A DNA stretch of 64,000 bases from Thermoplasmata archaeon (GTDB taxonomy: Archaea; Thermoplasmatota; Thermoplasmata; Lutacidiplasmatales; UBA184), in NCBI GenBank assembly GCA_022750055.1, contig JAKIWL010000003.1, forward strand, positions 119,300 through 183,299. The letters run 5' to 3'. The translations under genes were made by a program, and so were the position numbers. The notes under the pieces were generated by a model. The model made no database searches. It worked only from the letters and a program-made list of their open reading frames with translations, and had not been told where the DNA came from. Below are positions 1 through 64,000 of this stretch, in pieces (positions within the stretch are counted from its first letter, which is position 1; each line of letters begins with the position of its first letter).

Positions 1-28
1 GGCCGAGGCCCTCTCCGCCCCTGACACA

Positions 29-35
29 GTATAAC
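29..35. promoter_or_regulatory. possible TATA box near the left edge
   Basis: A short AT-rich motif, GTATAAC, stands alone in GC-rich DNA. Read on the minus strand it could drive a gene that starts just beyond the left edge of the window. The first 198 bases hold no convincing gene. Weak evidence: one motif only. Confidence 0.25.
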
Positions 36-198
36 ATGCATGTCTGGGGGGCCCTTTAGGGTTGCTCTCGGCATCGGGACGCCGGTCGGGGGTCGGATTG
101 CCGAGATCGGCTAGGGCGTCGTCGCTTCGGGGGCCCCGGATCTCCCCGGCACCGCGGACCGGGATAGGATTATTCGGGACGGCAGCGTCACGGCTCCG

Positions 199-885
199 GT
201 GCGGCCGGGTCTCGTCGTCATCGGCGTGGCGTTCCTCGCCGTCGCCGCCGTGAGCGCTACCTCCCTCTTCCTCTGGCCCAACACACCCTCTACCCGGACC
301 GTCACGACCGAAGTGCCGTCGACGGCGTCCGGTCCCAACGAGACCCGGGAGGCCCTGCTCGTCGGGACCAATAGCACATCCGGCACGTTCACCCTGGATT
401 GGCAGTCGACCGGACCGTTCCGGGTCGTCCTTTACGATGTGCCGGGATGCGCCAGCGCCGCCAGCGCCTGTGCGCGCGGCTCGCCCTTGGCCTCCTGGCC
501 GGGAAACCTCTCGGGGCACTTTCGCGCGGACGGACCGCTCGCCTTTCCTTACCTGCTGGTCTGGACCGACCGAAGCGGCTCCGTCGGTTCCCTTCAGGCG
601 ACCGCGGAATCCGTCGCCGAAGTGACGACGCCGGCCCCGGTGTGGGCGACCCTCGCGACCGTCGGGGCGCTCGGCTCACTGGGTGCCGTCGGGGTCGTGG
701 CGTTCTTCCTCGGCGTGTTCCTCCGGTCCGGAGTCTACCGGCGGCCCGGCGCTGCGGACGCATCTCGCCGTCCGGCCGTGGAGCGGGAACGGATTCCGTC
801 GGATGGGCCTACTGGCCCCAAAACGGGTTTTCCTGCCGACGGAGCCGGACCACCTCGTCCAGGACCGCCTTCTCCCGGTCCGTGA
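199..885 (+). CDS. small exported or membrane-anchored protein, unknown function
   Basis: This is a 228-residue protein I do not recognise. It begins with a hydrophobic segment (VVIGVAFLAVAAVSA) that acts as a signal or anchor. A Ser/Thr/Gly-rich outer domain of about 130 residues follows. A second membrane segment (LATVGALGSLGAVGVVAFFLGVFL) sits near residue 160, and the tail is charged and Pro-rich. The likely topology is an extracellular domain between two membrane helices. The start is GTG, and an AT-rich stretch (GGATTATT) lies about 25-30 bases upstream, which would fit a leaderless transcript. The last 77 bases overlap the end of infB on the other strand, so the Pro-rich tail could be read-through; the membrane part is better supported. 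Confidence 0.65.
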   Translation: MRPGLVVIGVAFLAVAAVSATSLFLWPNTPSTRTVTTEVPSTASGPNETREALLVGTNSTSGTFTLDWQSTGPFRVVLYDVPGCASAASACARGSPLASWPGNLSGHFRADGPLAFPYLLVWTDRSGSVGSLQATAESVAEVTTPAPVWATLATVGALGSLGAVGVVAFFLGVFLRSGVYRRPGAADASRRPAVERERIPSDGPTGPKTGFPADGAGPPRPGPPSPGP

Positions 886-2572
886 GCGGGGCCGATTTGA
901 GCAGGCGAGCCGCTCCCTCCGGTAGCTCCACGTAGAGCTGGTCGCCTTCCCGAACGTTGCGACCCACGACCGCGCCCTCGATCGACGCCGCGAGCTCGTC
1001 CGATTCGCCCGCCTCGGTCACCGAGACCTGGTCCTTCTGCAGGGCCTTCAACAGGCCCACGCCGACGCCGTCCGGTCGCATGACCCGGACTCCCGGTCGC
1101 AGCGTCCCGGCCAACACCTTGATCCCGACGATCGCAGGGTGGGAGCTACGGAACACAAACCCTCGGAGCACTTCGAACTTGGCCGGGTGAACGAGTTGGA
1201 GCCGACGCTGGGCCTTCAGGGCGGTCGACTTCTCCTCTCGCCACGCCACGTACTCCTCGAGGACCCGATACATCACGTCCCCCCGGAACACGCGGACGGG
1301 GGATTCGGAACCCTCGGGGAGGGCGTCGGGAAGCACCGGGACGTTGAACGCAAGCACGGCTCGATGGGTGGGATCCTTGACCGCCCCCACCTTCAGGACC
1401 GTCGGTCGGCCCACGGGCCCGACACCGGCCTCGTGGATCGGGATCGACGCCTGACGGCATTCGAACGCAAGCGCCTCGAGCCCTCCGAGTGTATCGGCCG
1501 CCAGCGCGACGCCCGACTCGGCGAGGTCGGCGACGGGGTGGCTTTCTTGGGCGAGGTCCGCCTCGGCGCTCGTTCGCTCTGCGTCCGTCCGGACCACCTT
1601 GAGGAGCCCGCCGGGAAGGGCATCCTCGATCCCGGGAGCCGCGAGGTAGACCCCTGCGGCGGCCTCGACCCTCGGTACCGAGTCGAGGACGGTCCGTTTG
1701 CCTCCACGCCCCCGCACCACGGGGGCGGGCCGGTAGATCCCGCGGATCTTGGTCGAGAACGGCGCGCTGCGGCCCGTCACGACCAGTTCGTCCCCGACGG
1801 AGACCGCGCCGCGATAGACGATGACGCTGCCGACCGGACCGATCCCTCGCTGGTCGCTCCGTTCGAGGATCGTGCCTTCCCCGGCCTGGTCGACGAGCTC
1901 GAGCTCGGCCTGGAGGAATCGTTGGGAGAGCCCGACGAGAAGCGCGATCAGCTCCGCGATCCCGACCCCGCTGCGTGCGGAGACCGGGGCGATCCCGATG
2001 TTCCGCGTGAAGTCGCTCACCCGGTCGTAGCGTTCGACGGAAAACCCCATCCGGTCCATCTCTTCGGCGAAGGCATACAGTCGGGCATCGAGGGCGCGCT
2101 CGAACTCGGGTCCGCAGCGCTTGAGCTGCTGGGCGAGGGAGATCGGTCCCGCCGGCTTCTTCCAGCCGGCGATGAGGTCGATCTTCGTGAGGGCCACGGC
2201 GAACGGGGTCTTCTCGTGGCGGAGGATCTGGACCGATTCGCGGGTCTGCGGCATCGCGCCTTCTCGGACGTCGACCACGAGGATGGCAAGGTCCGCGAGC
2301 GCGCCTCCCCGGCGCCGCATCGTCTCGAACGAGCGATGTCCGGGCGTGTCGATGAACAACAGTCCGGGGACGGAGAACCGTTGGGTGTCGAGGATCCCTT
2401 CACAGAGCGCGAGGACGCTCTCCTTCGGCACCTCGATCGCGCCGATGTGCTGGGTGATCCCTCCTGCTTCCCTCTGGGCCCGGATCGACCCGGAGATCCG
2501 GTCGAGCAGGGTCGTCTTTCCGTGGTCCACATGGCCCAGCAGCGAGACGATGGGCTGGCGAAGGTCGGCCAC
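809..2572 (-). CDS. infB: translation initiation factor aIF5B (IF-2 family GTPase)
   Basis: This is the archaeal/eukaryotic type IF-2 homologue, a GTPase that promotes subunit joining and initiator tRNA placement at the end of translation initiation. All G motifs are visible: G1 GHVDHGKT (residues 13-20), G2 region GGITQHIGA, G3 DTPGH (75-79), G4 TKID (129-132) and a G5-like SARSG. The 587 residues match archaeal aIF5B, which lacks the long bacterial N-terminal extension, and there is no intein in the P-loop region. The start is GTG, with a TATA-like box about 28 bases upstream, so it is probably leaderless. The 3' end overlaps the upstream convergent gene by 77 bases. Confidence 0.95.
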   Translation of the reverse strand: MADLRQPIVSLLGHVDHGKTTLLDRISGSIRAQREAGGITQHIGAIEVPKESVLALCEGILDTQRFSVPGLLFIDTPGHRSFETMRRRGGALADLAILVVDVREGAMPQTRESVQILRHEKTPFAVALTKIDLIAGWKKPAGPISLAQQLKRCGPEFERALDARLYAFAEEMDRMGFSVERYDRVSDFTRNIGIAPVSARSGVGIAELIALLVGLSQRFLQAELELVDQAGEGTILERSDQRGIGPVGSVIVYRGAVSVGDELVVTGRSAPFSTKIRGIYRPAPVVRGRGGKRTVLDSVPRVEAAAGVYLAAPGIEDALPGGLLKVVRTDAERTSAEADLAQESHPVADLAESGVALAADTLGGLEALAFECRQASIPIHEAGVGPVGRPTVLKVGAVKDPTHRAVLAFNVPVLPDALPEGSESPVRVFRGDVMYRVLEEYVAWREEKSTALKAQRRLQLVHPAKFEVLRGFVFRSSHPAIVGIKVLAGTLRPGVRVMRPDGVGVGLLKALQKDQVSVTEAGESDELAASIEGAVVGRNVREGDQLYVELPEGAARLLKSAPLTDREKAVLDEVVRLRRQENPFWGQ

Positions 2573-2595
2573 GACATCGAAACGGCGTCGCGACG

Positions 2596-2604
2596 CTCTT
2601 TACC
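2596..2604 (-). promoter_or_regulatory. box A of infB
   Basis: On the minus strand this reads GGTAAAGAG and is centred about 28 bases before the GTG of infB. It overlaps the stop codon of the upstream phosphatase-family gene. The position suggests a leaderless infB transcript. Confidence 0.4.
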
Positions 2605-3910
2605 GTTTCGAATCGGGGGGTGCCGACGCCGCCCCGAACGCCGCGAGCGGGCCCGCGACGAGAGGGACGACCAGTTCGGCCGCCTCGAGTCCCCCGTGCG
2701 CGCCGTACAGGAAACGCTTGGGTTTTCCCATTCCGGGCAGCCGGTAACTGAGAGACCCCGGACTGGGCACGAGGGCGAGCAGGTCGCCGAGGCGCTCGTG
2801 GATCTCCGGATGGAAGGGTGGGGGCCCAAAAAGTCCCGCATCGACCGCATCGGTCATCGGGATCACTCGAGACCCGTCGGGCAGCGCGTCGAGCAGCGCG
2901 GCTCGGAGGGGTGCTATGCGTCCGGACCGGGCCGAGAAGAATCCGGCGCGGCGGTCCCCGGCGAGCGGCCGCGCGAGCTCCGCGGCGACCGCCGGGATCG
3001 CGTCCACCGCGATCCCCGCCGATGGCTCGGCGGGCACCTGGCCGTGGTCGCCGGTTAGGAGGAGCATCGTCCGTTGCGCGAGACCAGGGGGCAGGTGGTC
3101 CGCCACGTACTCGATGAGCTGGGCCGTTCGTTCGATCTCGAGGTCGATCAGTCCCGGATGGGGTCCCTTGAGGTGCTGGATCGTATCGAGCTCGTCCCAG
3201 TAGACGCTGACAAAGCGCGGGGGGTGGCGCTCCAGGAGCTGGAGGAGTTCGTGGGCGAGGTCGGTGGCGGTCGCATATCCGACGAAGCGGGCGCCGTCGT
3301 ACAGAAGTCGCGAGAATCCCGTCCCCTGGAAGCGATCTCGTGTCAGGGCGGCCGAATCGACGCCACGGCGGAACAGGGTCGGCGCTCCGGAGAGGTGACC
3401 GGGTTCCCAGTCCGGCCCGACGAGGAGGTCCCTTTCCTCCATCCCCGTCGGGCTGAACTTCAGCATGTCCGCCACCATACCGAACCGGGGGAGGTACTGG
3501 CGGTATCCGAGCAGACCGTGCCGGCCTGGCGGCGTCGCGGTGGACAGGCTCAGCAGCGCGGCGGTCGTGGTGGACGGAAAGACCGAGGTGATTGGATGGG
3601 CGGATCGGCGCCAGAGGGCGCCCCGACCCGCCGGGCGATGCCCCGTCCAGCGGTCGAAATCGTACCATCCGAGGCCATCGATGACGAACTGGACGATCGT
3701 ACCCTCGAATCGGCCGCGGATGAACGGGTCGATGCTCGGGTCGAGGGGCGGGACGACGGGTGGATCCTCCCCCGCACCGCCTCCTCCGGCCGCCAGGATG
3801 GTCGCGGCCAGGTTGGGAAGGGACCGGCCCTCGTACGAAGGGATCGGCACCCCGAGCGGGCCGCGAGGTTCGCTCAGCCGCGCGGCGTCGTCAGTGAGGT
3901 CGGGGGTCAT
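2600..3910 (-). CDS. alkaline phosphatase superfamily phosphodiesterase/pyrophosphatase-like protein
   Basis: This 436-residue enzyme carries the metal-site pattern of the type I phosphodiesterase/nucleotide pyrophosphatase branch. A first metal Asp lies in FVIDGLGWYD (Asp78) and a nucleophile Thr in the FPSTTTAA region (114-116). Further conserved stretches are YWDELDTIQH, TGDHG and a C-terminal HGG. No signal peptide is seen, so a cytoplasmic enzyme is likely. Related archaeal proteins are annotated as nucleotide pyrophosphatases or phosphonoacetate-hydrolase-like; the substrate cannot be read from the sequence. The gene is 22 bases downstream of the DUF1634 gene and 27 bases upstream of infB, in line with co-transcription. 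Confidence 0.85.
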   Translation of the reverse strand: MTPDLTDDAARLSEPRGPLGVPIPSYEGRSLPNLAATILAAGGGGAGEDPPVVPPLDPSIDPFIRGRFEGTIVQFVIDGLGWYDFDRWTGHRPAGRGALWRRSAHPITSVFPSTTTAALLSLSTATPPGRHGLLGYRQYLPRFGMVADMLKFSPTGMEERDLLVGPDWEPGHLSGAPTLFRRGVDSAALTRDRFQGTGFSRLLYDGARFVGYATATDLAHELLQLLERHPPRFVSVYWDELDTIQHLKGPHPGLIDLEIERTAQLIEYVADHLPPGLAQRTMLLLTGDHGQVPAEPSAGIAVDAIPAVAAELARPLAGDRRAGFFSARSGRIAPLRAALLDALPDGSRVIPMTDAVDAGLFGPPPFHPEIHERLGDLLALVPSPGSLSYRLPGMGKPKRFLYGAHGGLEAAELVVPLVAGPLAAFGAASAPPDSKR

Positions 3911-3932
3911 GGGATCCTGCCGAGCAGTTCTC

Positions 3933-4292
3933 TCACGGGCTCAGTCCGATCCAGACGCTCGTGGCGAGAACGGCGAGAACGAAGGCCGTGATCAAGGAGA
4001 AGGAATACTCGCGACGGTGGGTGAAGTGCGCGAACGAGACCAGCACCCTCCCGATCGGGGTGAAAACGAGGACAAGGACCCCGAGCAGGATGAAGGCCTG
4101 GCCGTTCCCCACAACGATCCTGCCCGGAAGGGAGGCGACCGAGATCCGAGAGGGGGGGGCCAGGATGTCCGCGGTGCCCCCGACCAACGCGAGGCCGATC
4201 CCGACCAGGAGCAACGCCGCGGCGATGATGATCCCGATGCGCAGGGTCTCCTGTACCTCCTCCGAGAGCGTGGCATCCTCGCTAGCGATCAT
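3933..4292 (-). CDS. DUF1634 membrane protein, partner of TauE/SafE
   Basis: This is a 119-residue protein with three hydrophobic helices (around residues 18-40, 66-84 and 98-116). It matches the DUF1634 pattern of small proteins found next to TauE/SafE exporters. The ATG overlaps the TGA of the exporter gene (ATGA), which fixes the start even though the ORF track only lists a much longer frame. It is probably an accessory subunit of the neighbouring transporter; its biochemical role is not known. Confidence 0.8.
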   Translation of the reverse strand: MIASEDATLSEEVQETLRIGIIIAAALLLVGIGLALVGGTADILAPPSRISVASLPGRIVVGNGQAFILLGVLVLVFTPIGRVLVSFAHFTHRREYSFSLITAFVLAVLATSVWIGLSP

Positions 4293-5170
4293 GCCAGCAC
4301 CCCCGTTCCGCGCAACAGGAGGAGGAGCGCCGCGAGGACGAGGATGCCGACGAACACGAACCGGAGCCGTTGCCTCGTCCAGGTGCTGCCCCAATGGGTC
4401 GATAGGTAGCTCCCGAGGAGGACGGCGACCGCCACGGGCGCGACCAACGTCAGGGCCACATCCCCGGCGAAGAGATAGACGAGCGCTCCGGCCGAGGCCG
4501 TGACCCCGATCATCAGCGTCGAGGTGGCGCTCGCGACCCGCAGCGGAACGTTCATGAAGGCGTTCATGGCCGGGACCTTGAAGATCCCGCCTCCCACGCC
4601 CAACAGGCCCGAGGCGAGTCCGGCCAGCGAGGCGAATCCGAGCCCGTACGTGGTTCCACGGACGCGGTACACCTCCCGTTCTCCGCTCGAAGGGTCCACA
4701 TACTCCCCGCCTAGACGTAACCGATCGGCGAGCGGGTCCGGCGACCGGGTCTTGGTCCCAGACCGAGTTCGGCCCATCGACATCAGTACAGCGGCGAGCA
4801 GGATCACCGGGATCAGGGCGAGGATCAGTAGGTTGCCATGCCCCGAGAGCAGCGTGACCGAGATCAGCGCTCCGACGAGGCCCCCCACGACGGTGGCGGT
4901 CTCGAGGAACATCCCGAGTCTCAGGTTCACAAACCCCTCGCCCATTCTCGCTGCCGTGGCCCCCGTGGTCGTGGCGACCACGCTCACGAGGCTCGCTGCG
5001 ATGGCCACGTGAACGTCCAGTCCGAAGAGGAGGATGAGGGCGGGCACGAGGAAGAGGCCGCCGCCCACCCCCATCAGCGCGCCGATTGCCCCCGCGGCGA
5101 ACGAGACGATGAGCAGCAACGCGAGGTCGAAGAGCGGGGACGACCCGCCGATCGCGTCGAATGAGACCAC
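4289..5170 (-). CDS. TauE/SafE family sulfite/organosulfur exporter
   Basis: This 293-residue polytopic membrane protein has the duplicated signature of the family: GVGGGLFLVPAL in the first half and GVGGGIFKVPA in the second. There are about eight hydrophobic segments and a central polar loop of about 40 residues. Family members export sulfite, sulfoacetate or related small anions; the substrate here is unknown. The GTG start lies about 35 bases from a TATA-like motif that overlaps the end of dinB. It is followed by the DUF1634 gene with a four-base overlap. Confidence 0.88.
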   Translation of the reverse strand: MVSFDAIGGSSPLFDLALLLIVSFAAGAIGALMGVGGGLFLVPALILLFGLDVHVAIAASLVSVVATTTGATAARMGEGFVNLRLGMFLETATVVGGLVGALISVTLLSGHGNLLILALIPVILLAAVLMSMGRTRSGTKTRSPDPLADRLRLGGEYVDPSSGEREVYRVRGTTYGLGFASLAGLASGLLGVGGGIFKVPAMNAFMNVPLRVASATSTLMIGVTASAGALVYLFAGDVALTLVAPVAVAVLLGSYLSTHWGSTWTRQRLRFVFVGILVLAALLLLLRGTGVLA

Positions 5171-5199
5171 CCGAGCCCCGCCGCGTCACGCGGAGCGCG

Positions 5200-6330
5200 T
5201 TACTTAACGGTGGGGGGATTGACCGGGCCGAACTGGTCGAGCCGGACTTGCCGGTCGATGGCTTCGGAGAGTTTTTCCACGCCGACCGAGAGCGTCCGGA
5301 CACGGCGCCGGCGCGCTCTTCGCTCGGACTTCCACAATTCCCGGAACAACCGTTGGGCCTCGCCTCGCAAGGCTTCGGGGCCTTCCTGCACGCTCGGCAT
5401 CGTTCGGCTCCGCTGCGTCCGTTCGAAGTCCTGCCAACGCACGGCAACGGTCGCGGTGCGGTAGCGAAGGCGTTCCTGGGCGAGCGCGCCGGAAAGGTCC
5501 GCGGCGAGCTGGCCGATCGCGGCCTCGAGTTCCGGGAGGTTGTCGGTGTCCCGGTCGAACGTGTGGTCGGAGGAACGCGACCTTGGGGATCCCTCGGGCT
5601 CCCCGGCCTCGGCCGGCGATTCCCCCCGAGACAATCGGTAGAGCTCTTCTCCGAATCGTCCGAGCTTGTGCCGAACGGCCGGAGGAAGCGAACGGATCTC
5701 CCCGATCCGCACCACACCGACACCGGCCAGGAGCTCCTCGGTCTTCGGGCCGACTCCGGGTATGGCCCGCACCGAGAGGGGCGCGAGGAAATCGGCCGTC
5801 GCCTCCGGGGCGACCACCCGGACCCCGCCGGGCTTGGCCTCATCGGTCGCGATCTTGGCGACGATCCGGGAGCCGGCTACCCCGATCGAACAGGGAAGCC
5901 GCAGCGTCCCCTGGAGCTCGGCCTGCACCCGTTCGGCCCGAGCGCGGGCGGCGGCGACGTCCGGTAGGTCCTCGGTCATGGCCGCTTCGTCGATGCTCAA
6001 TGCGGTGACGTGTTCGAATCGCTCCGCTAGGAAAGCGCGGACCTCCCTCGCCACGCGGCCGTACTTATCGAAGTCCGGAGCGACCCAGATCGCCTCCGGG
6101 CACAACTGGCCGGCCCGAGCCACAGGCATCGCGCTGTGGACCCCGTTCGCGCGGGCTTCGTAGCTCGCCGACAGGACCACGCCTCGGCTCGGGCCATTCT
6201 TCGGGTCCGGCCCCACGATCACGGGCCGGCCCTCGAGTTCCGGGCGCTCCCGACGTTCACACGACACGTAGTACGCGTCGAGGTCCACGTAGAACACCCA
6301 GCGCACTTCGGTCCCCTCCCAGGGCGGCAT
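5200..6330 (-). CDS. dinB: Y-family DNA polymerase IV
   Basis: This is a translesion DNA polymerase of the Dpo4/DinB family. Catalytic carboxylates are visible in VDLDAYYVSC and SIDEAAM. The thumb/helix-hairpin motif (IPGVGPKTEELL) and a little-finger domain follow. The C-terminus contains no obvious PIP box, though DQFGP may be a remnant. The ORF track starts at 6459, but that start would run into the preceding KaiC gene. The ATG at 6330 gives 376 residues, a normal Dpo4 length, and a GTG eight codons later (VRWVFYVDLD) is also possible. It lies downstream of two KaiC-like genes on the same strand. Confidence 0.93.
   Translation of the reverse strand: MPPWEGTEVRWVFYVDLDAYYVSCERRERPELEGRPVIVGPDPKNGPSRGVVLSASYEARANGVHSAMPVARAGQLCPEAIWVAPDFDKYGRVAREVRAFLAERFEHVTALSIDEAAMTEDLPDVAAARARAERVQAELQGTLRLPCSIGVAGSRIVAKIATDEAKPGGVRVVAPEATADFLAPLSVRAIPGVGPKTEELLAGVGVVRIGEIRSLPPAVRHKLGRFGEELYRLSRGESPAEAGEPEGSPRSRSSDHTFDRDTDNLPELEAAIGQLAADLSGALAQERLRYRTATVAVRWQDFERTQRSRTMPSVQEGPEALRGEAQRLFRELWKSERRARRRRVRTLSVGVEKLSEAIDRQVRLDQFGPVNPPTVK
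5201..5209 (-). promoter_or_regulatory. box A of the TauE-DUF1634 operon
   Basis: The minus strand reads CGTTAAGTA. It overlaps the stop codon of dinB and lies about 35 bases before the GTG of the exporter gene. Confidence 0.4.
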
Positions 6331-6398
6331 CGAGTCCGGCGACTTGGGTGTTACTGTCCTCCGATCCGAGTCGGCGGTTGCGGGGACCGCGGGAGGCG

Positions 6399-7118
6399 CT
6401 ACGTGCTCCCGAAGTCGACCGCCTTGGCATCGACGGAGATGCCGCCGTTCCCGATCCAATACGGTTGGACGGTCCGGGCGTGGGCGGTCCGACGCATCTT
6501 CAGGATCCGGAGGGAGAGCCCCACCCGATGCCCATCCTCCGCCGTACTGTATCCGAGCAAGAGGACACCGTCCGCCACGTACTCGGACAGCCCATCGCGG
6601 GTCACCGCCGGATGGGTCGGGTCGGCTTCGGCGGTCAGGAGGGTCGTCGCGCCGGCGGCCCGACAGGCGCCAGCGAGTCCGAACAGGACCTGGCGCCTCG
6701 ACGGCTCGTCATCGCTCAACATGTTGAGCAGCGAGACCGAATCCACCACGATGCGTTTCGCTCCCAACTGGCTGAGCTCTTTACCGAAGGATCCCTGGAT
6801 CCGCTGGAGGCTCTGCTTGGTCTCCTTCGGGTCGAGACGCAGGATCTTGAGCGAGCCGGCCTTGAGGGCTTCGTCGACGGGCCAGCCGAACTGGCGAGCG
6901 CTCTCGGTGAGTTGAGGGGCGTCCTCCTCGAGGGAGAGGAACAGACCGGGTTCGCCCTTCGAGAACCCCGCGGCCAGGAACTGAAGGCCGAGACAGGTCT
7001 TCCCGGTTCCGGGCAGTCCCGTCACGAGGACGACGTGTCCGGCGGGAAAGCCTCCGCCGAGCATCTCGTCGAGGCCCTTCACCCCGGTGAGCACCCGGAC
7101 CGTACTAGATTCGCTCAT
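6399..7118 (-). CDS. KaiC-like RecA-superfamily ATPase
   Basis: This is a single-domain KaiC protein of 239 residues. It opens with the family signature (TGVKGLDEMLGGGFP), then an intact Walker A GLPGTGKT (34-41) and a Walker B-like strand RIVVDSVS. Archaeal single-domain KaiC proteins bind ATP and are thought to act as signalling or regulatory ATPases; no substrate is known for this one. The start overlaps the end of the preceding gene by 14 bases, so the two are translated together. That partner keeps the fold but has lost the Walker lysine, which suggests an active/inactive ATPase pair. Confidence 0.88.
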   Translation of the reverse strand: MSESSTVRVLTGVKGLDEMLGGGFPAGHVVLVTGLPGTGKTCLGLQFLAAGFSKGEPGLFLSLEEDAPQLTESARQFGWPVDEALKAGSLKILRLDPKETKQSLQRIQGSFGKELSQLGAKRIVVDSVSLLNMLSDDEPSRRQVLFGLAGACRAAGATTLLTAEADPTHPAVTRDGLSEYVADGVLLLGYSTAEDGHRVGLSLRILKMRRTAHARTVQPYWIGNGGISVDAKAVDFGST

Positions 7119-8016
7119 ACTGCGTGGTCACCAACCCGTTCAGTGCGCTCACCCGGATCACGAAACGGCCCTGCATCTCCGCGGGGATCCTCGAGAGCAC
7201 GGACATGAACTTCTCGATGAGCATGCTGCGGTTACGGTGCGAACTGAACGGTCCGGCCGTCCACGTGAAGGAGAGTACCCCATCGACGGAATCGTAGAGC
7301 GCCTTCTCCACGGAATCCGGCGCGACCCCGCGGGAGAGGATCAGATAAACGATGCCCCCCCACCACTTCGCCCGACGCCGGAGTCCCTTGACCAGGGTCA
7401 GGAGCGATTCGACCTCGATCCCCTTTCGGACGACGAGGTCCGTGAGCGAATCGATCAAGATCACGTTCGAGGCACCGTCCGCCTCGACCGCGTCGGCGAT
7501 GGCCGCGAGCGGGTCCGAACTCCGGGCCGCGGGAGCCGCAGCGAGCAGCGCGCTCCCGGAAGACGTCCACCCGGAGGGCACGACGGAGTCAGAAAAGTAT
7601 GCTTGAGAGATGTCGTGGAACCGCAGGTGTCGCTCGAGTACATCATGGTAGGCCGGCTCGAAGGTACCGGCGACCTCCCGTAGTACCTGCTCGCGGGACC
7701 GGGTCGCGCTGACATAGACGATCCCGTTCGGGTACACGAACGGTCCCGGGGCGTTCCCGAGGAAGAGGGCGTGGGTCCGGGGTTCGTCGTGATGGAGCAT
7801 GATGTGCACGGCGGAGGTAAGTGCGAATTCCTGGTGCCCCGCCCCCGCCTCCCCGATCAAGAGGACGACCGATCCCGCCGGTATTCCGCCTGTCAAGTAG
7901 TCGAAATCGGCTACCCCGGTTGGAACGCGATCCCCGGTCCCTTGGGCGGGGCTGAACGGTCGGGACGGGACCGTGTCGAGAGGTGCGCTCCAGGGCTGGG
8001 GAGAGTCCGTAGCCAT
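7105..8016 (-). CDS. KaiC-like protein with degenerate Walker A
   Basis: This 303-residue protein keeps the KaiC layout: TGVADFDYLTGGIPAGSVVLL followed by a P-loop position and a Walker B-like strand (NVILIDSLTDLV). The P-loop reads GEAGAGHQ, so the Lys-Thr/Ser pair is replaced by His-Gln. ATP hydrolysis is therefore unlikely, though nucleotide binding cannot be excluded. I chose the ATG at 8016; the longer ORF-track start at 8079 would sit inside truD. A TATA-like box lies 35-42 bases upstream, within the truD 3' end. It overlaps the next KaiC gene and probably works with it. Confidence 0.8.
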   Translation of the reverse strand: MATDSPQPWSAPLDTVPSRPFSPAQGTGDRVPTGVADFDYLTGGIPAGSVVLLIGEAGAGHQEFALTSAVHIMLHHDEPRTHALFLGNAPGPFVYPNGIVYVSATRSREQVLREVAGTFEPAYHDVLERHLRFHDISQAYFSDSVVPSGWTSSGSALLAAAPAARSSDPLAAIADAVEADGASNVILIDSLTDLVVRKGIEVESLLTLVKGLRRRAKWWGGIVYLILSRGVAPDSVEKALYDSVDGVLSFTWTAGPFSSHRNRSMLIEKFMSVLSRIPAEMQGRFVIRVSALNGLVTTQYERI

Positions 8017-8050
8017 GCCGGGTTTCCTAGCGTGGGATGCCCTGAACCCA

Positions 8051-8058
8051 CTATTAGA
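8051..8058 (-). promoter_or_regulatory. box A of the KaiC pair-dinB operon
   Basis: The minus strand reads TCTAATAG at the very end of truD. A start about 26 bases downstream would leave a leader of some 12 bases before the ATG at 8016. Confidence 0.4.
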
Positions 8059-9409
8059 AGGGTCGGTTCGAGCCGTCACCCGCGGGCATGGCCCCGGCCT
8101 TCAGGAACTCCCGAAGGAGGACGGTCGCATAACTTCCCTTAGGGAGGGAGAACCCAACCCAGATCCCCAACTTGTGTCCGTCCGGGTGTTCGGCTGCCTC
8201 TTCCCCGCGGAACGATATCGGTGGAAGTGACACGAGCGCGGGTCGCCACGAACCGGCGCTCGCTAGCTCCGGCGTTTTGGGCAACTGGAAATCGCGCGGC
8301 GCGACGCCCTCTGCGGTTAGGATGCCTTCGAGGAGGCGGCCGACCGGCCCCGTCTCAGAGACGGTCTCGTAGCCCACCAGGGGTCCCGCCACGACCGCGC
8401 GACCCCGCGCCACCATATCGCGACACTCGGGGCGATTGTCGGCGGAGACCGGGATCGGGTCAAGGGTGCGCACCGTCCCATCCGGTCCTCGACGCAGCAG
8501 TCGGTCCCCCGCCTCGGGGGTATCGAGTGGTATTCCCGCCGCCCACCGCTCGCTGAGCCAGCGGTTGAACAGGAGGGCCTGGTAGGCGTGAACGAACAGT
8601 TTCCGGAGCTCTCGGGACAGCGATCCGAGCGCGCGCTCGGGAGAGTGCCCACGGGTCAGGTGGTCGAGCAGTCGCTTCTCGAACTGGAACGAAGGCGGAA
8701 AATCGCGCTGAGCGCGGGCCGCGTCGTGATCGAGGGCGTATTGCCTCCTCGCCGCCGCACCCAGGGTATCGGCGTCGCCGGTGAGGTAGGTCAGGTAGGT
8801 CTCCACGGCCGCCGCGGGATCTCCGCGAACCAGGTCGCGGCCGACGAGGTGCGTCACGGGTCGTACCTCGCCAAAGCGCTGGAGGCCGAAGAAGTTGGCA
8901 AACCCTCCGATCGCCCTCAGTTCGTCGCGGCAACGTTCGAAACGGCCCACGACAGGTTCGGGCGGTTCGCCCAGATCCGATATCCGGACCGCGAAGGTGT
9001 TACCGTAGTGGTGGCCCAGGACGACCCCATCCCGCGCTCGGTACGATTCGAGGACGGTCACATCCGGAAGTCCGAGCTCCCGATCCGGCGGTTGTCCCCG
9101 ATAGGAGAACAGCCGTTCGGAGACCGCGCGTCGGTCCTTCGTTCCCGCCCAGGAGATCGCGTGGGGGGCCAAACCGAGTCGCGAGGCGATCCTCTGCGCG
9201 AGTTCGTGCTGCTCCCAATCCCGCGAGCGGACCCGCAGAACGGCGTACTGACCGCGCGGGTCCGGAAGTGGATACGACGAGATCTCCTGCACCTCGAAAT
9301 CCTCGGCCGTGGCCTTGATCCGACCCGGAACGGGCGGGGAGTTCGTCGCGTAGAACCCGAGACCGACGTCCCGTTCCCCGGAGGGCGGATTCCATCGCGG
9401 AGGTTCCAC
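8054..9409 (-). CDS. truD: tRNA pseudouridine(13) synthase TruD
   Basis: This enzyme isomerises uridine 13 (or position 35 in some tRNAs) of tRNA. The catalytic Asp lies in WAGTKDRRAV (Asp92), and the N-terminal motif EDFEVQEI is diagnostic. NFFGLQRFG and the GxxLP-like C-terminal core (ELPKTPELA region) are also present. At 451 residues it has the archaeal/eukaryotic (Pus7-like) length with the inserted domain. Translation starts at a GTG that lies close to an AT-rich divergent promoter shared with the gene at 9469. Confidence 0.93.
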   Translation of the reverse strand: MEPPRWNPPSGERDVGLGFYATNSPPVPGRIKATAEDFEVQEISSYPLPDPRGQYAVLRVRSRDWEQHELAQRIASRLGLAPHAISWAGTKDRRAVSERLFSYRGQPPDRELGLPDVTVLESYRARDGVVLGHHYGNTFAVRISDLGEPPEPVVGRFERCRDELRAIGGFANFFGLQRFGEVRPVTHLVGRDLVRGDPAAAVETYLTYLTGDADTLGAAARRQYALDHDAARAQRDFPPSFQFEKRLLDHLTRGHSPERALGSLSRELRKLFVHAYQALLFNRWLSERWAAGIPLDTPEAGDRLLRRGPDGTVRTLDPIPVSADNRPECRDMVARGRAVVAGPLVGYETVSETGPVGRLLEGILTAEGVAPRDFQLPKTPELASAGSWRPALVSLPPISFRGEEAAEHPDGHKLGIWVGFSLPKGSYATVLLREFLKAGAMPAGDGSNRPF

Positions 9410-9431
9410 GAGTCAGCGGAACGGCGGGTCC

Positions 9432-9449
9432 GCTAAACCTATTCGATAG
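9432..9449. promoter_or_regulatory. compact divergent promoter between truD and the 9469 gene
   Basis: The AT-rich stretch GCTAAACCTATTCGATAG sits in the 59 bases between two divergent starts. Minus-strand GTTTAG and plus-strand CCTATTCG/CGATAG lie 20-30 bases from the respective GTG (9409) and ATG (9469), so both transcripts could be leaderless. Confidence 0.4.
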
Positions 9450-9468
9450 GCCCACCTCTCCCCGCCCG

Positions 9469-9945
9469 ATGATCCGGGCGGTCGCGAGGGTGCTCAAGAA
9501 CATCATCGAGATCGAGGTCGGACCGGAGACCTGGCTTGCGCGCCCGGTCCCTTCGATGAGCGCCCCGATCGCCCGTCAGCTCTCCTCGCTCTTCTCGACG
9601 GTCTACGAAACGTTCCGCCCGGCAGACTCCGGAGCGATCCATTCGACCGTATCCTACCACGCCAAGAAGGACGAGATCATGGTCCAAATGGGCGAGACCA
9701 AATGGCGGACCCGCTCGTCCGCCTTCGGACCCCTGATCTTCGACTACGCCGGCCTCACCTACGAGATCCACGAGAAGCTCACGGGAAAGTTCGCGATCTT
9801 CCAGGACCAGCAAATGGTCGCCTCGGGGCAGCTCGGTTTTCGCTCGTGCTCGATGGCCGACTACTCTCCCGATCTGGAGCCCTTCTTGGCGAACCTCGCC
9901 CTCGGATACTTGATCCGGACGCTCTTCTGGGAGATGTTCCGGTAG
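9469..9945 (+). CDS. conserved-looking protein of unknown function, possibly tubby/LURP-like fold
   Basis: This 158-residue protein has no motif I can name. Its middle alternates short beta-like stretches around YEIHEKLTGKFAIFQDQQ, and a hydrophobic helix closes the chain (FLANLALGYLIRTLFW). That pattern of beta strands capped by a hydrophobic helix recalls tubby/LURP-one-like proteins, but this is only a structural guess. No signal peptide or clear membrane segment precedes it. It is divergent from truD and about 190 bases upstream of a KaiC-like gene on the same strand. Confidence 0.7.
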   Translation: MIRAVARVLKNIIEIEVGPETWLARPVPSMSAPIARQLSSLFSTVYETFRPADSGAIHSTVSYHAKKDEIMVQMGETKWRTRSSAFGPLIFDYAGLTYEIHEKLTGKFAIFQDQQMVASGQLGFRSCSMADYSPDLEPFLANLALGYLIRTLFWEMFR

Positions 9946-10136
9946 CCCGGGTCGGGGCGGGCGGACCGTGCAACGGGGGCTCGCGTTCCGAGAACTCGGG
10001 CTGGACAGCCGGACGAATGCGGGACGGGTTCCCAACCGGTGCCCCGGAGGACCGGGGGATACGGGTCTCGTACCAAACCGCGTTTTCCGTCGAGATTTCG
10101 ACGACTCTATGAACCCGAGGGTGGCTCGCTTTTCTC

Positions 10137-10937
10137 ATGCCCGCACGATCCGAGTCAAGGCCCAGGACCGTCCGATGGACCCCTATCCCAGACCCCCCCG
10201 ACCGGTTCTCCACGGGGATCCCCGAGTTCGACCGCCTCCTGAGCGGGGGGTTTCCCCGTGGTGGCATGGCCCTCTTTCAGTTCGATGAGACGGTGACTCC
10301 AAGCGATCGGGAACTGTTGATGACCCCGACCCTGCTCAACTTCCTCGGTCAGTCGAACGGAATCATGGCCGTCCTGCCGGCGAGGGAATCGCCCCATGAG
10401 TTTCGTTCCCACCTCACCCGTTGGGTCACCCGACGGCTCTTCGACACCCGGGTCCGGGTCGTCTCGTATGTCGGGGAGGATTCGGAGGCCCCCTATGTCG
10501 TCGAGTTGAAGATCCGAGGGCCCCGGGCGATCTCTTCGAAGGAGAAGCGAGACAGCGCTCTGGCCATCAAGAGGTTGTCCCAGGCAGAGCGAGCGGTCCG
10601 AGGGGCCCGCTCAAGAATGTACCTGGAACTGATCGCCTTCGAGATCATGGACATGATCGCCGGCTCCGACACGGCCTCGAGAATGTTCTTCTTTGCGATC
10701 AAGCGGATTCGCCAGGTCGGAAACCTGTGCATTGGGATCCTCCGTCCCGGACTCGGCTGTGCGGACGCCGTTCGAGGAATGGCGGACCTCGAGTTCGCGG
10801 TGCACCGCGATGAGGTCGGTCTGACCCTCCGCGGGATTCGGCCTCCCTTCGCCAGCCACCGGGTCCTGCCCGATCCCCGGCGAGGGGTCCCGTGGGTCTC
10901 CTTGATGCCGATCCCGTCAAAACCGGGCCCCACCTAA
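10137..10937 (+). CDS. P-loop-less KaiC/GvpD-like protein
   Basis: This 266-residue protein begins with a KaiC-type opening (STGIPEFDRLLSGGFPRGGMAL), but the P-loop position reads FDETVTPSDRE with no Gly-Lys-Thr. The rest keeps the RecA-like alternation of strands and helices, for example MYLELIAFEIMDMIAG where a Walker B strand is expected. It is likely an inactive member of the KaiC-like family that could bind or regulate an active partner. An upstream CTATGAAC stretch about 28 bases before the ATG may be its box A. Confidence 0.75.
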   Translation: MPARSESRPRTVRWTPIPDPPDRFSTGIPEFDRLLSGGFPRGGMALFQFDETVTPSDRELLMTPTLLNFLGQSNGIMAVLPARESPHEFRSHLTRWVTRRLFDTRVRVVSYVGEDSEAPYVVELKIRGPRAISSKEKRDSALAIKRLSQAERAVRGARSRMYLELIAFEIMDMIAGSDTASRMFFFAIKRIRQVGNLCIGILRPGLGCADAVRGMADLEFAVHRDEVGLTLRGIRPPFASHRVLPDPRRGVPWVSLMPIPSKPGPT

Positions 10938-11116
10938 CTTCTGGACTCCCTGACCGGTGGGGCGGGCGACCCGAACGGGGACGGCCTTCCGAGGCCGTTG
11001 CGATGGAGGCCGCCGCCACCTGGGCCAAGGACCGGCAACCCACCTCACCCCTAGGGAACGTTGCGCTGGGGCGAATCCTCATTGCGCCCCGGCCCTCATC
11101 GCAGAGGGGAGGCAGG

Positions 11117-12280
11117 GTGTCCGTCCTTTGCGAGGTGATCTGGGATCCGGCGTTCCAATCCTACGACTTCGGACCTGGGCGGTGGTCCCGAGGCGGACCG
11201 AGATCGCTCTCGGTCGAGCTCATGGAACGAGCTGGGTTGTTCTCCGATCCGTCGCGCGCTCGCTGGAGGCACCGCGTGCGCCCGGCGAGTCGCCTGGAAC
11301 TACGGCGATTTCATGACCGACGATACCTCGACCTGGTTGAGAAGTTCAGCGCCCAGTCGGGGCGCATGTTCCTTGATTCGGGAGACACGCCCTCGTTCCC
11401 GGGGTGCGGCGCAGCCGCGAGCCGGATCGTGGGGGGTGCGATCGCTTCTCTCGAATCCGTTAGGGTGGGCCGTGCCCGTCGGGCGTTCCATCCTGCGGGC
11501 GGGCTGCACCACGCTCACCGAAGCCGAGCCGCAGGCTTTTGCATCTTCAACGACGTGGGGGTCGCACTCGCCCTTGCGACTGGCCCGGGCGGTGCCTACC
11601 GTCGAGTCGCGTACGTGGACATCGACGCGCACCACGGGGACGGCGTCATGTACGGCTTCTTCGATTCCGGACGGGTCCTCGATATCGATTTTCACCAGGA
11701 CGGGCGAACGCTCTTTCCCGGCACCGGTGCGGTCGAGGAGACGGGTCAGGGGGACGGAGCGGGGCTCAAGGCGAACGTCCCCCTTCCCCCCGGGACGGGA
11801 GACCGAGGCTTCGCCTCGGCCTTCTTGCGCGTGGTCCCGACCCTGCTCCGATCCTACCGACCCGAGATCATCGTGCTCCAGCACGGGGTCGACGGGCATT
11901 TCGGCGATCCTTTGGCGCGCCTACGTTACAGCGCTTCAAGCTTCTCGCTAGCCGTCGGGACCCTGATGGCGCTCGCCGAGGAGCTTTGCCAGGGTCGGCT
12001 CATCGTGACCGGGGGCGGAGGGTACAATCCCCGGAACGTTGCCCGGCTCCTGGCCGCATGCGGGTTCCTGCTGTCCGGTCAATACCCCCCCGAAGGAGCT
12101 CTCCCTGGGGCCTGGCGCGCACGTTTCGAGGTCGAAACTGGAGGGCGGGCTCCCGCGAACTGGCCGAATTTGCGTCCAGCCCCCGCGGGAGACCCGTCAC
12201 CCAGGGCCATCCGGAATGTCGTGCGCGCCCTCTCTGAGGAACTCGGGGTGAAGTTCCCGAGCGCTCGAACGGTGCGATGA
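11117..12280 (+). CDS. histone deacetylase / AcuC family amidohydrolase
   Basis: This is a zinc-dependent deacetylase of the arginase/HDAC fold. Active-site elements are all present: the tandem His in GGLHHA, zinc ligands in DIDAHHGDGV, a further Asp in QHGVDGHFGD, and the transition-state Tyr in GGGGYNP. The track start at 10892 overlaps the previous gene. I prefer the GTG at 11117 (VSVLCEVIWDPAF), which matches the usual N-terminus and follows a GGAGG-like site, giving 387 residues. The substrate could be acetylated protein lysines, including chromatin proteins or acetyl-CoA synthetase, or acetylpolyamines; the sequence does not decide. Confidence 0.88.
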   Translation: MSVLCEVIWDPAFQSYDFGPGRWSRGGPRSLSVELMERAGLFSDPSRARWRHRVRPASRLELRRFHDRRYLDLVEKFSAQSGRMFLDSGDTPSFPGCGAAASRIVGGAIASLESVRVGRARRAFHPAGGLHHAHRSRAAGFCIFNDVGVALALATGPGGAYRRVAYVDIDAHHGDGVMYGFFDSGRVLDIDFHQDGRTLFPGTGAVEETGQGDGAGLKANVPLPPGTGDRGFASAFLRVVPTLLRSYRPEIIVLQHGVDGHFGDPLARLRYSASSFSLAVGTLMALAEELCQGRLIVTGGGGYNPRNVARLLAACGFLLSGQYPPEGALPGAWRARFEVETGGRAPANWPNLRPAPAGDPSPRAIRNVVRALSEELGVKFPSARTVR

Positions 12281-12464
12281 GTCGGTTCGGTTGCAGGGTC
12301 TGGGAACGGCTTCGGACGTCACGAGGTCCGCAGCGGTTTTCCCCCGAGGGGGGGAACATAGCTCCCCCATCGGCCGACGGCGGTACCGTTTCGGCGGGCC
12401 GACGCTGTAATTACCTCGGACCCACTAGCGAGAGGTTCGGAGGGAGGGTCCTTCATAACGGGGT

Positions 12465-15014
12465 TTGAACCAACCGTTTCGGGACTCGCACCAAAACGTG
12501 AGAATACACTCCGCCGACTTGCGATTTCAGATGCGCCGACGGATGAGCCACTGGTCCCGACCCGGCCGGATTCGAATCGTCTCCGCCCGGGTCGCCCTGT
12601 CGGTCCTGTTCGCAGCAATGCTCGCCTTCTCCGTCTACGGAACGCTCTCTCCTCCTCCCCTTCGCTGTGGTCTACCGGGCTCGGTTGGCTGCTCGGGCGG
12701 ACTGCTCGGTCCGGCCCTGGTGCCGGCAAGCTCCGGCGAGCAGTGGTTCACCGTCACGCTGTTCGACTACGGGTTCTGGATCGTCGATTCGACAACGGGC
12801 GCCAATGAGTCGACGGCTTGGAACGTCTTCGAAGGGTGGACGGTCCACGTCAACGCCACCAGTCTGGCCCCCGACGCGGCGGTCGGTGGGACCGCCTACC
12901 ACGGCCTAGGTGTCGAGCTCAATCAGACCGGCCAGCAACTCCTTTCCCTGGCCGCGCCGGTCGGAGCTTGGACCCCTGGGAGCTTCGTGGCCCCTCTCGC
13001 CGAATACCATCACCAGCACATCTGGTGCACGATCCAATGCGGTCCGGGCCACGGCGGGCAACAGGCCTGGGTCCTGAACGTAATCCCTTCGGTCCCACTG
13101 CCGAAAGCCACGGCCACCTCGAACCTGACGTCCGGGCGAGCCCCGCTCGCCGTCACTTTCACGGGGACCCCGAGCGCAGGGACGCCGCCGTACAATACCA
13201 GTTGGGACTTCGGGGACGGAACCGCGATCGGATACGGCGTCAGCGCGGGCCACACGTACGCGTTAGGGGGTGCCTACGAGGCCCAATTCCGAGTGACCGA
13301 CGCGAAAGGGATGGGCGCGACCGCGAGCGTGGGTATCCTCGTCAACTCCTCCGACCCGCTTCGGGCGTCCGTTTCCGCCGCCCCGACCCTCGGGGCGGCG
13401 CCGTTCACGAGTACGCTCAGTCTGATCGTGCATGGTGGCGCGCCGCCGTACACGTACGCATGGTCCTTCGGGGACGGGAGCACGGGCTCGGCCGGGAACC
13501 ATACGAGTCACCTCTACGCCGCCCCCGGTGTGTATGCGGTCGTCGCCACGGTCACCGACTCGCACGCGAGCTCGGTGCGGATCCTGACGTCGATCATCGC
13601 CTCCCCTCCCCTCGGCTATTTCCCGGTGACCGTCATCGCAAACCCACCGAACGGGTCCGCCCCTATCATCATCCAGATGAGCGCGACGCCGCTGGGTGGA
13701 ACCGCCCCCTATCGGTACCTCTGGGTCTTCGGAGATGGCTCGACGGGATCCGGGGCGTCCTCGGCCCATCAATACAACCTCACCGGATCGTACGAGGTCA
13801 ACCTGTTCGTGAGCGACTCCGCCGGTCACGTCGGGTCGGCGGCGGTCAACCTCCCCCTCGTCGCAGCCTCGGGCGGGGGCGGCGGAGGCGACGAACGCCC
13901 CGCGGGCGGCCCCCTCGCCTCCCCGGCGGCTGTCAATGGAACGCTCACGATCTTTCCCCTGGCGACTCCCCGAGACGGTGGCTCGCCTCTTCTCGTCAAC
14001 GCCTCGGCGTCCATCGAGGCGGGTACCGGATTGGGAGAGACGATCAGCTGGAATTTCGGGGATGGCACGACAGGATCCGGGACTCAGGTCTCCCATCAGT
14101 TCGCTCGGGTGGGGGCCTACAATGTCACCGTCACGGCGACCGATTCCGGCGGGAACCAGGGTTCCAACCGGACGGTGGTTCGGGTGGAGCCGCTCAGCAT
14201 GACGCTCGTGGCGAACCGGTCGCTCGGTGACCCGCCCATCTCGGTGACGACGGCCGTCTCGATCGTCGGCGGCACGGGCCGGTTCGGCGTCGTCAGTTGG
14301 AATTGGGGGGACGGCAATACGTCCTTCGGCAACCTCGTGAACCGGACCTACGGTCCGAACGAGACCGGACCGATCGTGATCCGTGCTTCGACCACGGACT
14401 CGTTGGGGACCCTTGTGAATGCCTCGATCACGCTTCAGGTGAACCCCGTACTCGTGGCGACGGTCAACGTCCGCCACCCGTCGTCGGTACTCCCCCCGGT
14501 CAATGTGGACTTCACGCTGGACACCCGGGGCGGGAGCGGCTCGTACAACGCCCTGCCGTTATGGGACTTCGGAGACGGCACGAGTACTCGCAGTGGCAAT
14601 GTGACGAATCATTCCTACTCGAAGCTCGGCGACTATCGGATCGTGGTGCGGACCAACGACAGCCTCGGAAGCTCGGTGGTCGCGAGCGCATGGCTGAACC
14701 TCACGGTCGCCCCACCGACCCAGCCGGTGAAGTTGGGAGGGAAGCCACCGTGGTCGCTCACCGGCGTCTCGGATCCCAACCGTGCTGCGCTCATCCTGAT
14801 CGGCATCGTGGCGGCCACGGGCCTCCTACTCCTCCAGCAACGTCGACGCCGGTCCAAGGCAAAGCCGACGACTCGTCCGAACCCCCGTCCGGGACCCGGT
14901 GCGACCGCACGCTCGGCTTCGCCTCCGTCGGTCGCTCGGCCCGCCAGTCGGCCGGTGACGGCGATCGGGGCGAAACCTGGCGCAGTCCCGCCGCCGTCGA
15001 AGGCCGTGAAGTAG
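12465..15014 (+). CDS. exported PKD-repeat protein with CuA-like cupredoxin motif
   Basis: This large surface protein (849 residues from a TTG start; in-frame ATGs at 12531 and 12543 are alternatives) has an N-terminal signal/anchor (VALSVLFAAMLAFSVYG). A roughly 150-residue domain follows, ending in WCTIQCGPGHGGQ, then six PKD domains each with a FGDG or WGDG motif. A C-terminal membrane helix (ALILIGIVAATGLLLL) and a basic Pro-rich tail finish the chain. The Cys-x3-Cys-x3-His array (C188, C192, H196), with an upstream His at 146, matches the CuA site of cytochrome oxidase subunit II. The usual axial Met is replaced by Gln199. I infer a copper-binding electron-transfer domain on a cell-surface stalk. 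It heads a tight four-gene operon. Confidence 0.85.
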   Translation: MNQPFRDSHQNVRIHSADLRFQMRRRMSHWSRPGRIRIVSARVALSVLFAAMLAFSVYGTLSPPPLRCGLPGSVGCSGGLLGPALVPASSGEQWFTVTLFDYGFWIVDSTTGANESTAWNVFEGWTVHVNATSLAPDAAVGGTAYHGLGVELNQTGQQLLSLAAPVGAWTPGSFVAPLAEYHHQHIWCTIQCGPGHGGQQAWVLNVIPSVPLPKATATSNLTSGRAPLAVTFTGTPSAGTPPYNTSWDFGDGTAIGYGVSAGHTYALGGAYEAQFRVTDAKGMGATASVGILVNSSDPLRASVSAAPTLGAAPFTSTLSLIVHGGAPPYTYAWSFGDGSTGSAGNHTSHLYAAPGVYAVVATVTDSHASSVRILTSIIASPPLGYFPVTVIANPPNGSAPIIIQMSATPLGGTAPYRYLWVFGDGSTGSGASSAHQYNLTGSYEVNLFVSDSAGHVGSAAVNLPLVAASGGGGGGDERPAGGPLASPAAVNGTLTIFPLATPRDGGSPLLVNASASIEAGTGLGETISWNFGDGTTGSGTQVSHQFARVGAYNVTVTATDSGGNQGSNRTVVRVEPLSMTLVANRSLGDPPISVTTAVSIVGGTGRFGVVSWNWGDGNTSFGNLVNRTYGPNETGPIVIRASTTDSLGTLVNASITLQVNPVLVATVNVRHPSSVLPPVNVDFTLDTRGGSGSYNALPLWDFGDGTSTRSGNVTNHSYSKLGDYRIVVRTNDSLGSSVVASAWLNLTVAPPTQPVKLGGKPPWSLTGVSDPNRAALILIGIVAATGLLLLQQRRRRSKAKPTTRPNPRPGPGATARSASPPSVARPASRPVTAIGAKPGAVPPPSKAVK

Positions 15015-15024
15015 CGCACCGTCC

Positions 15025-15873
15025 ATGATCGGGTCGAGCGCTCAGGAACCCTCCCCACCCTCTCCGAACGAACCTGATCGCGCCGACCTCCCAGTGGTTC
15101 CGAGCGCACTCGGTCGTCGTGTCCTCCTGTACGAGTTCGTGGTGCTCGCCGAGTACTGGCTCGCCCCTACCTTGCTCGGCGTGACGAACTACGCCGGCAT
15201 TTGGTCGGACGTCGGTGTGCTCCTCTTCGTCCTCTTCGTCGGTTCGCTCGCGTGGTTCGTCCTTCGACCGCTCCGCCCCCACCTGAAGCGGGCTCTTCGA
15301 TCTCGCGAATCCCGTCTCGCCTTCCATGGTGTGTGGGCGGCCGCGCTCGCCGCGGCGCTGTTCGTGACGAATGTGTTTCAGATCAGCCGGCCGAGCGCGA
15401 TCGGCAGTTCGGTTCAACTCGGCGACACCACGGTCTACTCCCCGTTCGGGGCGTGGCCCAGCCTGACGGTCTACCTACCCAGGATCGGCCTGTTCGGAAC
15501 GTTCGATGTTGAGGTCCTCACCGTGCTCGGACTCATCTCCGTCCTCGGGTCGGCGGCGCTCCGCCTCGCGATCGACCGGAGGTCCACGACCTGCCCCGCT
15601 GTCCCGACCCGACCCTGGACCACGCGGGTCGCCACCGTCGCCGTCTGGTCGCCCCTTGGACTCATCACCGGATGCACGGCTTGTGCCCCTGCGTACCTCG
15701 CGATCCTCGGCCTCGTCGCGCCGGCGGCGTCGACCGGGCTCGCCTCGGTCCCGTTGGTCCCGTGGATCGGACTCGCTGGCCTTCTGTACCTGGGGAGCTT
15801 CGGTCTCGCCATCCATCTGATCCGGCGCGCGACGGGCCCGGCGCCCGAGTCGGTGGGGAACCCGGAGCCATAG
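15025..15873 (+). CDS. polytopic membrane protein with CxxC in a membrane segment
   Basis: This is a 282-residue protein with about six hydrophobic helices and no recognised family. A helix near residue 215 carries GLITGCTACAPAYLAIL, placing two cysteines in or at the edge of the membrane. That arrangement suits metal or disulfide chemistry. It starts 11 bases after the CuA-like gene and ends seven bases before the RnfD-like gene, so all are co-transcribed. The similar cysteine-rich helix in the last gene of the operon (ACCCTSC) suggests the two are related or act on the same cofactor. Confidence 0.8.
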   Translation: MIGSSAQEPSPPSPNEPDRADLPVVPSALGRRVLLYEFVVLAEYWLAPTLLGVTNYAGIWSDVGVLLFVLFVGSLAWFVLRPLRPHLKRALRSRESRLAFHGVWAAALAAALFVTNVFQISRPSAIGSSVQLGDTTVYSPFGAWPSLTVYLPRIGLFGTFDVEVLTVLGLISVLGSAALRLAIDRRSTTCPAVPTRPWTTRVATVAVWSPLGLITGCTACAPAYLAILGLVAPAASTGLASVPLVPWIGLAGLLYLGSFGLAIHLIRRATGPAPESVGNPEP

Positions 15874-15879
15874 GGTCGG

Positions 15880-17262
15880 ATGGCGACGGCCGGCCCACCG
15901 ACCCAGATCTTTTGCCGGCTGTGCGGCCGGATGATGGCGCCCGCCTCCCGATGCCCGGGCTGCGGGTGGGTCGATCGGATCGGGCTGCTCGCGGAGGCGA
16001 GCTTCACTCCCCCCGCGCGGCCCTCGGCACCGGTCCCGCTCGCCCTGCCGGCCCGGCCACCGGCGTCCGCCCCCACGACGACCCCCGAGGCCCGCCCGTT
16101 GGGGTCCCTGATCGCCCCCACCTTCACCGACTCGCTGAGCACGTCGGGGGCCACCGGGAACACCCAGAGCGTCCCGGCCCCTTCGCTGGCCGTCCCACCG
16201 ACTGAAGCGGGGCCCAAGAAGGAACCGTCGCTGACCGCCCCGATTCGGCCCTCCGGATCACCCCGCCCGCCTTCGCCTAGGGCGCCGAGCCCCTCTGGAG
16301 CCGCTCGCGTCCCTCATTCCGCGGCGGCCGCCCGGAGCCCAGCGACCGCGCAGCGGGCGCGGACCCTGTCGCCCCGCGCTTGGCTCAAGGCGCTCTGGAA
16401 GCGCCACCTGCCGCCGGTTCGCCTGGTCTGGGTGTTCCTCGCGATCCTCCTATGGAACGGTCAAGGATTGAGGAACTTCGCCACGGCCCAGCCGCTGCTG
16501 CTGCTCCCGCTCGTCGCCGTGCTGGCCGACCTGGGTCTCCAAGCCGTCCGCTTCCCCAGGGTCCGCGTCCCGGACGCTGCAATCGCCAACGGCCTGTTCC
16601 TATCGGTGATCCTGTGGCCGACCCAGATTTCGCTCGCGCTCGTCGCGGTGGCCGTGGTCACGGTGGGGCTGCGGCACGCGGCCCGGGTCGCGAGCCACCC
16701 GATCTTCAACCCGGCCGCGGCGGGGGTCCTGATCGCCGCCACCGTCTTCGCCCTCCCCCAGCCTTGGCACATCGGGATCACGCGATGGGATACGCTCCTT
16801 GTCGCAGTGCTCGGACTCGTCCTCTGGTCCAAGGCTTGGCCCACCTGGAGGATCTGGGGTACCTACTTCGCGTGCAACCTGATCGTCGTCGTCGCCGTCG
16901 CCGACCTGCTCGGAGGCTCGAAGGCGGTCCCCCTCGTCCTGCAGACGTCCCTCCTCGGCACGACCCCTGTGTTCTTCGGTCTCTTCATGGTCACCGAGCC
17001 TCGGACGGCTCCGACCGCGCGTGTCGCGATGCTCGTCTTCGGCTCCCTCGTCGGGGCCTCCGCGGCCCTGCTACCGGTCCTCTTCGCCGAGTACACGGCC
17101 ATCTCCGCCCTCGGCGTCCTCGCGCCGTACCTCGCACTCTTCGTCGGGAACGTCTTCACCGTGGCCCTCCCGTCGGCGCGCGGGATCCGCCGGCCCGCGA
17201 CCGCCCCAGTCCCCACCCCGGCGCCCCGACGTCCGGCGGGCGCGGGCAGCGGGCCGTCGTGA
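15880..17262 (+). CDS. zinc-ribbon plus RnfD/NqrB-like membrane protein
   Basis: This 460-residue protein starts with a zinc ribbon (FCRLCGRMMAPASRCPGCGW). A Pro/Ala-rich linker of about 140 residues and eight to ten membrane helices follow. The membrane part contains HPIFNPAAAGVLI and FFGLFMVTEPRTAP, which resemble the NQR2/RnfD/RnfE family of flavin-carrying subunits of Rnf and Na+-NQR complexes. A clear (S/T)GAT flavin-attachment motif is not seen, so covalent FMN is uncertain. No other Rnf or Nqr subunits are present in the window. With the CuA-like protein upstream it points to a membrane electron-transfer system, which is inference. Confidence 0.8.
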   Translation: MATAGPPTQIFCRLCGRMMAPASRCPGCGWVDRIGLLAEASFTPPARPSAPVPLALPARPPASAPTTTPEARPLGSLIAPTFTDSLSTSGATGNTQSVPAPSLAVPPTEAGPKKEPSLTAPIRPSGSPRPPSPRAPSPSGAARVPHSAAAARSPATAQRARTLSPRAWLKALWKRHLPPVRLVWVFLAILLWNGQGLRNFATAQPLLLLPLVAVLADLGLQAVRFPRVRVPDAAIANGLFLSVILWPTQISLALVAVAVVTVGLRHAARVASHPIFNPAAAGVLIAATVFALPQPWHIGITRWDTLLVAVLGLVLWSKAWPTWRIWGTYFACNLIVVVAVADLLGGSKAVPLVLQTSLLGTTPVFFGLFMVTEPRTAPTARVAMLVFGSLVGASAALLPVLFAEYTAISALGVLAPYLALFVGNVFTVALPSARGIRRPATAPVPTPAPRRPAGAGSGPS

Positions 17263-17320
17263 ACCGCCCTCGGAAGCGGGGCCGATGCGCCGTGCCGTGT
17301 CCCACCCCCAGGGAGACACG

Positions 17321-18526
17321 GTGACGCGACCGGACCGGGTCGGGCTGGATTGGTCCACGTTCTCGCTCCGCGAGACTCGTTCCCGGGTCCATGGGTGGAT
17401 GGCTCGGGGCCTTGCCACTGTGGTCGGAATCGCGGTTGCGCTCGGGTCCCTGTTGGCGGGCGGGATGCTGACGCTCTTCCCGACCCAGGGGGTGTACACG
17501 GCCGAAATCCTGAGCGGAAGAGGCCTCGCGGGCTGGTGGTTCTTTCCCGAGGTCCTCGTCGTCCAGCCGTGGGGGATCCTGCAGCTTCCCTGGCTTCCGA
17601 CCCTGGCGATGATCCTGGTGGCACTGGGGGCGGGATGGGGATCGGCCGCGTCCATCGGCGCGATCGTGCGTTGGCTCCGCCGCCGGACCCCGGGGGAACG
17701 GGGGGCCACGGTCGCCGGGATCGCGGCGGGAGCGGGCCCCGGGATCGCTTCGATGGCTACTCTCGGTGCCTGCTGCTGCACCTCCTGCACCTCAGCGGCC
17801 GGACTCGCGGTCGTGGCCGCGACGAGCGGAACGACGGTCGGCACGCTACTCCGGGTCGACTGGTACCTCCCCGTCTTCCAGGTCGCCGTCGTCTACCTGA
17901 GCCTCCTGGCACAGGAGCGCGCACTCCGCCGGACCGAGACCCTGGAGCCGACCTCGTCTCCGCAGGGTCGTTGGTTCCTCGTCGCAGCGGCGCTCCGAGT
18001 TGCCCTCCTCATCGCCGGGATGACCTGGTCGCTCGCGATGTTCGTCGAGTGGGGGACGGTCGATCCGGCCACGGCCTCCTCCGCGGACTGGTACCATTGG
18101 ATCTTCGAGCACCAGCTCCTGTCAATGATCGCCATCGCCGCCGCGCTGTTCCCCCGAGAGCTCGTATCTCTGTTCCAAAATCGGCCGTGGCGGATGCCGC
18201 TGTGGATAAGTCGCGCTGCGTTGCTCCTCGCCGGGCTGACCTGGGGCACCTGGGTGCCTCCCGCCCTCGTGAAACTCGGCTTGGGAGGCTTCGTCAACGA
18301 GCTGCTGGGCGCGATCGGGTTTCCCCCCTCCTGGGGGGCGGTGGCCCCGGACGTCGCAGTCGGGCCGGCCTTGGTGTTCCACTGGGCCTTCCAGCATCTC
18401 CTACTCTCTGGATTCTCCTTGACCCTCGCCCTCTCCCCCACGATCGCGGCCCGGGCCGTCCTAAACTCGACCTCGGCGCCCTCCCCCTCCTCGGGGGCGC
18501 AAGGAGATGTGGTTCCCTCCGCCTGA
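17321..18526 (+). CDS. polytopic membrane protein with CCCxxC motif and intramembrane His residues
   Basis: This is a roughly 401-residue protein with about nine hydrophobic helices and no family I recognise. A membrane segment carries LGACCCTSCTSAAGL, four cysteines within six residues. Two later helices look like repeats of each other, WIFEHQLLSM and WAFQHLLLSG, each with a His that could bind heme or copper. I chose the GTG at 17321 because GGGAG precedes it; an ATG at 17285 is possible, and the long track start at 17021 lies inside the RnfD-like gene. It is the last gene of the operon. The cysteine cluster fits a metal-handling or redox role. Confidence 0.78.
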   Translation: MTRPDRVGLDWSTFSLRETRSRVHGWMARGLATVVGIAVALGSLLAGGMLTLFPTQGVYTAEILSGRGLAGWWFFPEVLVVQPWGILQLPWLPTLAMILVALGAGWGSAASIGAIVRWLRRRTPGERGATVAGIAAGAGPGIASMATLGACCCTSCTSAAGLAVVAATSGTTVGTLLRVDWYLPVFQVAVVYLSLLAQERALRRTETLEPTSSPQGRWFLVAAALRVALLIAGMTWSLAMFVEWGTVDPATASSADWYHWIFEHQLLSMIAIAAALFPRELVSLFQNRPWRMPLWISRAALLLAGLTWGTWVPPALVKLGLGGFVNELLGAIGFPPSWGAVAPDVAVGPALVFHWAFQHLLLSGFSLTLALSPTIAARAVLNSTSAPSPSSGAQGDVVPSA

Positions 18527-18641
18527 CCCCCCGCGCCGGGCGGTCTGCTGACCCGTTCGGAGAACGGCTGCCCTTCTCGGGCTTCGACCCCCATCCCGAA
18601 TGAAGCTCCCTCGGAGGGGACCGCCGAATGAGGTGGTGAAA

Positions 18642-18683
18642 GGCAGGCGAGACCTGCCGCCGAGCGGACCCTTCGGTCCCGCT
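18642..18683. other. two adjacent GC-rich hairpins in a convergent intergenic region
   Basis: The 172 bases between two convergent genes contain a perfect 6-bp stem with a 5-base loop (GGCAGG-CGAGA-CCTGCC, 18642-18658). It is followed by a second stem around CTTC (GCGGACC/GGTCCCGC, one bulge). They may form a terminator region or part of a small structured RNA. No coding frame is credible here. Confidence 0.4.
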
Positions 18684-18698
18684 GCGACCGGAGGATTC

Positions 18699-19823
18699 TC
18701 AGAACGGTCGGTTCGGTCGGGATCGGCCGCGATACGCGGCCAGGGCGAGGACGCTGACCATCCCAACGGCGACCGCCATCACCTCGGTCGAGGCCGGAGT
18801 GATCGCCCACGCCGGTAGGAGGCCGTGGGTGAACGCCGTGAGGTTGAGTTGTACCAGAGGGTCGTACTCGAGCTCGGAGTACCCGCCGCGGGTCGCGTTG
18901 AATCGCAGGAGGACCGTCGACGCCGACGCATCGCGAGAGAAGTTTCGGTAGGCTACGACCGAGCTGTTCGACCCGGGCCCGCTGCCATAGGCGACCGACG
19001 CCGACGAGACCCAGGAGAGGGTTGCGACGGTCTGATGGCTGCCGTTGGCGACCTCGAGGACCGAGTTCGGGGCGACCCCTGGGATGAGGGTAGTCGAGGG
19101 CACCGCGACGCTGGCGATCTCCATCCCCAGGACGTCGCGTGTGTCCGTCCAGGGCCAATGGTCGACCGCCACGTCGAAGCTGACGGACGACGGAGCCGGC
19201 GCCGCCGAGGCGTTGAGCGTGAAGGTCAGGGAGACGTTGGTGCTCCCCGGACCACTGTCGAGAACGGAGACCTCGTCGCCGGATTCCCAGCCGCCGTGGG
19301 TGAAGCTGACGCGGGCGGTCGCGTTGAGCCAGACCATCTCCCCGCCGCCGCTCGGGGCGGAGGCGATGCGCCAGGTGACGTTCTGGGTCAGGAACGGAGC
19401 GAAGGCCGTGACGTTTCCCGTGGGGGTCACCTCCGCGATCCGCTCGAACGAGTGCACCGAGGCGACCCGACCGTCCCGGTCGGAGGTGATGGTGAACGAG
19501 GGAAGAGGGTTCGTCAAGGTCAGGCGTACGACGCCATTGTCCCACGTCCCGGCCGCCGAGTCGAGGAGGTGCAGGCCCGTCCCGACCCTTGCCATTGAGC
19601 CCGCCGGGCCTCCTAGGCCGGAGGGCCCCAGAACGATCGTGATCGCGGCGAGGGCGACGAGCGCGGCGGCGTAGGCGCACCACGTCGGGGCCCTCCCGGC
19701 GCCCCTGGATTCCATCGGATGGTGGTGTATCCGGATGCGAGGATTCGTCGGTTTTGGCGCAAGACCCGCAATCGTTGGTGCGTAGATTGTCATTCCAGGG
19801 GGCTCGTCGCTCCGACCCTTCAT
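18699..19823 (-). CDS. exported, C-terminally membrane-anchored protein of unknown function
   Basis: This is a 374-residue protein with an N-terminal hydrophobic segment (YAAALVALAAITIVLG), a Ser/Thr/Val-rich outer domain of about 270 residues with several N-x-S/T sites, and a C-terminal membrane helix (VMAVAVGMVSVLALAAY). The outer part looks like beta-sandwich material but carries no motif I can name. The first ATG (19823) overlaps the stop of the regulator gene (ATGA). A second ATG at 19715 would place the signal segment closer to the N-terminus. It is co-transcribed with the regulator and a small membrane protein. Confidence 0.7.
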   Translation of the reverse strand: MKGRSDEPPGMTIYAPTIAGLAPKPTNPRIRIHHHPMESRGAGRAPTWCAYAAALVALAAITIVLGPSGLGGPAGSMARVGTGLHLLDSAAGTWDNGVVRLTLTNPLPSFTITSDRDGRVASVHSFERIAEVTPTGNVTAFAPFLTQNVTWRIASAPSGGGEMVWLNATARVSFTHGGWESGDEVSVLDSGPGSTNVSLTFTLNASAAPAPSSVSFDVAVDHWPWTDTRDVLGMEIASVAVPSTTLIPGVAPNSVLEVANGSHQTVATLSWVSSASVAYGSGPGSNSSVVAYRNFSRDASASTVLLRFNATRGGYSELEYDPLVQLNLTAFTHGLLPAWAITPASTEVMAVAVGMVSVLALAAYRGRSRPNRPF

Positions 19824-20341
19824 CGGAGCAGCGCGCTCCAGGTCTCGACGAACCGATCGACCAGCCGATCCCGGAACGATTCCCGATAGAGACCGAGGAG
19901 TTCCGCGAGACGCTTCGGTTGGGAGGGTCGGAACCGGCGAAGATTCCCGTCCCGAAACATCTCGACCGCGCCGACCCGAAGGAGTTCACGCAGGTGGAAC
20001 GAGGTCGTGCTCAGGCTCATTTCCGTGGACTCGCTCAGACCGGCGACGGTCAATCCCGGCTCTGCGGCGAGCGAGATCAAGAGTCGACGCTGGGTCGAAC
20101 TGCGCAACGAACGCAGTAACTTCCGGTCGTCCCACGCTACACTGGGACGAAAGTAGTAGTCCCGACGGCCCCCGCGTTCTCGACGAACCGCCCCGGCTCG
20201 GGTGAGCTGATCCAGGTGGTAGGCGGTCTCCCCCCAGGCGAGGCCGGAGAGGCGTTGGACGTCGCGCGCGCTCGAACCCGGATGGCTCCCGACTACCTCG
20301 TAGATCCGCCGGCGGGTCGGCTGGTCGAGAATATCATCCAT
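19820..20341 (-). CDS. double winged-helix transcriptional regulator
   Basis: This 173-residue protein has two ArsR/MarR-like winged-helix domains in tandem. The first runs from about residue 1 to 75 (TRRRIYEVVGSHPGSS with recognition-helix region ETAYHLDQLTRAG). The second is near 85-150 (STQRRLLISLAAEPGLTVAGL with STTSFHLRELLRVGAVE). Tandem winged helices of this kind are common DNA-binding regulators in Thermoplasmata and haloarchaea. The ATG at 20341 overlaps the upstream small membrane gene by eight bases; the ORF-track extension to 20440 is a shadow of that gene. Probable target: its own promoter, where an inverted repeat flanks the TATA region. Confidence 0.85.
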   Translation of the reverse strand: MDDILDQPTRRRIYEVVGSHPGSSARDVQRLSGLAWGETAYHLDQLTRAGAVRRERGGRRDYYFRPSVAWDDRKLLRSLRSSTQRRLLISLAAEPGLTVAGLSESTEMSLSTTSFHLRELLRVGAVEMFRDGNLRRFRPSQPKRLAELLGLYRESFRDRLVDRFVETWSALLR

Positions 20342-20633
20342 GCTTCTCCGGGGCCCGCTCGGGTCGCCGTCGGACCAGGGCGACGTACAGGAGGACCACC
20401 GCCACGACGGCGAGGGCAAGTGGAACGTCGTCGACCGCAAACCCCCCTCCGTACCGGGGAGAGAGCTGGTGCAGCAGGGAGAGGATCCCGATCGCCATCA
20501 GAAGGCCCTGCGCTCCGCCGACCGCGCCCAGTCTCGCGTCCCGGTATCGCGCGGCGGCGGCCAAGCCGATCGTCAAGAGGATCGCCGAAAGCCCGGCGAG
20601 CAAGGTGGAGAGAAGAACAGTCAGCAGTTCCAC
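20334..20633 (-). CDS. small three-helix membrane protein
   Basis: This protein is about 99 residues long with three hydrophobic helices (ELLTVLLSTLLAGLSAILL, GLLMAIGILSLL, ALAVVAVVLLYVAL). I chose the GTG at 20633 because it lies 25-30 bases from the AT-rich promoter core, as for other leaderless genes here; the track's TTG at 20642 is three codons longer. It is the first gene of a three-gene operon with a winged-helix regulator, so a membrane sensor or anti-regulator role is possible but unproven. Confidence 0.65.
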   Translation of the reverse strand: MELLTVLLSTLLAGLSAILLTIGLAAAARYRDARLGAVGGAQGLLMAIGILSLLHQLSPRYGGGFAVDDVPLALAVVAVVLLYVALVRRRPERAPEKHG

Positions 20634-20639
20634 GGTTCT

Positions 20640-20675
20640 CAACGAGTGTCGAACCTATTTCTTTCTTCCTCGTTG
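20640..20675 (-). promoter_or_regulatory. inverted repeat flanking a box A, candidate operator
   Basis: The arms CAACGAG (20640-20646) and CTCGTTG (20669-20675) are perfect inverted repeats. They bracket the AT-rich core (minus strand AAGAAAGAAATAGG) that should serve as TATA/BRE for the small-membrane-protein operon. A dimeric winged-helix protein from the same operon is the obvious candidate to bind here; that is inference. Confidence 0.5.
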
Positions 20676-20810
20676 AAAGAGAGGGCGCTGCCCGTTTTCG
20701 TATCCTGGGGCCGACGGTGCGCTCGCTTACCGGCAACGCGCTTCACGAGCCGGACCGAAAGATGGGCCTCTGGCAGAAGGACCCTGTCCGATCCGGTCCG
20801 GAGGGCCGGC

Positions 20811-22028
20811 TCAGCCGGGCTTCGCCCGGAGGGAGGTAGTGGCCACCCTCGCCGCGTTGCGGTGTCGTCGAAGGGAGAGCCGGGATCCCTCGAGTTGCCA
20901 CCACCGAATGCCGGAGGGGGGTCGATCCTTGGCGATGAAATCCCCCATCGTCGGGCGTGTGAAGAGCGCGTACCACGGGGCCACGATGTCGATCAACGCG
21001 CCGAGCACCCCGTTCGCGAAAAGCCACGGAACCGCGACATGCCGTTCGAGGTACGCGGCGTGAAGACGATACCCTTCCACGTACGCCACGACGATCGAGA
21101 TCCACACGAATCCGGTGAAGACTCCGGTGAAGGCCGTGAGCCGACCGTAGTGGAGCGCCGCGCTACCGAGAAGGAGCAGGACGGAGGGTAAGGCGGAGAA
21201 CCAGGCGAGGGCCGAGTACGCGACGGTCAGGCGTCGACGCAGCGGTAACTCGTCTAGGCGGAACAGCGCGTGGAGAACCCCGTGGACCCAACGTCGCCGC
21301 TGTCGGAGCTGGTCGTGGAGCGAGAACGCGCCCTTCTCGTAGGCGAATCCTGAGAGCAGCCCGAACACGGAGCCGTAGCGGGCCCGCACGCGAATCTCGA
21401 ACGCGAGGTCCTCGGTGGGGTTGTATCCGGGGGCGTCCCATCCCACCGAATCCTCCACGTCGGCCCGGACGAGGATGTGGGACCCGTGGCAACCCGCGGT
21501 CGGATTGCCGGGCATCGTCATCGAATCTAAGAGGCGAAGATCGTCATACGACCGCGCCAGTTCCTGGACGTGGCTCGGCGTTCCCGCCCAGTCGAGAGGG
21601 TAGAGGATCATGCCGACCCCAACGAGCTTCCGACCCTGGTCGATGAACTCCGAGAGGCCCTGCAAGGTATCCTGTCCGACGCAGGTCTCCTCGTCTTGAT
21701 GGTAGACCCAGAACGACGGGGTCGACATTCCCTCGGCGCGGCGCTGGGCGCAGGCGTACTCCAGGGCGCGGGCCTTCCCCCGGGTTCCTAGCGGGGTACG
21801 GTACTCGGGTGGCACCATGAGGACTCGGACTCCCTGGCGCCGAAGCCGCTGGTAGAATCGGGGCGCCAGAACGTAACCGAGCGGTTCGACGACGACCCAG
21901 ATGAGGTAACGGAATCCCACGCGGGGGGTGTTGCGGACCCAGTAGAGGACGGATTCGACTGATTCCTGCAGCGACTCGGGGTTCTTGCCGATCGCCGTGA
22001 CCTGGAAGACGACGGTGGGAACGCTCAC
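20811..22028 (-). CDS. family 2 glycosyltransferase, processive membrane type
   Basis: This is a 405-residue GT-A fold glycosyltransferase resembling the Egh/BRE-3 beta-mannosyltransferase group. Visible elements are an acidic motif in YHQDEETCVG, a TEDLAFEIRVR motif, the acceptor-site QRRRWVHG, and then three or four hydrophobic helices in the last 140 residues. It probably adds sugars to a lipid or surface glycan at the inner face of the membrane; donor and acceptor are unknown. The start is a GTG that overlaps the TGA of the preceding gene (GTGA), correcting the longer ORF-track start. Confidence 0.85.
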   Translation of the reverse strand: MSVPTVVFQVTAIGKNPESLQESVESVLYWVRNTPRVGFRYLIWVVVEPLGYVLAPRFYQRLRRQGVRVLMVPPEYRTPLGTRGKARALEYACAQRRAEGMSTPSFWVYHQDEETCVGQDTLQGLSEFIDQGRKLVGVGMILYPLDWAGTPSHVQELARSYDDLRLLDSMTMPGNPTAGCHGSHILVRADVEDSVGWDAPGYNPTEDLAFEIRVRARYGSVFGLLSGFAYEKGAFSLHDQLRQRRRWVHGVLHALFRLDELPLRRRLTVAYSALAWFSALPSVLLLLGSAALHYGRLTAFTGVFTGFVWISIVVAYVEGYRLHAAYLERHVAVPWLFANGVLGALIDIVAPWYALFTRPTMGDFIAKDRPPSGIRWWQLEGSRLSLRRHRNAARVATTSLRAKPG

Positions 22029-23314
22029 GTTTCTCCGGGGAGCTTGAGGTGGTTCTGCCTCAGCACTCGATGGGTCCCCCGGAAGGCGATCAGGAAGAAC
22101 GGAACGGGGACCAGCCAAACCACCGGAAGGATCGCGACCCAGAGCGGGGAACTCGCCGACGCATAGACGACGGTCAGGATCGCGATGGTCAGTCCGACGG
22201 CCGCCGAGAGAGCCACCGTGAACATTGCCAGGACGCCGCGGCGTCGTTTGATGTCGTCGACGGTCCGGTTGTACGCCGAAACCGTGAACCGAACGAACCT
22301 CCCGCCGATCGCTTCGCCGCTCGTGAACGAAGATAGTGACGCCGCGGACGCCGCGGACCGTCCTCGCCCCTCCCGGGCTGGGTCGAAAGAGGGGACGCCC
22401 GGAGAACGAGGGGGTTGGGGTGGTTCGCTCGGGACCGACTCGCCCCCATACGAAGACCGGACGAAGACGAGTTCACGGACGGCCTGGTCCAGCTCCCGTT
22501 CGATCCGGACGATCGTCCCTCGAAGATCCTTCGCCCGACGCTCCATTTCGTCGATCTCCCGGTGGACTCCCGACGCGGCCGATCGGGCGGCCTCCATCCG
22601 CTCCTCGAGGTAGGCGCTGGGCGAGCCGCGCACCGGGGAGGGTCGCGGCGGTTTCGGACGGGACCCCGAATCACGGCCTGTCAGCGGCACGAGGAGGGGT
22701 CCCGGCCCGGCCGCAGTAGGGAGGGTGCGTACTGGGTCGCGGGGCGGTTCCGGAGCGACCGGGGTGACTGCCGCCGGGATGGGTACCAGGGGAGAAACGA
22801 GACCGGATCCGGCGAGGGGGACGAGTTCGAGGTCGTCCTTCCGGTCTGAGGTAGAGACGCTCTCGGCAGCGGGGCTCGGTTCGGCCGGGATGGGCGGAGG
22901 CGCGATCTCCTCGATGGGAGGGACTGTGGCCTCCTTGACTCCATGGGTGACCAGCTCCGTCGCGAGCTCACCCTCGAGTGCCTCGGGGGGGCGAGGACCC
23001 TCGATGGGAGGGTCTTCGACGATGCGTTCAGGCGTCGGCGGAGGGGGAACCGGACTCGAGAGCCGCTTCCTGAGCGAACCCCACCGAAGCGAGGTCGTTC
23101 GGCTCGATCGCTTCCTGCCCCTTCTGGATTCGCGTTCCTTGGAATCCCTCCCCTTCTTCTGGGCGGTTGCGTGTTCCGACGAAGACCACCGGGTTCCGGC
23201 CGCTAGCTTGGGCTGGGAAGGAGAGGTTGATTTTCGGCTCGCTCGCTTCTTAGACTCTGATCCTCTTCCCCTAGGAGGTTTGCGAGAGGGCGCGGACCGA
23301 CGGACCGACCTCAT
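22025..23314 (-). CDS. basic, Pro-rich protein with coiled coil and two C-terminal membrane helices
   Basis: This 429-residue protein of unknown function has three distinct parts. The first about 80 residues are Arg/Lys/Ser-rich and probably disordered, and a Pro/Glu-rich stretch of about 140 residues follows. A coiled coil of about 60 residues (EERMEAARSAASGVHREID onwards) leads to two membrane helices near residues 365-415. It shares a four-base overlap with the glycosyltransferase, so it may tether or organise that enzyme. GGAG precedes the ATG. Its mRNA seems to have a leader of about 120 bases, unlike most genes here. Confidence 0.7.
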   Translation of the reverse strand: MRSVRRSAPSRKPPRGRGSESKKRASRKSTSPSQPKLAAGTRWSSSEHATAQKKGRDSKERESRRGRKRSSRTTSLRWGSLRKRLSSPVPPPPTPERIVEDPPIEGPRPPEALEGELATELVTHGVKEATVPPIEEIAPPPIPAEPSPAAESVSTSDRKDDLELVPLAGSGLVSPLVPIPAAVTPVAPEPPRDPVRTLPTAAGPGPLLVPLTGRDSGSRPKPPRPSPVRGSPSAYLEERMEAARSAASGVHREIDEMERRAKDLRGTIVRIERELDQAVRELVFVRSSYGGESVPSEPPQPPRSPGVPSFDPAREGRGRSAASAASLSSFTSGEAIGGRFVRFTVSAYNRTVDDIKRRRGVLAMFTVALSAAVGLTIAILTVVYASASSPLWVAILPVVWLVPVPFFLIAFRGTHRVLRQNHLKLPGET

Positions 23315-23359
23315 GGCCCCCTCTCCAGAAGAGGCGGGGCGCTGACGGTCCTGCGGCTC

Positions 23360-23376
23360 AGCGCGCTGGCCGCGCT
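23360..23376 (-). other. hairpin in the long leader of the basic membrane protein gene
   Basis: A perfect 6-bp stem with a 5-base loop (AGCGCG-CTGGC-CGCGCT on the plus strand) lies between the predicted transcription start near 23435 and the ATG at 23314. It could be a regulatory leader element or simply reflect high GC content. Confidence 0.3.
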
Positions 23377-23457
23377 AGCGGTGGTTCCCACGGGCATGCC
23401 TGGGCAGGGTGAAGGTGACCCGGTGTCGCTTCCACGATGGTATTTGGTAGCTCCACG

Positions 23458-23465
23458 TATAAATA
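23458..23465 (-). promoter_or_regulatory. strong box A upstream of the 22025-23314 gene
   Basis: The minus strand reads TATTTATA, one of the clearest TATA boxes in the window. Transcription about 26 bases downstream would yield a leader of about 120 bases before the ATG at 23314, or a separate small RNA. Confidence 0.5.
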
Positions 23466-23550
23466 CACACTCCCACGCATCGAGTGCTAGGCAGTAGAAC
23501 CCGCCGATTATCGGGCATGGCCTGGGGGACGAAGACCCTCGGCGCGGACG

Positions 23551-23623
23551 TAGCCCCGAGCGGATTCGAACCGCTGTCGCCGGCTCCAAAGGCCAGCATG
23601 CTTGGCCGCTACACCACGGGGCT
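23551..23623 (-). tRNA. tRNA-Gln (anticodon UUG)
   Basis: The minus strand folds into a full cloverleaf. The acceptor stem is AGCCCCG/CGGGGCT with discriminator A. The anticodon stem is CTGGC/GCCGG with loop CTTTGGA (anticodon TTG), and the T arm is AGCGG-TTCGAAT-CCGCT. The D stem includes G-U pairs. CCA is not encoded and there is no intron. A TATA-like box sits about 28 bases upstream. Confidence 0.95.
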
Positions 23624-23647
23624 GCAGCCGCTCGGACGGAGACCGGG

Positions 23648-23655
23648 TACAAAAT
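23648..23655 (-). promoter_or_regulatory. box A of tRNA-Gln
   Basis: The minus strand reads CATTTTGT/ATTTTGTA and is centred about 28 bases before the tRNA 5' end, the normal archaeal distance. Confidence 0.55.
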
Positions 23656-23733
23656 GGGTTGTGACGGGGCGGCGTCGCCGACGGAACTGGCTCGGGCTGA
23701 TTCCGAGAGTCAAAGTTCGGGTTGATTCTCGCA

Positions 23734-24969
23734 CTAGGGAGCGGGGCCGGGCCCGACCGGAAGGCCCGAGACTGCGGTCCCTCCTCGATTCGGTTTTACG
23801 AAATACAGCAACGGGAGCATCCCGACGCTGACGGCGCCGGCGAACACCCACGCCTCCGCATATCCGACCGACCCGGCGATGATCCCAAAGATGACGGCGA
23901 TGACCCCCCCGACGAGGACTTGGAGGGAGTTCACCACCCCGACGCCAAGCGCGAGTCCCTCCCCCTGGGTTTCGACGAGGTAGGTCGGGATCAGGTAGAG
24001 AATCGCGAACGTCATCCCATCGAAGAACCCGGCCGCCAGGAGAATGGGCCAAAGCTCCGCCCAAGAAGCGAAGGGGATGAGAAAGACGAGGAGGCTTGTG
24101 GCCAGGCCGGCGAGTCCCACCAGGAGGCGACGGTCTCGTCCGCGCTCGGCGATCCATCCTCCGATCGGGCCCCCGGGAAAGGCCGCGAGCACGACCACCG
24201 CCGCGAGTAGAGCGGCGGGCCCGAGGCCCCAAGATGGGTGCACGGTCTGAGCGTAGTCGACAAAATACTGAGCGATGACGAACACCGCCGCCCAGAATCC
24301 CGAGATCGATAGGGCAAGGGCCCAGATCGATCGCGACCGCACGACCGCTAGCCCAACCCTTCTCAGCGATAGGGACGGGTCGACGGGGGGGCCGTCCGGG
24401 CGGCTCGGCACGACCCCCCACGCGACCGCGGTCGCGGCGAGGAGCGCGATCCCACCGTACCCCAAGGCCGCTGGCCAACCCTGGACGATCCCGAGCGAGG
24501 CGCCGCCCAGGAGTCCGATCGCTCCTCCGATCGAGAACCCGCCGTTGTACAAGCCGATCACGGGGCCCCGCTGGGATCCGGGAAAGTACGTAGCCACGAG
24601 ACTGAGCGCGGGAGCGAAGAAGAACGCCGCCCCGATCCCTCCGGCGAATCGCAGGGCGGCGAGGGTCGGCCAGGTCGGCGCGAAGGCCGAGGCGAGCCCG
24701 GCCGCCCCGAACACGCCGATCCCCGCGAGCGAGACCCGCCGCGGTCCGTACCGGGCACTCGCAAGCCCGGCCGGGAGCTGAAAGATCGATACGCCCACCA
24801 GAAAGGCTCCGAGCACTACGCCGAGCGCTGCGGTGGAGGCGTGCAAGGAGGCACCGATCAACGGGAGGACCGCCCCGACATTGTACCAATTGTAGGCGTA
24901 GACGATCCGGGCGGACACCAGCGTGGCCACGACCGCCCCTCGACGGGGAATGCGAGTTGAATCGACCAC
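23734..24969 (-). CDS. major facilitator superfamily transporter
   Basis: This is a 411-residue transporter with about twelve hydrophobic helices in two six-helix halves. The loop between helices 2 and 3 has the MFS motif A-like LASARYGPRRVSLAG, and a matching IGGWIAERGRDRRLL lies in the second half. The substrate cannot be inferred from the sequence. It starts three bases after the metallo-beta-lactamase-fold gene and closes a minus-strand operon. The neighbours suggest uptake or export linked to cofactor or small-molecule metabolism, but that is weak. Confidence 0.9.
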   Translation of the reverse strand: MVDSTRIPRRGAVVATLVSARIVYAYNWYNVGAVLPLIGASLHASTAALGVVLGAFLVGVSIFQLPAGLASARYGPRRVSLAGIGVFGAAGLASAFAPTWPTLAALRFAGGIGAAFFFAPALSLVATYFPGSQRGPVIGLYNGGFSIGGAIGLLGGASLGIVQGWPAALGYGGIALLAATAVAWGVVPSRPDGPPVDPSLSLRRVGLAVVRSRSIWALALSISGFWAAVFVIAQYFVDYAQTVHPSWGLGPAALLAAVVVLAAFPGGPIGGWIAERGRDRRLLVGLAGLATSLLVFLIPFASWAELWPILLAAGFFDGMTFAILYLIPTYLVETQGEGLALGVGVVNSLQVLVGGVIAVIFGIIAGSVGYAEAWVFAGAVSVGMLPLLYFVKPNRGGTAVSGLPVGPGPAP

Positions 24970-24972
24970 GGG

Positions 24973-25914
24973 CTACTCAGAAAGAAGGCCCTGGGTTCGG
25001 AAGTAGCGAAGCAGGCCTTGGGCGGCCAGGTCATAACCGGAGATGAGCTCCCCGCGGTCCTCTTGCGGGTCGCTGTGCCCCGCTCGGGCTGCCGAACCCT
25101 CCTCCACCGTCCGCAATGCGCGGGAGACCGCTGGGACCGAAGGATCGGTCCGCGCGGCCGCCAGCGCGGCATCCCGCCATTCCTGGACGGCGCCCCGGTA
25201 CGCGGCGAGGTCGTCGGGTCCGTCGGGGCTTTCCCCGAAATGCGTGAATAGGATGCGCCGAGGTGCGAGTCCCGCCATCCGATCGAGGCTATCGAACAGG
25301 GCAGTGAGATCGAGATCCGGGGGCGGCACCGCCGGTCGCGGCCGCCAGCCACCAGGGAGCCTGACCCCGGCCGCGTCCCCGGTCATCAGGCCGCCCGTCC
25401 CGGAGTCGAAGAAGGCGAGGTGGTGGCGGGCGTGGCCGGGAGTGGGAACGGCCAGCAGGGCCCCGCCCCGTATGGGGAAGGATTCTCCTCCCTTCAATGG
25501 AACGAGCCGCGCGGACGGAACGGGCACGATCGTACCCCAGAGGGGGTCCGCCGCCGCACCCCAAGCCCTCCGTGCACTCGCCACGAGGCGGGTCGGATCG
25601 ACCAGGTGGGTCGCGCCCAACTCGTGAGCGTACAGGGTCGCGTTGGAAAGGTCACGGGCGAGCGCCCCCATTCCCCCAGCGTGGTCGAGGTGAATGTGAG
25701 TGACGAAGACCCGACGGACCGCGCCCCGATCGATCCCTGCGAGTCCGAGGGCCGCGAGGAGGCGGTCTCGGCACGTGGAGGGTCCCGTCTCGATCACATC
25801 CCACCCGTCCTCCTCCGGTACGAAGTAGCTAGCGACCAGGCCCTCGGAATCGCGGAACCCAAGGTCCGCGTAGCACCGCCCCGCGCCGAGCTCGACGATC
25901 GCCGGTCTCGTCAT
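24973..25914 (-). CDS. metallo-beta-lactamase fold hydrolase
   Basis: This 313-residue enzyme has the MBL signature HIHLDHAG. Later ligands lie in TPGHARHH, the MTGDAAG motif and FTHFGESPDG near residue 235. The fold binds two metal ions and hydrolyses esters, thioesters, lactams or phosphodiesters; the specific activity is unknown. The C-terminal 80 residues are mostly helical. The ATG at 25914 lies four bases after the M50 protease gene; the track start at 25992 falls inside that gene. Confidence 0.88.
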   Translation of the reverse strand: MTRPAIVELGAGRCYADLGFRDSEGLVASYFVPEEDGWDVIETGPSTCRDRLLAALGLAGIDRGAVRRVFVTHIHLDHAGGMGALARDLSNATLYAHELGATHLVDPTRLVASARRAWGAAADPLWGTIVPVPSARLVPLKGGESFPIRGGALLAVPTPGHARHHLAFFDSGTGGLMTGDAAGVRLPGGWRPRPAVPPPDLDLTALFDSLDRMAGLAPRRILFTHFGESPDGPDDLAAYRGAVQEWRDAALAAARTDPSVPAVSRALRTVEEGSAARAGHSDPQEDRGELISGYDLAAQGLLRYFRTQGLLSE

Positions 25915-25918
25915 CCGC

Positions 25919-26620
25919 CTAACCGATGGGAATGCCGACGATCGCGACCAGAAAGGTGAGCGCAGAGAATCCGCCGGCGAGTGCGATCGCACCGACCCAG
26001 ACCCCGCGGCTCCATCGCCAGACCTTCCGACCGTCGAGGGGTCCGAACGGGAGCAGATTGAAGGTCGCCCAGAAGGAATTGAGATACGCTAGGATGAGGA
26101 GCGTCTCCACCCACGCCACCCCGACGTCCATCGATGCGGTCGCGACCGCGGCTCCGAGAAAGACCGCAGCCTCGACGAGATTTACGGCGGGGCCGGCGAG
26201 GCTTGTGCGTCCCCATTCCCGGACGTCGCCCATGCCGCCGACCATGGTCGCTCCGGGCGCCGCGAACACCACCCCAACGATCGCCGACATGAACAGGCTC
26301 AACAGGAGGCCCACGGGCGACATCCGGAACTCGGCCCAAAACCCGCGACGCTGGGCGGCGACCTTGTGGGCCATCTCGTGAACCACGAACCCGGTCAAGG
26401 CCGCCGCGAGCCCGAACGGGAGGAACATCGGGACGGCCGACGGATCCGGCACCGCGAGCAGTCCGGCCCGGCTGAACGTGGAGCGAAGGAGAGCGAAATC
26501 GACCGCCAGCACGAGCGTCGCGAGGACCAGGTGGACCAGCTCCGTCCGTGAGGTGGACAGCCGGTGAGTAGCGGTCGGGCGGTACCCGATCGTGAATCCG
26601 CCGGTCGAGCTCCACGTCAT
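25919..26620 (-). CDS. M50-family (site-2-protease-like) membrane metalloprotease
   Basis: This is a 233-residue membrane protein with the zinc motif VVHEMAHKVAA in one helix and a second-ligand motif NLLPFGPLDGRKV in a later one. That is the HExxH ... xPxDG pattern of intramembrane S2P peptidases. About six hydrophobic segments are visible. Such enzymes release membrane-tethered regulators or clear signal peptides; no substrate is evident. The ATG at 26620 overlaps the stop of the preceding gene (ATGA), so the long ORF-track extension is not real. Confidence 0.88.
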   Translation of the reverse strand: MTWSSTGGFTIGYRPTATHRLSTSRTELVHLVLATLVLAVDFALLRSTFSRAGLLAVPDPSAVPMFLPFGLAAALTGFVVHEMAHKVAAQRRGFWAEFRMSPVGLLLSLFMSAIVGVVFAAPGATMVGGMGDVREWGRTSLAGPAVNLVEAAVFLGAAVATASMDVGVAWVETLLILAYLNSFWATFNLLPFGPLDGRKVWRWSRGVWVGAIALAGGFSALTFLVAIVGIPIG

Positions 26621-27525
26621 GAGGCCCGGCTCCCCTCGACCCACGGTTCGAACGGCATGGCCACACGAGGGTCCGCGCCGTGCGAGAGACCCTCCAACAG
26701 AGCGATCCCCTCCGATAACCGCGGACCCGGCCGACTGAAGAAGGCTTCGTCGGCGAGCCACGCCCCGAGCCTCGGGGGCGACGCCCCGATCCTTTCGAAC
26801 GCCCGCAATAGGGCCGGTTCCGCGCGGGTTCGGTCGACGGAAAAGCTGCACGGGCTCACGATGACGAGGTCCGGCCTCTGACGGGAGATCGCCTCCCAGG
26901 TGGTACGCTCCCCCGGTTCGCCCTCGCCTGGCCCGATCGATCGACCGCCGACCTGTTTGACCATCTCATCGACCCAAAGCCCGGCTAGGATCGGAGGGTC
27001 AAGCCACTCGACCACCGCGATGGTCGGCCGGCCGCTCGAGTCGCCGGCCTCCGGACCGGATCCCCGATGGTGGAGACGGTCCACGAGGGCCCGGACACCC
27101 GTCCGATTCCCGATGGCCTCGCCCACGGTTTCGATGCTCTGGCCTACCTCGCGCAGCGTTCGCGGGGATAGGGACAGTACACGAGGGCGGATGCCCGCGA
27201 CGGCACAGGCTTCGGCCGCTTCGGCTTCGGTGACCGAGCACACCGAGCACAGGTCCTGGGTGAGGAGAAGGTCGGGGCGGAGCGAGCGAAGGAGATCCAC
27301 GTCCAGGTGATAGAGGCTCTCGGAGCGGGCTCGGGTCGCTCGGACGCGCTCGTCGATCTTACCCGACGGCGCTTTCGAATCGTCCACGTTGGGCCGCATC
27401 ACAGCAGGGAGGGCGCGGATGGTCGCAGGATAGTCACATTCCGAACTGCGGCCCACGAGGGAGTGCTTCGCTTCTAAGGCACAGACGATCTCGGTGGCGC
27501 TCGGAAGAAGGGAGACGATACGCAT
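26617..27525 (-). CDS. cobalamin-binding/BtuF-like periplasmic-binding-fold protein without signal peptide
   Basis: This 302-residue protein has the hallmark start of the BtuF/FhuD-like family, MRIVSLLPSATEIVCALE, followed by ECDYP and a second lobe with IAVVEWLDPPILAGLWVDEM. That layout matches COG0614 cobalamin-binding proteins that lack an export signal. It may be cytoplasmic or use an unusual export route. No BtuC/BtuD permease or ATPase genes are in the window, so involvement in vitamin B12 uptake is uncertain. It follows the TPR gene by 36 bases and overlaps the M50 protease gene. Confidence 0.82.
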   Translation of the reverse strand: MRIVSLLPSATEIVCALEAKHSLVGRSSECDYPATIRALPAVMRPNVDDSKAPSGKIDERVRATRARSESLYHLDVDLLRSLRPDLLLTQDLCSVCSVTEAEAAEACAVAGIRPRVLSLSPRTLREVGQSIETVGEAIGNRTGVRALVDRLHHRGSGPEAGDSSGRPTIAVVEWLDPPILAGLWVDEMVKQVGGRSIGPGEGEPGERTTWEAISRQRPDLVIVSPCSFSVDRTRAEPALLRAFERIGASPPRLGAWLADEAFFSRPGPRLSEGIALLEGLSHGADPRVAMPFEPWVEGSRAS

Positions 27526-27561
27526 TTCGCACCGGAGGGCCGTGCCCCCTCGAGGGGCCGA

Positions 27562-28725
27562 CTAGCGGGCGCGCGGCTTCTTGGGCTTTGGGGTACCCTT
27601 TGGAGGGGGTCGTGGCTTCTTGGAAACCTCAACGGGCACGCGCGCAGCCTTCGGCGCCGCTGACGACCGACCGGCCGGTTTACCCCGGCGGGAAGCGCGA
27701 CGCCTCGGAGCCGCGGGGGTAGGGATCTCAGGGGCGGAGGGCGCGCGGGCCGGCGCCACGTCCGGCCGGGCCTCCGGTTCAGGGAGTCCGAGCTGGGCGG
27801 CGAGGGCCTTCTCCCGGTCGAACGTCAGGCCGAGGGCTCGCGCTCGCTCCCGTTCTGCGATGGCCGCCCGGGCCTCGTGGGTGCGTTCGAGGGCGACCGA
27901 TCGGACGTACCGGAATGTGGGGTCGTCGGGCGTCCGCTCCAGCATCTGCTCGATCTCCCGGCGAGCCGCAGGCCACGCCTGCTCGGCGATCAGGGCCGCG
28001 ACGAGGCGCGCCCGAACCGCGAGCCGTTCGGGATCTTCGGACAGGAGCGTCCGGTACGCGGCGATCTCCTCCTGGGTCTGTCCGAGCCGTCCGAGGATCG
28101 CGGCTTTGCCTAGCCGCGACTCGAGGTTCCCGGGGTCCGTCGCCAGCACCTCGTCATACGCCCGAGCCGCCTCGCTCGGAAGTCCGAGCTCGAGGAGGGA
28201 TTCGGCGATCCCATTCCGAGCGGGCATGAACTCTGGCTTCATGGTGGAGGCCTGCCGATAGAATCGCAGGGAAAGCGCCGGAACTCCCCATGTGCTCCAG
28301 CTGCGGGCCCGCTCCATGATCTCGTCCAACTGGCGGGCGCTTGGGAGCAGTCGGTTCGAGACGGGAGAGGCGTCGCCTCGGGGCTCCTCGCCGATCAACG
28401 GGCCGAGTCCGAGGCCGCGCACGAGTTCGACGAATCGCGACGAATCGACCACGGTCCCTCGACGCCGCAGCACTTCGGCGGCAAGGGCGAGCGGGAGTCG
28501 CCCGCGGGTCAAGACGACGAGTCGGTTTCCCTCCTCGCCCAACTCGAGCCCCAGTCGTTGGATGAACCCGAGCGAGACCTGGGCCGGGTCTTCGAGCATC
28601 GCATAGAGGAACCCATCGGTCGTCCGGGCGAGCACCCCCTCCGGGACCTGGCGCACCGAGGCGAAGGATTGGCCCATCGCCTCCAAGAGCTGGCTCGTGA
28701 GGTTCGCGAACTCCGGACCGGGCAC
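27562..28725 (-). CDS. TPR-repeat protein with basic tail
   Basis: This is a roughly 387-residue cytoplasmic protein. An N-terminal alpha/beta region (residues 1-130) is followed by several TPR-like helical pairs around 170-320 (RNGIAESLLELGLPSEAARAYDEV is typical). The last 80 residues are Lys/Arg/Pro/Ala-rich and probably disordered. I set the start at the GTG at 28725, which lies about 26 bases from the shared divergent TATA box. The track's long start runs through the GGPP synthase gene on the other strand. Its role is unknown; TPRs usually scaffold protein complexes. Confidence 0.75.
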   Translation of the reverse strand: MPGPEFANLTSQLLEAMGQSFASVRQVPEGVLARTTDGFLYAMLEDPAQVSLGFIQRLGLELGEEGNRLVVLTRGRLPLALAAEVLRRRGTVVDSSRFVELVRGLGLGPLIGEEPRGDASPVSNRLLPSARQLDEIMERARSWSTWGVPALSLRFYRQASTMKPEFMPARNGIAESLLELGLPSEAARAYDEVLATDPGNLESRLGKAAILGRLGQTQEEIAAYRTLLSEDPERLAVRARLVAALIAEQAWPAARREIEQMLERTPDDPTFRYVRSVALERTHEARAAIAERERARALGLTFDREKALAAQLGLPEPEARPDVAPARAPSAPEIPTPAAPRRRASRRGKPAGRSSAAPKAARVPVEVSKKPRPPPKGTPKPKKPRAR

Positions 28726-28747
28726 GCCGGTTTGATAAGAACGCGAC

Positions 28748-28755
28748 TTAAATAT
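28748..28755. promoter_or_regulatory. shared divergent box A (TTAAATAT)
   Basis: One AT-rich motif serves both directions. The TPR gene GTG (28725) and the GGPP synthase GTG (28787) lie 26 and about 35 bases from its centre. Both mRNAs could be leaderless or nearly so from a single TATA site. Confidence 0.55.
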
Positions 28756-28786
28756 GTGCACTCCTCGATGCAACGGTCGAACCCCC

Positions 28787-29848
28787 GTGGACCTCGACGA
28801 CCTCACCCGCTGGATACCGGCCGTCGAGCGAACCCTCAAGTCGACGTATCGCAGCGAGCGCCGACGCGTCGCGCCGGAGTTCCGGACCCAGGTGAAGCTG
28901 CTGGAGCGCTTCGCCCTGCGCGGCGGGAAGCGGTTCCGCGCCTTGATGGTCCTTGCGGGATACCACCTCGCGACGCGGCGCCCGCCGACGGCGGCTCTGC
29001 CGGCCGCGGCGGCGATGGAGCACTTCCAGAGCTGGATGCTCATCCACGACGACATCATCGACCACGCGGAAGTGCGGCGAGGAGGACCCACGGTCCACCG
29101 AGCTCTCGAGCGAGAATTGCGTGCGAGGCGCAGCCTCGGGGATCCCGCGTCCCTGGGGGTGGGCTTGGGGATCACCCTCGGGGACCTCGAAGAGCCGTTC
29201 ACCGTGGCTGGGCTGATCGACTGTCCCGTCCCCGTTGCGCGACGCCTCCGAGCCCTCCGGCAGTACGTCCAGATGACCCGGCTGACGGCATATGGACAGG
29301 TCCTCGACATCCTCAACGGCGCTCGGCCGGTGGGCGACATCGCAGAGTCGGACGTTCTCTGGGTCCACCGGCTCAAGTCCGCCATCTACACGGTCGCCAA
29401 CCCCTTGAAGATCGGGGCCACGCTCGGCGGGGGCTCCGACGGGCTGCTCGAGGAGTTGGAACACTTCGGCGGCGACATCGGGGTCGCCTTCCAACTTCGG
29501 GACGACATCCTCGGTACTGGATTCGACTCGGGGGCGGCCGGGAAGAGCGCAAACGACCTGATCGAAGGTAAGCGAACCCTCCTCGTCGTGAAGGCCTGGG
29601 AAGGCACCGACGCCACCGGTCGTGCGGTCCTAGCGGGCGTGCTCGGGAACTCCTCGGCATCGCCCGCGAAGGTGGAGAGGGCCCGCCGAGTCATCGAGGA
29701 GAGCGGCAGCCTTCGCTACTCGGAAACGCTGATCCGACGGCTCTCGGAGCGCGCCTACCGAAGGGTGAGGGCGAGTCGCCGCGTCTCCACGGCGGGCAAG
29801 GGCCTGCTGCTCCAAGTCGGGGACCGGCTCGTCCACCGTGCGTCGTGA
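28787..29848 (+). CDS. geranylgeranyl diphosphate synthase-like polyprenyl synthase
   Basis: This trans-prenyltransferase condenses isopentenyl diphosphate with allylic diphosphates to make the C20 (or longer) chains of archaeal lipids. The first Asp-rich motif is HDDIIDHAEVRRGGP and the second is FQLRDDILGTGFD; a GKRTLL motif follows. From the GTG at 28787 it has about 353 residues, normal for the family. The track ATG at 28754 would sit on top of the TATA box, so the GTG is better. Chain length cannot be set with confidence from the residues near the first motif. Confidence 0.9.
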   Translation: MDLDDLTRWIPAVERTLKSTYRSERRRVAPEFRTQVKLLERFALRGGKRFRALMVLAGYHLATRRPPTAALPAAAAMEHFQSWMLIHDDIIDHAEVRRGGPTVHRALERELRARRSLGDPASLGVGLGITLGDLEEPFTVAGLIDCPVPVARRLRALRQYVQMTRLTAYGQVLDILNGARPVGDIAESDVLWVHRLKSAIYTVANPLKIGATLGGGSDGLLEELEHFGGDIGVAFQLRDDILGTGFDSGAAGKSANDLIEGKRTLLVVKAWEGTDATGRAVLAGVLGNSSASPAKVERARRVIEESGSLRYSETLIRRLSERAYRRVRASRRVSTAGKGLLLQVGDRLVHRAS

Positions 29849-29928
29849 CCCCCCCGTCGGTGAGGGGCGGAGGTCCGCCCAAGGTTCATGCGATCGGACT
29901 CGAACCCGCAGGTTCGGCCCACGGCGGA

Positions 29929-30306
29929 CTACGCTCCCGGAGAGCGAACTTCTGACGTGACGCCGGCGGCCTGGAGCGCCTCGCTCAGTTCCTTCTGCAT
30001 CAGCGAGTAGCGCTCCTTGAGGTGATTCTCCTGGCGTTCCAGGGCCTTCACTCGGACCTCGAGCGTTTCCTTCTCTTCGCCGAGCAATTCCTCGACCTCC
30101 TTACGGTCCTTCGCGCGCACGAGCAATCCCCCGATGGGGCGGTAGACCGTCGAATCCTCCGGGATCTTCGTCAACGCATCGAGGGTGTGCACGGTCTCGC
30201 GCAGCTTCAGGTCCATCTGGAGCCGCTGTTGGGTATACTGGGAAAGTTCCTGCTGGAGCCGCTGAAATTGCTTGATGTCGTTCTGAAGCTTCGCCGGTAG
30301 CGCCAC
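29929..30306 (-). CDS. pfdB: prefoldin beta subunit
   Basis: This 125-residue subunit belongs to the archaeal hexameric prefoldin (GimC), which holds unfolded proteins for the thermosome. Two long amphipathic helices flank a short beta hairpin (TVYRPIGGLLVRAKDRKEV). The N-terminal LQNDIKQFQRLQQEL is typical of the beta subunit. It ends the purB-pcc1-pfdB operon, 42 bases after pcc1. The alpha subunit is encoded separately near 39.8 kb. Confidence 0.93.
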   Translation of the reverse strand: MALPAKLQNDIKQFQRLQQELSQYTQQRLQMDLKLRETVHTLDALTKIPEDSTVYRPIGGLLVRAKDRKEVEELLGEEKETLEVRVKALERQENHLKERYSLMQKELSEALQAAGVTSEVRSPGA

Positions 30307-30348
30307 GGGCCTCGCGAGGCGGGGCGACCGAGATAAGCACTTCGGACC

Positions 30349-30648
30349 TCAGGGCGCTCGAGATGCGCTCCCTGCGCCGCCGCGCGCGCCGCCGGCGACG
30401 CGTTCCGTCTCGAGGGCCAGTCTGACCCAGCCAAGGTACGCGTTCAGGGCCGCGCGCAGCGCCCCGGCATCCTCCGCTTCGACGTCCAGAGCGACGGTGC
30501 GATCATCCGGTCGGGAAAGCGTCGCCCGAGATCGCGGAACCTCCCGGGCCGCCTCGGGTCGAAGCGCGCGCTCGAGGTGGTCCGCGGAGTTGGGATCGAC
30601 GCGCTGCACTCGAATGGTCGCCTTCCACGTCGACGGCGCGGCCGTCAC
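30349..30648 (-). CDS. KEOPS complex subunit Pcc1-like protein
   Basis: This is a 99-residue protein whose pattern (beta-alpha-beta-beta-alpha, ending EDAGALRAALNAYLGWVRLA) matches Pcc1. That is the dimerisation subunit of KEOPS, the complex that makes tRNA t6A37. The GTG start overlaps the purB stop (GTGA), which corrects the longer ORF-track start. Pcc1 next to prefoldin beta is a familiar archaeal gene order, which supports the call. The C-terminal Gly/Ala/Arg tail is low-complexity. Confidence 0.82.
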   Translation of the reverse strand: MTAAPSTWKATIRVQRVDPNSADHLERALRPEAAREVPRSRATLSRPDDRTVALDVEAEDAGALRAALNAYLGWVRLALETERVAGGARGGAGSASRAP

Positions 30649-32012
30649 GGGGTCAGCTGAGGATCGAGCTGTTGCAGGACCCGGTCGGTCTTCTCGGCGG
30701 CCGCCTTCACGTATCGGTCTGGATCCACCAGGGGTCCCAACTCGGCCCCGGAGATCCACTTCGCAACCTCCGGACTCGCCTTGGCGCGCTCGGCAAGAGA
30801 GTCGCCGGCGCCGAAGTCCCGGGTCAACCTCCGAAGCAGATCATGGGCCTCGTTCCTGGGGAGACCCTTCTGGGTCAAGGCGAGCATCAGCCCCTCCGCC
30901 ATCGCCGAACCTCCGAACTCGGAGAGATTGCGGGCCATCCGTCCGGGGTCGACCACGAGGTGGGTGAACACGTCGACGAGCTTTCGCAACAGATCGTCCG
31001 TCAGGATGACCGCATGGGGGACGACGATGCGCTCGGCAGCGGAGTTGGTCAGGTCGCGCTCGTGCCACAGGGCGATGCTTTCGAGAGGGGGGAGGGCGAG
31101 CGCGCGCACGACGCGGGCGAGCGAGGTGACATTCTCCGACAGCATGGGATTGCGCTTCTGGGCCATCGTGGAGGAGCCGACTTGACGCGTCTCGTCGAAC
31201 CACTCCGAGGCTTCCGCGATCTCCGTCCGTTGGAGGTTTCGCACCTCGGTGGACAACCGTTCGGCCGTGCCGGCGACGAGGGCGAGCAAGTTCGTGAACT
31301 CCGCGATCCGGTCCCGGCCAACGATCTGTGTCGGGGCCTCGTCCGCATCGAGGCCGAGGATCGCCATGACGCGTCGCTCGACGCGCTCCGCCTCCCGACC
31401 GAAGCCGGCGCCGGTTCCCACGGCGCCGGACATCTTGCCGACCGCGATACGAGGCAGCAGCTGATCCAGCCGACGCCGTTGTCGCAGGACCTCCGCGGCG
31501 GCGACCGCCATCTTGTAACCGAAGCTCAAGGGGACCGCCGCTTGTCCGTGGGTCCGTCCGAGCTCGGGGGTGGCGCGGTGGGTTCGGGCGAGGGCCGCTA
31601 GCGCCCTGGCGAGGTCGGTCAGGTCGGTCCGCAGGACCCCCACCGAAGCCTGGAGCTCGAGCCCGAGCACCGTGTCCGTGATGTCGTTCGAGGTCGCGCC
31701 GTAATGGACCCACCCGGCGCCGGCTCCCGATTTCTCCGCCAACGCGCGAGTCAACGCCATGACATCATGTTTGAGCTCGCTCTCGAGCTCGTCGACACGG
31801 GCCAGCAGGACCCTTCCGCCCCGAGCGGCCTCTCCGATCGCGTTTGCCGCCTCTCGCGGGATCATCCCGGCCTCGGCTTCGGATTCGGCGAGGGCCGCCT
31901 CGACGAGGAGGGCACGGCGCAATCGTGCCTCCCGAGAGAACAGGGCTCGGACCTCGTTGCGTCCGTAGCGATACTCCAGGGCGCAGATCGGTCCAGGGTC
32001 GTGGTCGGGCAC
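30645..32012 (-). CDS. purB: adenylosuccinate lyase
   Basis: This enzyme of the fumarase/aspartase superfamily cleaves SAICAR and adenylosuccinate in purine synthesis. The signature SSTMAQKRNPMLSE is intact, with the catalytic Ser in the flexible loop. The conserved GATSNDITDT and GRTHGQAAVP motifs are also present. The chosen GTG at 32012 gives 455 residues, a standard length, and lies 22 bases from a clear TATA box. The track start at 32387 runs back across the carbamate kinase gene. pcc1 overlaps its stop codon. Confidence 0.94.
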   Translation of the reverse strand: MPDHDPGPICALEYRYGRNEVRALFSREARLRRALLVEAALAESEAEAGMIPREAANAIGEAARGGRVLLARVDELESELKHDVMALTRALAEKSGAGAGWVHYGATSNDITDTVLGLELQASVGVLRTDLTDLARALAALARTHRATPELGRTHGQAAVPLSFGYKMAVAAAEVLRQRRRLDQLLPRIAVGKMSGAVGTGAGFGREAERVERRVMAILGLDADEAPTQIVGRDRIAEFTNLLALVAGTAERLSTEVRNLQRTEIAEASEWFDETRQVGSSTMAQKRNPMLSENVTSLARVVRALALPPLESIALWHERDLTNSAAERIVVPHAVILTDDLLRKLVDVFTHLVVDPGRMARNLSEFGGSAMAEGLMLALTQKGLPRNEAHDLLRRLTRDFGAGDSLAERAKASPEVAKWISGAELGPLVDPDRYVKAAAEKTDRVLQQLDPQLTP

Positions 32013-32033
32013 GACCCGGGACTTGGCCCCCGG

Positions 32034-32040
32034 TATATTA
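32034..32040 (-). promoter_or_regulatory. box A of purB (possibly also the divergent kinase)
   Basis: The sequence TATATTA lies 22-28 bases from the purB GTG. Read in the other direction it is about 80 bases before the carbamate kinase ATG, so it might serve both. Confidence 0.5.
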
Positions 32041-32117
32041 TGGGGTAGGCGGCCTGCGCGGGTGGTGGCGCGGTTCGCGGACCCGGGGGGGTCGGAGCGA
32101 AGGCCACCGCCCCGTGC

Positions 32118-33071
32118 ATGAGAATCGTAGTCGCGCTCGGCGGAAACGCGCTCGCGCGAGCCGGAGGCAAGGGGAGCTGGTCGGAAGCGGTGGGGCAGAT
32201 GGAGCTCGCGGCCCCCGTGCTCGCCCAGGTCGTCGGTCGAGGCCACGAGCTGATCCTGACCCATGGCAACGGGCCGCAGGTCGGCCGTCTGCTGCGCCAA
32301 GACGAGCTCGCCGAGGGCGAGGTCCCCTTCCTTCCGATCCACGTGCTCGTGGCCGAGAGCGCGGGGCAGATCGGCTACCTGATCCAAGAGGCGCTCGCGC
32401 CGGCTTTGCGGCGGGTGCGGGCGCGGAGGACCGTAGTCCCGTTCGTCTGCCGCATGGAGGTCGCCCCCACGGATCCCGCGTTCCGCCGGCCCACGAAGCC
32501 GGTCGGAAGGTACTATTCGGATTCTGAAGCGCGCCGCCTTCGACGGGACGCGCGTTGGACGATGGCCCTCGACCGCTCCCGCGGAGGCTGGAGACGCCTG
32601 CTACCCTCCCCCCGGCCCCGGCGTTGGCTTGAAGGAAGGACCGTCCGCGACTGGCTCGAGCGCGGCTTCGGGCAGAGCTGCGTACCGGTGGTGACGGGCG
32701 GGGGCGGGGTGCCCGTCGTCGCTCGAGGTCGCGGGCGATACGACGGGGTCGAAGCGGTGATCGACAAGGACCTCGCCGCGGCCTTGGTCGCCCGTCAACT
32801 GAACGCGGATGTGTTGGTGATCGCGACGGATGTGCCCGGAATCGCCCTCGGCTTTCGTTCTGCCTCGCCGGTGTGGCTACGGAAGGCGTCTCTCCGGCAG
32901 CTTGGCGCCGCGGCGACCCGGGGTGAATTCGATCCCGGTTCGATGGGACCCAAGGTCGAGGCGGTGACGGAATTCGTGCGTCGCACCGGCCGAGTCGCGA
33001 TCGTCACCGAGATCAGTTCCCTGGTCCGCGCGCTCGACGGTGGCGCGGGGACGACGGTCAGCCGACTGTAG
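32118..33071 (+). CDS. arcC: carbamate kinase
   Basis: This 317-residue member of the amino acid kinase family interconverts carbamoyl phosphate + ADP with carbamate + ATP. Characteristic motifs are ALGGNAL at the N-terminus, THGNGPQVG, KPVG, VTGGGGVPV, a DKDLAAALVA substrate region and GSMGPKVEA near the end. Length and motif order match carbamate kinase and not the shorter isopentenyl phosphate kinases. No arginine deiminase or ornithine carbamoyltransferase gene is near, so the pathway it serves is not evident. Confidence 0.9.
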   Translation: MRIVVALGGNALARAGGKGSWSEAVGQMELAAPVLAQVVGRGHELILTHGNGPQVGRLLRQDELAEGEVPFLPIHVLVAESAGQIGYLIQEALAPALRRVRARRTVVPFVCRMEVAPTDPAFRRPTKPVGRYYSDSEARRLRRDARWTMALDRSRGGWRRLLPSPRPRRWLEGRTVRDWLERGFGQSCVPVVTGGGGVPVVARGRGRYDGVEAVIDKDLAAALVARQLNADVLVIATDVPGIALGFRSASPVWLRKASLRQLGAAATRGEFDPGSMGPKVEAVTEFVRRTGRVAIVTEISSLVRALDGGAGTTVSRL

Positions 33072-33082
33072 GAGTCACCGAA

Positions 33083-33886
33083 TCAGACCGGTCGGGGCCG
33101 GGTCCGGTCGAGTCGGTGGAGGTCCCGCGCGACGCCGCTTCCGTATTGAAGGGCGACCTTGGGTCGGTCGGCGAGAAGCGTGGGCAGACCGCGATGCCGG
33201 GCCCACGCCCTCTGAAGCGGCTTGGTCAGGTCCTTCGGCCCGATGGGCCCGAGGGGTCGTGCGAGGGCCCAATCGGAAAACGATCTGTCGAGGTAGGGGG
33301 ACCTCAGGTCCTTACCCAAGTCGACCGCGAGTTCCCTCGACCGCGGCCAATCCTCGCTCAGGAGACGGTCCCAATCCCGGCGGCGTCGCTCCTGGAGCGC
33401 AACTCCGTCGAGACTCCGGAAATGGGCATATCCACCAAAGAGCTCGTCCGCGCCCTGGCCCGCGATGACCCGTTCGTTCGTGGCCGCCCGCAGACCTACC
33501 CCCAAGGCGACCTGCACGCTGCGAGCCGGCTCGCGCAGGGGGCCCGTCCGGCTCTCTAACCGGGTCAGCGACTCCTGAAGCTCCCGGTCCGTGAACTCGG
33601 CGACCCGTATCGGGAGGCCGAGCTCGCGGGCGGACAGCGTCGCCGGGAGCAGGTCCCGGCTTCCCGCGTTCCCGACCGTGATCAACTCGACGGGCACGGA
33701 GGACCGCAGGCCGTGCACCACCAAACCGGAGTCCAGCCCGCCCCCAAACAGGATCGACACGGCGGATGCGCCCGAGACCGACCGGGCCAGCGCCGCGTCG
33801 AACCTTCGGTCGAGTTCGCAGAAGTACGCAGCCGGTCCACGCGGATCGGACGGATCGGACCGATCGCAAGGGTGGGGTGCCTGCAT
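33083..33886 (-). CDS. asparagine synthase C-terminal-domain-like ATP pyrophosphatase
   Basis: This is a 267-residue stand-alone ATP-PPase domain like the synthetase half of AsnB. The PP-loop is written FGGGLDSG, with Gly in place of the usual first Ser. GQGADELFGGYAHF and DLRSPYLDRSFSDWA are clearly AsnB-like. The N-terminal glutaminase domain is missing, so it would need free ammonia or another partner. Similar short proteins occur in archaea with no assigned substrate. It ends 11 bases from the convergent end of the carbamate kinase gene. Confidence 0.82.
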   Translation of the reverse strand: MQAPHPCDRSDPSDPRGPAAYFCELDRRFDAALARSVSGASAVSILFGGGLDSGLVVHGLRSSVPVELITVGNAGSRDLLPATLSARELGLPIRVAEFTDRELQESLTRLESRTGPLREPARSVQVALGVGLRAATNERVIAGQGADELFGGYAHFRSLDGVALQERRRRDWDRLLSEDWPRSRELAVDLGKDLRSPYLDRSFSDWALARPLGPIGPKDLTKPLQRAWARHRGLPTLLADRPKVALQYGSGVARDLHRLDRTRPRPV

Positions 33887-34005
33887 CGCCGGATCGGACG
33901 CTGGCGATCCCGCATGAAGAAGCTTTGCCGGCCCCGCGCGGTGCTCCCGAGGGCACCCCGGCTGAAGTAAAAGCTCCCCGAGGACCTGTCCGCTGGAAGA
34001 GACCG

Positions 34006-34602
34006 ATGGAGGTAGTTAGACCCCCAGGGTCACGGCCGTTGCCGGGAGGCGGGCCGCGTAAGGCGGTCTTTGTCGACCGGGACGGAACGCTCAATCCGGA
34101 CCTGAAGTACCTTCGGGAGGCTGAGCGGCTTGAGGTCTACCGGGGCGTCATCGCCGGCATCCGGATCCTGAAGGCCCACGGGTATCTGATCGTCTGCGTG
34201 ACCAACCAATCCGGAGTGGAGCGGGGATTCTACACGGACGCCGATGTAACGCGCATCCACGAGCGGGTGAACCAGATACTCGGCCGGGGTGGAGTCGCCG
34301 TCGACCGCTTCTACTACTGCCCCCACGCACCCGAACACGGATGTGAATGCCGAAAGCCCGGTACGAAGCTCTTCCGGGACGCCGCCAATGACCTGGGGAT
34401 CGCGTGGGCCCGAAGCGCGGTCATCGGCGACCGTGTCCTCGACATCGAGGCCGGAGATCGACTGGGACTGTGTACCGTCCTCGTTCCGTCCCGCGGGCAC
34501 CGAGAGGAGGTGCTTCGTGAGTACCCTGCGAAGGGCCCCGAGCCGGACCTCCTGGCCCCATCGTTCTACGGGGCGGCCGTGCGCATCCTTCACCGCGGAT
34601 AG
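34006..34602 (+). CDS. GmhB-like HAD phosphatase
   Basis: This 198-residue HAD-superfamily phosphatase is of the histidinol-phosphatase/heptose-bisphosphatase (GmhB) type. Motif I is VFVDRDGTLN, motif II lies in VTNQSG, and motif III/IV are KPGTKLF and VIGDRVLDIEAG. The zinc site CPHAPEHGCECRKP is intact. In bacteria GmhB makes ADP-heptose; here it could act on heptose-1,7-bisphosphate or another sugar phosphate for surface glycans. GGAAG lies upstream of the ATG at 34006; the longer ORF-track start overlaps the divergent gene. Confidence 0.9.
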   Translation: MEVVRPPGSRPLPGGGPRKAVFVDRDGTLNPDLKYLREAERLEVYRGVIAGIRILKAHGYLIVCVTNQSGVERGFYTDADVTRIHERVNQILGRGGVAVDRFYYCPHAPEHGCECRKPGTKLFRDAANDLGIAWARSAVIGDRVLDIEAGDRLGLCTVLVPSRGHREEVLREYPAKGPEPDLLAPSFYGAAVRILHRG

Positions 34603-34653
34603 CCTACCGACAGCCTTTCATGCCCCGACCCGACTCCAAGTTGGGGTCCGAGT

Positions 34654-35412
34654 TTGGTCCTCCCGTTCTTAGCTGCTGGCGTTGGCGTTGCGGCGACCGC
34701 TGCGCTTTCGTATGCGTCGGTGCGCGTCGAAGCGCTCACGCCCCCAGCGGGGGGGGTCGCCTTCGCCTTCGGCGCGGTCATCGTGATCCTCGGCGGGTTT
34801 CCGTTCCTCGCCCTCCTCGTCCTGTTCGTGGCGGCGAGCGTCGTGGCGACCCGATACCGGATCCAGGAGAAGGAACAGCGACACGTCCAGGAAGGCCGAA
34901 AGGGGGAACGCGGCGTCTCCAACGTCGTGGCTCACATCCTGGTTCCCACCGCGCTCGTGCTGACGGCCTGGGTCTCGCCGAGCGTTCTCTCGTCGGCCAA
35001 TCTCTCGATCTTGTACTCGAGCGCCCTCGCATTCGGGGCGGCTGACACGTTCGCGAGCGAGTTCGGAGTACTCGCGGGCGGAGCCCGGTCCATCCTTACC
35101 GGTCGGAGGGTCGACGCGGGCACGAATGGCGGAGTGAGCGCGCTCGGAGAGGCCTGGGCGTTGGTCGGCGCGATCACGACGGCCCTGTTCGCCGTCTCGT
35201 TCCTGGTCGCGTTCGGGATGCTCAGCGCTCCTGCCGACCGCCTCATTGCGGTCGCGACGGCGTCGGGCTTCCTCGCATGCCAGGTCGATAGCGTCCTCGG
35301 GGAGGCCCTGGAGAACCGGGGTTACCTCACGAAGGGCGGGACGAATCTCTTGAGCATGGTCTCGAGCGTCTGGATCGCCGGTGGGTTGCTGTTCGCATTC
35401 GGGGTGGCATGA
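34654..35412 (+). CDS. DUF92 / TMEM19 family membrane protein
   Basis: This is a 252-residue protein with about six hydrophobic helices and the family motifs ADTFASEFG, GTNGGVSALGE and CQVDSVLGEALENRG. DUF92 proteins are related to plant phytyl-phosphate kinases and other CTP-dependent lipid kinases, so a polyprenyl phosphate may be its substrate; in archaea this is unproven. The track start is TTG, and no better ATG or GTG precedes it in frame. The stop overlaps the queC start (ATGA). Confidence 0.87.
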   Translation: MVLPFLAAGVGVAATAALSYASVRVEALTPPAGGVAFAFGAVIVILGGFPFLALLVLFVAASVVATRYRIQEKEQRHVQEGRKGERGVSNVVAHILVPTALVLTAWVSPSVLSSANLSILYSSALAFGAADTFASEFGVLAGGARSILTGRRVDAGTNGGVSALGEAWALVGAITTALFAVSFLVAFGMLSAPADRLIAVATASGFLACQVDSVLGEALENRGYLTKGGTNLLSMVSSVWIAGGLLFAFGVA

Positions 35413-36143
35413 GGGGCCGCCGCGTCGCAGAGGGTCCCTCCGTGGTGCTCCTCTCCGGCGGGATGGATTCTGCCACCTGCCTCGCCATCGCCGCTGCTCG
35501 GGGACCCGTCCACGCCCTCTCCGTGCGGTACGGCCAACGCCATGCGAGAGAGTTGGGCGCGGCTCGCGCCCTCGCTCGGTACTACCAAGCTACCGGCCCG
35601 GTGCTCGTCTCGCTTCCGCTCGGACCCCTGCTCGATTCGGACCTCACCAGGCCAGGGAGACGTCTTCCGGTCGGCCGGCCACGGGGTGGCTCGACGATCC
35701 CGACCACCTACGTTCCCGCTCGAAACACCATCCTGCTTTCCGTGGCGCTGGGGTACGCCGAGAGCCATCGAGTCCGGTCGATCTATCTGGGCGTCAACGC
35801 CGTCGACTACTCCGGATATCCGGATTGCCGTCCGGAGTTCCTCACCGCGTTCCGCCACCTGGCCCGACTGGCGACGCGCGAGGGAGTCGAGGGCCGGCCC
35901 ATCCGGATCCTCGCCCCGCTCCTGCGCATGACGAAGGCCGAGATCGTCCGCACTGGGGAACGACTCGGGGTTCCCTGGGCGCTGACCTGGAGCTGCTATG
36001 CGGGCGGCGAACGACCCTGCGGTCGCTGCGACGCGTGTCGGCTGCGAAGAATGGGATTCGCCCAGGCGGGAGTCAAGGACCCGCTCGCATCGGGGAGAGG
36101 GCCGAGATCCCTCCGCACCCCCGCCGCTAGGATACCGGGATGA
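35409..36143 (+). CDS. queC: 7-cyano-7-deazaguanine synthase
   Basis: QueC makes preQ0, the precursor of archaeosine in archaeal tRNA, from 7-carboxy-7-deazaguanine, ATP and ammonia. The PP-loop SGGMDSAT is intact, followed by [12 protein letters not shown] and the C-terminal zinc site [18 protein letters not shown]. The length of 244 residues is typical. It overlaps the DUF92 gene by four bases and overlaps the convergent mscL by 17 bases. No other queuosine/archaeosine genes are seen in the window. Confidence 0.93.
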
Positions 36144-36543
36144 CGGGCGAGGTGCAGAACGAGCAGCGCTTCGCCTTCAACGGGATCTGAGACAGGCACT
36201 CGGGACATTCCCGGGTGGTCGCAGCGGCGGCCGGTCGGCGGGCCTTCGCCCTCGCGTCCATCTGGGCCACCGGTCGCACCACGAGGAAGAACACGACCGC
36301 CGCGATGATCAGGAAGCTGACCAGCGCGTTGACGAACGCACCGATCTTGAAAACGCTCCCGTTGATGTTCACGCCGATCGAAGAGAAGTCAACGTGTCCG
36401 GGGATCCCGATCAGGGGAGTGATCAAGTCGGCGACCAGGGCCGTCACGACCGCCGTGAATGCGAGGCCGATCACGATTCCGACGGCGATGTCGATGACAT
36501 TGCCCTTGGTGATGAACTCCTTGAATTCCGAAGCGGCCGACAT
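36127..36543 (-). CDS. mscL: large-conductance mechanosensitive channel MscL with C-terminal zinc ribbon
   Basis: This 138-residue channel protein has the MscL N-terminal motif [20 protein letters not shown], two membrane helices and the loop between them. The C-terminus ends in a zinc-ribbon [18 protein letters not shown] in place of the usual cytoplasmic helix bundle. It releases solutes on hypo-osmotic shock; the zinc ribbon may add a cytoplasmic interaction. The ATG at 36543 is used here; a GTG ten codons upstream is possible. A CTTATC-type box lies at about 36585-36593. Confidence 0.92.
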
Positions 36544-36628
36544 CGGCGGTACGTCCGAAGTCGGGTATTCCACCCCGGCTAGATAAGCGTCCGGCGACCG
36601 CGAAGGAGCCCTCCGACCGCAGGCCGGT

Positions 36629-38434
36629 TCACATCCGGTCGAGCGGCGGGACGCCCAGCAGATCGAGGACAGATCCAAGGGTGGTCCGGGACGCGGCCAC
36701 CAACGCGAGCCGACTGGACCGTTCCGATCCGGCCTTCAGCACAGGAACTCCCTGGTAGAACCGGTTGAATGCCTCGGCGAGGTCGTGGGCATACCCCGCG
36801 ACCGCGTGCACGTGGGCGCTGCGCGCTGCATACGCCACGACGCGCGGCCATCGGGCGATCGTCCGGATCAATGCCTGCTCCTCCGGTTGGGCGAGCTCGG
36901 CCCCGCGATACGGGAAGGCCCCGCCGCCGCCCTCCGCCTTTTTCAACAGGCTCGTGGCCCGGACGTACGCGTACTGAACGAATGGGCCCGACCGTCCTTC
37001 GAACGACAGCGCATCCTCCCACCGGAACGCCACGGTCTTGTCCGGCGCGACCCGGAGGATGTGGTACCGGACCGCCCCCGTGGCGACGGCCGTCGCGATC
37101 CGATCCACCTCGTCGTCGGGGCTCTCCGGCCAACGGGTCCGAACTTCCGTGCGGGCGCGGCCGACGGCGTCGTCCAAGAGCGCATCGAGGTAGACGGCCG
37201 TCCCCTTCCGAGTGGACATCCCCCCACCGGACGGGGCCGTCAGGTACTGATAGAGGACGAACTCGGGGCGGCGAGGTTCCCCCATCTCGGTCAGCAGCGC
37301 CTCGAGCGTTCGGGCATGCAGCAGGTGATCCTGGCCGAGCACGTCGATCACGCGCGGGAACCGGGCGAACTTCGACAGATGGTAGGCCAGGTCCCGAGTC
37401 ACGTAGAGGCTCGTCCCGTTCCCGCGCGCGACGATGATCTTCGACGACTCCTTCGGCAAGCCGTAGGTGGCAGCATCGATGGCGAGCGCCCCATTCGGCT
37501 CGTGCGTGGCGTGCGCCGCCTGGCCCAGCCGTTCGAGCACTTTTGGGACGCTTCCATCGACGAGAAAGTCGGACTCCCAGACGAATTCGTCGAATCGCAC
37601 GCCGATCCGGGCGAGCGACGCGACCATCGCGTCGAGCGTCGCCGTTGCGATCTCCCGGTGCCGCGCCGGCGCCCGGCCGACCTCGAGCGACTCGGTGATC
37701 GCGGCGACCTCCGTGGCCGCCTCGGGGTGGGACTTCAGATAGGCGCTCACGGCCGGGTAGGGCTTCCCGAAGTGGAGGTCCGCCCGTTCGTTCGGGTCGT
37801 CCCACCGCGCTCCCGGGATCGACCCACGGATCTCTTCAGGCCACTCGGACGGAGGCTTCGACCAGATCCACGTGATCATCGCCGCCTGCCGGCCAACGTC
37901 GTCGACGTAGTATTGGGTCGTGACGGGGTGACCCGAGGCTCGCAGGACCCGCGCGAGCGTGTCCCCGATGATGCTGTTTCGAATCCGGCCCACGTGCAGC
38001 GGCCCGGTGGGGTTCGCACTGGTGTGCTCGACGCACGCCGCTTCGGCCTGCACGGCCGCGTGGCCGAACCGATCGCCCCCGTCGACGACCTCCTGCAGGG
38101 TCCGGTCGGCAAGCCACGCCCCGTCCACCCCGAAGTTCAGGTACGCCCCCACGGCCTGGACGCGGGCGATCCCCGTCGATGGGGGGAAGCCGGTCGCCAC
38201 GGTCCGAGCGAGCGATTCGGGGGCGAGCCCAGAGTTCTTGGCGGGGCGGTGCAGCGCGATCGCGACGTCCCACTCTGGACCCTCGTTCAGGTCGAGCTCT
38301 CCCCTGACCCATCCTGGATCCGTTGCCGCGCCGGCGTCGTGCAGTCGCTGCTCGAGCACCGGGATCAGGGGGTCCAGGACCGCCCGCCACGGGTCGCCGG
38401 AGACCGGCAGAGCGGGGCCGGCCTTAATCGACAT
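36629..38434 (-). CDS. argS: arginyl-tRNA synthetase
   Basis: This class I aminoacyl-tRNA synthetase has 601 residues. It shows the HIGH-type motif [15 protein letters not shown] and the KMSKS-equivalent [10 protein letters not shown]. The typical N-terminal Add-1 domain is present, and the C-terminal anticodon domain ends [21 protein letters not shown]. It charges tRNA-Arg. The start is ATG, 30-38 bases from a TATA-like motif shared with the divergent ThiI-like gene. Confidence 0.95.
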
Positions 38435-38435
38435 C

Positions 38436-38472
38436 TCTAAGAGGAATCGCGGAGCGACCGGGCCGACTTAAC
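38436..38472. promoter_or_regulatory. divergent promoters of argS and the ThiI-like gene
   Basis: The 47-base gap has two AT-rich motifs: minus-strand CGTTAAGTC (38464-38472) placed for argS, and plus-strand CTCTAAGA (38436-38443) placed for the ThiI-like gene. Each lies within the initial region of the opposite transcript. Confidence 0.4.
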
Positions 38473-38481
38473 GGTTCCTGC

Positions 38482-39381
38482 ATGACGGCGCTCGTTCTGG
38501 TCCGGTACGGCGAGCTCGCGCTCAAGTCCCCCCCGGTCCGACGCGAATTCGAGCGGACCCTCTCGCGAAATATCCTCGACCAGTTCGCCGCGGTAGGGAT
38601 CGAATGCCGCATCCGGTCCGACCACGGGCACCTCTACGTGGAGGCGGCGGACCCGGGCCCAGCGGTCCGGCTCCTGCGACGGGTCTTCGGCATCACCTCG
38701 GTGAGCGAAGTCCATGCGACTACGAGCGACCGGCCGTCCCTCGAAGAGGCGATCCGTTCGCTCAGCCGTCCGCACCTGTTTCCCGGGGCCCGGTTCGCGA
38801 TCCGGGCCCGTCGTACCGGACAACACCCATACACGAGCCAAGAGTTGGCCCGGGACCTGGGCGGCCGGGTGCTGGAAACCTGGCCGGACCTGGCCCTCCG
38901 CGTCGACCTGACGGAACCCGAGGTCGAGATCTTCGTCGAGGTACGCGGACCGAAAGCCTACCTGTATTTCGACCGGGCGGCCGGCCCGGGGGGTCTTCCG
39001 CTCGGCGTCGCCGGTCGGGTCGTGGCCCTCGTCGACGGGACCCGAGGAGCGCTCGGGGCCTGGCTGATGATGAAGCGCGGCTGCCGATGCGCCTTCGTGA
39101 GCACGGCGGGGGGACATGCGTTCGTCGAGGGCGTCCTACAGCGGTTCGACCCGAAGTCTGTCTCGGCGGCGGCGGTGACGTCCGACGAAGTCTCAGGGTC
39201 CCTGCAGCGGGCCGCGGACTCCTGGGGCGCCGACGGACTCGTTCTCCCGCTGATGGTCGACGACTACCCGGCAGCCCGAGAGCGCTGGTCGGACCGGGTG
39301 GTCTTTTCGCCGACGGTCGGGCTCACGGATGAGGAGGTAGAGGGCCGGTGGCACGGCGTCGTCGAACTCGCCTCACCCTAG
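38482..39381 (+). CDS. ThiI-like THUMP protein with degenerate PP-loop
   Basis: This 299-residue protein has the ThiI layout: an N-terminal ferredoxin-like domain (VRYGELALKSPPVRREFERTL), a THUMP domain to about residue 165, then an ATP-PPase-like domain. In active ThiI the third part begins with an SGGxDS PP-loop. Here the same position reads ALVDGTRGALGAWLMMKRG, where the conserved AWLMMKRG follows but the SGGxDS is gone. ATP-dependent tRNA 4-thiouridine synthesis is therefore doubtful. It may retain RNA binding. ThiI is usually about 380 residues, so it is also short. Confidence 0.82.
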   Translation: MTALVLVRYGELALKSPPVRREFERTLSRNILDQFAAVGIECRIRSDHGHLYVEAADPGPAVRLLRRVFGITSVSEVHATTSDRPSLEEAIRSLSRPHLFPGARFAIRARRTGQHPYTSQELARDLGGRVLETWPDLALRVDLTEPEVEIFVEVRGPKAYLYFDRAAGPGGLPLGVAGRVVALVDGTRGALGAWLMMKRGCRCAFVSTAGGHAFVEGVLQRFDPKSVSAAAVTSDEVSGSLQRAADSWGADGLVLPLMVDDYPAARERWSDRVVFSPTVGLTDEEVEGRWHGVVELASP

Positions 39382-39385
39382 GGGG

Positions 39386-39407
39386 GAGCGGGACCCAGCT
39401 CCCGCTC
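39386..39407 (+). terminator. perfect hairpin after the ThiI-like gene
   Basis: GAGCGGGA and TCCCGCTC form an 8-bp stem with a six-base loop, four bases after the stop codon. No U-tract follows, and archaeal termination does not normally need hairpins, so this is tentative. Confidence 0.3.
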
Positions 39408-39461
39408 GACCGATTGGTGGACCGCGGCCCGCCCGAGGGTCCCGCGACCACGACCCCCACG

Positions 39462-39596
39462 ATGCTTTCGGAGAGCAGTTCCGACGCAGCCATGAACGCG
39501 AGGCGAACCCGATGGCTGGAGGAGCGCGCGAGGTTCGAGAAGGCGAACCCTCGGCCGCGGGCTCGGGAAGCCACGGTGGATGAGGAGACCCGGTAG
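39462..39596 (+). CDS. possible small protein of 44 residues
   Basis: This short, highly charged frame (MLSESSSDAAMNARRTRWLEE at its start) lies between the ThiI-like gene and ribosomal protein LX. In many archaea L39e, L31e and aIF6 stand at this place, but this sequence does not resemble them. Codon use is GC-rich like the neighbours. The 285-base gap otherwise holds only a hairpin and the LX promoter. It could be a spurious ORF. Confidence 0.3.
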   Translation: MLSESSSDAAMNARRTRWLEERARFEKANPRPRAREATVDEETR

Positions 39597-39618
39597 CCTC
39601 TCTTTGCCCCCAGAAGGT

Positions 39619-39626
39619 CTTATCAA
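39619..39626 (+). promoter_or_regulatory. box A of the LX-pfdA-ftsY operon
   Basis: CTTATCAA lies about 45 bases before the LX ATG, leaving a leader of roughly 20 bases. Confidence 0.4.
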
Positions 39627-39666
39627 GCCACCGTCGGTGCCTGGGTCAGCCTCGTTGGGAGACTCC

Positions 39667-39852
39667 ATGCCCCGCTGGTCCGTCCACGGAACGTTCCTTG
39701 CCCGTCGCGCGACCTGGCAATCGTTCACGAAGACCTGTGAGGCCCCGGACGCCAAACAGGCGAGAGAATGGGTCCTCTCGGAGATCGGAGGATGCCATGG
39801 GGTTCGCCGATCTCTCATCCGGGTCGAGTCGGTCGGTGAGGCCGACGCGTGA
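39667..39852 (+). CDS. ribosomal protein LX (L18a/L20a family)
   Basis: This 61-residue protein starts MPRWSVHGTFLARRATWQSF and has the short beta-alpha-beta layout of archaeal ribosomal protein LX (L18Ae). The gene order LX-prefoldin alpha-ftsY is typical of archaea and supports the call. The longer ORF-track start at 39580 lies upstream of the box A and is not used. Its stop overlaps the GTG start of pfdA. Confidence 0.85.
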   Translation: MPRWSVHGTFLARRATWQSFTKTCEAPDAKQAREWVLSEIGGCHGVRRSLIRVESVGEADA

Positions 39853-40304
39853 GCGCATCTTCCGCCCCCTCGGAAGAACAGGTCCAAGAAGACCTCATGC
39901 GGCTCGAAGCCTATCGGAACCAGCTGAACACGCTACTCCAGCAACACCAGTATCTGTCCGCCTCCTTCGGGGACCATCGGAGGGCCCGGGAGACCCTCGA
40001 AGGCCTCGAGGGGGCGAGCGCCGAAGGGGAGTTCCTGATCCCGGTCGGCGGGGAGACCTATCTGAGAGGGTCCGTCGACCGAGGGGCTCACGTCCTGATC
40101 GGACTCGGGTCGGGCGTCGTCTCGGAGATGCCGCGGCCCCAAGCGAGCGAGATGCTCGCCGACCGGATCGCGAAGATCGAGGAGGCTCGCCGGGAGCTCG
40201 AGGTACAGATGAGTGAGTTGGAGACTCGGATCGAGGCGCTATCGCAGCGGCTCGAGGCGATGACCCGCGGCGCGACCCGGACCGACGATGTGGGCGGCGA
40301 TTAG
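39849..40304 (+). CDS. pfdA: prefoldin alpha subunit
   Basis: This is the 151-residue alpha subunit of archaeal prefoldin. Two long helices flank the beta-hairpin pair, with IPVGGETYLRGSV in the centre. The motif EAYRNQLNTLLQQ at the N-terminus is characteristic. It pairs with the beta subunit encoded at 29.9-30.3 kb. The GTG start overlaps LX by four bases, and the last 17 bases overlap the ftsY start. Confidence 0.93.
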   Translation: MSASSAPSEEQVQEDLMRLEAYRNQLNTLLQQHQYLSASFGDHRRARETLEGLEGASAEGEFLIPVGGETYLRGSVDRGAHVLIGLGSGVVSEMPRPQASEMLADRIAKIEEARRELEVQMSELETRIEALSQRLEAMTRGATRTDDVGGD

Positions 40305-41295
40305 GGCCCGCCTTCGACGGGGCCGACCGCAGGACGTTTCCCCCCCGGACAAGGCCAACTCGAATTCAAAGACCGCCTCCCGCGGCGCGGCTCCGCCGGA
40401 GCCGGCTCCGTCGGCGTTCTCGGAGGGGTTGTTCGCGAGGTCGGTGGACGTGGCCCGCGTCGAGGACGTCCTCGATGACCTCGAGATCGTCCTCCTCCAG
40501 TCGGATGTGGCGCTTCCGGTGATCGAGAAGATCCGACGGGACGTCAAGAAGGAGCTCGCCGGGAAGAAGCTGCGCTGGGGTGGTGACCTCGAGGCGGCGG
40601 TCCGATCGAGCCTGGAGGAATCGATCCGGGCCGTTCTCTCCAAGCCCCCGTACGACCTCGCCGAACGGATCCGCGCCCATCCGACCCGTCCGTTCGTGAT
40701 CCTGTTCGTGGGGGTGAACGGGACGGGCAAGACCACGACGGTGGCGAAGATCGCCGGCCGACTACGGGACGCGGGGCTCTCGGTCGCGATCGCGGCCGGA
40801 GACACCTTCCGAGCCGGCGCGATCGAGCAGTTGCTCGTGCACGGAGAGCGACTCGGGGTCCGCGTCGTTCGCCAGCAGGAGGGGAGCGATCCGGCCGCGG
40901 TCGCCTTCGATGCGATCGAGCACGCCAAGGCGAAATCGGTCGACGTGGTCCTCGTCGACACCGCGGGGCGTCAGCACACCAACGAGAACCTGATCGAGGA
41001 GGCCAAGAAGATCCGTCGGGTGGCGCAGCCTTCGCTCACCCTGTTCGTCGGCGATGCGCTCTCGGGCAACGACGTGATCGAGCAGGCGAAACTCTTCCAG
41101 AGCGCCCTTGGGATCGACGGGATCGTGCTCACCAAGCTTGACGCGGACACCAAGGGGGGCGCCTCGCTCTCGCTCGCGTTCGTGACCGGCAAGCCCATCG
41201 TGCTCGTCGGAACCGGCCAGCGGTACGAGGACATCGCCCCCTTCGACCCCGAGGCCATGGTGGAACGGCTGTTCGACGAGGGGACGTCCGCGTGA
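40288..41295 (+). CDS. ftsY: signal recognition particle receptor FtsY
   Basis: This 335-residue SRP-GTPase docks ribosome-SRP complexes to the membrane. It has a short variable A region, the four-helix N domain (residues about 55-120) and the G domain with GVNGTGKTTT, DTAGR, TKLDADTKGG and GTGQRYEDIAPF. The N-terminus is basic and Pro-rich, without a membrane segment, as in many archaeal FtsY. The start overlaps pfdA in another frame and the stop overlaps trmJ (GTGA). Confidence 0.96.
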   Translation: MWAAIRARLRRGRPQDVSPPDKANSNSKTASRGAAPPEPAPSAFSEGLFARSVDVARVEDVLDDLEIVLLQSDVALPVIEKIRRDVKKELAGKKLRWGGDLEAAVRSSLEESIRAVLSKPPYDLAERIRAHPTRPFVILFVGVNGTGKTTTVAKIAGRLRDAGLSVAIAAGDTFRAGAIEQLLVHGERLGVRVVRQQEGSDPAAVAFDAIEHAKAKSVDVVLVDTAGRQHTNENLIEEAKKIRRVAQPSLTLFVGDALSGNDVIEQAKLFQSALGIDGIVLTKLDADTKGGASLSLAFVTGKPIVLVGTGQRYEDIAPFDPEAMVERLFDEGTSA

Positions 41296-42029
41296 GCGCC
41301 GAGATCGAAGTGGTCCTCGTCCGTCCGAAGGAGGACGGTAACGTCGGGGCCGTGGCGCGGGCGGCCCGCAACTTCGGTGCGGACCGCTTGACTTTCGTGG
41401 CACCGCGCGCCGAGCTCGGGCCGGTCGCTCGCCGCCGGGCGATGGGGGGCCTGGCCCTGCTGGAGTCGGCGAAGGCGGTGGCGACGTTCGCCGAGGCGGT
41501 CGGCGAGGCCGACCTGGTCGTCGGCACGACCGACCTCGTGACCGGCCGTTCCACGGCCTACCTACGGCGATCGGTCTCCCCCGAGCGACTCGGGGAGGCG
41601 CTCCGGTCGGTCGTGGGGCGGGTCGCCGTCGTCTTCGGCCCAGAGGACAACGGGTTGTCCCGCTCGGAACTCGCGCGCTGCGACCTGCTCGTGCACGTCC
41701 CCGCCCGCCGGGAGTTCCCGACGCTCAACCTCTCCCACGCCGTGGCGATCGTGCTCTATGCGTTGCACCGGGCCCGCGGGGGCGAAGACCCCGAGACCAC
41801 TCCGGCTCCCGAGGTCCTCGAGTTGGACGGGAAGGGAAAGGAGGTCTTCCTCCTGCACCTAGGCCAGCTCCTCGAGCAGACCGGCTACCCGTCCCACAAA
41901 CGGGCCGGGATGGTCCTGATGTTCCGACGGGTCCTTGGAAGGGCGGCTCCGGGCGAATCGGAGTACCGAATGATGCTCGGGTTGCTGAAGAGCTCGAGGC
42001 GGGCGATACGGAGGGGTCATGGTCGCTGA
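41292..42029 (+). CDS. tRNA/rRNA 2'-O-methyltransferase, TrmJ-like (SPOUT)
   Basis: This 245-residue SPOUT methyltransferase has the three conserved motifs: GNVGAVARAARNFGA at the N-terminus, VFGPEDNGLS in the middle and LNLSHAVAIVLY, which form the trefoil-knot SAM pocket. Archaeal TrmJ methylates C32 of tRNA. The extra C-terminal helical region of about 70 residues is also TrmJ-like. It starts with GTG overlapping the ftsY stop by four bases. Confidence 0.88.
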   Translation: MSAEIEVVLVRPKEDGNVGAVARAARNFGADRLTFVAPRAELGPVARRRAMGGLALLESAKAVATFAEAVGEADLVVGTTDLVTGRSTAYLRRSVSPERLGEALRSVVGRVAVVFGPEDNGLSRSELARCDLLVHVPARREFPTLNLSHAVAIVLYALHRARGGEDPETTPAPEVLELDGKGKEVFLLHLGQLLEQTGYPSHKRAGMVLMFRRVLGRAAPGESEYRMMLGLLKSSRRAIRRGHGR

Positions 42030-42417
42030 AACCGAATGGGTGCGGGTGCGAGGCATGGGGCGGGAGCGATTCGCGGGCCATCTGTCGGACTACCTGACCG
42101 GGATCGGCTACGCGGTCGAGCGCATCGAGTCCACCGAGCCCGCGGAGACCCGCATCGTGGCGAAGTTGGTCAGGATGAACCCGGCGATCCCCGAAGGGGG
42201 CAAGGAGCTTCGGTTCCGACTCTACCCCACGAGTGGGGGGGCCGCGGCCGGGTGGGTGGGTCCGAACGCCGTGCCGGACGCCGAGCGCGGCCGATTCGAC
42301 CGGATGGTCCGGGAGATCTTCGCCCACCTGGAGCGTGCGGTGTTGACGGAGAGTCACGCCACCGCGAAGGTCACGCGCGCTCCGGATGTCCGCCTTCCGT
42401 GGGAGAGCGAGCGATAA
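42019..42417 (+). CDS. small protein of unknown function
   Basis: This is a 132-residue protein with mixed alpha/beta character and no motif I can name. It is acidic in places and has a well-formed C-terminus (FDRMVREIFAHLERAV). It overlaps the end of trmJ by 11 bases and so belongs to the LX-pfdA-ftsY-trmJ operon. The context suggests an RNA- or translation-related role, which is only association. Confidence 0.6.
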   Translation: MVAETEWVRVRGMGRERFAGHLSDYLTGIGYAVERIESTEPAETRIVAKLVRMNPAIPEGGKELRFRLYPTSGGAAAGWVGPNAVPDAERGRFDRMVREIFAHLERAVLTESHATAKVTRAPDVRLPWESER

Positions 42418-42457
42418 TCGACGGCTCGCCGATGGATTCGAATCCCATTCACGCCAT

Positions 42458-42464
42458 CCTTATA
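42458..42464 (+). promoter_or_regulatory. box A of ribosomal protein L15e
   Basis: CTTATAG is centred about 33 bases before the L15e ATG, leaving a leader of only a few bases. Confidence 0.5.
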
Positions 42465-42493
42465 GGGGGGACCCGGGTGGGCCGCCCGCGCCG

Positions 42494-43108
42494 ATGACCC
42501 AGTCCGCCTATCGATACATCTCGCGCTCGTTCCGGACCACCCTCGGCGAGGAGGGGCAGGCGTTGCGCCACGAGCGACTCCTCACCTGGCGCCGGGACCA
42601 CACGGTAGTTCGTCTCGAGCACCCCACCCGCCTCGACCGCGCACGGGCGATCGGCTGGCGGGCGAAGAATGGCTATCTGATCGCCCGGGTGCGCGTGCGC
42701 CGGGGCGGCCAACGAAAGCGCGCGATCATCGCGGGTCGACGTCCGAAGCGAAAGGGGATCCTCCGGATGACGCTCGCAAAGAGTCTCCAGCGGATCGCCG
42801 AGGAGCGCGCCCAGAAGCACTACCCCAACCTGGAGGTCCTCAACTCCTATTGGGTGGGGGAAGACGGGAAGGAGAAGTTCTTCGAGGTCATCTTGGTCGA
42901 TCCGGTCCACCCGGAGATCGTCTCCGACCCGAAGATCTCCTGGATCACCGCCCCGACTCAAAAGGGGCGCGTCTACCGAGGGCTGACCCGGGCGGGCACC
43001 GATGGCCGGGGCCTCCGGTGGAGCGGCAAGGGATCCGAGCGCATGCGACCTTCCCGGGCGCGCAATCGCCGCCCCACCCGACGCACCCAGTACAAGGTCA
43101 TCCCCTGA
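42494..43108 (+). CDS. ribosomal protein L15e
   Basis: This 204-residue large-subunit protein has the family pattern YISRSFR ... RKRAIIAGRRPKRKG ... NSYWVGEDGKEKFFEVILVDP and RGLTRAGTDGRGLR near the end. It is highly basic. The long ORF-track start at 42386 would pass through the box A, so the ATG at 42494 is used. The stop overlaps the convergent Toprim gene by 11 bases. Confidence 0.95.
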   Translation: MTQSAYRYISRSFRTTLGEEGQALRHERLLTWRRDHTVVRLEHPTRLDRARAIGWRAKNGYLIARVRVRRGGQRKRAIIAGRRPKRKGILRMTLAKSLQRIAEERAQKHYPNLEVLNSYWVGEDGKEKFFEVILVDPVHPEIVSDPKISWITAPTQKGRVYRGLTRAGTDGRGLRWSGKGSERMRPSRARNRRPTRRTQYKVIP

Positions 43109-43565
43109 TCTCGCCGCCGGCTTCGCCCTCGCGTTCGAGGTAGTGTTCGAGCGGCGCCCCGGTTCGCTCGGCCAGCCGTCGGGCCCATCCGTGGATCCCT
43201 TCCACATGGACGACCTCGCCCCGAAGGACCCGCGCGAGCCGCCGCCGAAACTCGAGATCGACGGCGACGGGTCCGGGGGCGAGGAACTCGTTCAATTTGT
43301 GCGCGAGCTGACCCCCCGTTGCATCCCAATCGGTCAGCACGATCGCTCGGCGAGTGCCCCGGGTCAACGCGTGCGCCAGCGCGCTCAACGGCACCCCCCG
43401 GTGCACGAGGACGATCGGGCCCTGGAGACCGAGCGCTCGAAGGGAATCGCGGTCCCGATCCCCCTCGACGACGACGACCGTACCCGGTCGGGTCGATTCC
43501 GATCGGAGCGTCGACCAAAGGCCGAGGAACTCCTCGAACGCCGTCTCGGATGACCCGGTCGTCAA
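43098..43565 (-). CDS. small Toprim-domain protein
   Basis: This protein of about 155 residues has the Toprim hallmarks VVVEGDRDRDSL (catalytic Glu) and VLTDWDATGGQLAHKL (the DxD pair). It resembles the small archaeal Toprim proteins of COG1658, some of which act on RNA (ribonuclease M5-like). It is too short to be a DNA primase or topoisomerase. The true start is unclear: a TTG at 43565 follows GAGGG and gives 155 residues, whereas the ORF-track start at 43736 runs into the GINS gene on the other strand. Confidence 0.8.
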   Translation of the reverse strand: MTTGSSETAFEEFLGLWSTLRSESTRPGTVVVVEGDRDRDSLRALGLQGPIVLVHRGVPLSALAHALTRGTRRAIVLTDWDATGGQLAHKLNEFLAPGPVAVDLEFRRRLARVLRGEVVHVEGIHGWARRLAERTGAPLEHYLEREGEAGGEIRG

Positions 43566-43625
43566 CGGACCCCCTCGGCCCTCCCGAGACCGGGAGCTCC
43601 GCCTTCCCCCGGACGCGGGGCAACA

Positions 43626-43633
43626 ACTATAGG
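43626..43633. promoter_or_regulatory. box A between GINS and Toprim genes
   Basis: ACTATAGG lies about 29 bases before the GINS ATG (likely leaderless). It is nearly palindromic and may also serve the Toprim gene on the minus strand. Confidence 0.45.
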
Positions 43634-43658
43634 CTTCGGCTCGCCCTTGCACTCCTCC

Positions 43659-44309
43659 ATGCCCGACCAGTACACTCTCCTTCTCGAACTGAGGCGTTCG
43701 GAGGGGGCCAATCGAGGACTCGCCAAGCTCCCCCACGACTTCTACGGCACCACCTCGGCGTACCTCACCGAGGTCCGCCGAACCTTCGAGTCGGAGTTAC
43801 GGGAGAATCCCTCGGGGCGCAAGGGGGAGCTCTCCCGGCAGACCTACCAGCGGGCGAGCCAGGTGGCCCGCGACATCATCGAAGCTCGGATGACCAAGCT
43901 CCTGTCGCTCGCTTTCCAGGCGAGCGTCGGGGGGGCGAAGGAGATCCCGAACACGCTCCCCGAGGAGCGCGGACTGTTCGAGTCGCTCACCGGGGTCCTG
44001 CGCACGCACCGGGGTTCGGTCGCCCCGTACCTGCAGGCGGACGCGGGACCGCCCGCCGCACCGACGGGAACGCCGGCCCCGGCGGCGTCGCGCGACTCGA
44101 CCCCGCGGGTCGAACCGCGACCCACCCGCGCAGCGGCGGCCCAAGCCTTAGTTCGGATCCTCAAGGATAGCCGGCCCCTCGAGCTGGGGGGCGAGACGAT
44201 CGAACTTCGACGGGAGGATATCGTCTCGCTCCCACCCGAGGTCGCCCGGATCCTGGTCGACGGCAAGATCGCCGAAGCGCTCCAGGCGGAGTTCCGACCG
44301 ACCTCCTAG
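43659..44309 (+). CDS. GINS complex subunit (GINS15-like)
   Basis: This 216-residue subunit belongs to the archaeal GINS ring that joins MCM and Cdc45/GAN in the replisome. The alpha-helical A domain (residues 1-105, LPHDFYGTTSAYLTEVRRTF) precedes the small beta-rich B domain (about 165-215, LELGGETIELRREDIVSLPPE). A then B order is the Sld5/Psf1 type. A Pro/Ala-rich linker of about 45 residues lies between. The ATG is about 29 bases from the box A. The stop overlaps the convergent methyltransferase gene by four bases. Confidence 0.82.
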   Translation: MPDQYTLLLELRRSEGANRGLAKLPHDFYGTTSAYLTEVRRTFESELRENPSGRKGELSRQTYQRASQVARDIIEARMTKLLSLAFQASVGGAKEIPNTLPEERGLFESLTGVLRTHRGSVAPYLQADAGPPAAPTGTPAPAASRDSTPRVEPRPTRAAAAQALVRILKDSRPLELGGETIELRREDIVSLPPEVARILVDGKIAEALQAEFRPTS

Positions 44310-45514
44310 GTCGGCGGGACCTCCCCGGGCGGGGTCGCAGGGGTGGGCGGCGTCGGCCGGCTTGGGTCCCCCGCGGAAAGCTCGAGGGCAAAGAAGGTCG
44401 AGAATCCGAAGAGCAGGTTCTTCACCGCGAGTCGGGTGCGCACTGTCTCCTCCGCTCCTTCGGAGGCGCGCAGCGCCTCCTCCGTCCGCCGTTCGAGCCC
44501 CCATGCGACCAGGGCTTGTGCTTGGGGGCGGAACGCCCGCTCGTGGAGGCCCGCCGAACGGGCGGCCGCCCGGATCCGTGAGAAGTTGACGAAGGCGCTC
44601 AGGTCGAGCAGACCGGGATGGGCCAACGGGTCGGGCATCGGACGCTGACGGCGCACGGCCGCGAGCGTTCCGGATGGGTGGTCTCGTAGCAAGGGTCCCT
44701 CCTCGCCCCCGTAGTCGAGCAGGAGGGCCACGCCGTCGGTCAGGTGGTCGGCGACCTCTCGAACGAACCCCTCTGCCGCCGGGCAGACTTCCGCGATGGC
44801 GCCCGGCTCCGCCGGACCCATGCCGACAGGCGGCGGGGACTCGGTCCCTTCGGATTCGCGCCAGACGATCGAGTCGCCGGTGACCGTCACCCCGAGCTCC
44901 CTCCAGCCCTCGGGCCGCCGGATCCGGCGTTGGAACGGGAGCGCGTCGAGGAGCTCGTTGGCGAGGACCACGCCCGGGAACGGCCCGTTCTCCGCGAGGG
45001 AAGCGACGGCCTCCACCTCGACGGGAGTTCCCTCCGCGACGGCGGTGGCGCGGTCGACCGCTCGTGCCCGCAGGGCGGGGGACCGGTCGACGAGAAGGTA
45101 TCGTAGGCCGGGGGCGTCCCCCAGTCGGCCCGCGAGGGCGCGAATGACGTCGGCGCTCAGCGTGCCGTCCCCGCACCCGACCTCGACCACGGTGAACGTG
45201 GGGGGACGCGCGAGCCGCGCGTACTCGTCGGCGATCCGGTCGGCGATGGTCGCGCCGAACAGGCTCGACACGTGGGCGGCCGTGTAGAACGCCGCGGCCG
45301 GGCCGACAGAGGCCTCGGGTTCGGTGTAGAACCCGACGCCCGAGGCATACAGCGCGATCTCGACGAACCGGTCGAACCGCAGCCACCCGCCTGGTCCCGC
45401 GGCTTCGATCAACCTCCGGCGGACCTCCCGCTCCCGGATCCGCTCGGCGTCGAGGATCGGCTCGGCCGGATCGCCGGCCGTGGGGGGAGCCGACTCGCCC
45501 GGTTCGGACCGCAC
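44306..45514 (-). CDS. MidA/NDUFAF7-family SAM-dependent methyltransferase
   Basis: This 402-residue methyltransferase shows family features: YASGVGFYTEPE near the N-terminus, a SAM motif EVGCGDGTLS, ANELLDALPFQ and LLLDYGGEEG. NDUFAF7 methylates an arginine of complex I, and MidA is also linked to complex I; archaeal targets are unknown. It starts with GTG, 12 bases after the PAC2 gene, and ends with a Pro-rich tail. It may act on an electron-transport protein, which is only inference. Confidence 0.87.
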   Translation of the reverse strand: MRSEPGESAPPTAGDPAEPILDAERIREREVRRRLIEAAGPGGWLRFDRFVEIALYASGVGFYTEPEASVGPAAAFYTAAHVSSLFGATIADRIADEYARLARPPTFTVVEVGCGDGTLSADVIRALAGRLGDAPGLRYLLVDRSPALRARAVDRATAVAEGTPVEVEAVASLAENGPFPGVVLANELLDALPFQRRIRRPEGWRELGVTVTGDSIVWRESEGTESPPPVGMGPAEPGAIAEVCPAAEGFVREVADHLTDGVALLLDYGGEEGPLLRDHPSGTLAAVRRQRPMPDPLAHPGLLDLSAFVNFSRIRAAARSAGLHERAFRPQAQALVAWGLERRTEEALRASEGAEETVRTRLAVKNLLFGFSTFFALELSAGDPSRPTPPTPATPPGEVPPT

Positions 45515-45526
45515 GGCGCTAGGCCA

Positions 45527-46303
45527 TCAGCCGATGTAGCCGAGGTCTTCCCTCGGCGCGTTGGAGGCTTCGCTGACCTTCTGGTCCGTCTCATGGATCC
45601 GTTGGGCGATCCGGTCGATCTCCTTCGCCTTCCCCTCGAGGTCGGAGAAGTTGAGCTCGATACCGAGGACCTTCGTGAGCACCTTGAGGACCGCCTCGGC
45701 GCTCCGCGGGTCGACGAAGTATCCGCTCGTCTCCCCCATCAGACAGACTCCCTCCATTCCGAAGAGCTGTCCGAGGCCGAGGAAGAGCCCGCTCGCCCCG
45801 ATGAGCCCGCCGCCCGGGTCGTTCCGGGAGAAGACGACCCCGAACTTCTTCATCGTCTCGACGAGCGCCGGGGTCGTCGCCGCCCCTAGGACCCGGTGGT
45901 TCTCGACGACATGTCCTTGGGCGAACCCCGCGAGCGTGTAGACCTCGCGGGTTGCGAACTGGCGGTGGCAGAACTCGAGGACCCGCTCGGTGAGCTCGTA
46001 TTGCCCTTCCGGACTGATCCCCTGATAGTCCCCTCCGAGGATGAGCAGGTCGCGGGACCCGGACACGACCCCCTTGCGGTACGACAGGTCGTTCGAGACC
46101 AACCGGATCAGCCCTTCCTCGCTCACGTAGACCTGGGGGGGGAAGAACTTCGAGTAGAACGTCGCGAGCGGCTTCGCACCGAGCTTCTCCTTCAGGTAGT
46201 CGGCCGCCAGTTTGCCGACGTTCCCGACGCCCGGTAGCCCCTCGACGAGGACCGGGTCCTTGAGGGCGACCTTGTCGAGCAGCCGGATGTGTACGTCGTC
46301 CAT
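45527..46303 (-). CDS. PAC2-family protein (proteasome assembly chaperone homologue)
   Basis: This 258-residue protein has the PAC2 core: PVLVEGLPGVGNVGKLAADYL, LILGGDYQGISPEGQYEL and GVCLMGETSGYFVDPRSA. Archaeal PbaB-like relatives bind the 20S proteasome. The C-terminal 60 residues form a predicted coiled coil, and the chain ends DLGYIG, which is not a clear HbYX motif. An upstream box A lies about 35 bases before the ATG. It is followed 12 bases later by the MidA-like gene. Confidence 0.85.
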   Translation of the reverse strand: MDDVHIRLLDKVALKDPVLVEGLPGVGNVGKLAADYLKEKLGAKPLATFYSKFFPPQVYVSEEGLIRLVSNDLSYRKGVVSGSRDLLILGGDYQGISPEGQYELTERVLEFCHRQFATREVYTLAGFAQGHVVENHRVLGAATTPALVETMKKFGVVFSRNDPGGGLIGASGLFLGLGQLFGMEGVCLMGETSGYFVDPRSAEAVLKVLTKVLGIELNFSDLEGKAKEIDRIAQRIHETDQKVSEASNAPREDLGYIG

Positions 46304-46334
46304 CAGCGGTCCAGGGCCAACGAGCGGGACCCGA

Positions 46335-46343
46335 CAGATAAGC
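46335..46343 (-). promoter_or_regulatory. box A of the PAC2 gene
   Basis: The minus strand reads GCTTATCTG and lies about 35 bases before the ATG at 46303. Confidence 0.45.
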
Positions 46344-46379
46344 CCTGCCGTTCGCCGGGGAAGTCAGGTGGCGTTCCCG

Positions 46380-47144
46380 TCACGGTCGGCCTCCGCTGCC
46401 GAGGGCGAAGCCGTTCGGCGTGACCCGGAGCGTGGCGGTGCGCTTGAGCTCCGGATGATTGCGGACCTTGCGGACCGCGAGCCGATGCTCAAACCTCGGA
46501 CCTTCGGGTTGGGCGCTGAGCTCCAGGACCAGGTCGGCCATCTCCTCGAGCAGGCCCGAGGCTCGCCGCTCGTGGATCTCGCTGTGCAACACGAGCAGGG
46601 TCTGGGCGCCAAGGGACTGGGCGCGGTGCCGGGTCTGGCGGGCGATGGTCAGGACCTCCGGAAGGTCCAGTACCTCCAGGAGGAAGTCGAGCGAATCGAT
46701 GACGAGCCGGAACGGATCGTTGAGGCCCGCGATGTCGGAGAGGATGCGGTTCGTGAGGTTGTACGGCGGGGGGGCGATCTCGACCGGCTGGCGGTGCGCG
46801 AGGTCGGAGAGCTGGAGGCCCCGGTCCCGGATCCGGGAGACCTCGAGCTGGGGCGAGAGCACATGCACGAAGTACTCCTCGGCGAGATTCACGATCCGCA
46901 GCCGGGCCGGGTCTCCGCCGAGCGCCCGGAACGTCGACTGAACCTCCTCGGTGCGTTCGTACGTCGTGTAGAACACCGCGGGGGCCTCGGCCGACGCCCG
47001 GGCCGCGAACTGTTTGGCGAGGAGCGACGCCTCGGCGTCGGTCGGCGCGTTGAGCAGCCCCAGCCACCCCTTCGGCAGGCTCGGGGCGAGCTCTCGGTCG
47101 AGCTCCGCGAGGCCCAGGATCGGCCCGGTCGACTCCTCTCCCAT
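46380..47144 (-). CDS. KaiC-like protein without Walker A
   Basis: This 254-residue RecA-fold relative reads LLNAPTDAEASLLAKQF at the place of the P-loop, with no Gly-Lys-Thr/Ser. A Walker B-like strand (FRLVIDSLDFLLEV) is kept. It is the last of three consecutive minus-strand genes: an intact KaiC (47743-48522), a short relative (47151-47738) and this one. The spacing of four to six bases implies joint expression. It is probably a non-catalytic partner in a KaiC-like assembly. Confidence 0.78.
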   Translation of the reverse strand: MGEESTGPILGLAELDRELAPSLPKGWLGLLNAPTDAEASLLAKQFAARASAEAPAVFYTTYERTEEVQSTFRALGGDPARLRIVNLAEEYFVHVLSPQLEVSRIRDRGLQLSDLAHRQPVEIAPPPYNLTNRILSDIAGLNDPFRLVIDSLDFLLEVLDLPEVLTIARQTRHRAQSLGAQTLLVLHSEIHERRASGLLEEMADLVLELSAQPEGPRFEHRLAVRKVRNHPELKRTATLRVTPNGFALGSGGRP

Positions 47145-47150
47145 CGGGGA

Positions 47151-47738
47151 TCACCCCGGCGGTCGGACGACGTCGATCGTTTCGTCGACGATCAGGCTCA
47201 CCAGTTGATCGAGCTCGCTGACCGTGTCCTCGGAGACGATCAACAGGAGCGTGAGGACCTGACGGCTCTTGAGATTATTGACGAGGATGTGGAAGAATTC
47301 CGTGAGAAGCGCCTGCGGGTTGTGAATCGCGAGCGAGTTGACCGAGTCGATGATGAGCATGGGTCTAGCGCTCGCGTGGCGCCGGAGGAGGTACTCGACG
47401 CGCAGCATGATCGTCTCGAGCATCCGGGGGCTCTCGACGTACGTGGCATTCGGGAGAGGTTCCCGGTAGTTCATCATCGTATGGCTGATCGCGTCGACGA
47501 AGGAGATCCGGTCCGGGGACACGTCCAGGGCCTGCGCGATCGACCAGACCAGGCCGCACGGATTCGTCACGGAGACGTAGATCGTGTGGACGTCCTCCCC
47601 GTCACCACGTTCTTTGAGCGCCGATTGGAGCACGGCGAAGTAGTCGTCGGCATACTCCCTCGGATTCATCCGGATCGCGACCGCGGACGCGGGTGAGAGC
47701 GACCGGATCCGTTCGCCGATCTCGGACCCTTCGGTCAC
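47151..47738 (-). CDS. short KaiC-related protein without P-loop
   Basis: This 195-residue protein shares the second half of a KaiC/RecA fold, with a Walker B-like LIIDSVNSLAIHNPQ strand and VLTLLLIVSEDT. The N-terminus (SAVAIRMNPREYADDYF) lacks any nucleotide-binding loop. It starts with GTG, four bases after the intact KaiC gene, and ends six bases before another P-loop-less relative. An inactive regulatory subunit is the likeliest role; no function is known. Confidence 0.72.
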   Translation of the reverse strand: MTEGSEIGERIRSLSPASAVAIRMNPREYADDYFAVLQSALKERGDGEDVHTIYVSVTNPCGLVWSIAQALDVSPDRISFVDAISHTMMNYREPLPNATYVESPRMLETIMLRVEYLLRRHASARPMLIIDSVNSLAIHNPQALLTEFFHILVNNLKSRQVLTLLLIVSEDTVSELDQLVSLIVDETIDVVRPPG

Positions 47739-47742
47739 CCGG

Positions 47743-48522
47743 TCACCCGCCTTCCGGCCGGTTCCCCTTCAGGTGGGGGGCCATCAGGAGGCCGATCGGA
47801 GTGAGTTCCATCACGTACTGAGCCCGGGAGTGGGACGTGCCCCGCATCTTGACGACCTGGAGGACCCGAAGGATGTCGCCGCGCCGGGAGGCGTTCCCGA
47901 GGAGGATGACGCCATCGACGATCGCCTCCTCCACCCCGTGGGCCGAGTACCGTCCCTCTGAGGAGGCCACCTCCGAGACGAGCAGGGTCGTGCAGCCGAG
48001 CCGGTTCAGACCCTGACCGAGGGTCAGCATGAAATCCCGGATCCGTTCCTCGCGCCGGATCCGATACCCGACCGACGTGAGGGAGTCGAGCACGACCCGT
48101 TGCGCCCCGGTCTCGGCGACCAATGCGAGGATCGAGCGGGTGAGCAGGCCGATCTCTTCGGTCGTCAATTCCTCGTGGTCGAGTCCGAGTCGGGAGTACA
48201 TGTCCGGCAGGTCGACGATGACGAGGGACCCGGCCTCGAGGAGATCGTGCCGGAAGAACTCGAAAGCCGAGAGATTCTCCGTGAGCTTGACCGAGGATTC
48301 CGTCACCGACAGGAACAGGGACCGTTCGCCTGCCTCGGCCCCGCGGACGAGGAACTCGAGGCTCAGGGTGGTCTTGCCCGTGCCGACCGCGCCGGCCAGC
48401 AGGACCATGCTCCCCTTCGGGATGCCCCCGTGCAAGATGTTATCCAACCCGTCGATCCCCGTGACGCATCGGTCGCGGGGGGGAGCCGGTCGGCTCTCCG
48501 TCGGTGGGGTCGCCGTCACCAT
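47743..48522 (-). CDS. KaiC-like RecA-superfamily ATPase
   Basis: This is a single-domain KaiC of 259 residues with the opening TGIDGLDNILHGGIPKGSMVLL, intact Walker A GAVGTGKTTL and Walker B-like RVVLDSLTSVG. It heads the three-gene KaiC module of this locus. An ATG start with a box A about 28 bases upstream suggests a leaderless transcript. The gene at 6399 is a second intact member in the window, also coupled to a degenerate relative. Confidence 0.9.
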   Translation of the reverse strand: MVTATPPTESRPAPPRDRCVTGIDGLDNILHGGIPKGSMVLLAGAVGTGKTTLSLEFLVRGAEAGERSLFLSVTESSVKLTENLSAFEFFRHDLLEAGSLVIVDLPDMYSRLGLDHEELTTEEIGLLTRSILALVAETGAQRVVLDSLTSVGYRIRREERIRDFMLTLGQGLNRLGCTTLLVSEVASSEGRYSAHGVEEAIVDGVILLGNASRRGDILRVLQVVKMRGTSHSRAQYVMELTPIGLLMAPHLKGNRPEGG

Positions 48523-48546
48523 CCGATGAAATGAGCCACACCCATG

Positions 48547-48554
48547 CCTAAAGC
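48547..48554 (-). promoter_or_regulatory. box A of the second KaiC module
   Basis: The minus strand reads GCTTTAGG, about 28 bases before the ATG at 48522. Confidence 0.45.
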
Positions 48555-48561
48555 ATTGAGG

Positions 48562-50952
48562 TCAGCACGAACCGCTGCCTCGCTTCGCCAGATCCTTCCA
48601 CCGCTCGGTCGCCGCAGCGAGCTCGATCGGGTCCACTCGCTCGGGGAGCAGACTCCGAAACGTATCGATCCGCAGTCGCCAGCAGCGACCGTTGGGTCCG
48701 TCCGAAGTCTCGACGAGGGCACCCGAACGAGAGAGCAAGCCGCCAACGATCCTTAGGGCCTCTCCCCCGGGGTCGAGGGTCTCCCGCAGCATTGGCAGGT
48801 TCAGCAGAAGGTCGGTACCGGGGCTACTGTCCAGAAGGCCGGCCCAGAGGACCATCAGGATCTGATGCACCGTTTCATCGCGCGGTCCCTCGATCTCCTC
48901 CGGATCTTCCGCCGCGGGAGTCCCGGAGCCGGTCTCTTCCGAACGGTCCTTGGCCCAGTGCGCCCGAGATGCCTCGAGGACATCGCTCAAGGTCCGTTCC
49001 TGCATCCTTCCTGGATCCGTTCGTGCGAGGGTCACCCATTGAACGTCCTCCCCCTTGCCCGTCAGTACGAGCGCCTGGCCAGCTCCGAGTGAGAGAAGAC
49101 TCTCTTCGGGGACCGAAGGGAGCCACCGGTGGAAGGCGCGAGCCTCGTCCGGGGAACCACGGAAGATGACGAAATCCGCGGAGTTCGTCCGGACCGCCTC
49201 CGCTACCGACTCCGGAAGGGAGGCCAGGGCCTGCGTCGCGATCCACAAGTGGACGTTGTGGCGCCGGCCCAGCCGGAGCACTTCGGCCGTCGTTTCGTGG
49301 GCGTACCATTGAGCCTCATCCAACACGAGTACCGTCTTCAGACCCGTACTCCGATTCATGATCTCCGACCACACGAGCGCGAGGAGGACGGCGAGGAAGT
49401 AGCGGGCGGCCGCCTCGCCGTACTCACTCGCGTCGCCGCTGATGACCGTGATCCGTCCGGGTTCGACCCACTCGGACACTGCCGTACGCGCCTGCGGCTC
49501 GCAGAGCATTCGGCGAAGTACGGCGCTGCCGGCGATCTCCCCGAGCAGCCGACGCGACCCCTCCACCTCCTCGGGCCGCTCCCGGACGCGTTCCTGAAGT
49601 TGACGGACTGCCGGCTGGGCCTCCGGAGGGACCCCACGGATCGTGCGGCCGGACGCGGAGAGAAGTCGCTCGGCGTCGACCAACGTCCCGTTCGGAAGGG
49701 AGCTTGCGGCCGTGAGGGCTCGTCGGGTCATCTCCTCGATCCGGGGTCCCCAGAAGGGAGTGTCACCGAATCGATTTTCGCGGACCCGCCGGAGCGCGTT
49801 CACGAGGTCATCGATCGTCCGGTCCCGCTTGCCCGGGTTCGAACGGGGGCCGGCAGCCGCCGACGCGAGAGCGTTGATCGCCATCGGGGAGGAGTAGGGG
49901 GAAACCCACCAGGCCCGGGACCGACTCACGGCGGGCAGGGAGTGGAGGAATTGGCGCGCCGTATCTCCGATCGGGTCGAACAGCACGACGCCGGCCCCAG
50001 AACTGACCTGCCGGGCGAGGCGAACGAGGAGCGTGCTCTTCCCCATCCCGGTCTCCCCGAGGACGGCGAGGTGGCGACCTTGGTCGGGGTGGACCCAGAG
50101 TCGCGCCGTTCGACCTCCGGGTCCCGTACCCAGAACGAGCGGGACGGACCCGTCCGGGTGCTCCTCGGAGAAGGAGAGGAACCGGCACCCTGGCCCCGGC
50201 AGTGCCATCGCCAACTCCGCCGAGGAGAGAAGGATGGCCCGGGGTGATTGCGGAAGCCAACGTTTCAACGGCCGAAACCGAAGTCCCGAGCCTCCTTCCC
50301 GGTGCGACGCTATTTCGAGTAGGTCGGCGAACTGCGAGACTCCGTGGGCGTCCAGTACGGGACCGTCGGGCGAGGTGAGCCGGGCGGAGACCTTCCAGCG
50401 GGTCGCCAAACGGCGGTCCTCGAGCCGGTCCGAGATCGTCCGGCTCGCTAGCGCGGGAATCGGAGCTCGGAACCCGACCGGCTGGGGTACGAGTGACGCA
50501 GGGGGGGCCGGGCGACGGTCGGTCGGCGGAAATCCCAGGGGTTCGCCCTCGAGGACCAAGGTCCCCCCACGGGGAAGGAACGGGCTCCGAGCTAGGACCG
50601 ATTCGATCCAAGGTGTCCGCCCGTCGAAGACCGAAGGGAACGGCCCGAGCGGGTCCGGAGCGGAGGACGCGTAGCAAGCCGTCCCGCCCTCGAGGATCGG
50701 AGCTGGCACACTGACCCATCTCCCCGCCGGGTAGGTTGGAATGAGGACCGCGTCCATCCACTCGGTCATCGGCTCCGAGCCAGTAGAGAGAATCGCACGC
50801 CCCCGCGGTCCGGTCTCCACCGTCCAACGGAGCAACCCACGGGATGGCGGAGCCACCCGGAGAGCCCCCTCGATCAGCTCGGGGAACCGTTCCCGCGCCC
50901 GGGGGTCAGCGAAGACCTGACCGCTCGAACGGAACGCCCAAGCTTCCGACAT
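48562..50952 (-). CDS. HerA/VirB4-type conjugation-like ATPase
   Basis: This 796-residue protein has a P-loop at GETGMGKSTLL and Walker B VLVLDEAQW. Further motifs are WIATQALASLPESVAEAVRTN and a FWGPRIEEM helix, as in the VirB4/VirD4/HerA superfamily. The first about 290 residues are unlike the ATPase core and the last about 120 are winged-helix-like. Such ATPases pump DNA or proteins or resect DNA ends. No type IV secretion or NurA/Mre11/Rad50 genes are near, so it is an orphan here. It lies downstream of its own promoter and divergent from smc. Confidence 0.82.
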   Translation of the reverse strand: MSEAWAFRSSGQVFADPRARERFPELIEGALRVAPPSRGLLRWTVETGPRGRAILSTGSEPMTEWMDAVLIPTYPAGRWVSVPAPILEGGTACYASSAPDPLGPFPSVFDGRTPWIESVLARSPFLPRGGTLVLEGEPLGFPPTDRRPAPPASLVPQPVGFRAPIPALASRTISDRLEDRRLATRWKVSARLTSPDGPVLDAHGVSQFADLLEIASHREGGSGLRFRPLKRWLPQSPRAILLSSAELAMALPGPGCRFLSFSEEHPDGSVPLVLGTGPGGRTARLWVHPDQGRHLAVLGETGMGKSTLLVRLARQVSSGAGVVLFDPIGDTARQFLHSLPAVSRSRAWWVSPYSSPMAINALASAAAGPRSNPGKRDRTIDDLVNALRRVRENRFGDTPFWGPRIEEMTRRALTAASSLPNGTLVDAERLLSASGRTIRGVPPEAQPAVRQLQERVRERPEEVEGSRRLLGEIAGSAVLRRMLCEPQARTAVSEWVEPGRITVISGDASEYGEAAARYFLAVLLALVWSEIMNRSTGLKTVLVLDEAQWYAHETTAEVLRLGRRHNVHLWIATQALASLPESVAEAVRTNSADFVIFRGSPDEARAFHRWLPSVPEESLLSLGAGQALVLTGKGEDVQWVTLARTDPGRMQERTLSDVLEASRAHWAKDRSEETGSGTPAAEDPEEIEGPRDETVHQILMVLWAGLLDSSPGTDLLLNLPMLRETLDPGGEALRIVGGLLSRSGALVETSDGPNGRCWRLRIDTFRSLLPERVDPIELAAATERWKDLAKRGSGSC

Positions 50953-50992
50953 GGACCGGTTCTTGGGGCCCCCAGGTCGATCGGTTGACCGT

Positions 50993-50999
50993 GTTATCC
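50993..50999 (-). promoter_or_regulatory. box A of the HerA-like gene
   Basis: The minus strand reads GGATAAC and lies about 44 bases before the ATG, leaving a leader of roughly 18 bases. Confidence 0.35.
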
Positions 51000-51068
51000 G
51001 TACTCCGCCTTCGATGGGGGTTGAAATCTGGAGCTAGGCCAGCCCCGGCGTTCCCTTCCGCGAACATG

Positions 51069-51076
51069 ATTAAATA
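51069..51076 (+). promoter_or_regulatory. box A of the smc-scpA-scpB operon
   Basis: ATTAAATA is the best TATA-like motif in this intergenic region. It lies about 95 bases before the smc GTG, so the leader would be about 70 bases. An in-frame TTG at 51092 sits near the expected transcription start but would add an unlikely N-terminus. Confidence 0.5.
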
Positions 51077-51166
51077 GGCCTTTGGAAGGTCTTGCACAAG
51101 CGCCGACATCTGTCCGACAAACGGGCGGCCATTGGCGGCAGGACTCGGAAGGGGCGGGAAGGAGCT

Positions 51167-54100
51167 GTGCACCTAAAGCGCGTCAAGGTCCGCAACTTCA
51201 AGTCTTTCTCGGGCGCGACCGAAATCCCGTTTCAGGCCGGTTTCACCGGGATCGCCGGCCCGAACGGTATGGGCAAGTCGAACATCTCCGACGCGATCCT
51301 CTTCGTCCTCGGACCGACCAGCTCGAAGGCGCTGCGCGCCGAGCGTCTGACGCACCTCTTCTTCAACGGGGGATCCTCGAAAAAGCCGGCCACGGAATGT
51401 GAGGTCTCCCTCGTCTTCGACAACCAAGACCGCATGCTCCCGGTCGAGACCGAGGAGGTCGAGATCACCCGGTACGTCAAGCTCACGTCGAACGACCCGG
51501 ACGGGTACTACTCCTACTTCTACGTCAACGGGCGCCGATCGACGCAGACGGAGATCGATTCGCTCCTCGCCCACGGTCGACTCTCCGGCGACGGATACAA
51601 CCTCGTTCAACAGGGCGATGTGAACCGCATCGTCAGCATCGGCCCGATCCCCCGCCGGAGCCTCGTCGAGCGCCTGGCCGGGATCTCCCAGTACGACGAT
51701 GAACTTGGGAAGGCCGATGCGAAGCGCACTGACCTCGAGTCGAACCTCGCGCGGATCAACACCCTGCTCGGGGAGATCAAGGGCCACCTCGCCGCTCTCG
51801 AGTCGCAGCGCCTGCAGGCGATCCAGTATAAGCAGCTCCAGGACCAGAAGCGGCATGCCGAGGCCCGGCTCGCCCGGGCGGGCCACCTGCTCGCACGAAC
51901 GGAGGTCGCGAGCTGCGAGGCCCAGCTGAAGAAGGTCCAATCCGACTTAGCCGCGCTCCGGGGGCAGACGCAGAAGCTCGAGGATGAGCGGGCCGCCCTC
52001 GCCCAGTCGATCGATAAGGCCGAGCTCGAGATTGCCCGCCAGGGCGGCACCGAAGCGGCGAAATTCAAGGCCGATCTCGACGAGCGCCGGATGGCGTTCG
52101 CCCGCCTCGATGAGAACGTGCGCACCGCCGAGGAGGAGCTCACGGCCATCAAAGCGCGAAGCGGGGAGTTCTCGACGCAGCTGACACACGAGGAGAAGGA
52201 GGGGGTCGACCTGCGGAGCCGAGAGAAGGCCCTCGCGGCGCGCGCGAAGGAGGTCGATGCTCGAGTCGGCTCCCTATCGGCCGAGTTGAAGGAGGCGACC
52301 GCCCGGACCGACCCGTCGCAGGGAAAGCTCGCCGGGATACGAAAGGACGTCCTGCAGACCGAAAAGGAACTCGAGGACGCTCAGCGGCGTTGGGAAGCCT
52401 TGGTGACGGTCCGGGAGGCGGCGAAGGCCGCCCTCCAGACCTCCGAGCGGGACCTGGCGGTGGTCGAGGACGACCGAGCGACCCGCGAGATCGAGCTCAA
52501 GGACGCGGAGCTCAGGACCCGTGAGGCGTCGGGAACCGAGGGCGGAGGCAAGCCGACGCCGGAGATGCAAAAGGAACTCTTCCAGGTCCGGGCCAAGGAA
52601 ACGTCGCTGCGGGCGGAGGGCGAGCGACTAGGCCGCGAGGTCCTCGAGCTGAACCGTCGATACATGGCGCTGGACGCTCGCCTCAAGGTTCGCGCGGAGA
52701 AGGGGGGCTCGGCGGGCGCCATTGCGGCCGTTGATTTCCTCCTGTCCCAGCGGAACTTAGGGAAGGTATCGGGTATCCGCGGGACCGTCCACGAGCTCAT
52801 CAACTTCGAGCCCCAGCACACGACGGCGCTCACGATCGCCGCGGGAAACCGCTTCCAGGCCCTCGTCGTCGAAACCGACCAGGTCGCGGAGGAATGCATC
52901 CAGCTCCTGCGCGCCGAAAAGCGGGGTCGGGCCACGTTCCTCCCGCTGAACCGCATCCTGCCGGGCCGCCCGAAGGGGAAGTCCCTCGTGGCGGCGCAAT
53001 CTCCCGGTAGCCTGGGGTTCGCGATCGACCTCGTTCGTTTCGACGAGGAGATCCGGCCCGCCTTGTGGTACGTCTTCGGGGAGACCGTGGTCATGGACGA
53101 CCTCGGTCGCGCCCGGAGCCAGATGGGCGGGGTCCGTCTCGTCACCCTTCAGGGAGACCTGATCGAGGCCACGGGAGCCATTACCGGAGGGTACCTCGAC
53201 CTCTCCAAGGGCCCCAGCGCGGACACGGCAACCGACCTCAAACGGTTGGGGGAAGAGCTCCGGGAGAAGACCGCCGCCGAATCGGCCGCCAAGGCGGATC
53301 TCGAGCAGCTCGGGGTCCGGGTCCGCTCCCTGTCCGAAGAGCTCGCCAAACGCTCCGGGCAAGCCGACGCGCGGGCCCAGACGCGCGACGTCCTCGCGAA
53401 AGACCTCACCACGGCACGGGACCGCCTGAAGGAGTGTGCGCAGCGCTTGCGTCAGGTCCAGGAGGGGCGCGCCACCGCCGAGAAGGCGCTCGCCAGGGTC
53501 GAATCCGACTCCGAAACCCTTTCGAAGACCCTCCTCGACCTCAAGGCGAGCCGAGACCGGCTTCAGCAGGATTACCTAGGCCAGCTTCCCGCGGCCCTGT
53601 CCAAACGGATCCAGTCGCTCCACGAGTCGAATCAGGCCGCGAACGAGGAACGCACGCAGGTGGCCGGCGAGCTGGAGGCCGCTCGCGCCTCGCAGGCCGC
53701 GGCGACCAAGGCCCTCGCGGCCCGACGTGCCGAACTCGCCTCGCTCGCCCGTTCCCTCGCCGACAAGTCGAGGCAGCTCGACGCCCTTCGGAGGAGCCGG
53801 GATGCAGCGAAGGAGTCCCTCGAGGCCCTGCGCTCGGTCGAGGCAAAACAGTCTGCGCGCGTCCAGGGACTGACCGAGGAGCGCCGAAGGCTCGACGAAC
53901 GCCGCCTCAAGGTCGCGGCCCTGCTCGGCACGAGCCAGGAGGCGCTACGGACCAAGGTGGACTTGGAACACTCCGAAGGAGTCCGGCTCGAGACGGCACG
54001 CACCCACCTCGCCGAGGTGGAGGCGACCCTTCAGGAGCTCCCGGAACCGGAGGACGACGCACCCGTGGTCCCGCTCGAGGAGCTCAAGCGTTCGATCCAG

Positions 54101-54799
54101 ACCTTTCAGGCCCAGCTCGACGGGATGGGCTCGGTCAACCTGCTCGCCCTGGAGGAGTACGACGCGGAGAAGACCCGGCTCGCCGAGTTCGATTCGGAGG
54201 TCAGCCGCCTCGGTCACGAAAAGGCCGAGCTCACGGACCTGGTCGGGGAGATCGAGAAGAAGAAACGGGAGAAGCTGACCTCGGTCACCGTCCAGGTCGA
54301 CCAGGGATTCCGGCAGATCTACGGCGAGCTCTCGGGAGGAGGAGAGGGAGAGATCGCGCTGGAGAACCCCGCCGACCCGCTCGCCGGTGGCCTCCTGATC
54401 AAGGCTCGGCCGGTGGGCAAGAACGTTCAGCGGCTCGAGCAGCTGAGCGGGGGAGAGAAATCTCTCGCGAGCCTCGCGTTCATCTTCGCGCTCCAGCGCT
54501 ATGACCCGAGCCCGCTCTACGTGTTCGACGAGGTCGACATGTCGCTCGATGGGGTCAACGCGGAGAACGTCGGGCGGATGCTTCGGCGCAATTCCGAGCG
54601 GGCCCAGTTCATCGTCATTTCGCTGCGGAAAGTGACCCTGAAGTTCGCCAACCATCTGTTCGGCGTCACAATGCACGGCGACGGCTGCTCGAGGGTCGTC
54701 GGCCTCAAGCTCGATGAGATCGTCGACGTGGACGAGCGCGACCGGGGGCCCGAACCCCGGGCCGCGGAAGCGGTCGCCCTCGTCCCGGGGGCCGCGTGA
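51167..54799 (+). CDS. smc: chromosome segregation ATPase SMC
   Basis: This 1210-residue SMC protein has an N-terminal ATPase half with Walker A GPNGMGKSNI, long coiled coils, a hinge around residues 520-650 and a C-terminal half with LSGGEKSLASLAF signature and FDEVDMSLDG Walker B. With ScpA and ScpB it forms a bacterial-type condensin complex that extrudes DNA loops. I placed the start at the GTG at 51167 (VHLKRVKVRNFKSF), preceded by GGAAGGAG, in place of the TTG at 51092 in the ORF track. scpA overlaps the stop by four bases. Confidence 0.96.
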   Translation: MHLKRVKVRNFKSFSGATEIPFQAGFTGIAGPNGMGKSNISDAILFVLGPTSSKALRAERLTHLFFNGGSSKKPATECEVSLVFDNQDRMLPVETEEVEITRYVKLTSNDPDGYYSYFYVNGRRSTQTEIDSLLAHGRLSGDGYNLVQQGDVNRIVSIGPIPRRSLVERLAGISQYDDELGKADAKRTDLESNLARINTLLGEIKGHLAALESQRLQAIQYKQLQDQKRHAEARLARAGHLLARTEVASCEAQLKKVQSDLAALRGQTQKLEDERAALAQSIDKAELEIARQGGTEAAKFKADLDERRMAFARLDENVRTAEEELTAIKARSGEFSTQLTHEEKEGVDLRSREKALAARAKEVDARVGSLSAELKEATARTDPSQGKLAGIRKDVLQTEKELEDAQRRWEALVTVREAAKAALQTSERDLAVVEDDRATREIELKDAELRTREASGTEGGGKPTPEMQKELFQVRAKETSLRAEGERLGREVLELNRRYMALDARLKVRAEKGGSAGAIAAVDFLLSQRNLGKVSGIRGTVHELINFEPQHTTALTIAAGNRFQALVVETDQVAEECIQLLRAEKRGRATFLPLNRILPGRPKGKSLVAAQSPGSLGFAIDLVRFDEEIRPALWYVFGETVVMDDLGRARSQMGGVRLVTLQGDLIEATGAITGGYLDLSKGPSADTATDLKRLGEELREKTAAESAAKADLEQLGVRVRSLSEELAKRSGQADARAQTRDVLAKDLTTARDRLKECAQRLRQVQEGRATAEKALARVESDSETLSKTLLDLKASRDRLQQDYLGQLPAALSKRIQSLHESNQAANEERTQVAGELEAARASQAAATKALAARRAELASLARSLADKSRQLDALRRSRDAAKESLEALRSVEAKQSARVQGLTEERRRLDERRLKVAALLGTSQEALRTKVDLEHSEGVRLETARTHLAEVEATLQELPEPEDDAPVVPLEELKRSIQTFQAQLDGMGSVNLLALEEYDAEKTRLAEFDSEVSRLGHEKAELTDLVGEIEKKKREKLTSVTVQVDQGFRQIYGELSGGGEGEIALENPADPLAGGLLIKARPVGKNVQRLEQLSGGEKSLASLAFIFALQRYDPSPLYVFDEVDMSLDGVNAENVGRMLRRNSERAQFIVISLRKVTLKFANHLFGVTMHGDGCSRVVGLKLDEIVDVDERDRGPEPRAAEAVALVPGAA

Positions 54800-55740
54800 C
54801 GATCTCGCAGCTCCAGGCAACAGCCCTGGCAACCGAGACCCCGGCGGTCTCCCGGGAGGCCGCCGAACGGGTGGTCGAGTACCTCGTCTTCCACAAGGCA
54901 TTGATCGGGGAATCGTCCGGCCACCCCGCGATCTTGGAGCGCTACCTCTCCCTCGTCCAGAACCTGAAGGAGGGGGTGCACGTGGTCATTCCCGACCCGT
55001 TCCAGAAGGCCACCGCCCTCCTGTTCGAGCTCGTGATGGAGGAGGAGTTCGACCCGTGGGAGATCGACCTGGTGCGGTTCACCGAGGTCTACCTCGAGCG
55101 GGTCCGAGAGGAAGGCGGCATCAACTTCGCCGTCGCCGGCAAGCTCCTGTACATGGCCTGGAGCATCCTCTATCTCCAATCCCAGGAGGTCCTGCGCGCC
55201 CGGGAACCTCCGGTCGAGGCCGTGGCGGCCGACCCCGCCGACGACACCTATCTCTCCGAACTGACCACGCCGGAGGCGGTCGACGTCACGTCGGCGATCC
55301 TCGATGGACCGGGAACGGGCGGCCTGACACCCATGGTCCGTCATCCCGAAACGAGACCGGTGAGCCTCATCGAGCTCGTCCAGGCGTTCAGCGACGCCGA
55401 GGCGCAGGCCCGACGCTCGCTGCGAGTGCAGGAGCTACGCGAGCGGCTTCGTGAGGAGCAACGGGCCTCCCCCGAGGTGCTCGTCCACGGCGACATCCCC
55501 GAGCGGGACCTCGCCGATGCCTGGACCTCGGCGCTGCGCCATCCGGTCGGCGAGCCGTTCCCCATGCTCGAGCTCTGGCGGGTCGAACAGGGCCGGGACC
55601 GCCTCGTGTCGGTGTTCCTCGCGACGTTGTTCCTGGCCCGAGAGCAGGCCATGGAACTCCGCCAGGAGAGGCTCGGAGAGAGCGCCCTTTTCCTGGTCCG
55701 GATCCTCGACGCGCGGCCGGCGAAGCTACCGGAGGCCTGA
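54796..55740 (+). CDS. scpA: segregation and condensation protein A
   Basis: This 314-residue kleisin bridges the heads of SMC. The N-terminal helical domain includes a DPFQKATALLFELVMEEEFDPWEIDL motif typical of archaeal ScpA. The C-terminal winged helix (AREQAMELRQERLGESALF) binds the SMC head. The middle is charged and probably flexible. It starts with GTG overlapping smc and is followed six bases later by scpB. Confidence 0.92.
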   Translation: MTISQLQATALATETPAVSREAAERVVEYLVFHKALIGESSGHPAILERYLSLVQNLKEGVHVVIPDPFQKATALLFELVMEEEFDPWEIDLVRFTEVYLERVREEGGINFAVAGKLLYMAWSILYLQSQEVLRAREPPVEAVAADPADDTYLSELTTPEAVDVTSAILDGPGTGGLTPMVRHPETRPVSLIELVQAFSDAEAQARRSLRVQELRERLREEQRASPEVLVHGDIPERDLADAWTSALRHPVGEPFPMLELWRVEQGRDRLVSVFLATLFLAREQAMELRQERLGESALFLVRILDARPAKLPEA

Positions 55741-55746
55741 ACGCCG

Positions 55747-56379
55747 ATGCCGTCCCGGGTCGACCAACTCGTCCTGCGGATCGAAGCCCTCCTGTTCGCC
55801 GCTGGAAAGCCACTGTCGGTCCGGGAACTCGGTGACACGCTCGGAGCCGCCGACCATCGCCCGATCCAACGCGCGCTTCGGACGCTCGGCCGTACCTACG
55901 ACCAACGTCAGACTGCGCTCGAGGTCCGGCGGGTCGGGGACCGGTACGCGCTCCAGCTCCGCGAGACGTTCGTGTCCACGGCCCACTCGGTCACGCCGGT
56001 CGACATGGCCCCGAAGACCCTCAAGACCCTCACGCTGATCGCCTACCACCAGCCCATCGAGCAGAGCCGCCTCGTGCGGATGGTCGGAGAGTCCGCCTAT
56101 GAGGAGGTCAAGAAGCTCCTGGAATCCGGCCTCGTCCATTCGGAGCCGAAGGGTTCGACCCTCGAGCTCACGACGACCCGGCATTTTGCCGAGCAGTTCG
56201 GGATCGCCTCGACGCGTCCGGAGGAGATCCGCCGGTTCCTGGAGCAGAAGCTCGGCGTGACGGGCTCGCCGGAGGCCGCATCTCCCTCCGCACCGGAGCC
56301 CGGCGCATCCGCCCCGGACGCCGCCCCTGCGATGCCCGTGACGCAGCGGCCCGGCCCAGCGGAACCGGTCCCGCCCTGA
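55747..56379 (+). CDS. scpB: segregation and condensation protein B
   Basis: This 210-residue winged-helix protein carries the ScpB pattern RIEALLFAAGKPLSVRELGD followed by LIAYHQPIEQSRLVRMVGE. It binds the kleisin ScpA as a dimer. The C-terminal 40 residues are Pro/Ala-rich. It ends the smc operon and converges with the S53 peptidase gene. Confidence 0.93.
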   Translation: MPSRVDQLVLRIEALLFAAGKPLSVRELGDTLGAADHRPIQRALRTLGRTYDQRQTALEVRRVGDRYALQLRETFVSTAHSVTPVDMAPKTLKTLTLIAYHQPIEQSRLVRMVGESAYEEVKKLLESGLVHSEPKGSTLELTTTRHFAEQFGIASTRPEEIRRFLEQKLGVTGSPEAASPSAPEPGASAPDAAPAMPVTQRPGPAEPVPP

Positions 56380-56388
56380 TCCGTCGAG

Positions 56389-58695
56389 TCACAAGCGACC
56401 GCAAGTGGGGCAGCGGACCGGCTCGGCCGGCCTCAAGTATCCGCAGTACGGGCAGACGAACGTGGGAGCGCCCCCGACCGGAGGCGGACCGCCGGCGATG
56501 GGAGGGTACCCCGAGGGGGCGAACTGGACCCTCGTCGACCCGGGACGACGGCTCACGGCGACCGCAAGGACGACCACCCCGAGGAGCAGCGCGCCCAGGG
56601 AGGCGATGAGGAGCAGGCCGAGGGTCGAGACCCCGGTCGGGCCCTTCGGTAGGCCCGGCGTCGGGCCGGTGTACTGATAACCGACGATCGGGGCCGTGCG
56701 GTATGCCGAGAGGAACCGGCTCGCGTCGATCCCACCCCAGCCCGTAGCCGCGTCCCATCCCGGTCCGGCGTGGAACAGGTAGTTCGAACCGGAGGTCACG
56801 TCGAGAAACGGGTCCCCGGGGCCCGGGTGGGCCGAGAAGTAGCTCGCGATCCGATACAACGCAGGGTCGATGAAACCGAAGCCGTGGCCGGCCACCGCGG
56901 CCCATTCGGCGACCATCCCCGCGAACAACGGGGCCGAGACGCTCGTCCCCTGCAGGACCGTGAAGTAGACGGTCCCGTTGGCACCGGTGCTGGAGTAGAC
57001 GATCGTGTCATTGGCCGAGAGGGCCACATCCGGTTCGCCCCGGCTCAGGTTGGCGATCGCCTGGCTCCCTTCGGCCTCGGCGAGGGAAGGCTGCGCGGCA
57101 GAGTGGAACTGCCAGGACGGCTCGGGGTAGCGCGTGGCCCCGCCGCCCTCGGAGCCTGTCGCGTTCCCGGGGCCCCCCAGGAGGTTGTACCAAACGGATT
57201 GGCCGGTGATGGTCCCGGTGGCGCCGTCGTAGGCGACCGTCGGAGCGTGGGTGCCGTCGAAGGTGCCCGTCGCGCTGCCTCCACTCAGAAGGCTTGCCCC
57301 GCCGACCGAGACGGTACCGGTCGAGTCGAACCCCGCGCTCGCGGGCCACCCCGGCTCCGCACCCAGATACTCCTGGGTGTCCGCGGCCGGGGCATTCCCA
57401 GAGTCTCCGCTCGAGGCGATGACGGTGACCCCGGTCGCCGCCGCGTGCTCGAGTTCGGTGTTCCAGAGCGTGTCGTTCAGGTCGGTGATACCGAAGGAGG
57501 CGCTGACCGACGCAAGGTGCCGTCCCGAATAGTTGAAGCTCAGGGCGTTGGAGAGGGCCGTGGAGAAATCGTCGGCGATCTGCCGGTCGGTCGTCGCGCT
57601 CGGGGTCGCGTACTGGAGACTCGCCGGGAAGTAGAAGTTCACGACCTCGGAACCCGGCGCCATGCTGCCGGCCATCTCGAGGTCGAGCGAGTTCTCGATC
57701 TGGTCGTTCGTGTCGTCGGTGAGGTTCCCGCTCGGACCGGGAGAAGGGGGGAGGATCCCCGAGATCGAGATCGGAACCCCCAGGACCGTGGGCCGGGTCC
57801 AGGCCGGCGGGAAGGAGTCGGCGAAGTACTGGTCGATCTGTCGTGGGTCCCACGGGGGGAGGTTGCGGCCGGTCGATCCGTTGTATCCGCTCATCAGGAG
57901 GGTGGCCACGGCCTCGTTCGTCGCGTACGACGCGTTCGGCAGCGATTGGGGACCCCCGGGCAAGAGCGGGGTCTCGTTGTACAGGCGCACGTAGTCCGAC
58001 CCGACGAACCACTGCGTTCCGGACACTCCCCCCGACCCGTTCAGGAAATCGGCGTGCGCACCGACGGGCCCTGGGTGCGTCAGGGCCCCCGTGAGCCGGC
58101 CGGTCGGTGGGACCCCATCGATCACGCCGGTGAGCCCCCCGACCCCAGCGATCATGCGCGAGACCGCCTCGGGAAGTGAGGGGGCAGTGGTGAGAGCTCG
58201 GAAGGGAACACCGACGGGACTCGAACCCTGGAAGAGCTCGCTCGAGAACGCGCGTTGCGCGCCCCCGGCATTCAGCGAGAACGACAGACCGAGGCGATCG
58301 GGCGTCGCGCGGAATCCGAGCGCGCCAAAGCCACCGAAGTACTGTTCGAGCTGGCTCAGATTGTCGGCCCGCGGAGCGAATCGTTGTTCGAACTGGTTCT
58401 CCGAGAGAAACCTTCCGAACTGAGGCGACCCCGGATCCGCGACCGCGCGGTCCCAACGCCCGAGGCCCGTCGCGTCATTCGGTTGGAGGGCGAGGGTGAG
58501 CTCGAGGGATTGACCGGTCGGGTACTTGCTGAACCCGCTCATGCCGACGCCCGACAACAGCCCGCGAGCCCAGTGCGTGCCTCCCTGAGCCGAGGTAGCG
58601 CCGTGCGTGGCGACGTTCGGCATCACCGGAATCGCCAGGAAAAGGGCGAGGAGCAAGACCCCGACCCGCTGGGATGCCGGGGGATGGGTTCGCAC
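56389..58695 (-). CDS. S53 (sedolisin/kumamolisin) peptidase, membrane-anchored with zinc ribbon
   Basis: This secreted serine-carboxyl peptidase of about 768 residues has a signal peptide (GVLLLALFLAIPVMPN), a pro-domain (to about residue 190) and a catalytic domain. Catalytic Glu and Asp lie in QIENSLDLEM, the oxyanion-hole Asp in ASSGDSGN and the nucleophile Ser in GTSVSAPLFAGM. A membrane helix near residue 700 is followed by a C-terminal zinc ribbon (CPYCGYLRPAEPVRCPTC). These enzymes work at low pH, so it may digest extracellular proteins in an acidic setting. I chose the GTG at 58695, 26 bases from a box A; the track ATG at 58785 overlaps the divergent HIT gene. Confidence 0.9.
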   Translation of the reverse strand: MRTHPPASQRVGVLLLALFLAIPVMPNVATHGATSAQGGTHWARGLLSGVGMSGFSKYPTGQSLELTLALQPNDATGLGRWDRAVADPGSPQFGRFLSENQFEQRFAPRADNLSQLEQYFGGFGALGFRATPDRLGLSFSLNAGGAQRAFSSELFQGSSPVGVPFRALTTAPSLPEAVSRMIAGVGGLTGVIDGVPPTGRLTGALTHPGPVGAHADFLNGSGGVSGTQWFVGSDYVRLYNETPLLPGGPQSLPNASYATNEAVATLLMSGYNGSTGRNLPPWDPRQIDQYFADSFPPAWTRPTVLGVPISISGILPPSPGPSGNLTDDTNDQIENSLDLEMAGSMAPGSEVVNFYFPASLQYATPSATTDRQIADDFSTALSNALSFNYSGRHLASVSASFGITDLNDTLWNTELEHAAATGVTVIASSGDSGNAPAADTQEYLGAEPGWPASAGFDSTGTVSVGGASLLSGGSATGTFDGTHAPTVAYDGATGTITGQSVWYNLLGGPGNATGSEGGGATRYPEPSWQFHSAAQPSLAEAEGSQAIANLSRGEPDVALSANDTIVYSSTGANGTVYFTVLQGTSVSAPLFAGMVAEWAAVAGHGFGFIDPALYRIASYFSAHPGPGDPFLDVTSGSNYLFHAGPGWDAATGWGGIDASRFLSAYRTAPIVGYQYTGPTPGLPKGPTGVSTLGLLLIASLGALLLGVVVLAVAVSRRPGSTRVQFAPSGYPPIAGGPPPVGGAPTFVCPYCGYLRPAEPVRCPTCGRL

Positions 58696-58717
58696 GGCCG
58701 AGCCAGCATCGGCCGGG

Positions 58718-58725
58718 TGATAAGG
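58718..58725. promoter_or_regulatory. box A between the S53 peptidase and HIT genes
   Basis: CCTTATCA on the minus strand lies 26 bases from the S53 GTG. The plus-strand reading TGATAAGG is about 55 bases from the HIT ATG. Confidence 0.45.
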
Positions 58726-58775
58726 GCGAGCGGTTTCCCGGCGTTCGACCGCCCCGGTCCCGGTCGTTCGAACGC

Positions 58776-59198
58776 ATGTCGACACCCCCTGCCGACGAGG
58801 TCGGATGCCCGTTCTGCGAGATCGTTCATCGCCGTTCCCCCGCCCACACCTTCTACGAGGACGACGAGGTGATGGCGTTCCTCGACCTCTTCCCGTACAC
58901 CCGCGGGCACGCGTTGGTCGTACCGAAGCGCCACGTCGACCGGCTGACGGATCTTCCCGAGGAGGAGTACCGAGAGTTCCTGCGGGGGCTCGCGAACGTC
59001 TGCCGACGGATGGACCGGCTCTCCCAGCACTACAACGTGGCCCTGAACCAGGGATCTCGGGCGGGCCAGGTCGTCTTCCACCTCCACGTTCACGTCATCC
59101 CCCGATACGGCGAGGAAAATCCCTTCGCGACGAGGCCGCGGGCTCGGCTCGACGACGTCGACGCCCGAGCGCTCCTGGGGGTCCTCGGAACCGCGTGA
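58776..59198 (+). CDS. HIT-family nucleotide hydrolase
   Basis: This 140-residue protein has the HIT motif HLHVHVIPR and the N-terminal zinc-type CPFCEIVHR. HIT proteins hydrolyse nucleotide phosphoramidates or dinucleoside polyphosphates (Hint or Fhit type). The CxxC in the first 15 residues is typical of the Hint group. The ATG at 58776 is used; upstream in-frame residues in the track belong to no known HIT N-terminus. The next gene overlaps its stop. Confidence 0.92.
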   Translation: MSTPPADEVGCPFCEIVHRRSPAHTFYEDDEVMAFLDLFPYTRGHALVVPKRHVDRLTDLPEEEYREFLRGLANVCRRMDRLSQHYNVALNQGSRAGQVVFHLHVHVIPRYGEENPFATRPRARLDDVDARALLGVLGTA

Positions 59199-60130
59199 CG
59201 AAGATGAGCGAGGGGACACGGCCTCCCGCGGTCGCGGGTCAGTTCTACGAGGGGGAGGGGGCTCGCCTCGCCCGGCAGATCGAAGCCTGTTTTCTCGATC
59301 CCCGCGGGCCCGGTGAACTGCCGCCCCGCCATCGGTCGGCGAACCGAACGATCCGCGCGGCGATCGTGCCCCATGCCGGGTACCAGTATTCCGGCGCGAT
59401 CGCCGCCCGGGCGTTCTTCGAGCTCGGAAAACAGCGGCCGGCACCGGTGGTCCTGGTCCTCGGCGTGGACCACCACGGCCTTGGAGCGCCGTTCGCCCTG
59501 TCGGACCGCCCTTGGGAGACCCCGCTCGGTCGCGTCGACGTAGACCACGCGCTCGTCCGGTCGCTCCGGCAGCCGCCGATCGTCGTCGACGAAAGGGCGC
59601 ACGAGTCGGAGCACTCGATCGAGGTCGAGCTGCCGTTCCTCCAGTACGTCGAGCCGTACCCCGTCGTCGTGCCGTTGACCGTCCGCTTTGCTTCCTTCCC
59701 AGACCTCCAGCGCGTGGCCGAGGTCGTCCGACGCGGGATCGAGGGTCGGGACCTCCTTCTGATGGCCTCGACCGACTTCTCCCACTATGTGTCGCCCGAG
59801 ACCGCCCGTCGGCTCGACCGGCGCGCGATCGACCGGATCCTCCAAGGGGACGCGCGGGGCTTGTACGACACCGTCACCGAGGCGCGGATCTCGATGTGCG
59901 GGATCGCGCCGACCACCGTCTTGCTTGAGATCCTCCGCTCGGAAGGTCTGCGGGCCCGCTTGCTTGCCTGGGGCCATTCTGGCGAGGTCGAGCCGATGTC
60001 CCAAGTCGTCGGTTACGCATCGATCCTCCTCGAGGCTCCCGGCGCGCCTTCCCCCGAGCCTGTGCCCGATCCGAGCAGGTCCGCTCCCCCCGCACCGGGC
60101 CCCGCGCCCTCCGTCTGGGAACCGGGTTGA
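59195..60130 (+). CDS. Memo-like protein (AmmeMemoRadiSam B family)
   Basis: This is a Memo-family protein of about 311 residues. Typical segments are RPPAVAGQFYEGE, AAIVPHAGYQYSGAIAARAF, GVDHHGLG, SEHSIEVELPFLQYV and STDFSHY; the metal-site His and Cys residues are kept. Its role in archaea is unknown, although Memo-like proteins often neighbour AMMECR1 and radical SAM genes; none are here. The GTG start at 59195 overlaps the HIT stop (GTGA), and an ATG at 59204 is a fallback. The end is Pro-rich. Confidence 0.86.
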   Translation: MTKMSEGTRPPAVAGQFYEGEGARLARQIEACFLDPRGPGELPPRHRSANRTIRAAIVPHAGYQYSGAIAARAFFELGKQRPAPVVLVLGVDHHGLGAPFALSDRPWETPLGRVDVDHALVRSLRQPPIVVDERAHESEHSIEVELPFLQYVEPYPVVVPLTVRFASFPDLQRVAEVVRRGIEGRDLLLMASTDFSHYVSPETARRLDRRAIDRILQGDARGLYDTVTEARISMCGIAPTTVLLEILRSEGLRARLLAWGHSGEVEPMSQVVGYASILLEAPGAPSPEPVPDPSRSAPPAPGPAPSVWEPG

Positions 60131-60152
60131 CCCGGCCCGTGGACTTCTGCGG

Positions 60153-62858
60153 TCAGCGACCCTGCGAAGGGGCGCGACTCCCGTTCCCGTCTCGACCGAT
60201 CCGCTCGAGGGCGTACGGCAGTATGCCCCCGGCCCGATAGTAGGCGAGTTCCACGGCCGAGTCGATGCGACACTTCACCGAAAAGCGACGTTCCTGACCC
60301 TCCGGACCTTCCGCGCGAACGTCGACCTCTCCGTTCGGGACGAGCTCCTTCCCCCGACCGATCGAAAGGGTGTATCGTTCCCGGCCCGTCAGACCGAGCT
60401 CGGTCTCTCCCTCCCCCGGGTGGAACGATAGGGGCATCACTCCCATTCCGACGAGATTGCCGCGATGGATCCGCTCGAAGCTCTTGGCCAGGACGGCGCG
60501 CACCCCGAGGAGGAGCGGCCCCTTGGCCGCCCAGTCCCGCGAGCTCCCCTGACCGTAGGAAGCCCCGGCTACGAGGAGGAGAGGCACGCCCTCTGCGCGG
60601 TAGCGCTGAGCGGCATCGAAGATCGTCATGGGATCTCCCGTCGGCTGATGGCGGGTGAACCCACCCTCCTTCCCGAGTGCGAGCCGGTTCTTCAGACGAA
60701 CGTTGGCGAGCGTTCCCCGAGCCATGACCTCGTGGTTGCCACGGCGAGTTCCGTAGGTGTTGAATTCCGCTGGCGGGACCCCGCGTTCGACCAGGTAGCG
60801 GCCCGCCGGACTGTCCGGAGGGATCTCGCCGGCCGGGGAGATGTGGTCGGTCGAGACCCGATCCCCGAGGAGAGCCAGGACCCGGGCGCCGTCGACCAGG
60901 GTTCCGTCGGCGGTCGGGGGCTTGGGTGGGTCCATCGAGAAGTACGGCGGCAGGCGAAGGTAGGTGGAATCCGGATTCCAGCGGTATTGGCCCCCGTTTC
61001 CGGCCGAGGCGAGATGGTTCCAATGGGGGTCGCCTTCGGTGATCCGCTGGTACTTGTCTCGGAAGATCGATGGGTCCAGGCTCGATTCCACGATCCGACG
61101 GACCTCCTCGGCCCCCGGCCATAGGTCCCGCAGGAAGACCGGTCGCCCGGCGGCATCCGACCCGAGCGGCTCGTGGGCCAGGTCGACGTCGACCCGTCCG
61201 GCCAGGGCGTAGGCCACGACGAGCATGGGGGAGGCGAGGTAGTTCGCTCGCACCTGGTTGTGGATGCGCGCTTCGAAGTTGCGGTTTCCCGACAGCACCG
61301 CCGCGACGTAGCCGTCCGAAGCTTCGACCGCGCGAGCCACGGTGGGAGGCAGGGGGCCGCTGTTCCCGATGCAGGTCGTGCAGCCGTAGCCGACGAGGGC
61401 GAACCCGAGGTCCGATAGCGGCTGCATCAAGCCGGCCCGCTCCAGGTACTCGGTGACGACCTTCGAACCGGGGGCGAGGGAGGTCTTCACGTAGGGGGGG
61501 ACCTTCAGGCCTAGCGCCTGGGCCCGCTTCGCGATCAATCCGGCTCCCACCATCACGGACGGGTTCGAGGTGTTCGTGCAGCTCGTGATCGCGGCGATCA
61601 CGACCGCCCCATCCGGTAGGTCGAGTCCCCCGGGCGGAGCCGGGCGTCGCGGGTGGTCCTTTCGGTACGACCCGACGGTCGTCCGGAACGACGCAGGGAG
61701 GGCCGAGATCGACATGCTCTCCTCGGGGTTCCCCGGCCCCGAGACCGTGGGGACGATCGACGTGAGGTCGATCGGGAGGACCTCGGAGAACTCCGGTTCG
61801 GGATCGCTGGGGTCGTGCCAGAGCCCCTGGGCCTTCGCATAGGCTTCGACGCGCGCCACCACGGCGGGGGGCCGACCCGTACCATTGAGGTACCCGAGGG
61901 TGGCGTGGTCGATCGGGAACAGCGACGCCGTCGCACCGTACTCCGGGCTCATGTTGGAGATCGTCGCTCGGTCCGGCACCGAGAGGGTCTCGAGGCCGGG
62001 TCCAAAGAACTCGACGAACTTGTCGACGACTCCCTTTTCCCGGAGGGCCCGGGTCACCGTGAGGACGAGGTCCGTTGCGGTCGCTCCCTCGGGAAGCCGA
62101 CCGGTGAGCCGGACCCCGACGAGCTCGATGCGAGAGAGGAAGTACGGCTCGCCCAGCATCGCCGCCTCCGCCTCGATCCCGCCGACCCCCCAGCCCAACA
62201 CGCCGAGCCCGTTCACCATCGGGGTGTGGGAGTCGGTGCCGACGAGCGTATCCGGGAACGCTTCGGGCCGCCCATTTCGCTCGCGCCGATCGACGACTTG
62301 GGCCAGGTATTCGAGGTTCACTTGGTGGACGATCCCGTTTCCCGGGGGGACGACTCGGAATTGCCGGAACCCCTTCTGGGCCCACCGAAGGAAATCGTAG
62401 CGCTCCCCGTTCCGTTCGAACTCTCGGTCCAGGTTGATGAGGACCGATCGCTTTTGTCCGAAGCTATCGACCTGGACGGAGTGGTCGATCACCAGGTCCA
62501 CCGGGATGACCGCGTTCACGCGCGTCGGGTCGACGTGGTGGGCTTCGGCAGCGTCGCGCATCGCGCTCAGGTCGACCACGACCGGTACACCCGTGAAGTC
62601 CTGCAGCAGGGCCCGCGACGGGAAGAACGGAAGGTCCTCGACGGACTCCCCGAGAGCCAAGGCGCGCACCGAATCGATCGAGGCATGGCCGCGGTCGAGG
62701 TTGCGCAGCAGGTTCTCGAGGAGGATCCGGATCGTCTTCGGCCGCCGCTTCAGGGTCGCGGCATCGACGCCGGGGATCCGGTCCACGCGCCAGATGACGG
62801 AGCGCTCCTCCCCCACCTGTAACGTATCGGTGACGTCGATGGTCGAATCGGGGATCAT
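60153..62858 (-). CDS. acnA: aconitate hydratase A
   Basis: This 901-residue aconitase isomerises citrate and isocitrate in the TCA cycle. Iron-sulfur ligand motifs are GYGCTTCIGNSGPL and SCTNTSNPSVM, with a further GTDSHTPMVNGLG near the N-terminal half. The C-terminal domain carries GASYGQGSSRDWAAKGP. The length and order match AcnA/IRP-type enzymes. It converges with the Memo-like gene and is divergent from dcd. Confidence 0.95.
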   Translation of the reverse strand: MIPDSTIDVTDTLQVGEERSVIWRVDRIPGVDAATLKRRPKTIRILLENLLRNLDRGHASIDSVRALALGESVEDLPFFPSRALLQDFTGVPVVVDLSAMRDAAEAHHVDPTRVNAVIPVDLVIDHSVQVDSFGQKRSVLINLDREFERNGERYDFLRWAQKGFRQFRVVPPGNGIVHQVNLEYLAQVVDRRERNGRPEAFPDTLVGTDSHTPMVNGLGVLGWGVGGIEAEAAMLGEPYFLSRIELVGVRLTGRLPEGATATDLVLTVTRALREKGVVDKFVEFFGPGLETLSVPDRATISNMSPEYGATASLFPIDHATLGYLNGTGRPPAVVARVEAYAKAQGLWHDPSDPEPEFSEVLPIDLTSIVPTVSGPGNPEESMSISALPASFRTTVGSYRKDHPRRPAPPGGLDLPDGAVVIAAITSCTNTSNPSVMVGAGLIAKRAQALGLKVPPYVKTSLAPGSKVVTEYLERAGLMQPLSDLGFALVGYGCTTCIGNSGPLPPTVARAVEASDGYVAAVLSGNRNFEARIHNQVRANYLASPMLVVAYALAGRVDVDLAHEPLGSDAAGRPVFLRDLWPGAEEVRRIVESSLDPSIFRDKYQRITEGDPHWNHLASAGNGGQYRWNPDSTYLRLPPYFSMDPPKPPTADGTLVDGARVLALLGDRVSTDHISPAGEIPPDSPAGRYLVERGVPPAEFNTYGTRRGNHEVMARGTLANVRLKNRLALGKEGGFTRHQPTGDPMTIFDAAQRYRAEGVPLLLVAGASYGQGSSRDWAAKGPLLLGVRAVLAKSFERIHRGNLVGMGVMPLSFHPGEGETELGLTGRERYTLSIGRGKELVPNGEVDVRAEGPEGQERRFSVKCRIDSAVELAYYRAGGILPYALERIGRDGNGSRAPSQGR

Positions 62859-62940
62859 GGCCGCCGGAGCGGCCGGGAGTTCTTGTGTTCTGCGCCCGCT
62901 CTAGGCCGGCCCGGACCGTCGGACGCCGCCGCGCCCGCCC

Positions 62941-62948
62941 CTTTATAG
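62941..62948 (+). promoter_or_regulatory. box A of dcd
   Basis: CTTTATAG is centred about 32 bases before the dcd ATG, so the leader is only a few bases. Confidence 0.55.
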
Positions 62949-62976
62949 CTCGCGTCCGTTCCCGTCGATTCGCCCT

Positions 62977-63564
62977 ATGATCCTCAGTGACAGTCGAATT
63001 CTCGAGGAGGTCGGTCGGGGACACATCGTCATCCGGCCGTTCCGCCCGGAGTGTCTCGGCTCCAATTCCTACGACGTCCATCTCGGGCCCTACCTCGCCA
63101 CCTACCAGGACGGGGCCCTCGACGCGGCAAGCCCCAACCCGGTCCATGAGTTTCCCATCCCCCGGTCCGGGCACGTCCTGATCCCGGGCCAACTCTACCT
63201 CGGGGTCACCGAGGAATACACCGAGACCCACGGATTCGTCCCGTTCCTCGAGGGGAAGTCCAGCGTGGGTCGATTGGGGATCGACATCCACTCCACGGCC
63301 GGCAAGGGCGACGAGGGCTTCTGCAACTACTGGACGTTGGAGATGTCCGTCAAACTTCCGGTGCGGGTCTACGCCGGAATGCCCGTGGGTCAGCTCATCT
63401 ATTTCGAGATCTCAGGACGGGTGAACAAAGGATACGGCCAGAAACGGGGCGCGAAGTACCGGACCGTCAGCTCGCACCCGACCCCGTCCCGCATGCACCT
63501 CAACTTTCCGGAACGCCCCGCCCGTCGCCCGGCGGCCCGGGCCCGCCGCACCCGACGAACCTAG
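62977..63564 (+). CDS. dcd: dCTP deaminase
   Basis: This 195-residue enzyme deaminates dCTP to dUTP (possibly also with dUTPase activity). The family motifs GSNSYDVHLG, EGKSSVGRLGIDIHSTAGKGDEGF and YWTLEMS are intact. The last 25 residues are Arg/Ala/Pro-rich and unlike the family. It overlaps the end of the convergent PHP gene by four bases. Confidence 0.93.
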   Translation: MILSDSRILEEVGRGHIVIRPFRPECLGSNSYDVHLGPYLATYQDGALDAASPNPVHEFPIPRSGHVLIPGQLYLGVTEEYTETHGFVPFLEGKSSVGRLGIDIHSTAGKGDEGFCNYWTLEMSVKLPVRVYAGMPVGQLIYFEISGRVNKGYGQKRGAKYRTVSSHPTPSRMHLNFPERPARRPAARARRTRRT

Positions 63565-64000
63565 GGAGCGAACCCCAGCCGCTTCAGGAGCGTCTCCTGA
63601 GCCCGGCCGGCGGCTTCATCGACGAGTTCCGGGCCGAGCCCCGCGCCCCGCGCGACACCGATGGCCTGCTCTTGGGTGAGGAGTTCCTTCGGTTCGTGCG
63701 CGTCCGAGTCCACGATCAGGGTGGCCCGCGCGCGTTCGCCCACTCGCGCTACGTGCCCGTTCGCGACCATGTGAGTCCGACGGCCCGAAAGTTCGAGGAA
63801 GACGTCATTCTGCTTGGCAAGGTCGGCCTCCTCCGCCGTGAGGAACCCGGGGTGGGCGAGGATGTCGACCTCAGGGTTCGACACGGCCGCGCGGTTCGTC
63901 CCCGGGGCGACGGGTTCGGCCAGTGTTTCGCCGTGCACGACCACGATCTGGGCTCCGGCGCGACGCGCCCGGGAGACGGCCTCGTCGAGTCGCTGGGGCG
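63561..64000 (-). CDS. PHP-domain phosphoesterase, 5' end beyond the window
   Basis: Only the C-terminal part of this gene is visible. The frame is open to the last base (the last codons read PQRLDEAVSRARRAGAQIVV), so the ORF-track GTG at 63944 is probably not the start. PHP-domain motifs are HGE, DILAHPGFL, LELSGRRTHM and IVDSDAHEP, the metal-binding His and Asp sites of the histidinol-phosphatase/polymerase-type PHP fold. The substrate is unknown. It overlaps dcd by four bases at its 3' end. Confidence 0.8.
   Translation of the reverse strand, partial: PQRLDEAVSRARRAGAQIVVVHGETLAEPVAPGTNRAAVSNPEVDILAHPGFLTAEEADLAKQNDVFLELSGRRTHMVANGHVARVGERARATLIVDSDAHEPKELLTQEQAIGVARGAGLGPELVDEAAGRAQETLLKRLGFAP

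Follow-up and report, generated by a model that had tools for sequence, protein, structure and literature searches.

A predicted CuA-domain protein gene paired with an RnfD/NqrB-like membrane protein gene in soil archaea

Results

Four co-directional genes at the locus

The window analysed here is a stretch of 64,000 nucleotides, positions 119300-183299 of contig C3, from a genome of 1.52 Mb in five contigs. Positions 12465-18526 are filled by four genes on the plus strand, A, B, C and D (Table 1). A preliminary description, made from the letters of the sequence, had listed four plus-strand genes with gaps of 10, 6 and about 58 nucleotides; both the coordinates and the codon bias agree with this layout, and the high-GC3 codon-position pattern of the four genes matches that of the surrounding genes of the host genome. 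The motifs named there are also present i.e. a CuA-type motif in A, CxxC in B, a ribbon and an RnfD core in C, and CCCxxC in D. Relatives of A, B, C and D stand in the same order in other genomes, and because gene order is conserved in this way the arrangement exceeds what would be expected by chance.

Table 1. Positions of the four genes, the CuA domain and the recurrent neighbours in the window.
Feature	Position	Strand	Length	Remarks
Gene A	12465..15014	+	849 aa	Translation; Pfam PKD_4 7e-61; CuA by profile, hhalign, AlphaFold and Foldseek/VIA
Predicted CuA domain of A	~12732..13109	+		His57 ... Cys99-x3-Cys103-x3-His107-x2-Gln, numbered as in the 24-sequence alignment
Gene B	15025..15873	+	282 aa	Gap of 10 after A; membrane protein with GCTACAP (CxxCxP)
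Gene C	15880..17262	+	460 aa	Gap of 6 after B; N-terminal zinc ribbon and RnfD/NqrB-like membrane core
Gene D	17321..18526	+		GTG start; gap of 58 after C; membrane protein
Gene D, alternative start	17285..18526	+		In-frame ATG; gap of 22 after C
F3	18699..19823	-		Exported, with a TM helix at the C-terminus; repeatedly found beside the cassette
F7	19820..20440	-		Winged-helix regulator, HTH_HVO_0163_N (Pfam 4.6e-17); recurrent neighbour, paired with F3

Gene A encodes a predicted COX2-type CuA domain

The product of gene A consists, in order, of an N-terminal transmembrane (TM) helix, the CuA domain, about six PKD domains, a C-terminal TM helix and a basic tail. The PKD domains and the C-terminal helix are absent from the list given in the preliminary description. 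The motif reads CTIQCGPGHGGQ, with a further His upstream. A first set of loci around relatives of C contained 15 copies of the CuA domain, the window's included, and a class-wide search yielded 25 A genes, with 24 sequences in the CuA-domain alignment. Across these 24 sequences His57, Cys99, Cys103 and His107 are invariant. The position of the axial ligand is occupied by Gln in 18, by Met in five and by Leu in one; in the window's copy the canonical axial Met of CuA is replaced by Gln.

Single-sequence searches of A against Pfam or the PDB gave no relative of the CuA domain, and neither did the first A profile against the PDB; the kinship with COX2 emerged only from a profile search of the genomes and from profile-profile and structure comparison. 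The A profile alone retrieved genuine COX2 proteins from the genomes at 3e-8 to 2e-4 i.e. the homology is detectable to the COX2 of A's own lineage. When the profile was aligned by hhalign with five COX2 proteins the score was 97.6% (E 3e-12), with the His and Cys ligands aligned and the Gln set against the Met, while the control comparisons, with the unrelated B, C and D, all remained below 1%. The AlphaFold model of the domain (pLDDT 90, pTM 0.84) has COX2/CyoA subunits as its closest structures, with VIA Z scores of 10-12.4 (CoxB 12.4); the comparison with Thermus CuA gave Z 10.7, that with N2O reductase Z 9.9, and Foldseek matched the model to caa3 subunit II and CyoA with probability 1.00. 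By homology and predicted fold, then, the domain in A is a genuine COX2-type CuA domain. The preliminary description had named a fold other than a cupredoxin as the outcome that would count against its reading; the model folds as a COX2 cupredoxin.

Gene C is related to RnfD and NqrB

A sub-threshold match to Pfam PF03116 (7e-6) was obtained for C, and the profile of the C family matched RnfD (1.5e-5) and NqrB (1.7e-5) in the PDB, the matches ranging overall from 1.5e-5 to 2e-5. The homology extends across both halves of the core, and at the level of sequence C is a true homologue of RnfD/NqrB, to which a CxxC...CxxC zinc ribbon has been added at the N-terminus. The profile alignment lacks the FMN-bearing segment, with the Thr of the covalent site, that would separate these halves. 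An SGAT string in C was considered as an FMN site and rejected, as it falls in a low-complexity N-terminal linker. Neither ApbE nor the RnfA/E family (PF02508) was found in any of the 17 A-bearing genomes, which include the window's own, although positive controls were detected in both searches.

The riboflavin pocket of NqrB is formed by T162, G198, N200, A205, F342 and D346 (PMC10643135). Among 41 relatives of C, the position of N200 is Pro in all and that of D346 is Glu in all, a conservative change, whereas F338 is kept and F342 mostly kept; at the position of T162, Thr is found in only one of the 17 members of the A-linked C clade. With the pocket partly kept, binding of a flavin by C is possible. 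The preliminary description had called C an RnfD-like subunit of flavoprotein type: the RnfD homology holds, but the flavoprotein part fits poorly with the missing FMN segment and ApbE and with the changed riboflavin ligands. Its remark that no Rnf or Nqr partner and no terminal oxidase lies nearby was borne out, as RnfA/E is nowhere in the genome, the window genes scanned around the operon include no oxidase gene and the host's own COX2 is on another contig, C5. Searches of A-D against Pfam and NCBIfam turned up neither an FMN-binding partner domain nor any domain for the binding of NAD, ferredoxin or quinone.

The window's genome, like those of most of the family, has a second RnfD-like gene that stands alone, with no A beside it. 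Its product has an extra hydrophobic segment and ends in a conserved domain, probably extracellular, in which two Cys are conserved. The RnfD-like core thus seems to gain an extracytosolic domain either in cis, in the standalone gene, or in trans, via A.

A and C form a cassette

C lies directly downstream of A on the same strand at 19 of the 21 A genes for which this could be tested; of the 25 A genes, four are at contig ends, where the position of C is cut off, and two are without C. The 19 pairs comprise 18 intact ones and one deleted copy. Within the 18 intact pairs the distances among A proteins follow those among C proteins (Mantel r 0.88, a value reached in none of 5000 permutations), species history being one contributor to this correlation. 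Where a genome holds two or three copies, the A and C proteins point largely to the same nearest relatives. A and C therefore form a cassette, which is the core of the operon.

The deleted copy is in genome G245 (locus L040), where the first Cys of the degenerate A has become Arg and the middle of the gene is deleted. An apparent A-C fusion at this locus, a candidate Rosetta-stone protein, was rejected, since the ORF reflects this internal deletion with its Cys to Arg change; decay of the copy or an error of assembly is the likeliest cause.

All confident A genes fall within one archaeal family (the search covered a sample of 300 genomes from the class and one of 389 from the phylum), apparently Lutacidiplasmatales. 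Relatives of D in named Thermoplasmata MAGs include AcS5-116, AcS1-3 and SubAcS15-120, and AcS and SubAcS genomes belong to Lutacidiplasmatales (PMC9287336). We rejected the idea that the cassette is a trait of the CuMMO-bearing Angelarchaeales (PMC9038741), as the named D loci include these Lutacidiplasmatales MAGs. We found no account of such a cassette in the open-access papers searched, and in soil archaea it is apparently undescribed.

The preliminary description had suggested looking for co-occurrence of the four families in other genomes; such co-occurrence was found, with the full A-B-C-D set in three genomes (the window's, G281 and G073). Its four-gene complex stands as far as the linkage of A and C is concerned but not for the other two genes, B being optional and D an older gene usually found elsewhere. 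Overall, A and C are better supported than had been stated, while the four-gene complex and the flavin were overstated.

Genes B and D and the neighbouring genes

No Pfam or NCBIfam family was found for B. Its relatives occur at six more loci and, with the motif changed to CCCCTP, at L158. The window's clade carries B, as do L068 and L158, but most A-C loci of other clades lack it i.e. it is an optional member of the cassette.

D contains the motif GACCCTSC and two motifs of HWxxxH type (YHWxxEHQLL / FHWxxQHxLLS), and has no significant Pfam family. A single-sequence scan of the genome contigs with D found nothing. The 27 relatives of D found in archaeal MAGs have A or C nearby at only five loci, and D is missing from more than half of all A-C loci; D is an older and wider gene that is mostly located elsewhere than in the cassette. 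An AlphaFold model of D from five sequences reached a pLDDT of 46. Mercury transporters carry membrane Cys pairs resembling those of B and D; however, the MerT match of D was insignificant (E 1.9) and B gave nothing. D also had no significant match to CtaG, and the comparison of B with D gave no support for homology between them (hhalign probability 8%).

D also has a second subfamily, of CCST type, that lacks the His-Trp motifs; in most of the family's genomes its members are found immediately upstream of F1. F1 encodes a membrane protein of about 700 residues with a C-terminal 4Fe-4S pair. In G281 and G073 F1 adjoins the cassette, with F3, for which no Pfam family was found, and the regulator F7 in between. 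F3 and F7 also stand beside the cassette at L035, L037 and L040, on the opposite side compared with the window. The proximity of F1 to the cassette hints at a redox setting.

Discussion

A possible extracytosolic electron-transfer module

Our preferred reading, held tentatively and with chances that we place a little short of even, is that A and C together transfer electrons outside the cytosol, as a module in which CuA has taken over from the flavin partner of an RnfD-like subunit. The module would lie in the membrane and work on the outside of an aerobic archaeal cell. A would carry its dinuclear CuA centre close to the membrane on the outer side, with the PKD domains as a stalk on the surface that leads back to the membrane, and C would be its integral partner of RnfD/NqrB type, so placed that A would occupy the position of the NqrC/RnfG-type FMN domain in bacterial Nqr/Rnf-like pairs. 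C, or a quinone or flavin bound to it, would exchange electrons with the CuA of A, and these would travel on to an acceptor at the surface or to a blue copper protein. B and D may act at the same site as helpers in copper loading or thiol redox chemistry. The parts of this scheme that we infer are the binding of copper, the contact between A and C, which way the electrons flow and what B and D do.

The scheme draws support from the homology and predicted fold of the CuA domain, the ancestry of C, the A-C cassette with its co-divergence, the bacterial precedent for an RnfD-like subunit that works with a single extracytosolic redox protein although it lacks the flavinylation Thr (PMC11334425), and the position of the 4Fe-4S protein F1 next to the cassette in G281 and G073. 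Against it, any cofactor of C is hypothetical, the FMN segment being lost and N200 and T162 changed, neither ApbE nor RnfA/E was found, and the searches of A-D gave no NAD, ferredoxin or quinone domain; since the flavin pocket of C is only partly kept, electron transfer through C is put forward as a proposal. There are also two A paralogues without C, and C could be a transporter, given the ancestry that RnfD shares with ammonium and urea transporters. That the pair represents a kind of membrane oxidoreductase not known before, with a CuA at the surface, switched from Met to Gln at the axial position, standing in for the flavin shuttle of an RnfD/NqrB-type subunit and giving archaea free of cytochrome c a copper-based path for electrons through the envelope, can be entertained but is doubtful.

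Comparison with known systems

A has the same fold as the CuA domains of the COX2 of haem-copper oxidases and of N2O reductase, and the same ligand pattern, His ... Cys-x3-Cys-x3-His-x2-(Met/Gln). It differs from COX2 in being encoded away from an oxidase subunit I gene, in the PKD domains and second TM helix that follow CuA, in the Gln that most copies have for the axial Met, and in lacking the Glu between the two Cys (CTIQC versus CTEFC). PmoD (PMC6189053) is likewise a membrane-anchored extracytosolic protein with a CuA site outside the oxidases and N2O reductase, but its site spans a homodimer and has a different motif, whereas the motif of A is canonical and within one chain.

C shares with RnfD/NqrB of Rnf and of the sodium pump Na+-NQR the NPA motif, the Phe of the gate and, where NqrB has D346, an acidic residue, and differs in lacking the FMN segment, ApbE and RnfA/E, in the change of N200 to Pro and in the added zinc ribbon. 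A parallel in organisation is offered by bacterial two-subunit Nqr/Rnf-like pairs, in which the membrane subunit lacks the flavinylation Thr and has one extracytosolic redox partner (PMC11334425). C likewise lacks this Thr and has A as its single extracytosolic partner, but relative to these complexes (PMC8238504, PMC11334425) the partner is a predicted CuA protein and not an FMN domain, and C has no cytosolic NAD-binding domain. B and D, like MerT/MerF, have adjacent or near-adjacent Cys in a membrane helix, but there is no significant match, B and D are larger and D has the conserved His-Trp motifs.

To our knowledge CuA centres come almost solely from oxygen- and N2O-reducing enzymes, with PmoD as a rare exception. 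A lineage-specific surface CuA family tied to an RnfD-like subunit would widen the uses that biology makes of CuA, and its natural Gln and Met versions would be material for testing how the axial ligand tunes the centre. Thermoplasmatota have no c-type cytochromes (PMC9287336). Such a family would also show how archaea free of cytochrome c might move electrons at the surface.

Alternative explanations

The main rival to electron transfer is copper handling i.e. the acquisition or loading of copper or another soft metal, in which A would capture copper, the Cys-rich B and D would carry it in or across the membrane and C would serve as a scaffold or as a channel of the ammonium/urea/RnfD fold; the metal might be destined for the terminal oxidase or for blue copper proteins. 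We regard this as rather unlikely. It would account for the adjacent membrane Cys of B and D (GCTACAP, CCCCTP, GACCCTSC), with the insignificant MerT hint for D, and for the flavin features missing from C, and it is in keeping with the common ancestry of RnfD/NqrB and the ammonium/urea transporters (PMC12174285). The pattern of fixed Cys and His ligands beside a varying axial one suits binding as well as redox. However, Pfam and NCBIfam gave no significant metal-transport family for B, C or D, and the absence of B from most A-C loci of other clades, and of D from over half of all, would be odd for the transporters of such a system. A CuA site is, moreover, normally an electron-transfer centre, which we counted against copper handling.

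C could also be a non-redox channel for solutes or ions, with A a structural or sensing surface protein that has recruited a COX2 domain whose CuA site is vestigial. The loss of FMN and of part of the riboflavin pocket from C would fit this, as would the standalone C clade, which has no partner A but a C-terminal domain of another kind, and the Cys to Arg change in one genome's A. We nevertheless hold it to be distinctly unlikely, because in the 24 sequences every CuA ligand except the axial one is invariant, unlike in vestigial sites, and the copy with Arg is also deleted in the middle, which is consistent with loss of the whole cassette.

Finally, the location of the CCST-type D directly upstream of F1, and of F1 beside the cassette in two genomes, could be taken to suggest a larger respiratory assembly in which A, C, D and the 4Fe-4S protein F1 together form a NosR/NapH-like chain to a copper acceptor, but this is highly improbable, as the CCC-type D is mostly away from F1, and in the window's genome F1 is on another contig, looks eroded and is accompanied by a short remnant of D.

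Variant contexts of the CuA protein and relatives of the cassette

The operon context of the CuA surface protein A differs at L158, where a Met-type A is followed by a CCCCTP-type B (the Cys-motif membrane protein) and a DoxX-family gene. The two A genes without C, the RnfD/NqrB-like membrane protein, are each divergent from a surface protein of 1,220-1,240 aa that combines NHL/YNCE-like beta-propeller repeats with PKD domains and, at its C-terminus, zinc ribbons. Among the canonical CuA relatives seen, the COX2-like protein of genus g6, which carries CTVPCGPGHSGM, is nearest to the A domain. In genome G245 a deletion fuses the CuA domain with the C core, collapsing the cassette into one ORF in which the first Cys of the CuA domain is replaced by Arg; this is either decay or an assembly artefact.

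A standalone RnfD-like paralogue, common throughout the archaeal family to which A is confined, carries an additional hydrophobic stretch. Its C-terminal domain is conserved (LHxxLGPSVILSY...VVFYDPVN.VTVTE.DLYED.G.AEFNGDD...GC), and the protein matched no Pfam family.

Across the family, a gene of the D type (Cys-rich membrane protein) lies immediately upstream of F1, a membrane protein of ~700 aa; other families of the class have F1 homologues without D. In the window's genome the F1 locus appears degraded, with F1 broken into two ORFs and only a short piece of the D-type gene left, while both are intact in relatives. One D relative (L114) comes from a contig that bears the label Nitrososphaeria archaeon (DRTY1_bin.15), reflecting either transfer or a mislabelled bin.

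Coordinates of the features by locus (L-numbers)
Feature	Coordinates	Strand	Remarks
Met-type A, B and DoxX-family gene	L158:7285-11040		near contig end
Surface-protein neighbour of A without C	L156:8294-12022; L157:8871-12548		
COX2-like protein	L104:1504-1851	-	genus g6
CuA domain-C core ORF	L040:7414-8883		G245
Standalone RnfD-like paralogue	L004:6722-8338	-	similar loci L047-L069
F1	L118:9334-11448; L130:9719-11812; L035:104-2227		multi-TM, 4Fe-4S pair at C-terminus
F1 locus, window's genome	L165:5842-8656		contig C2
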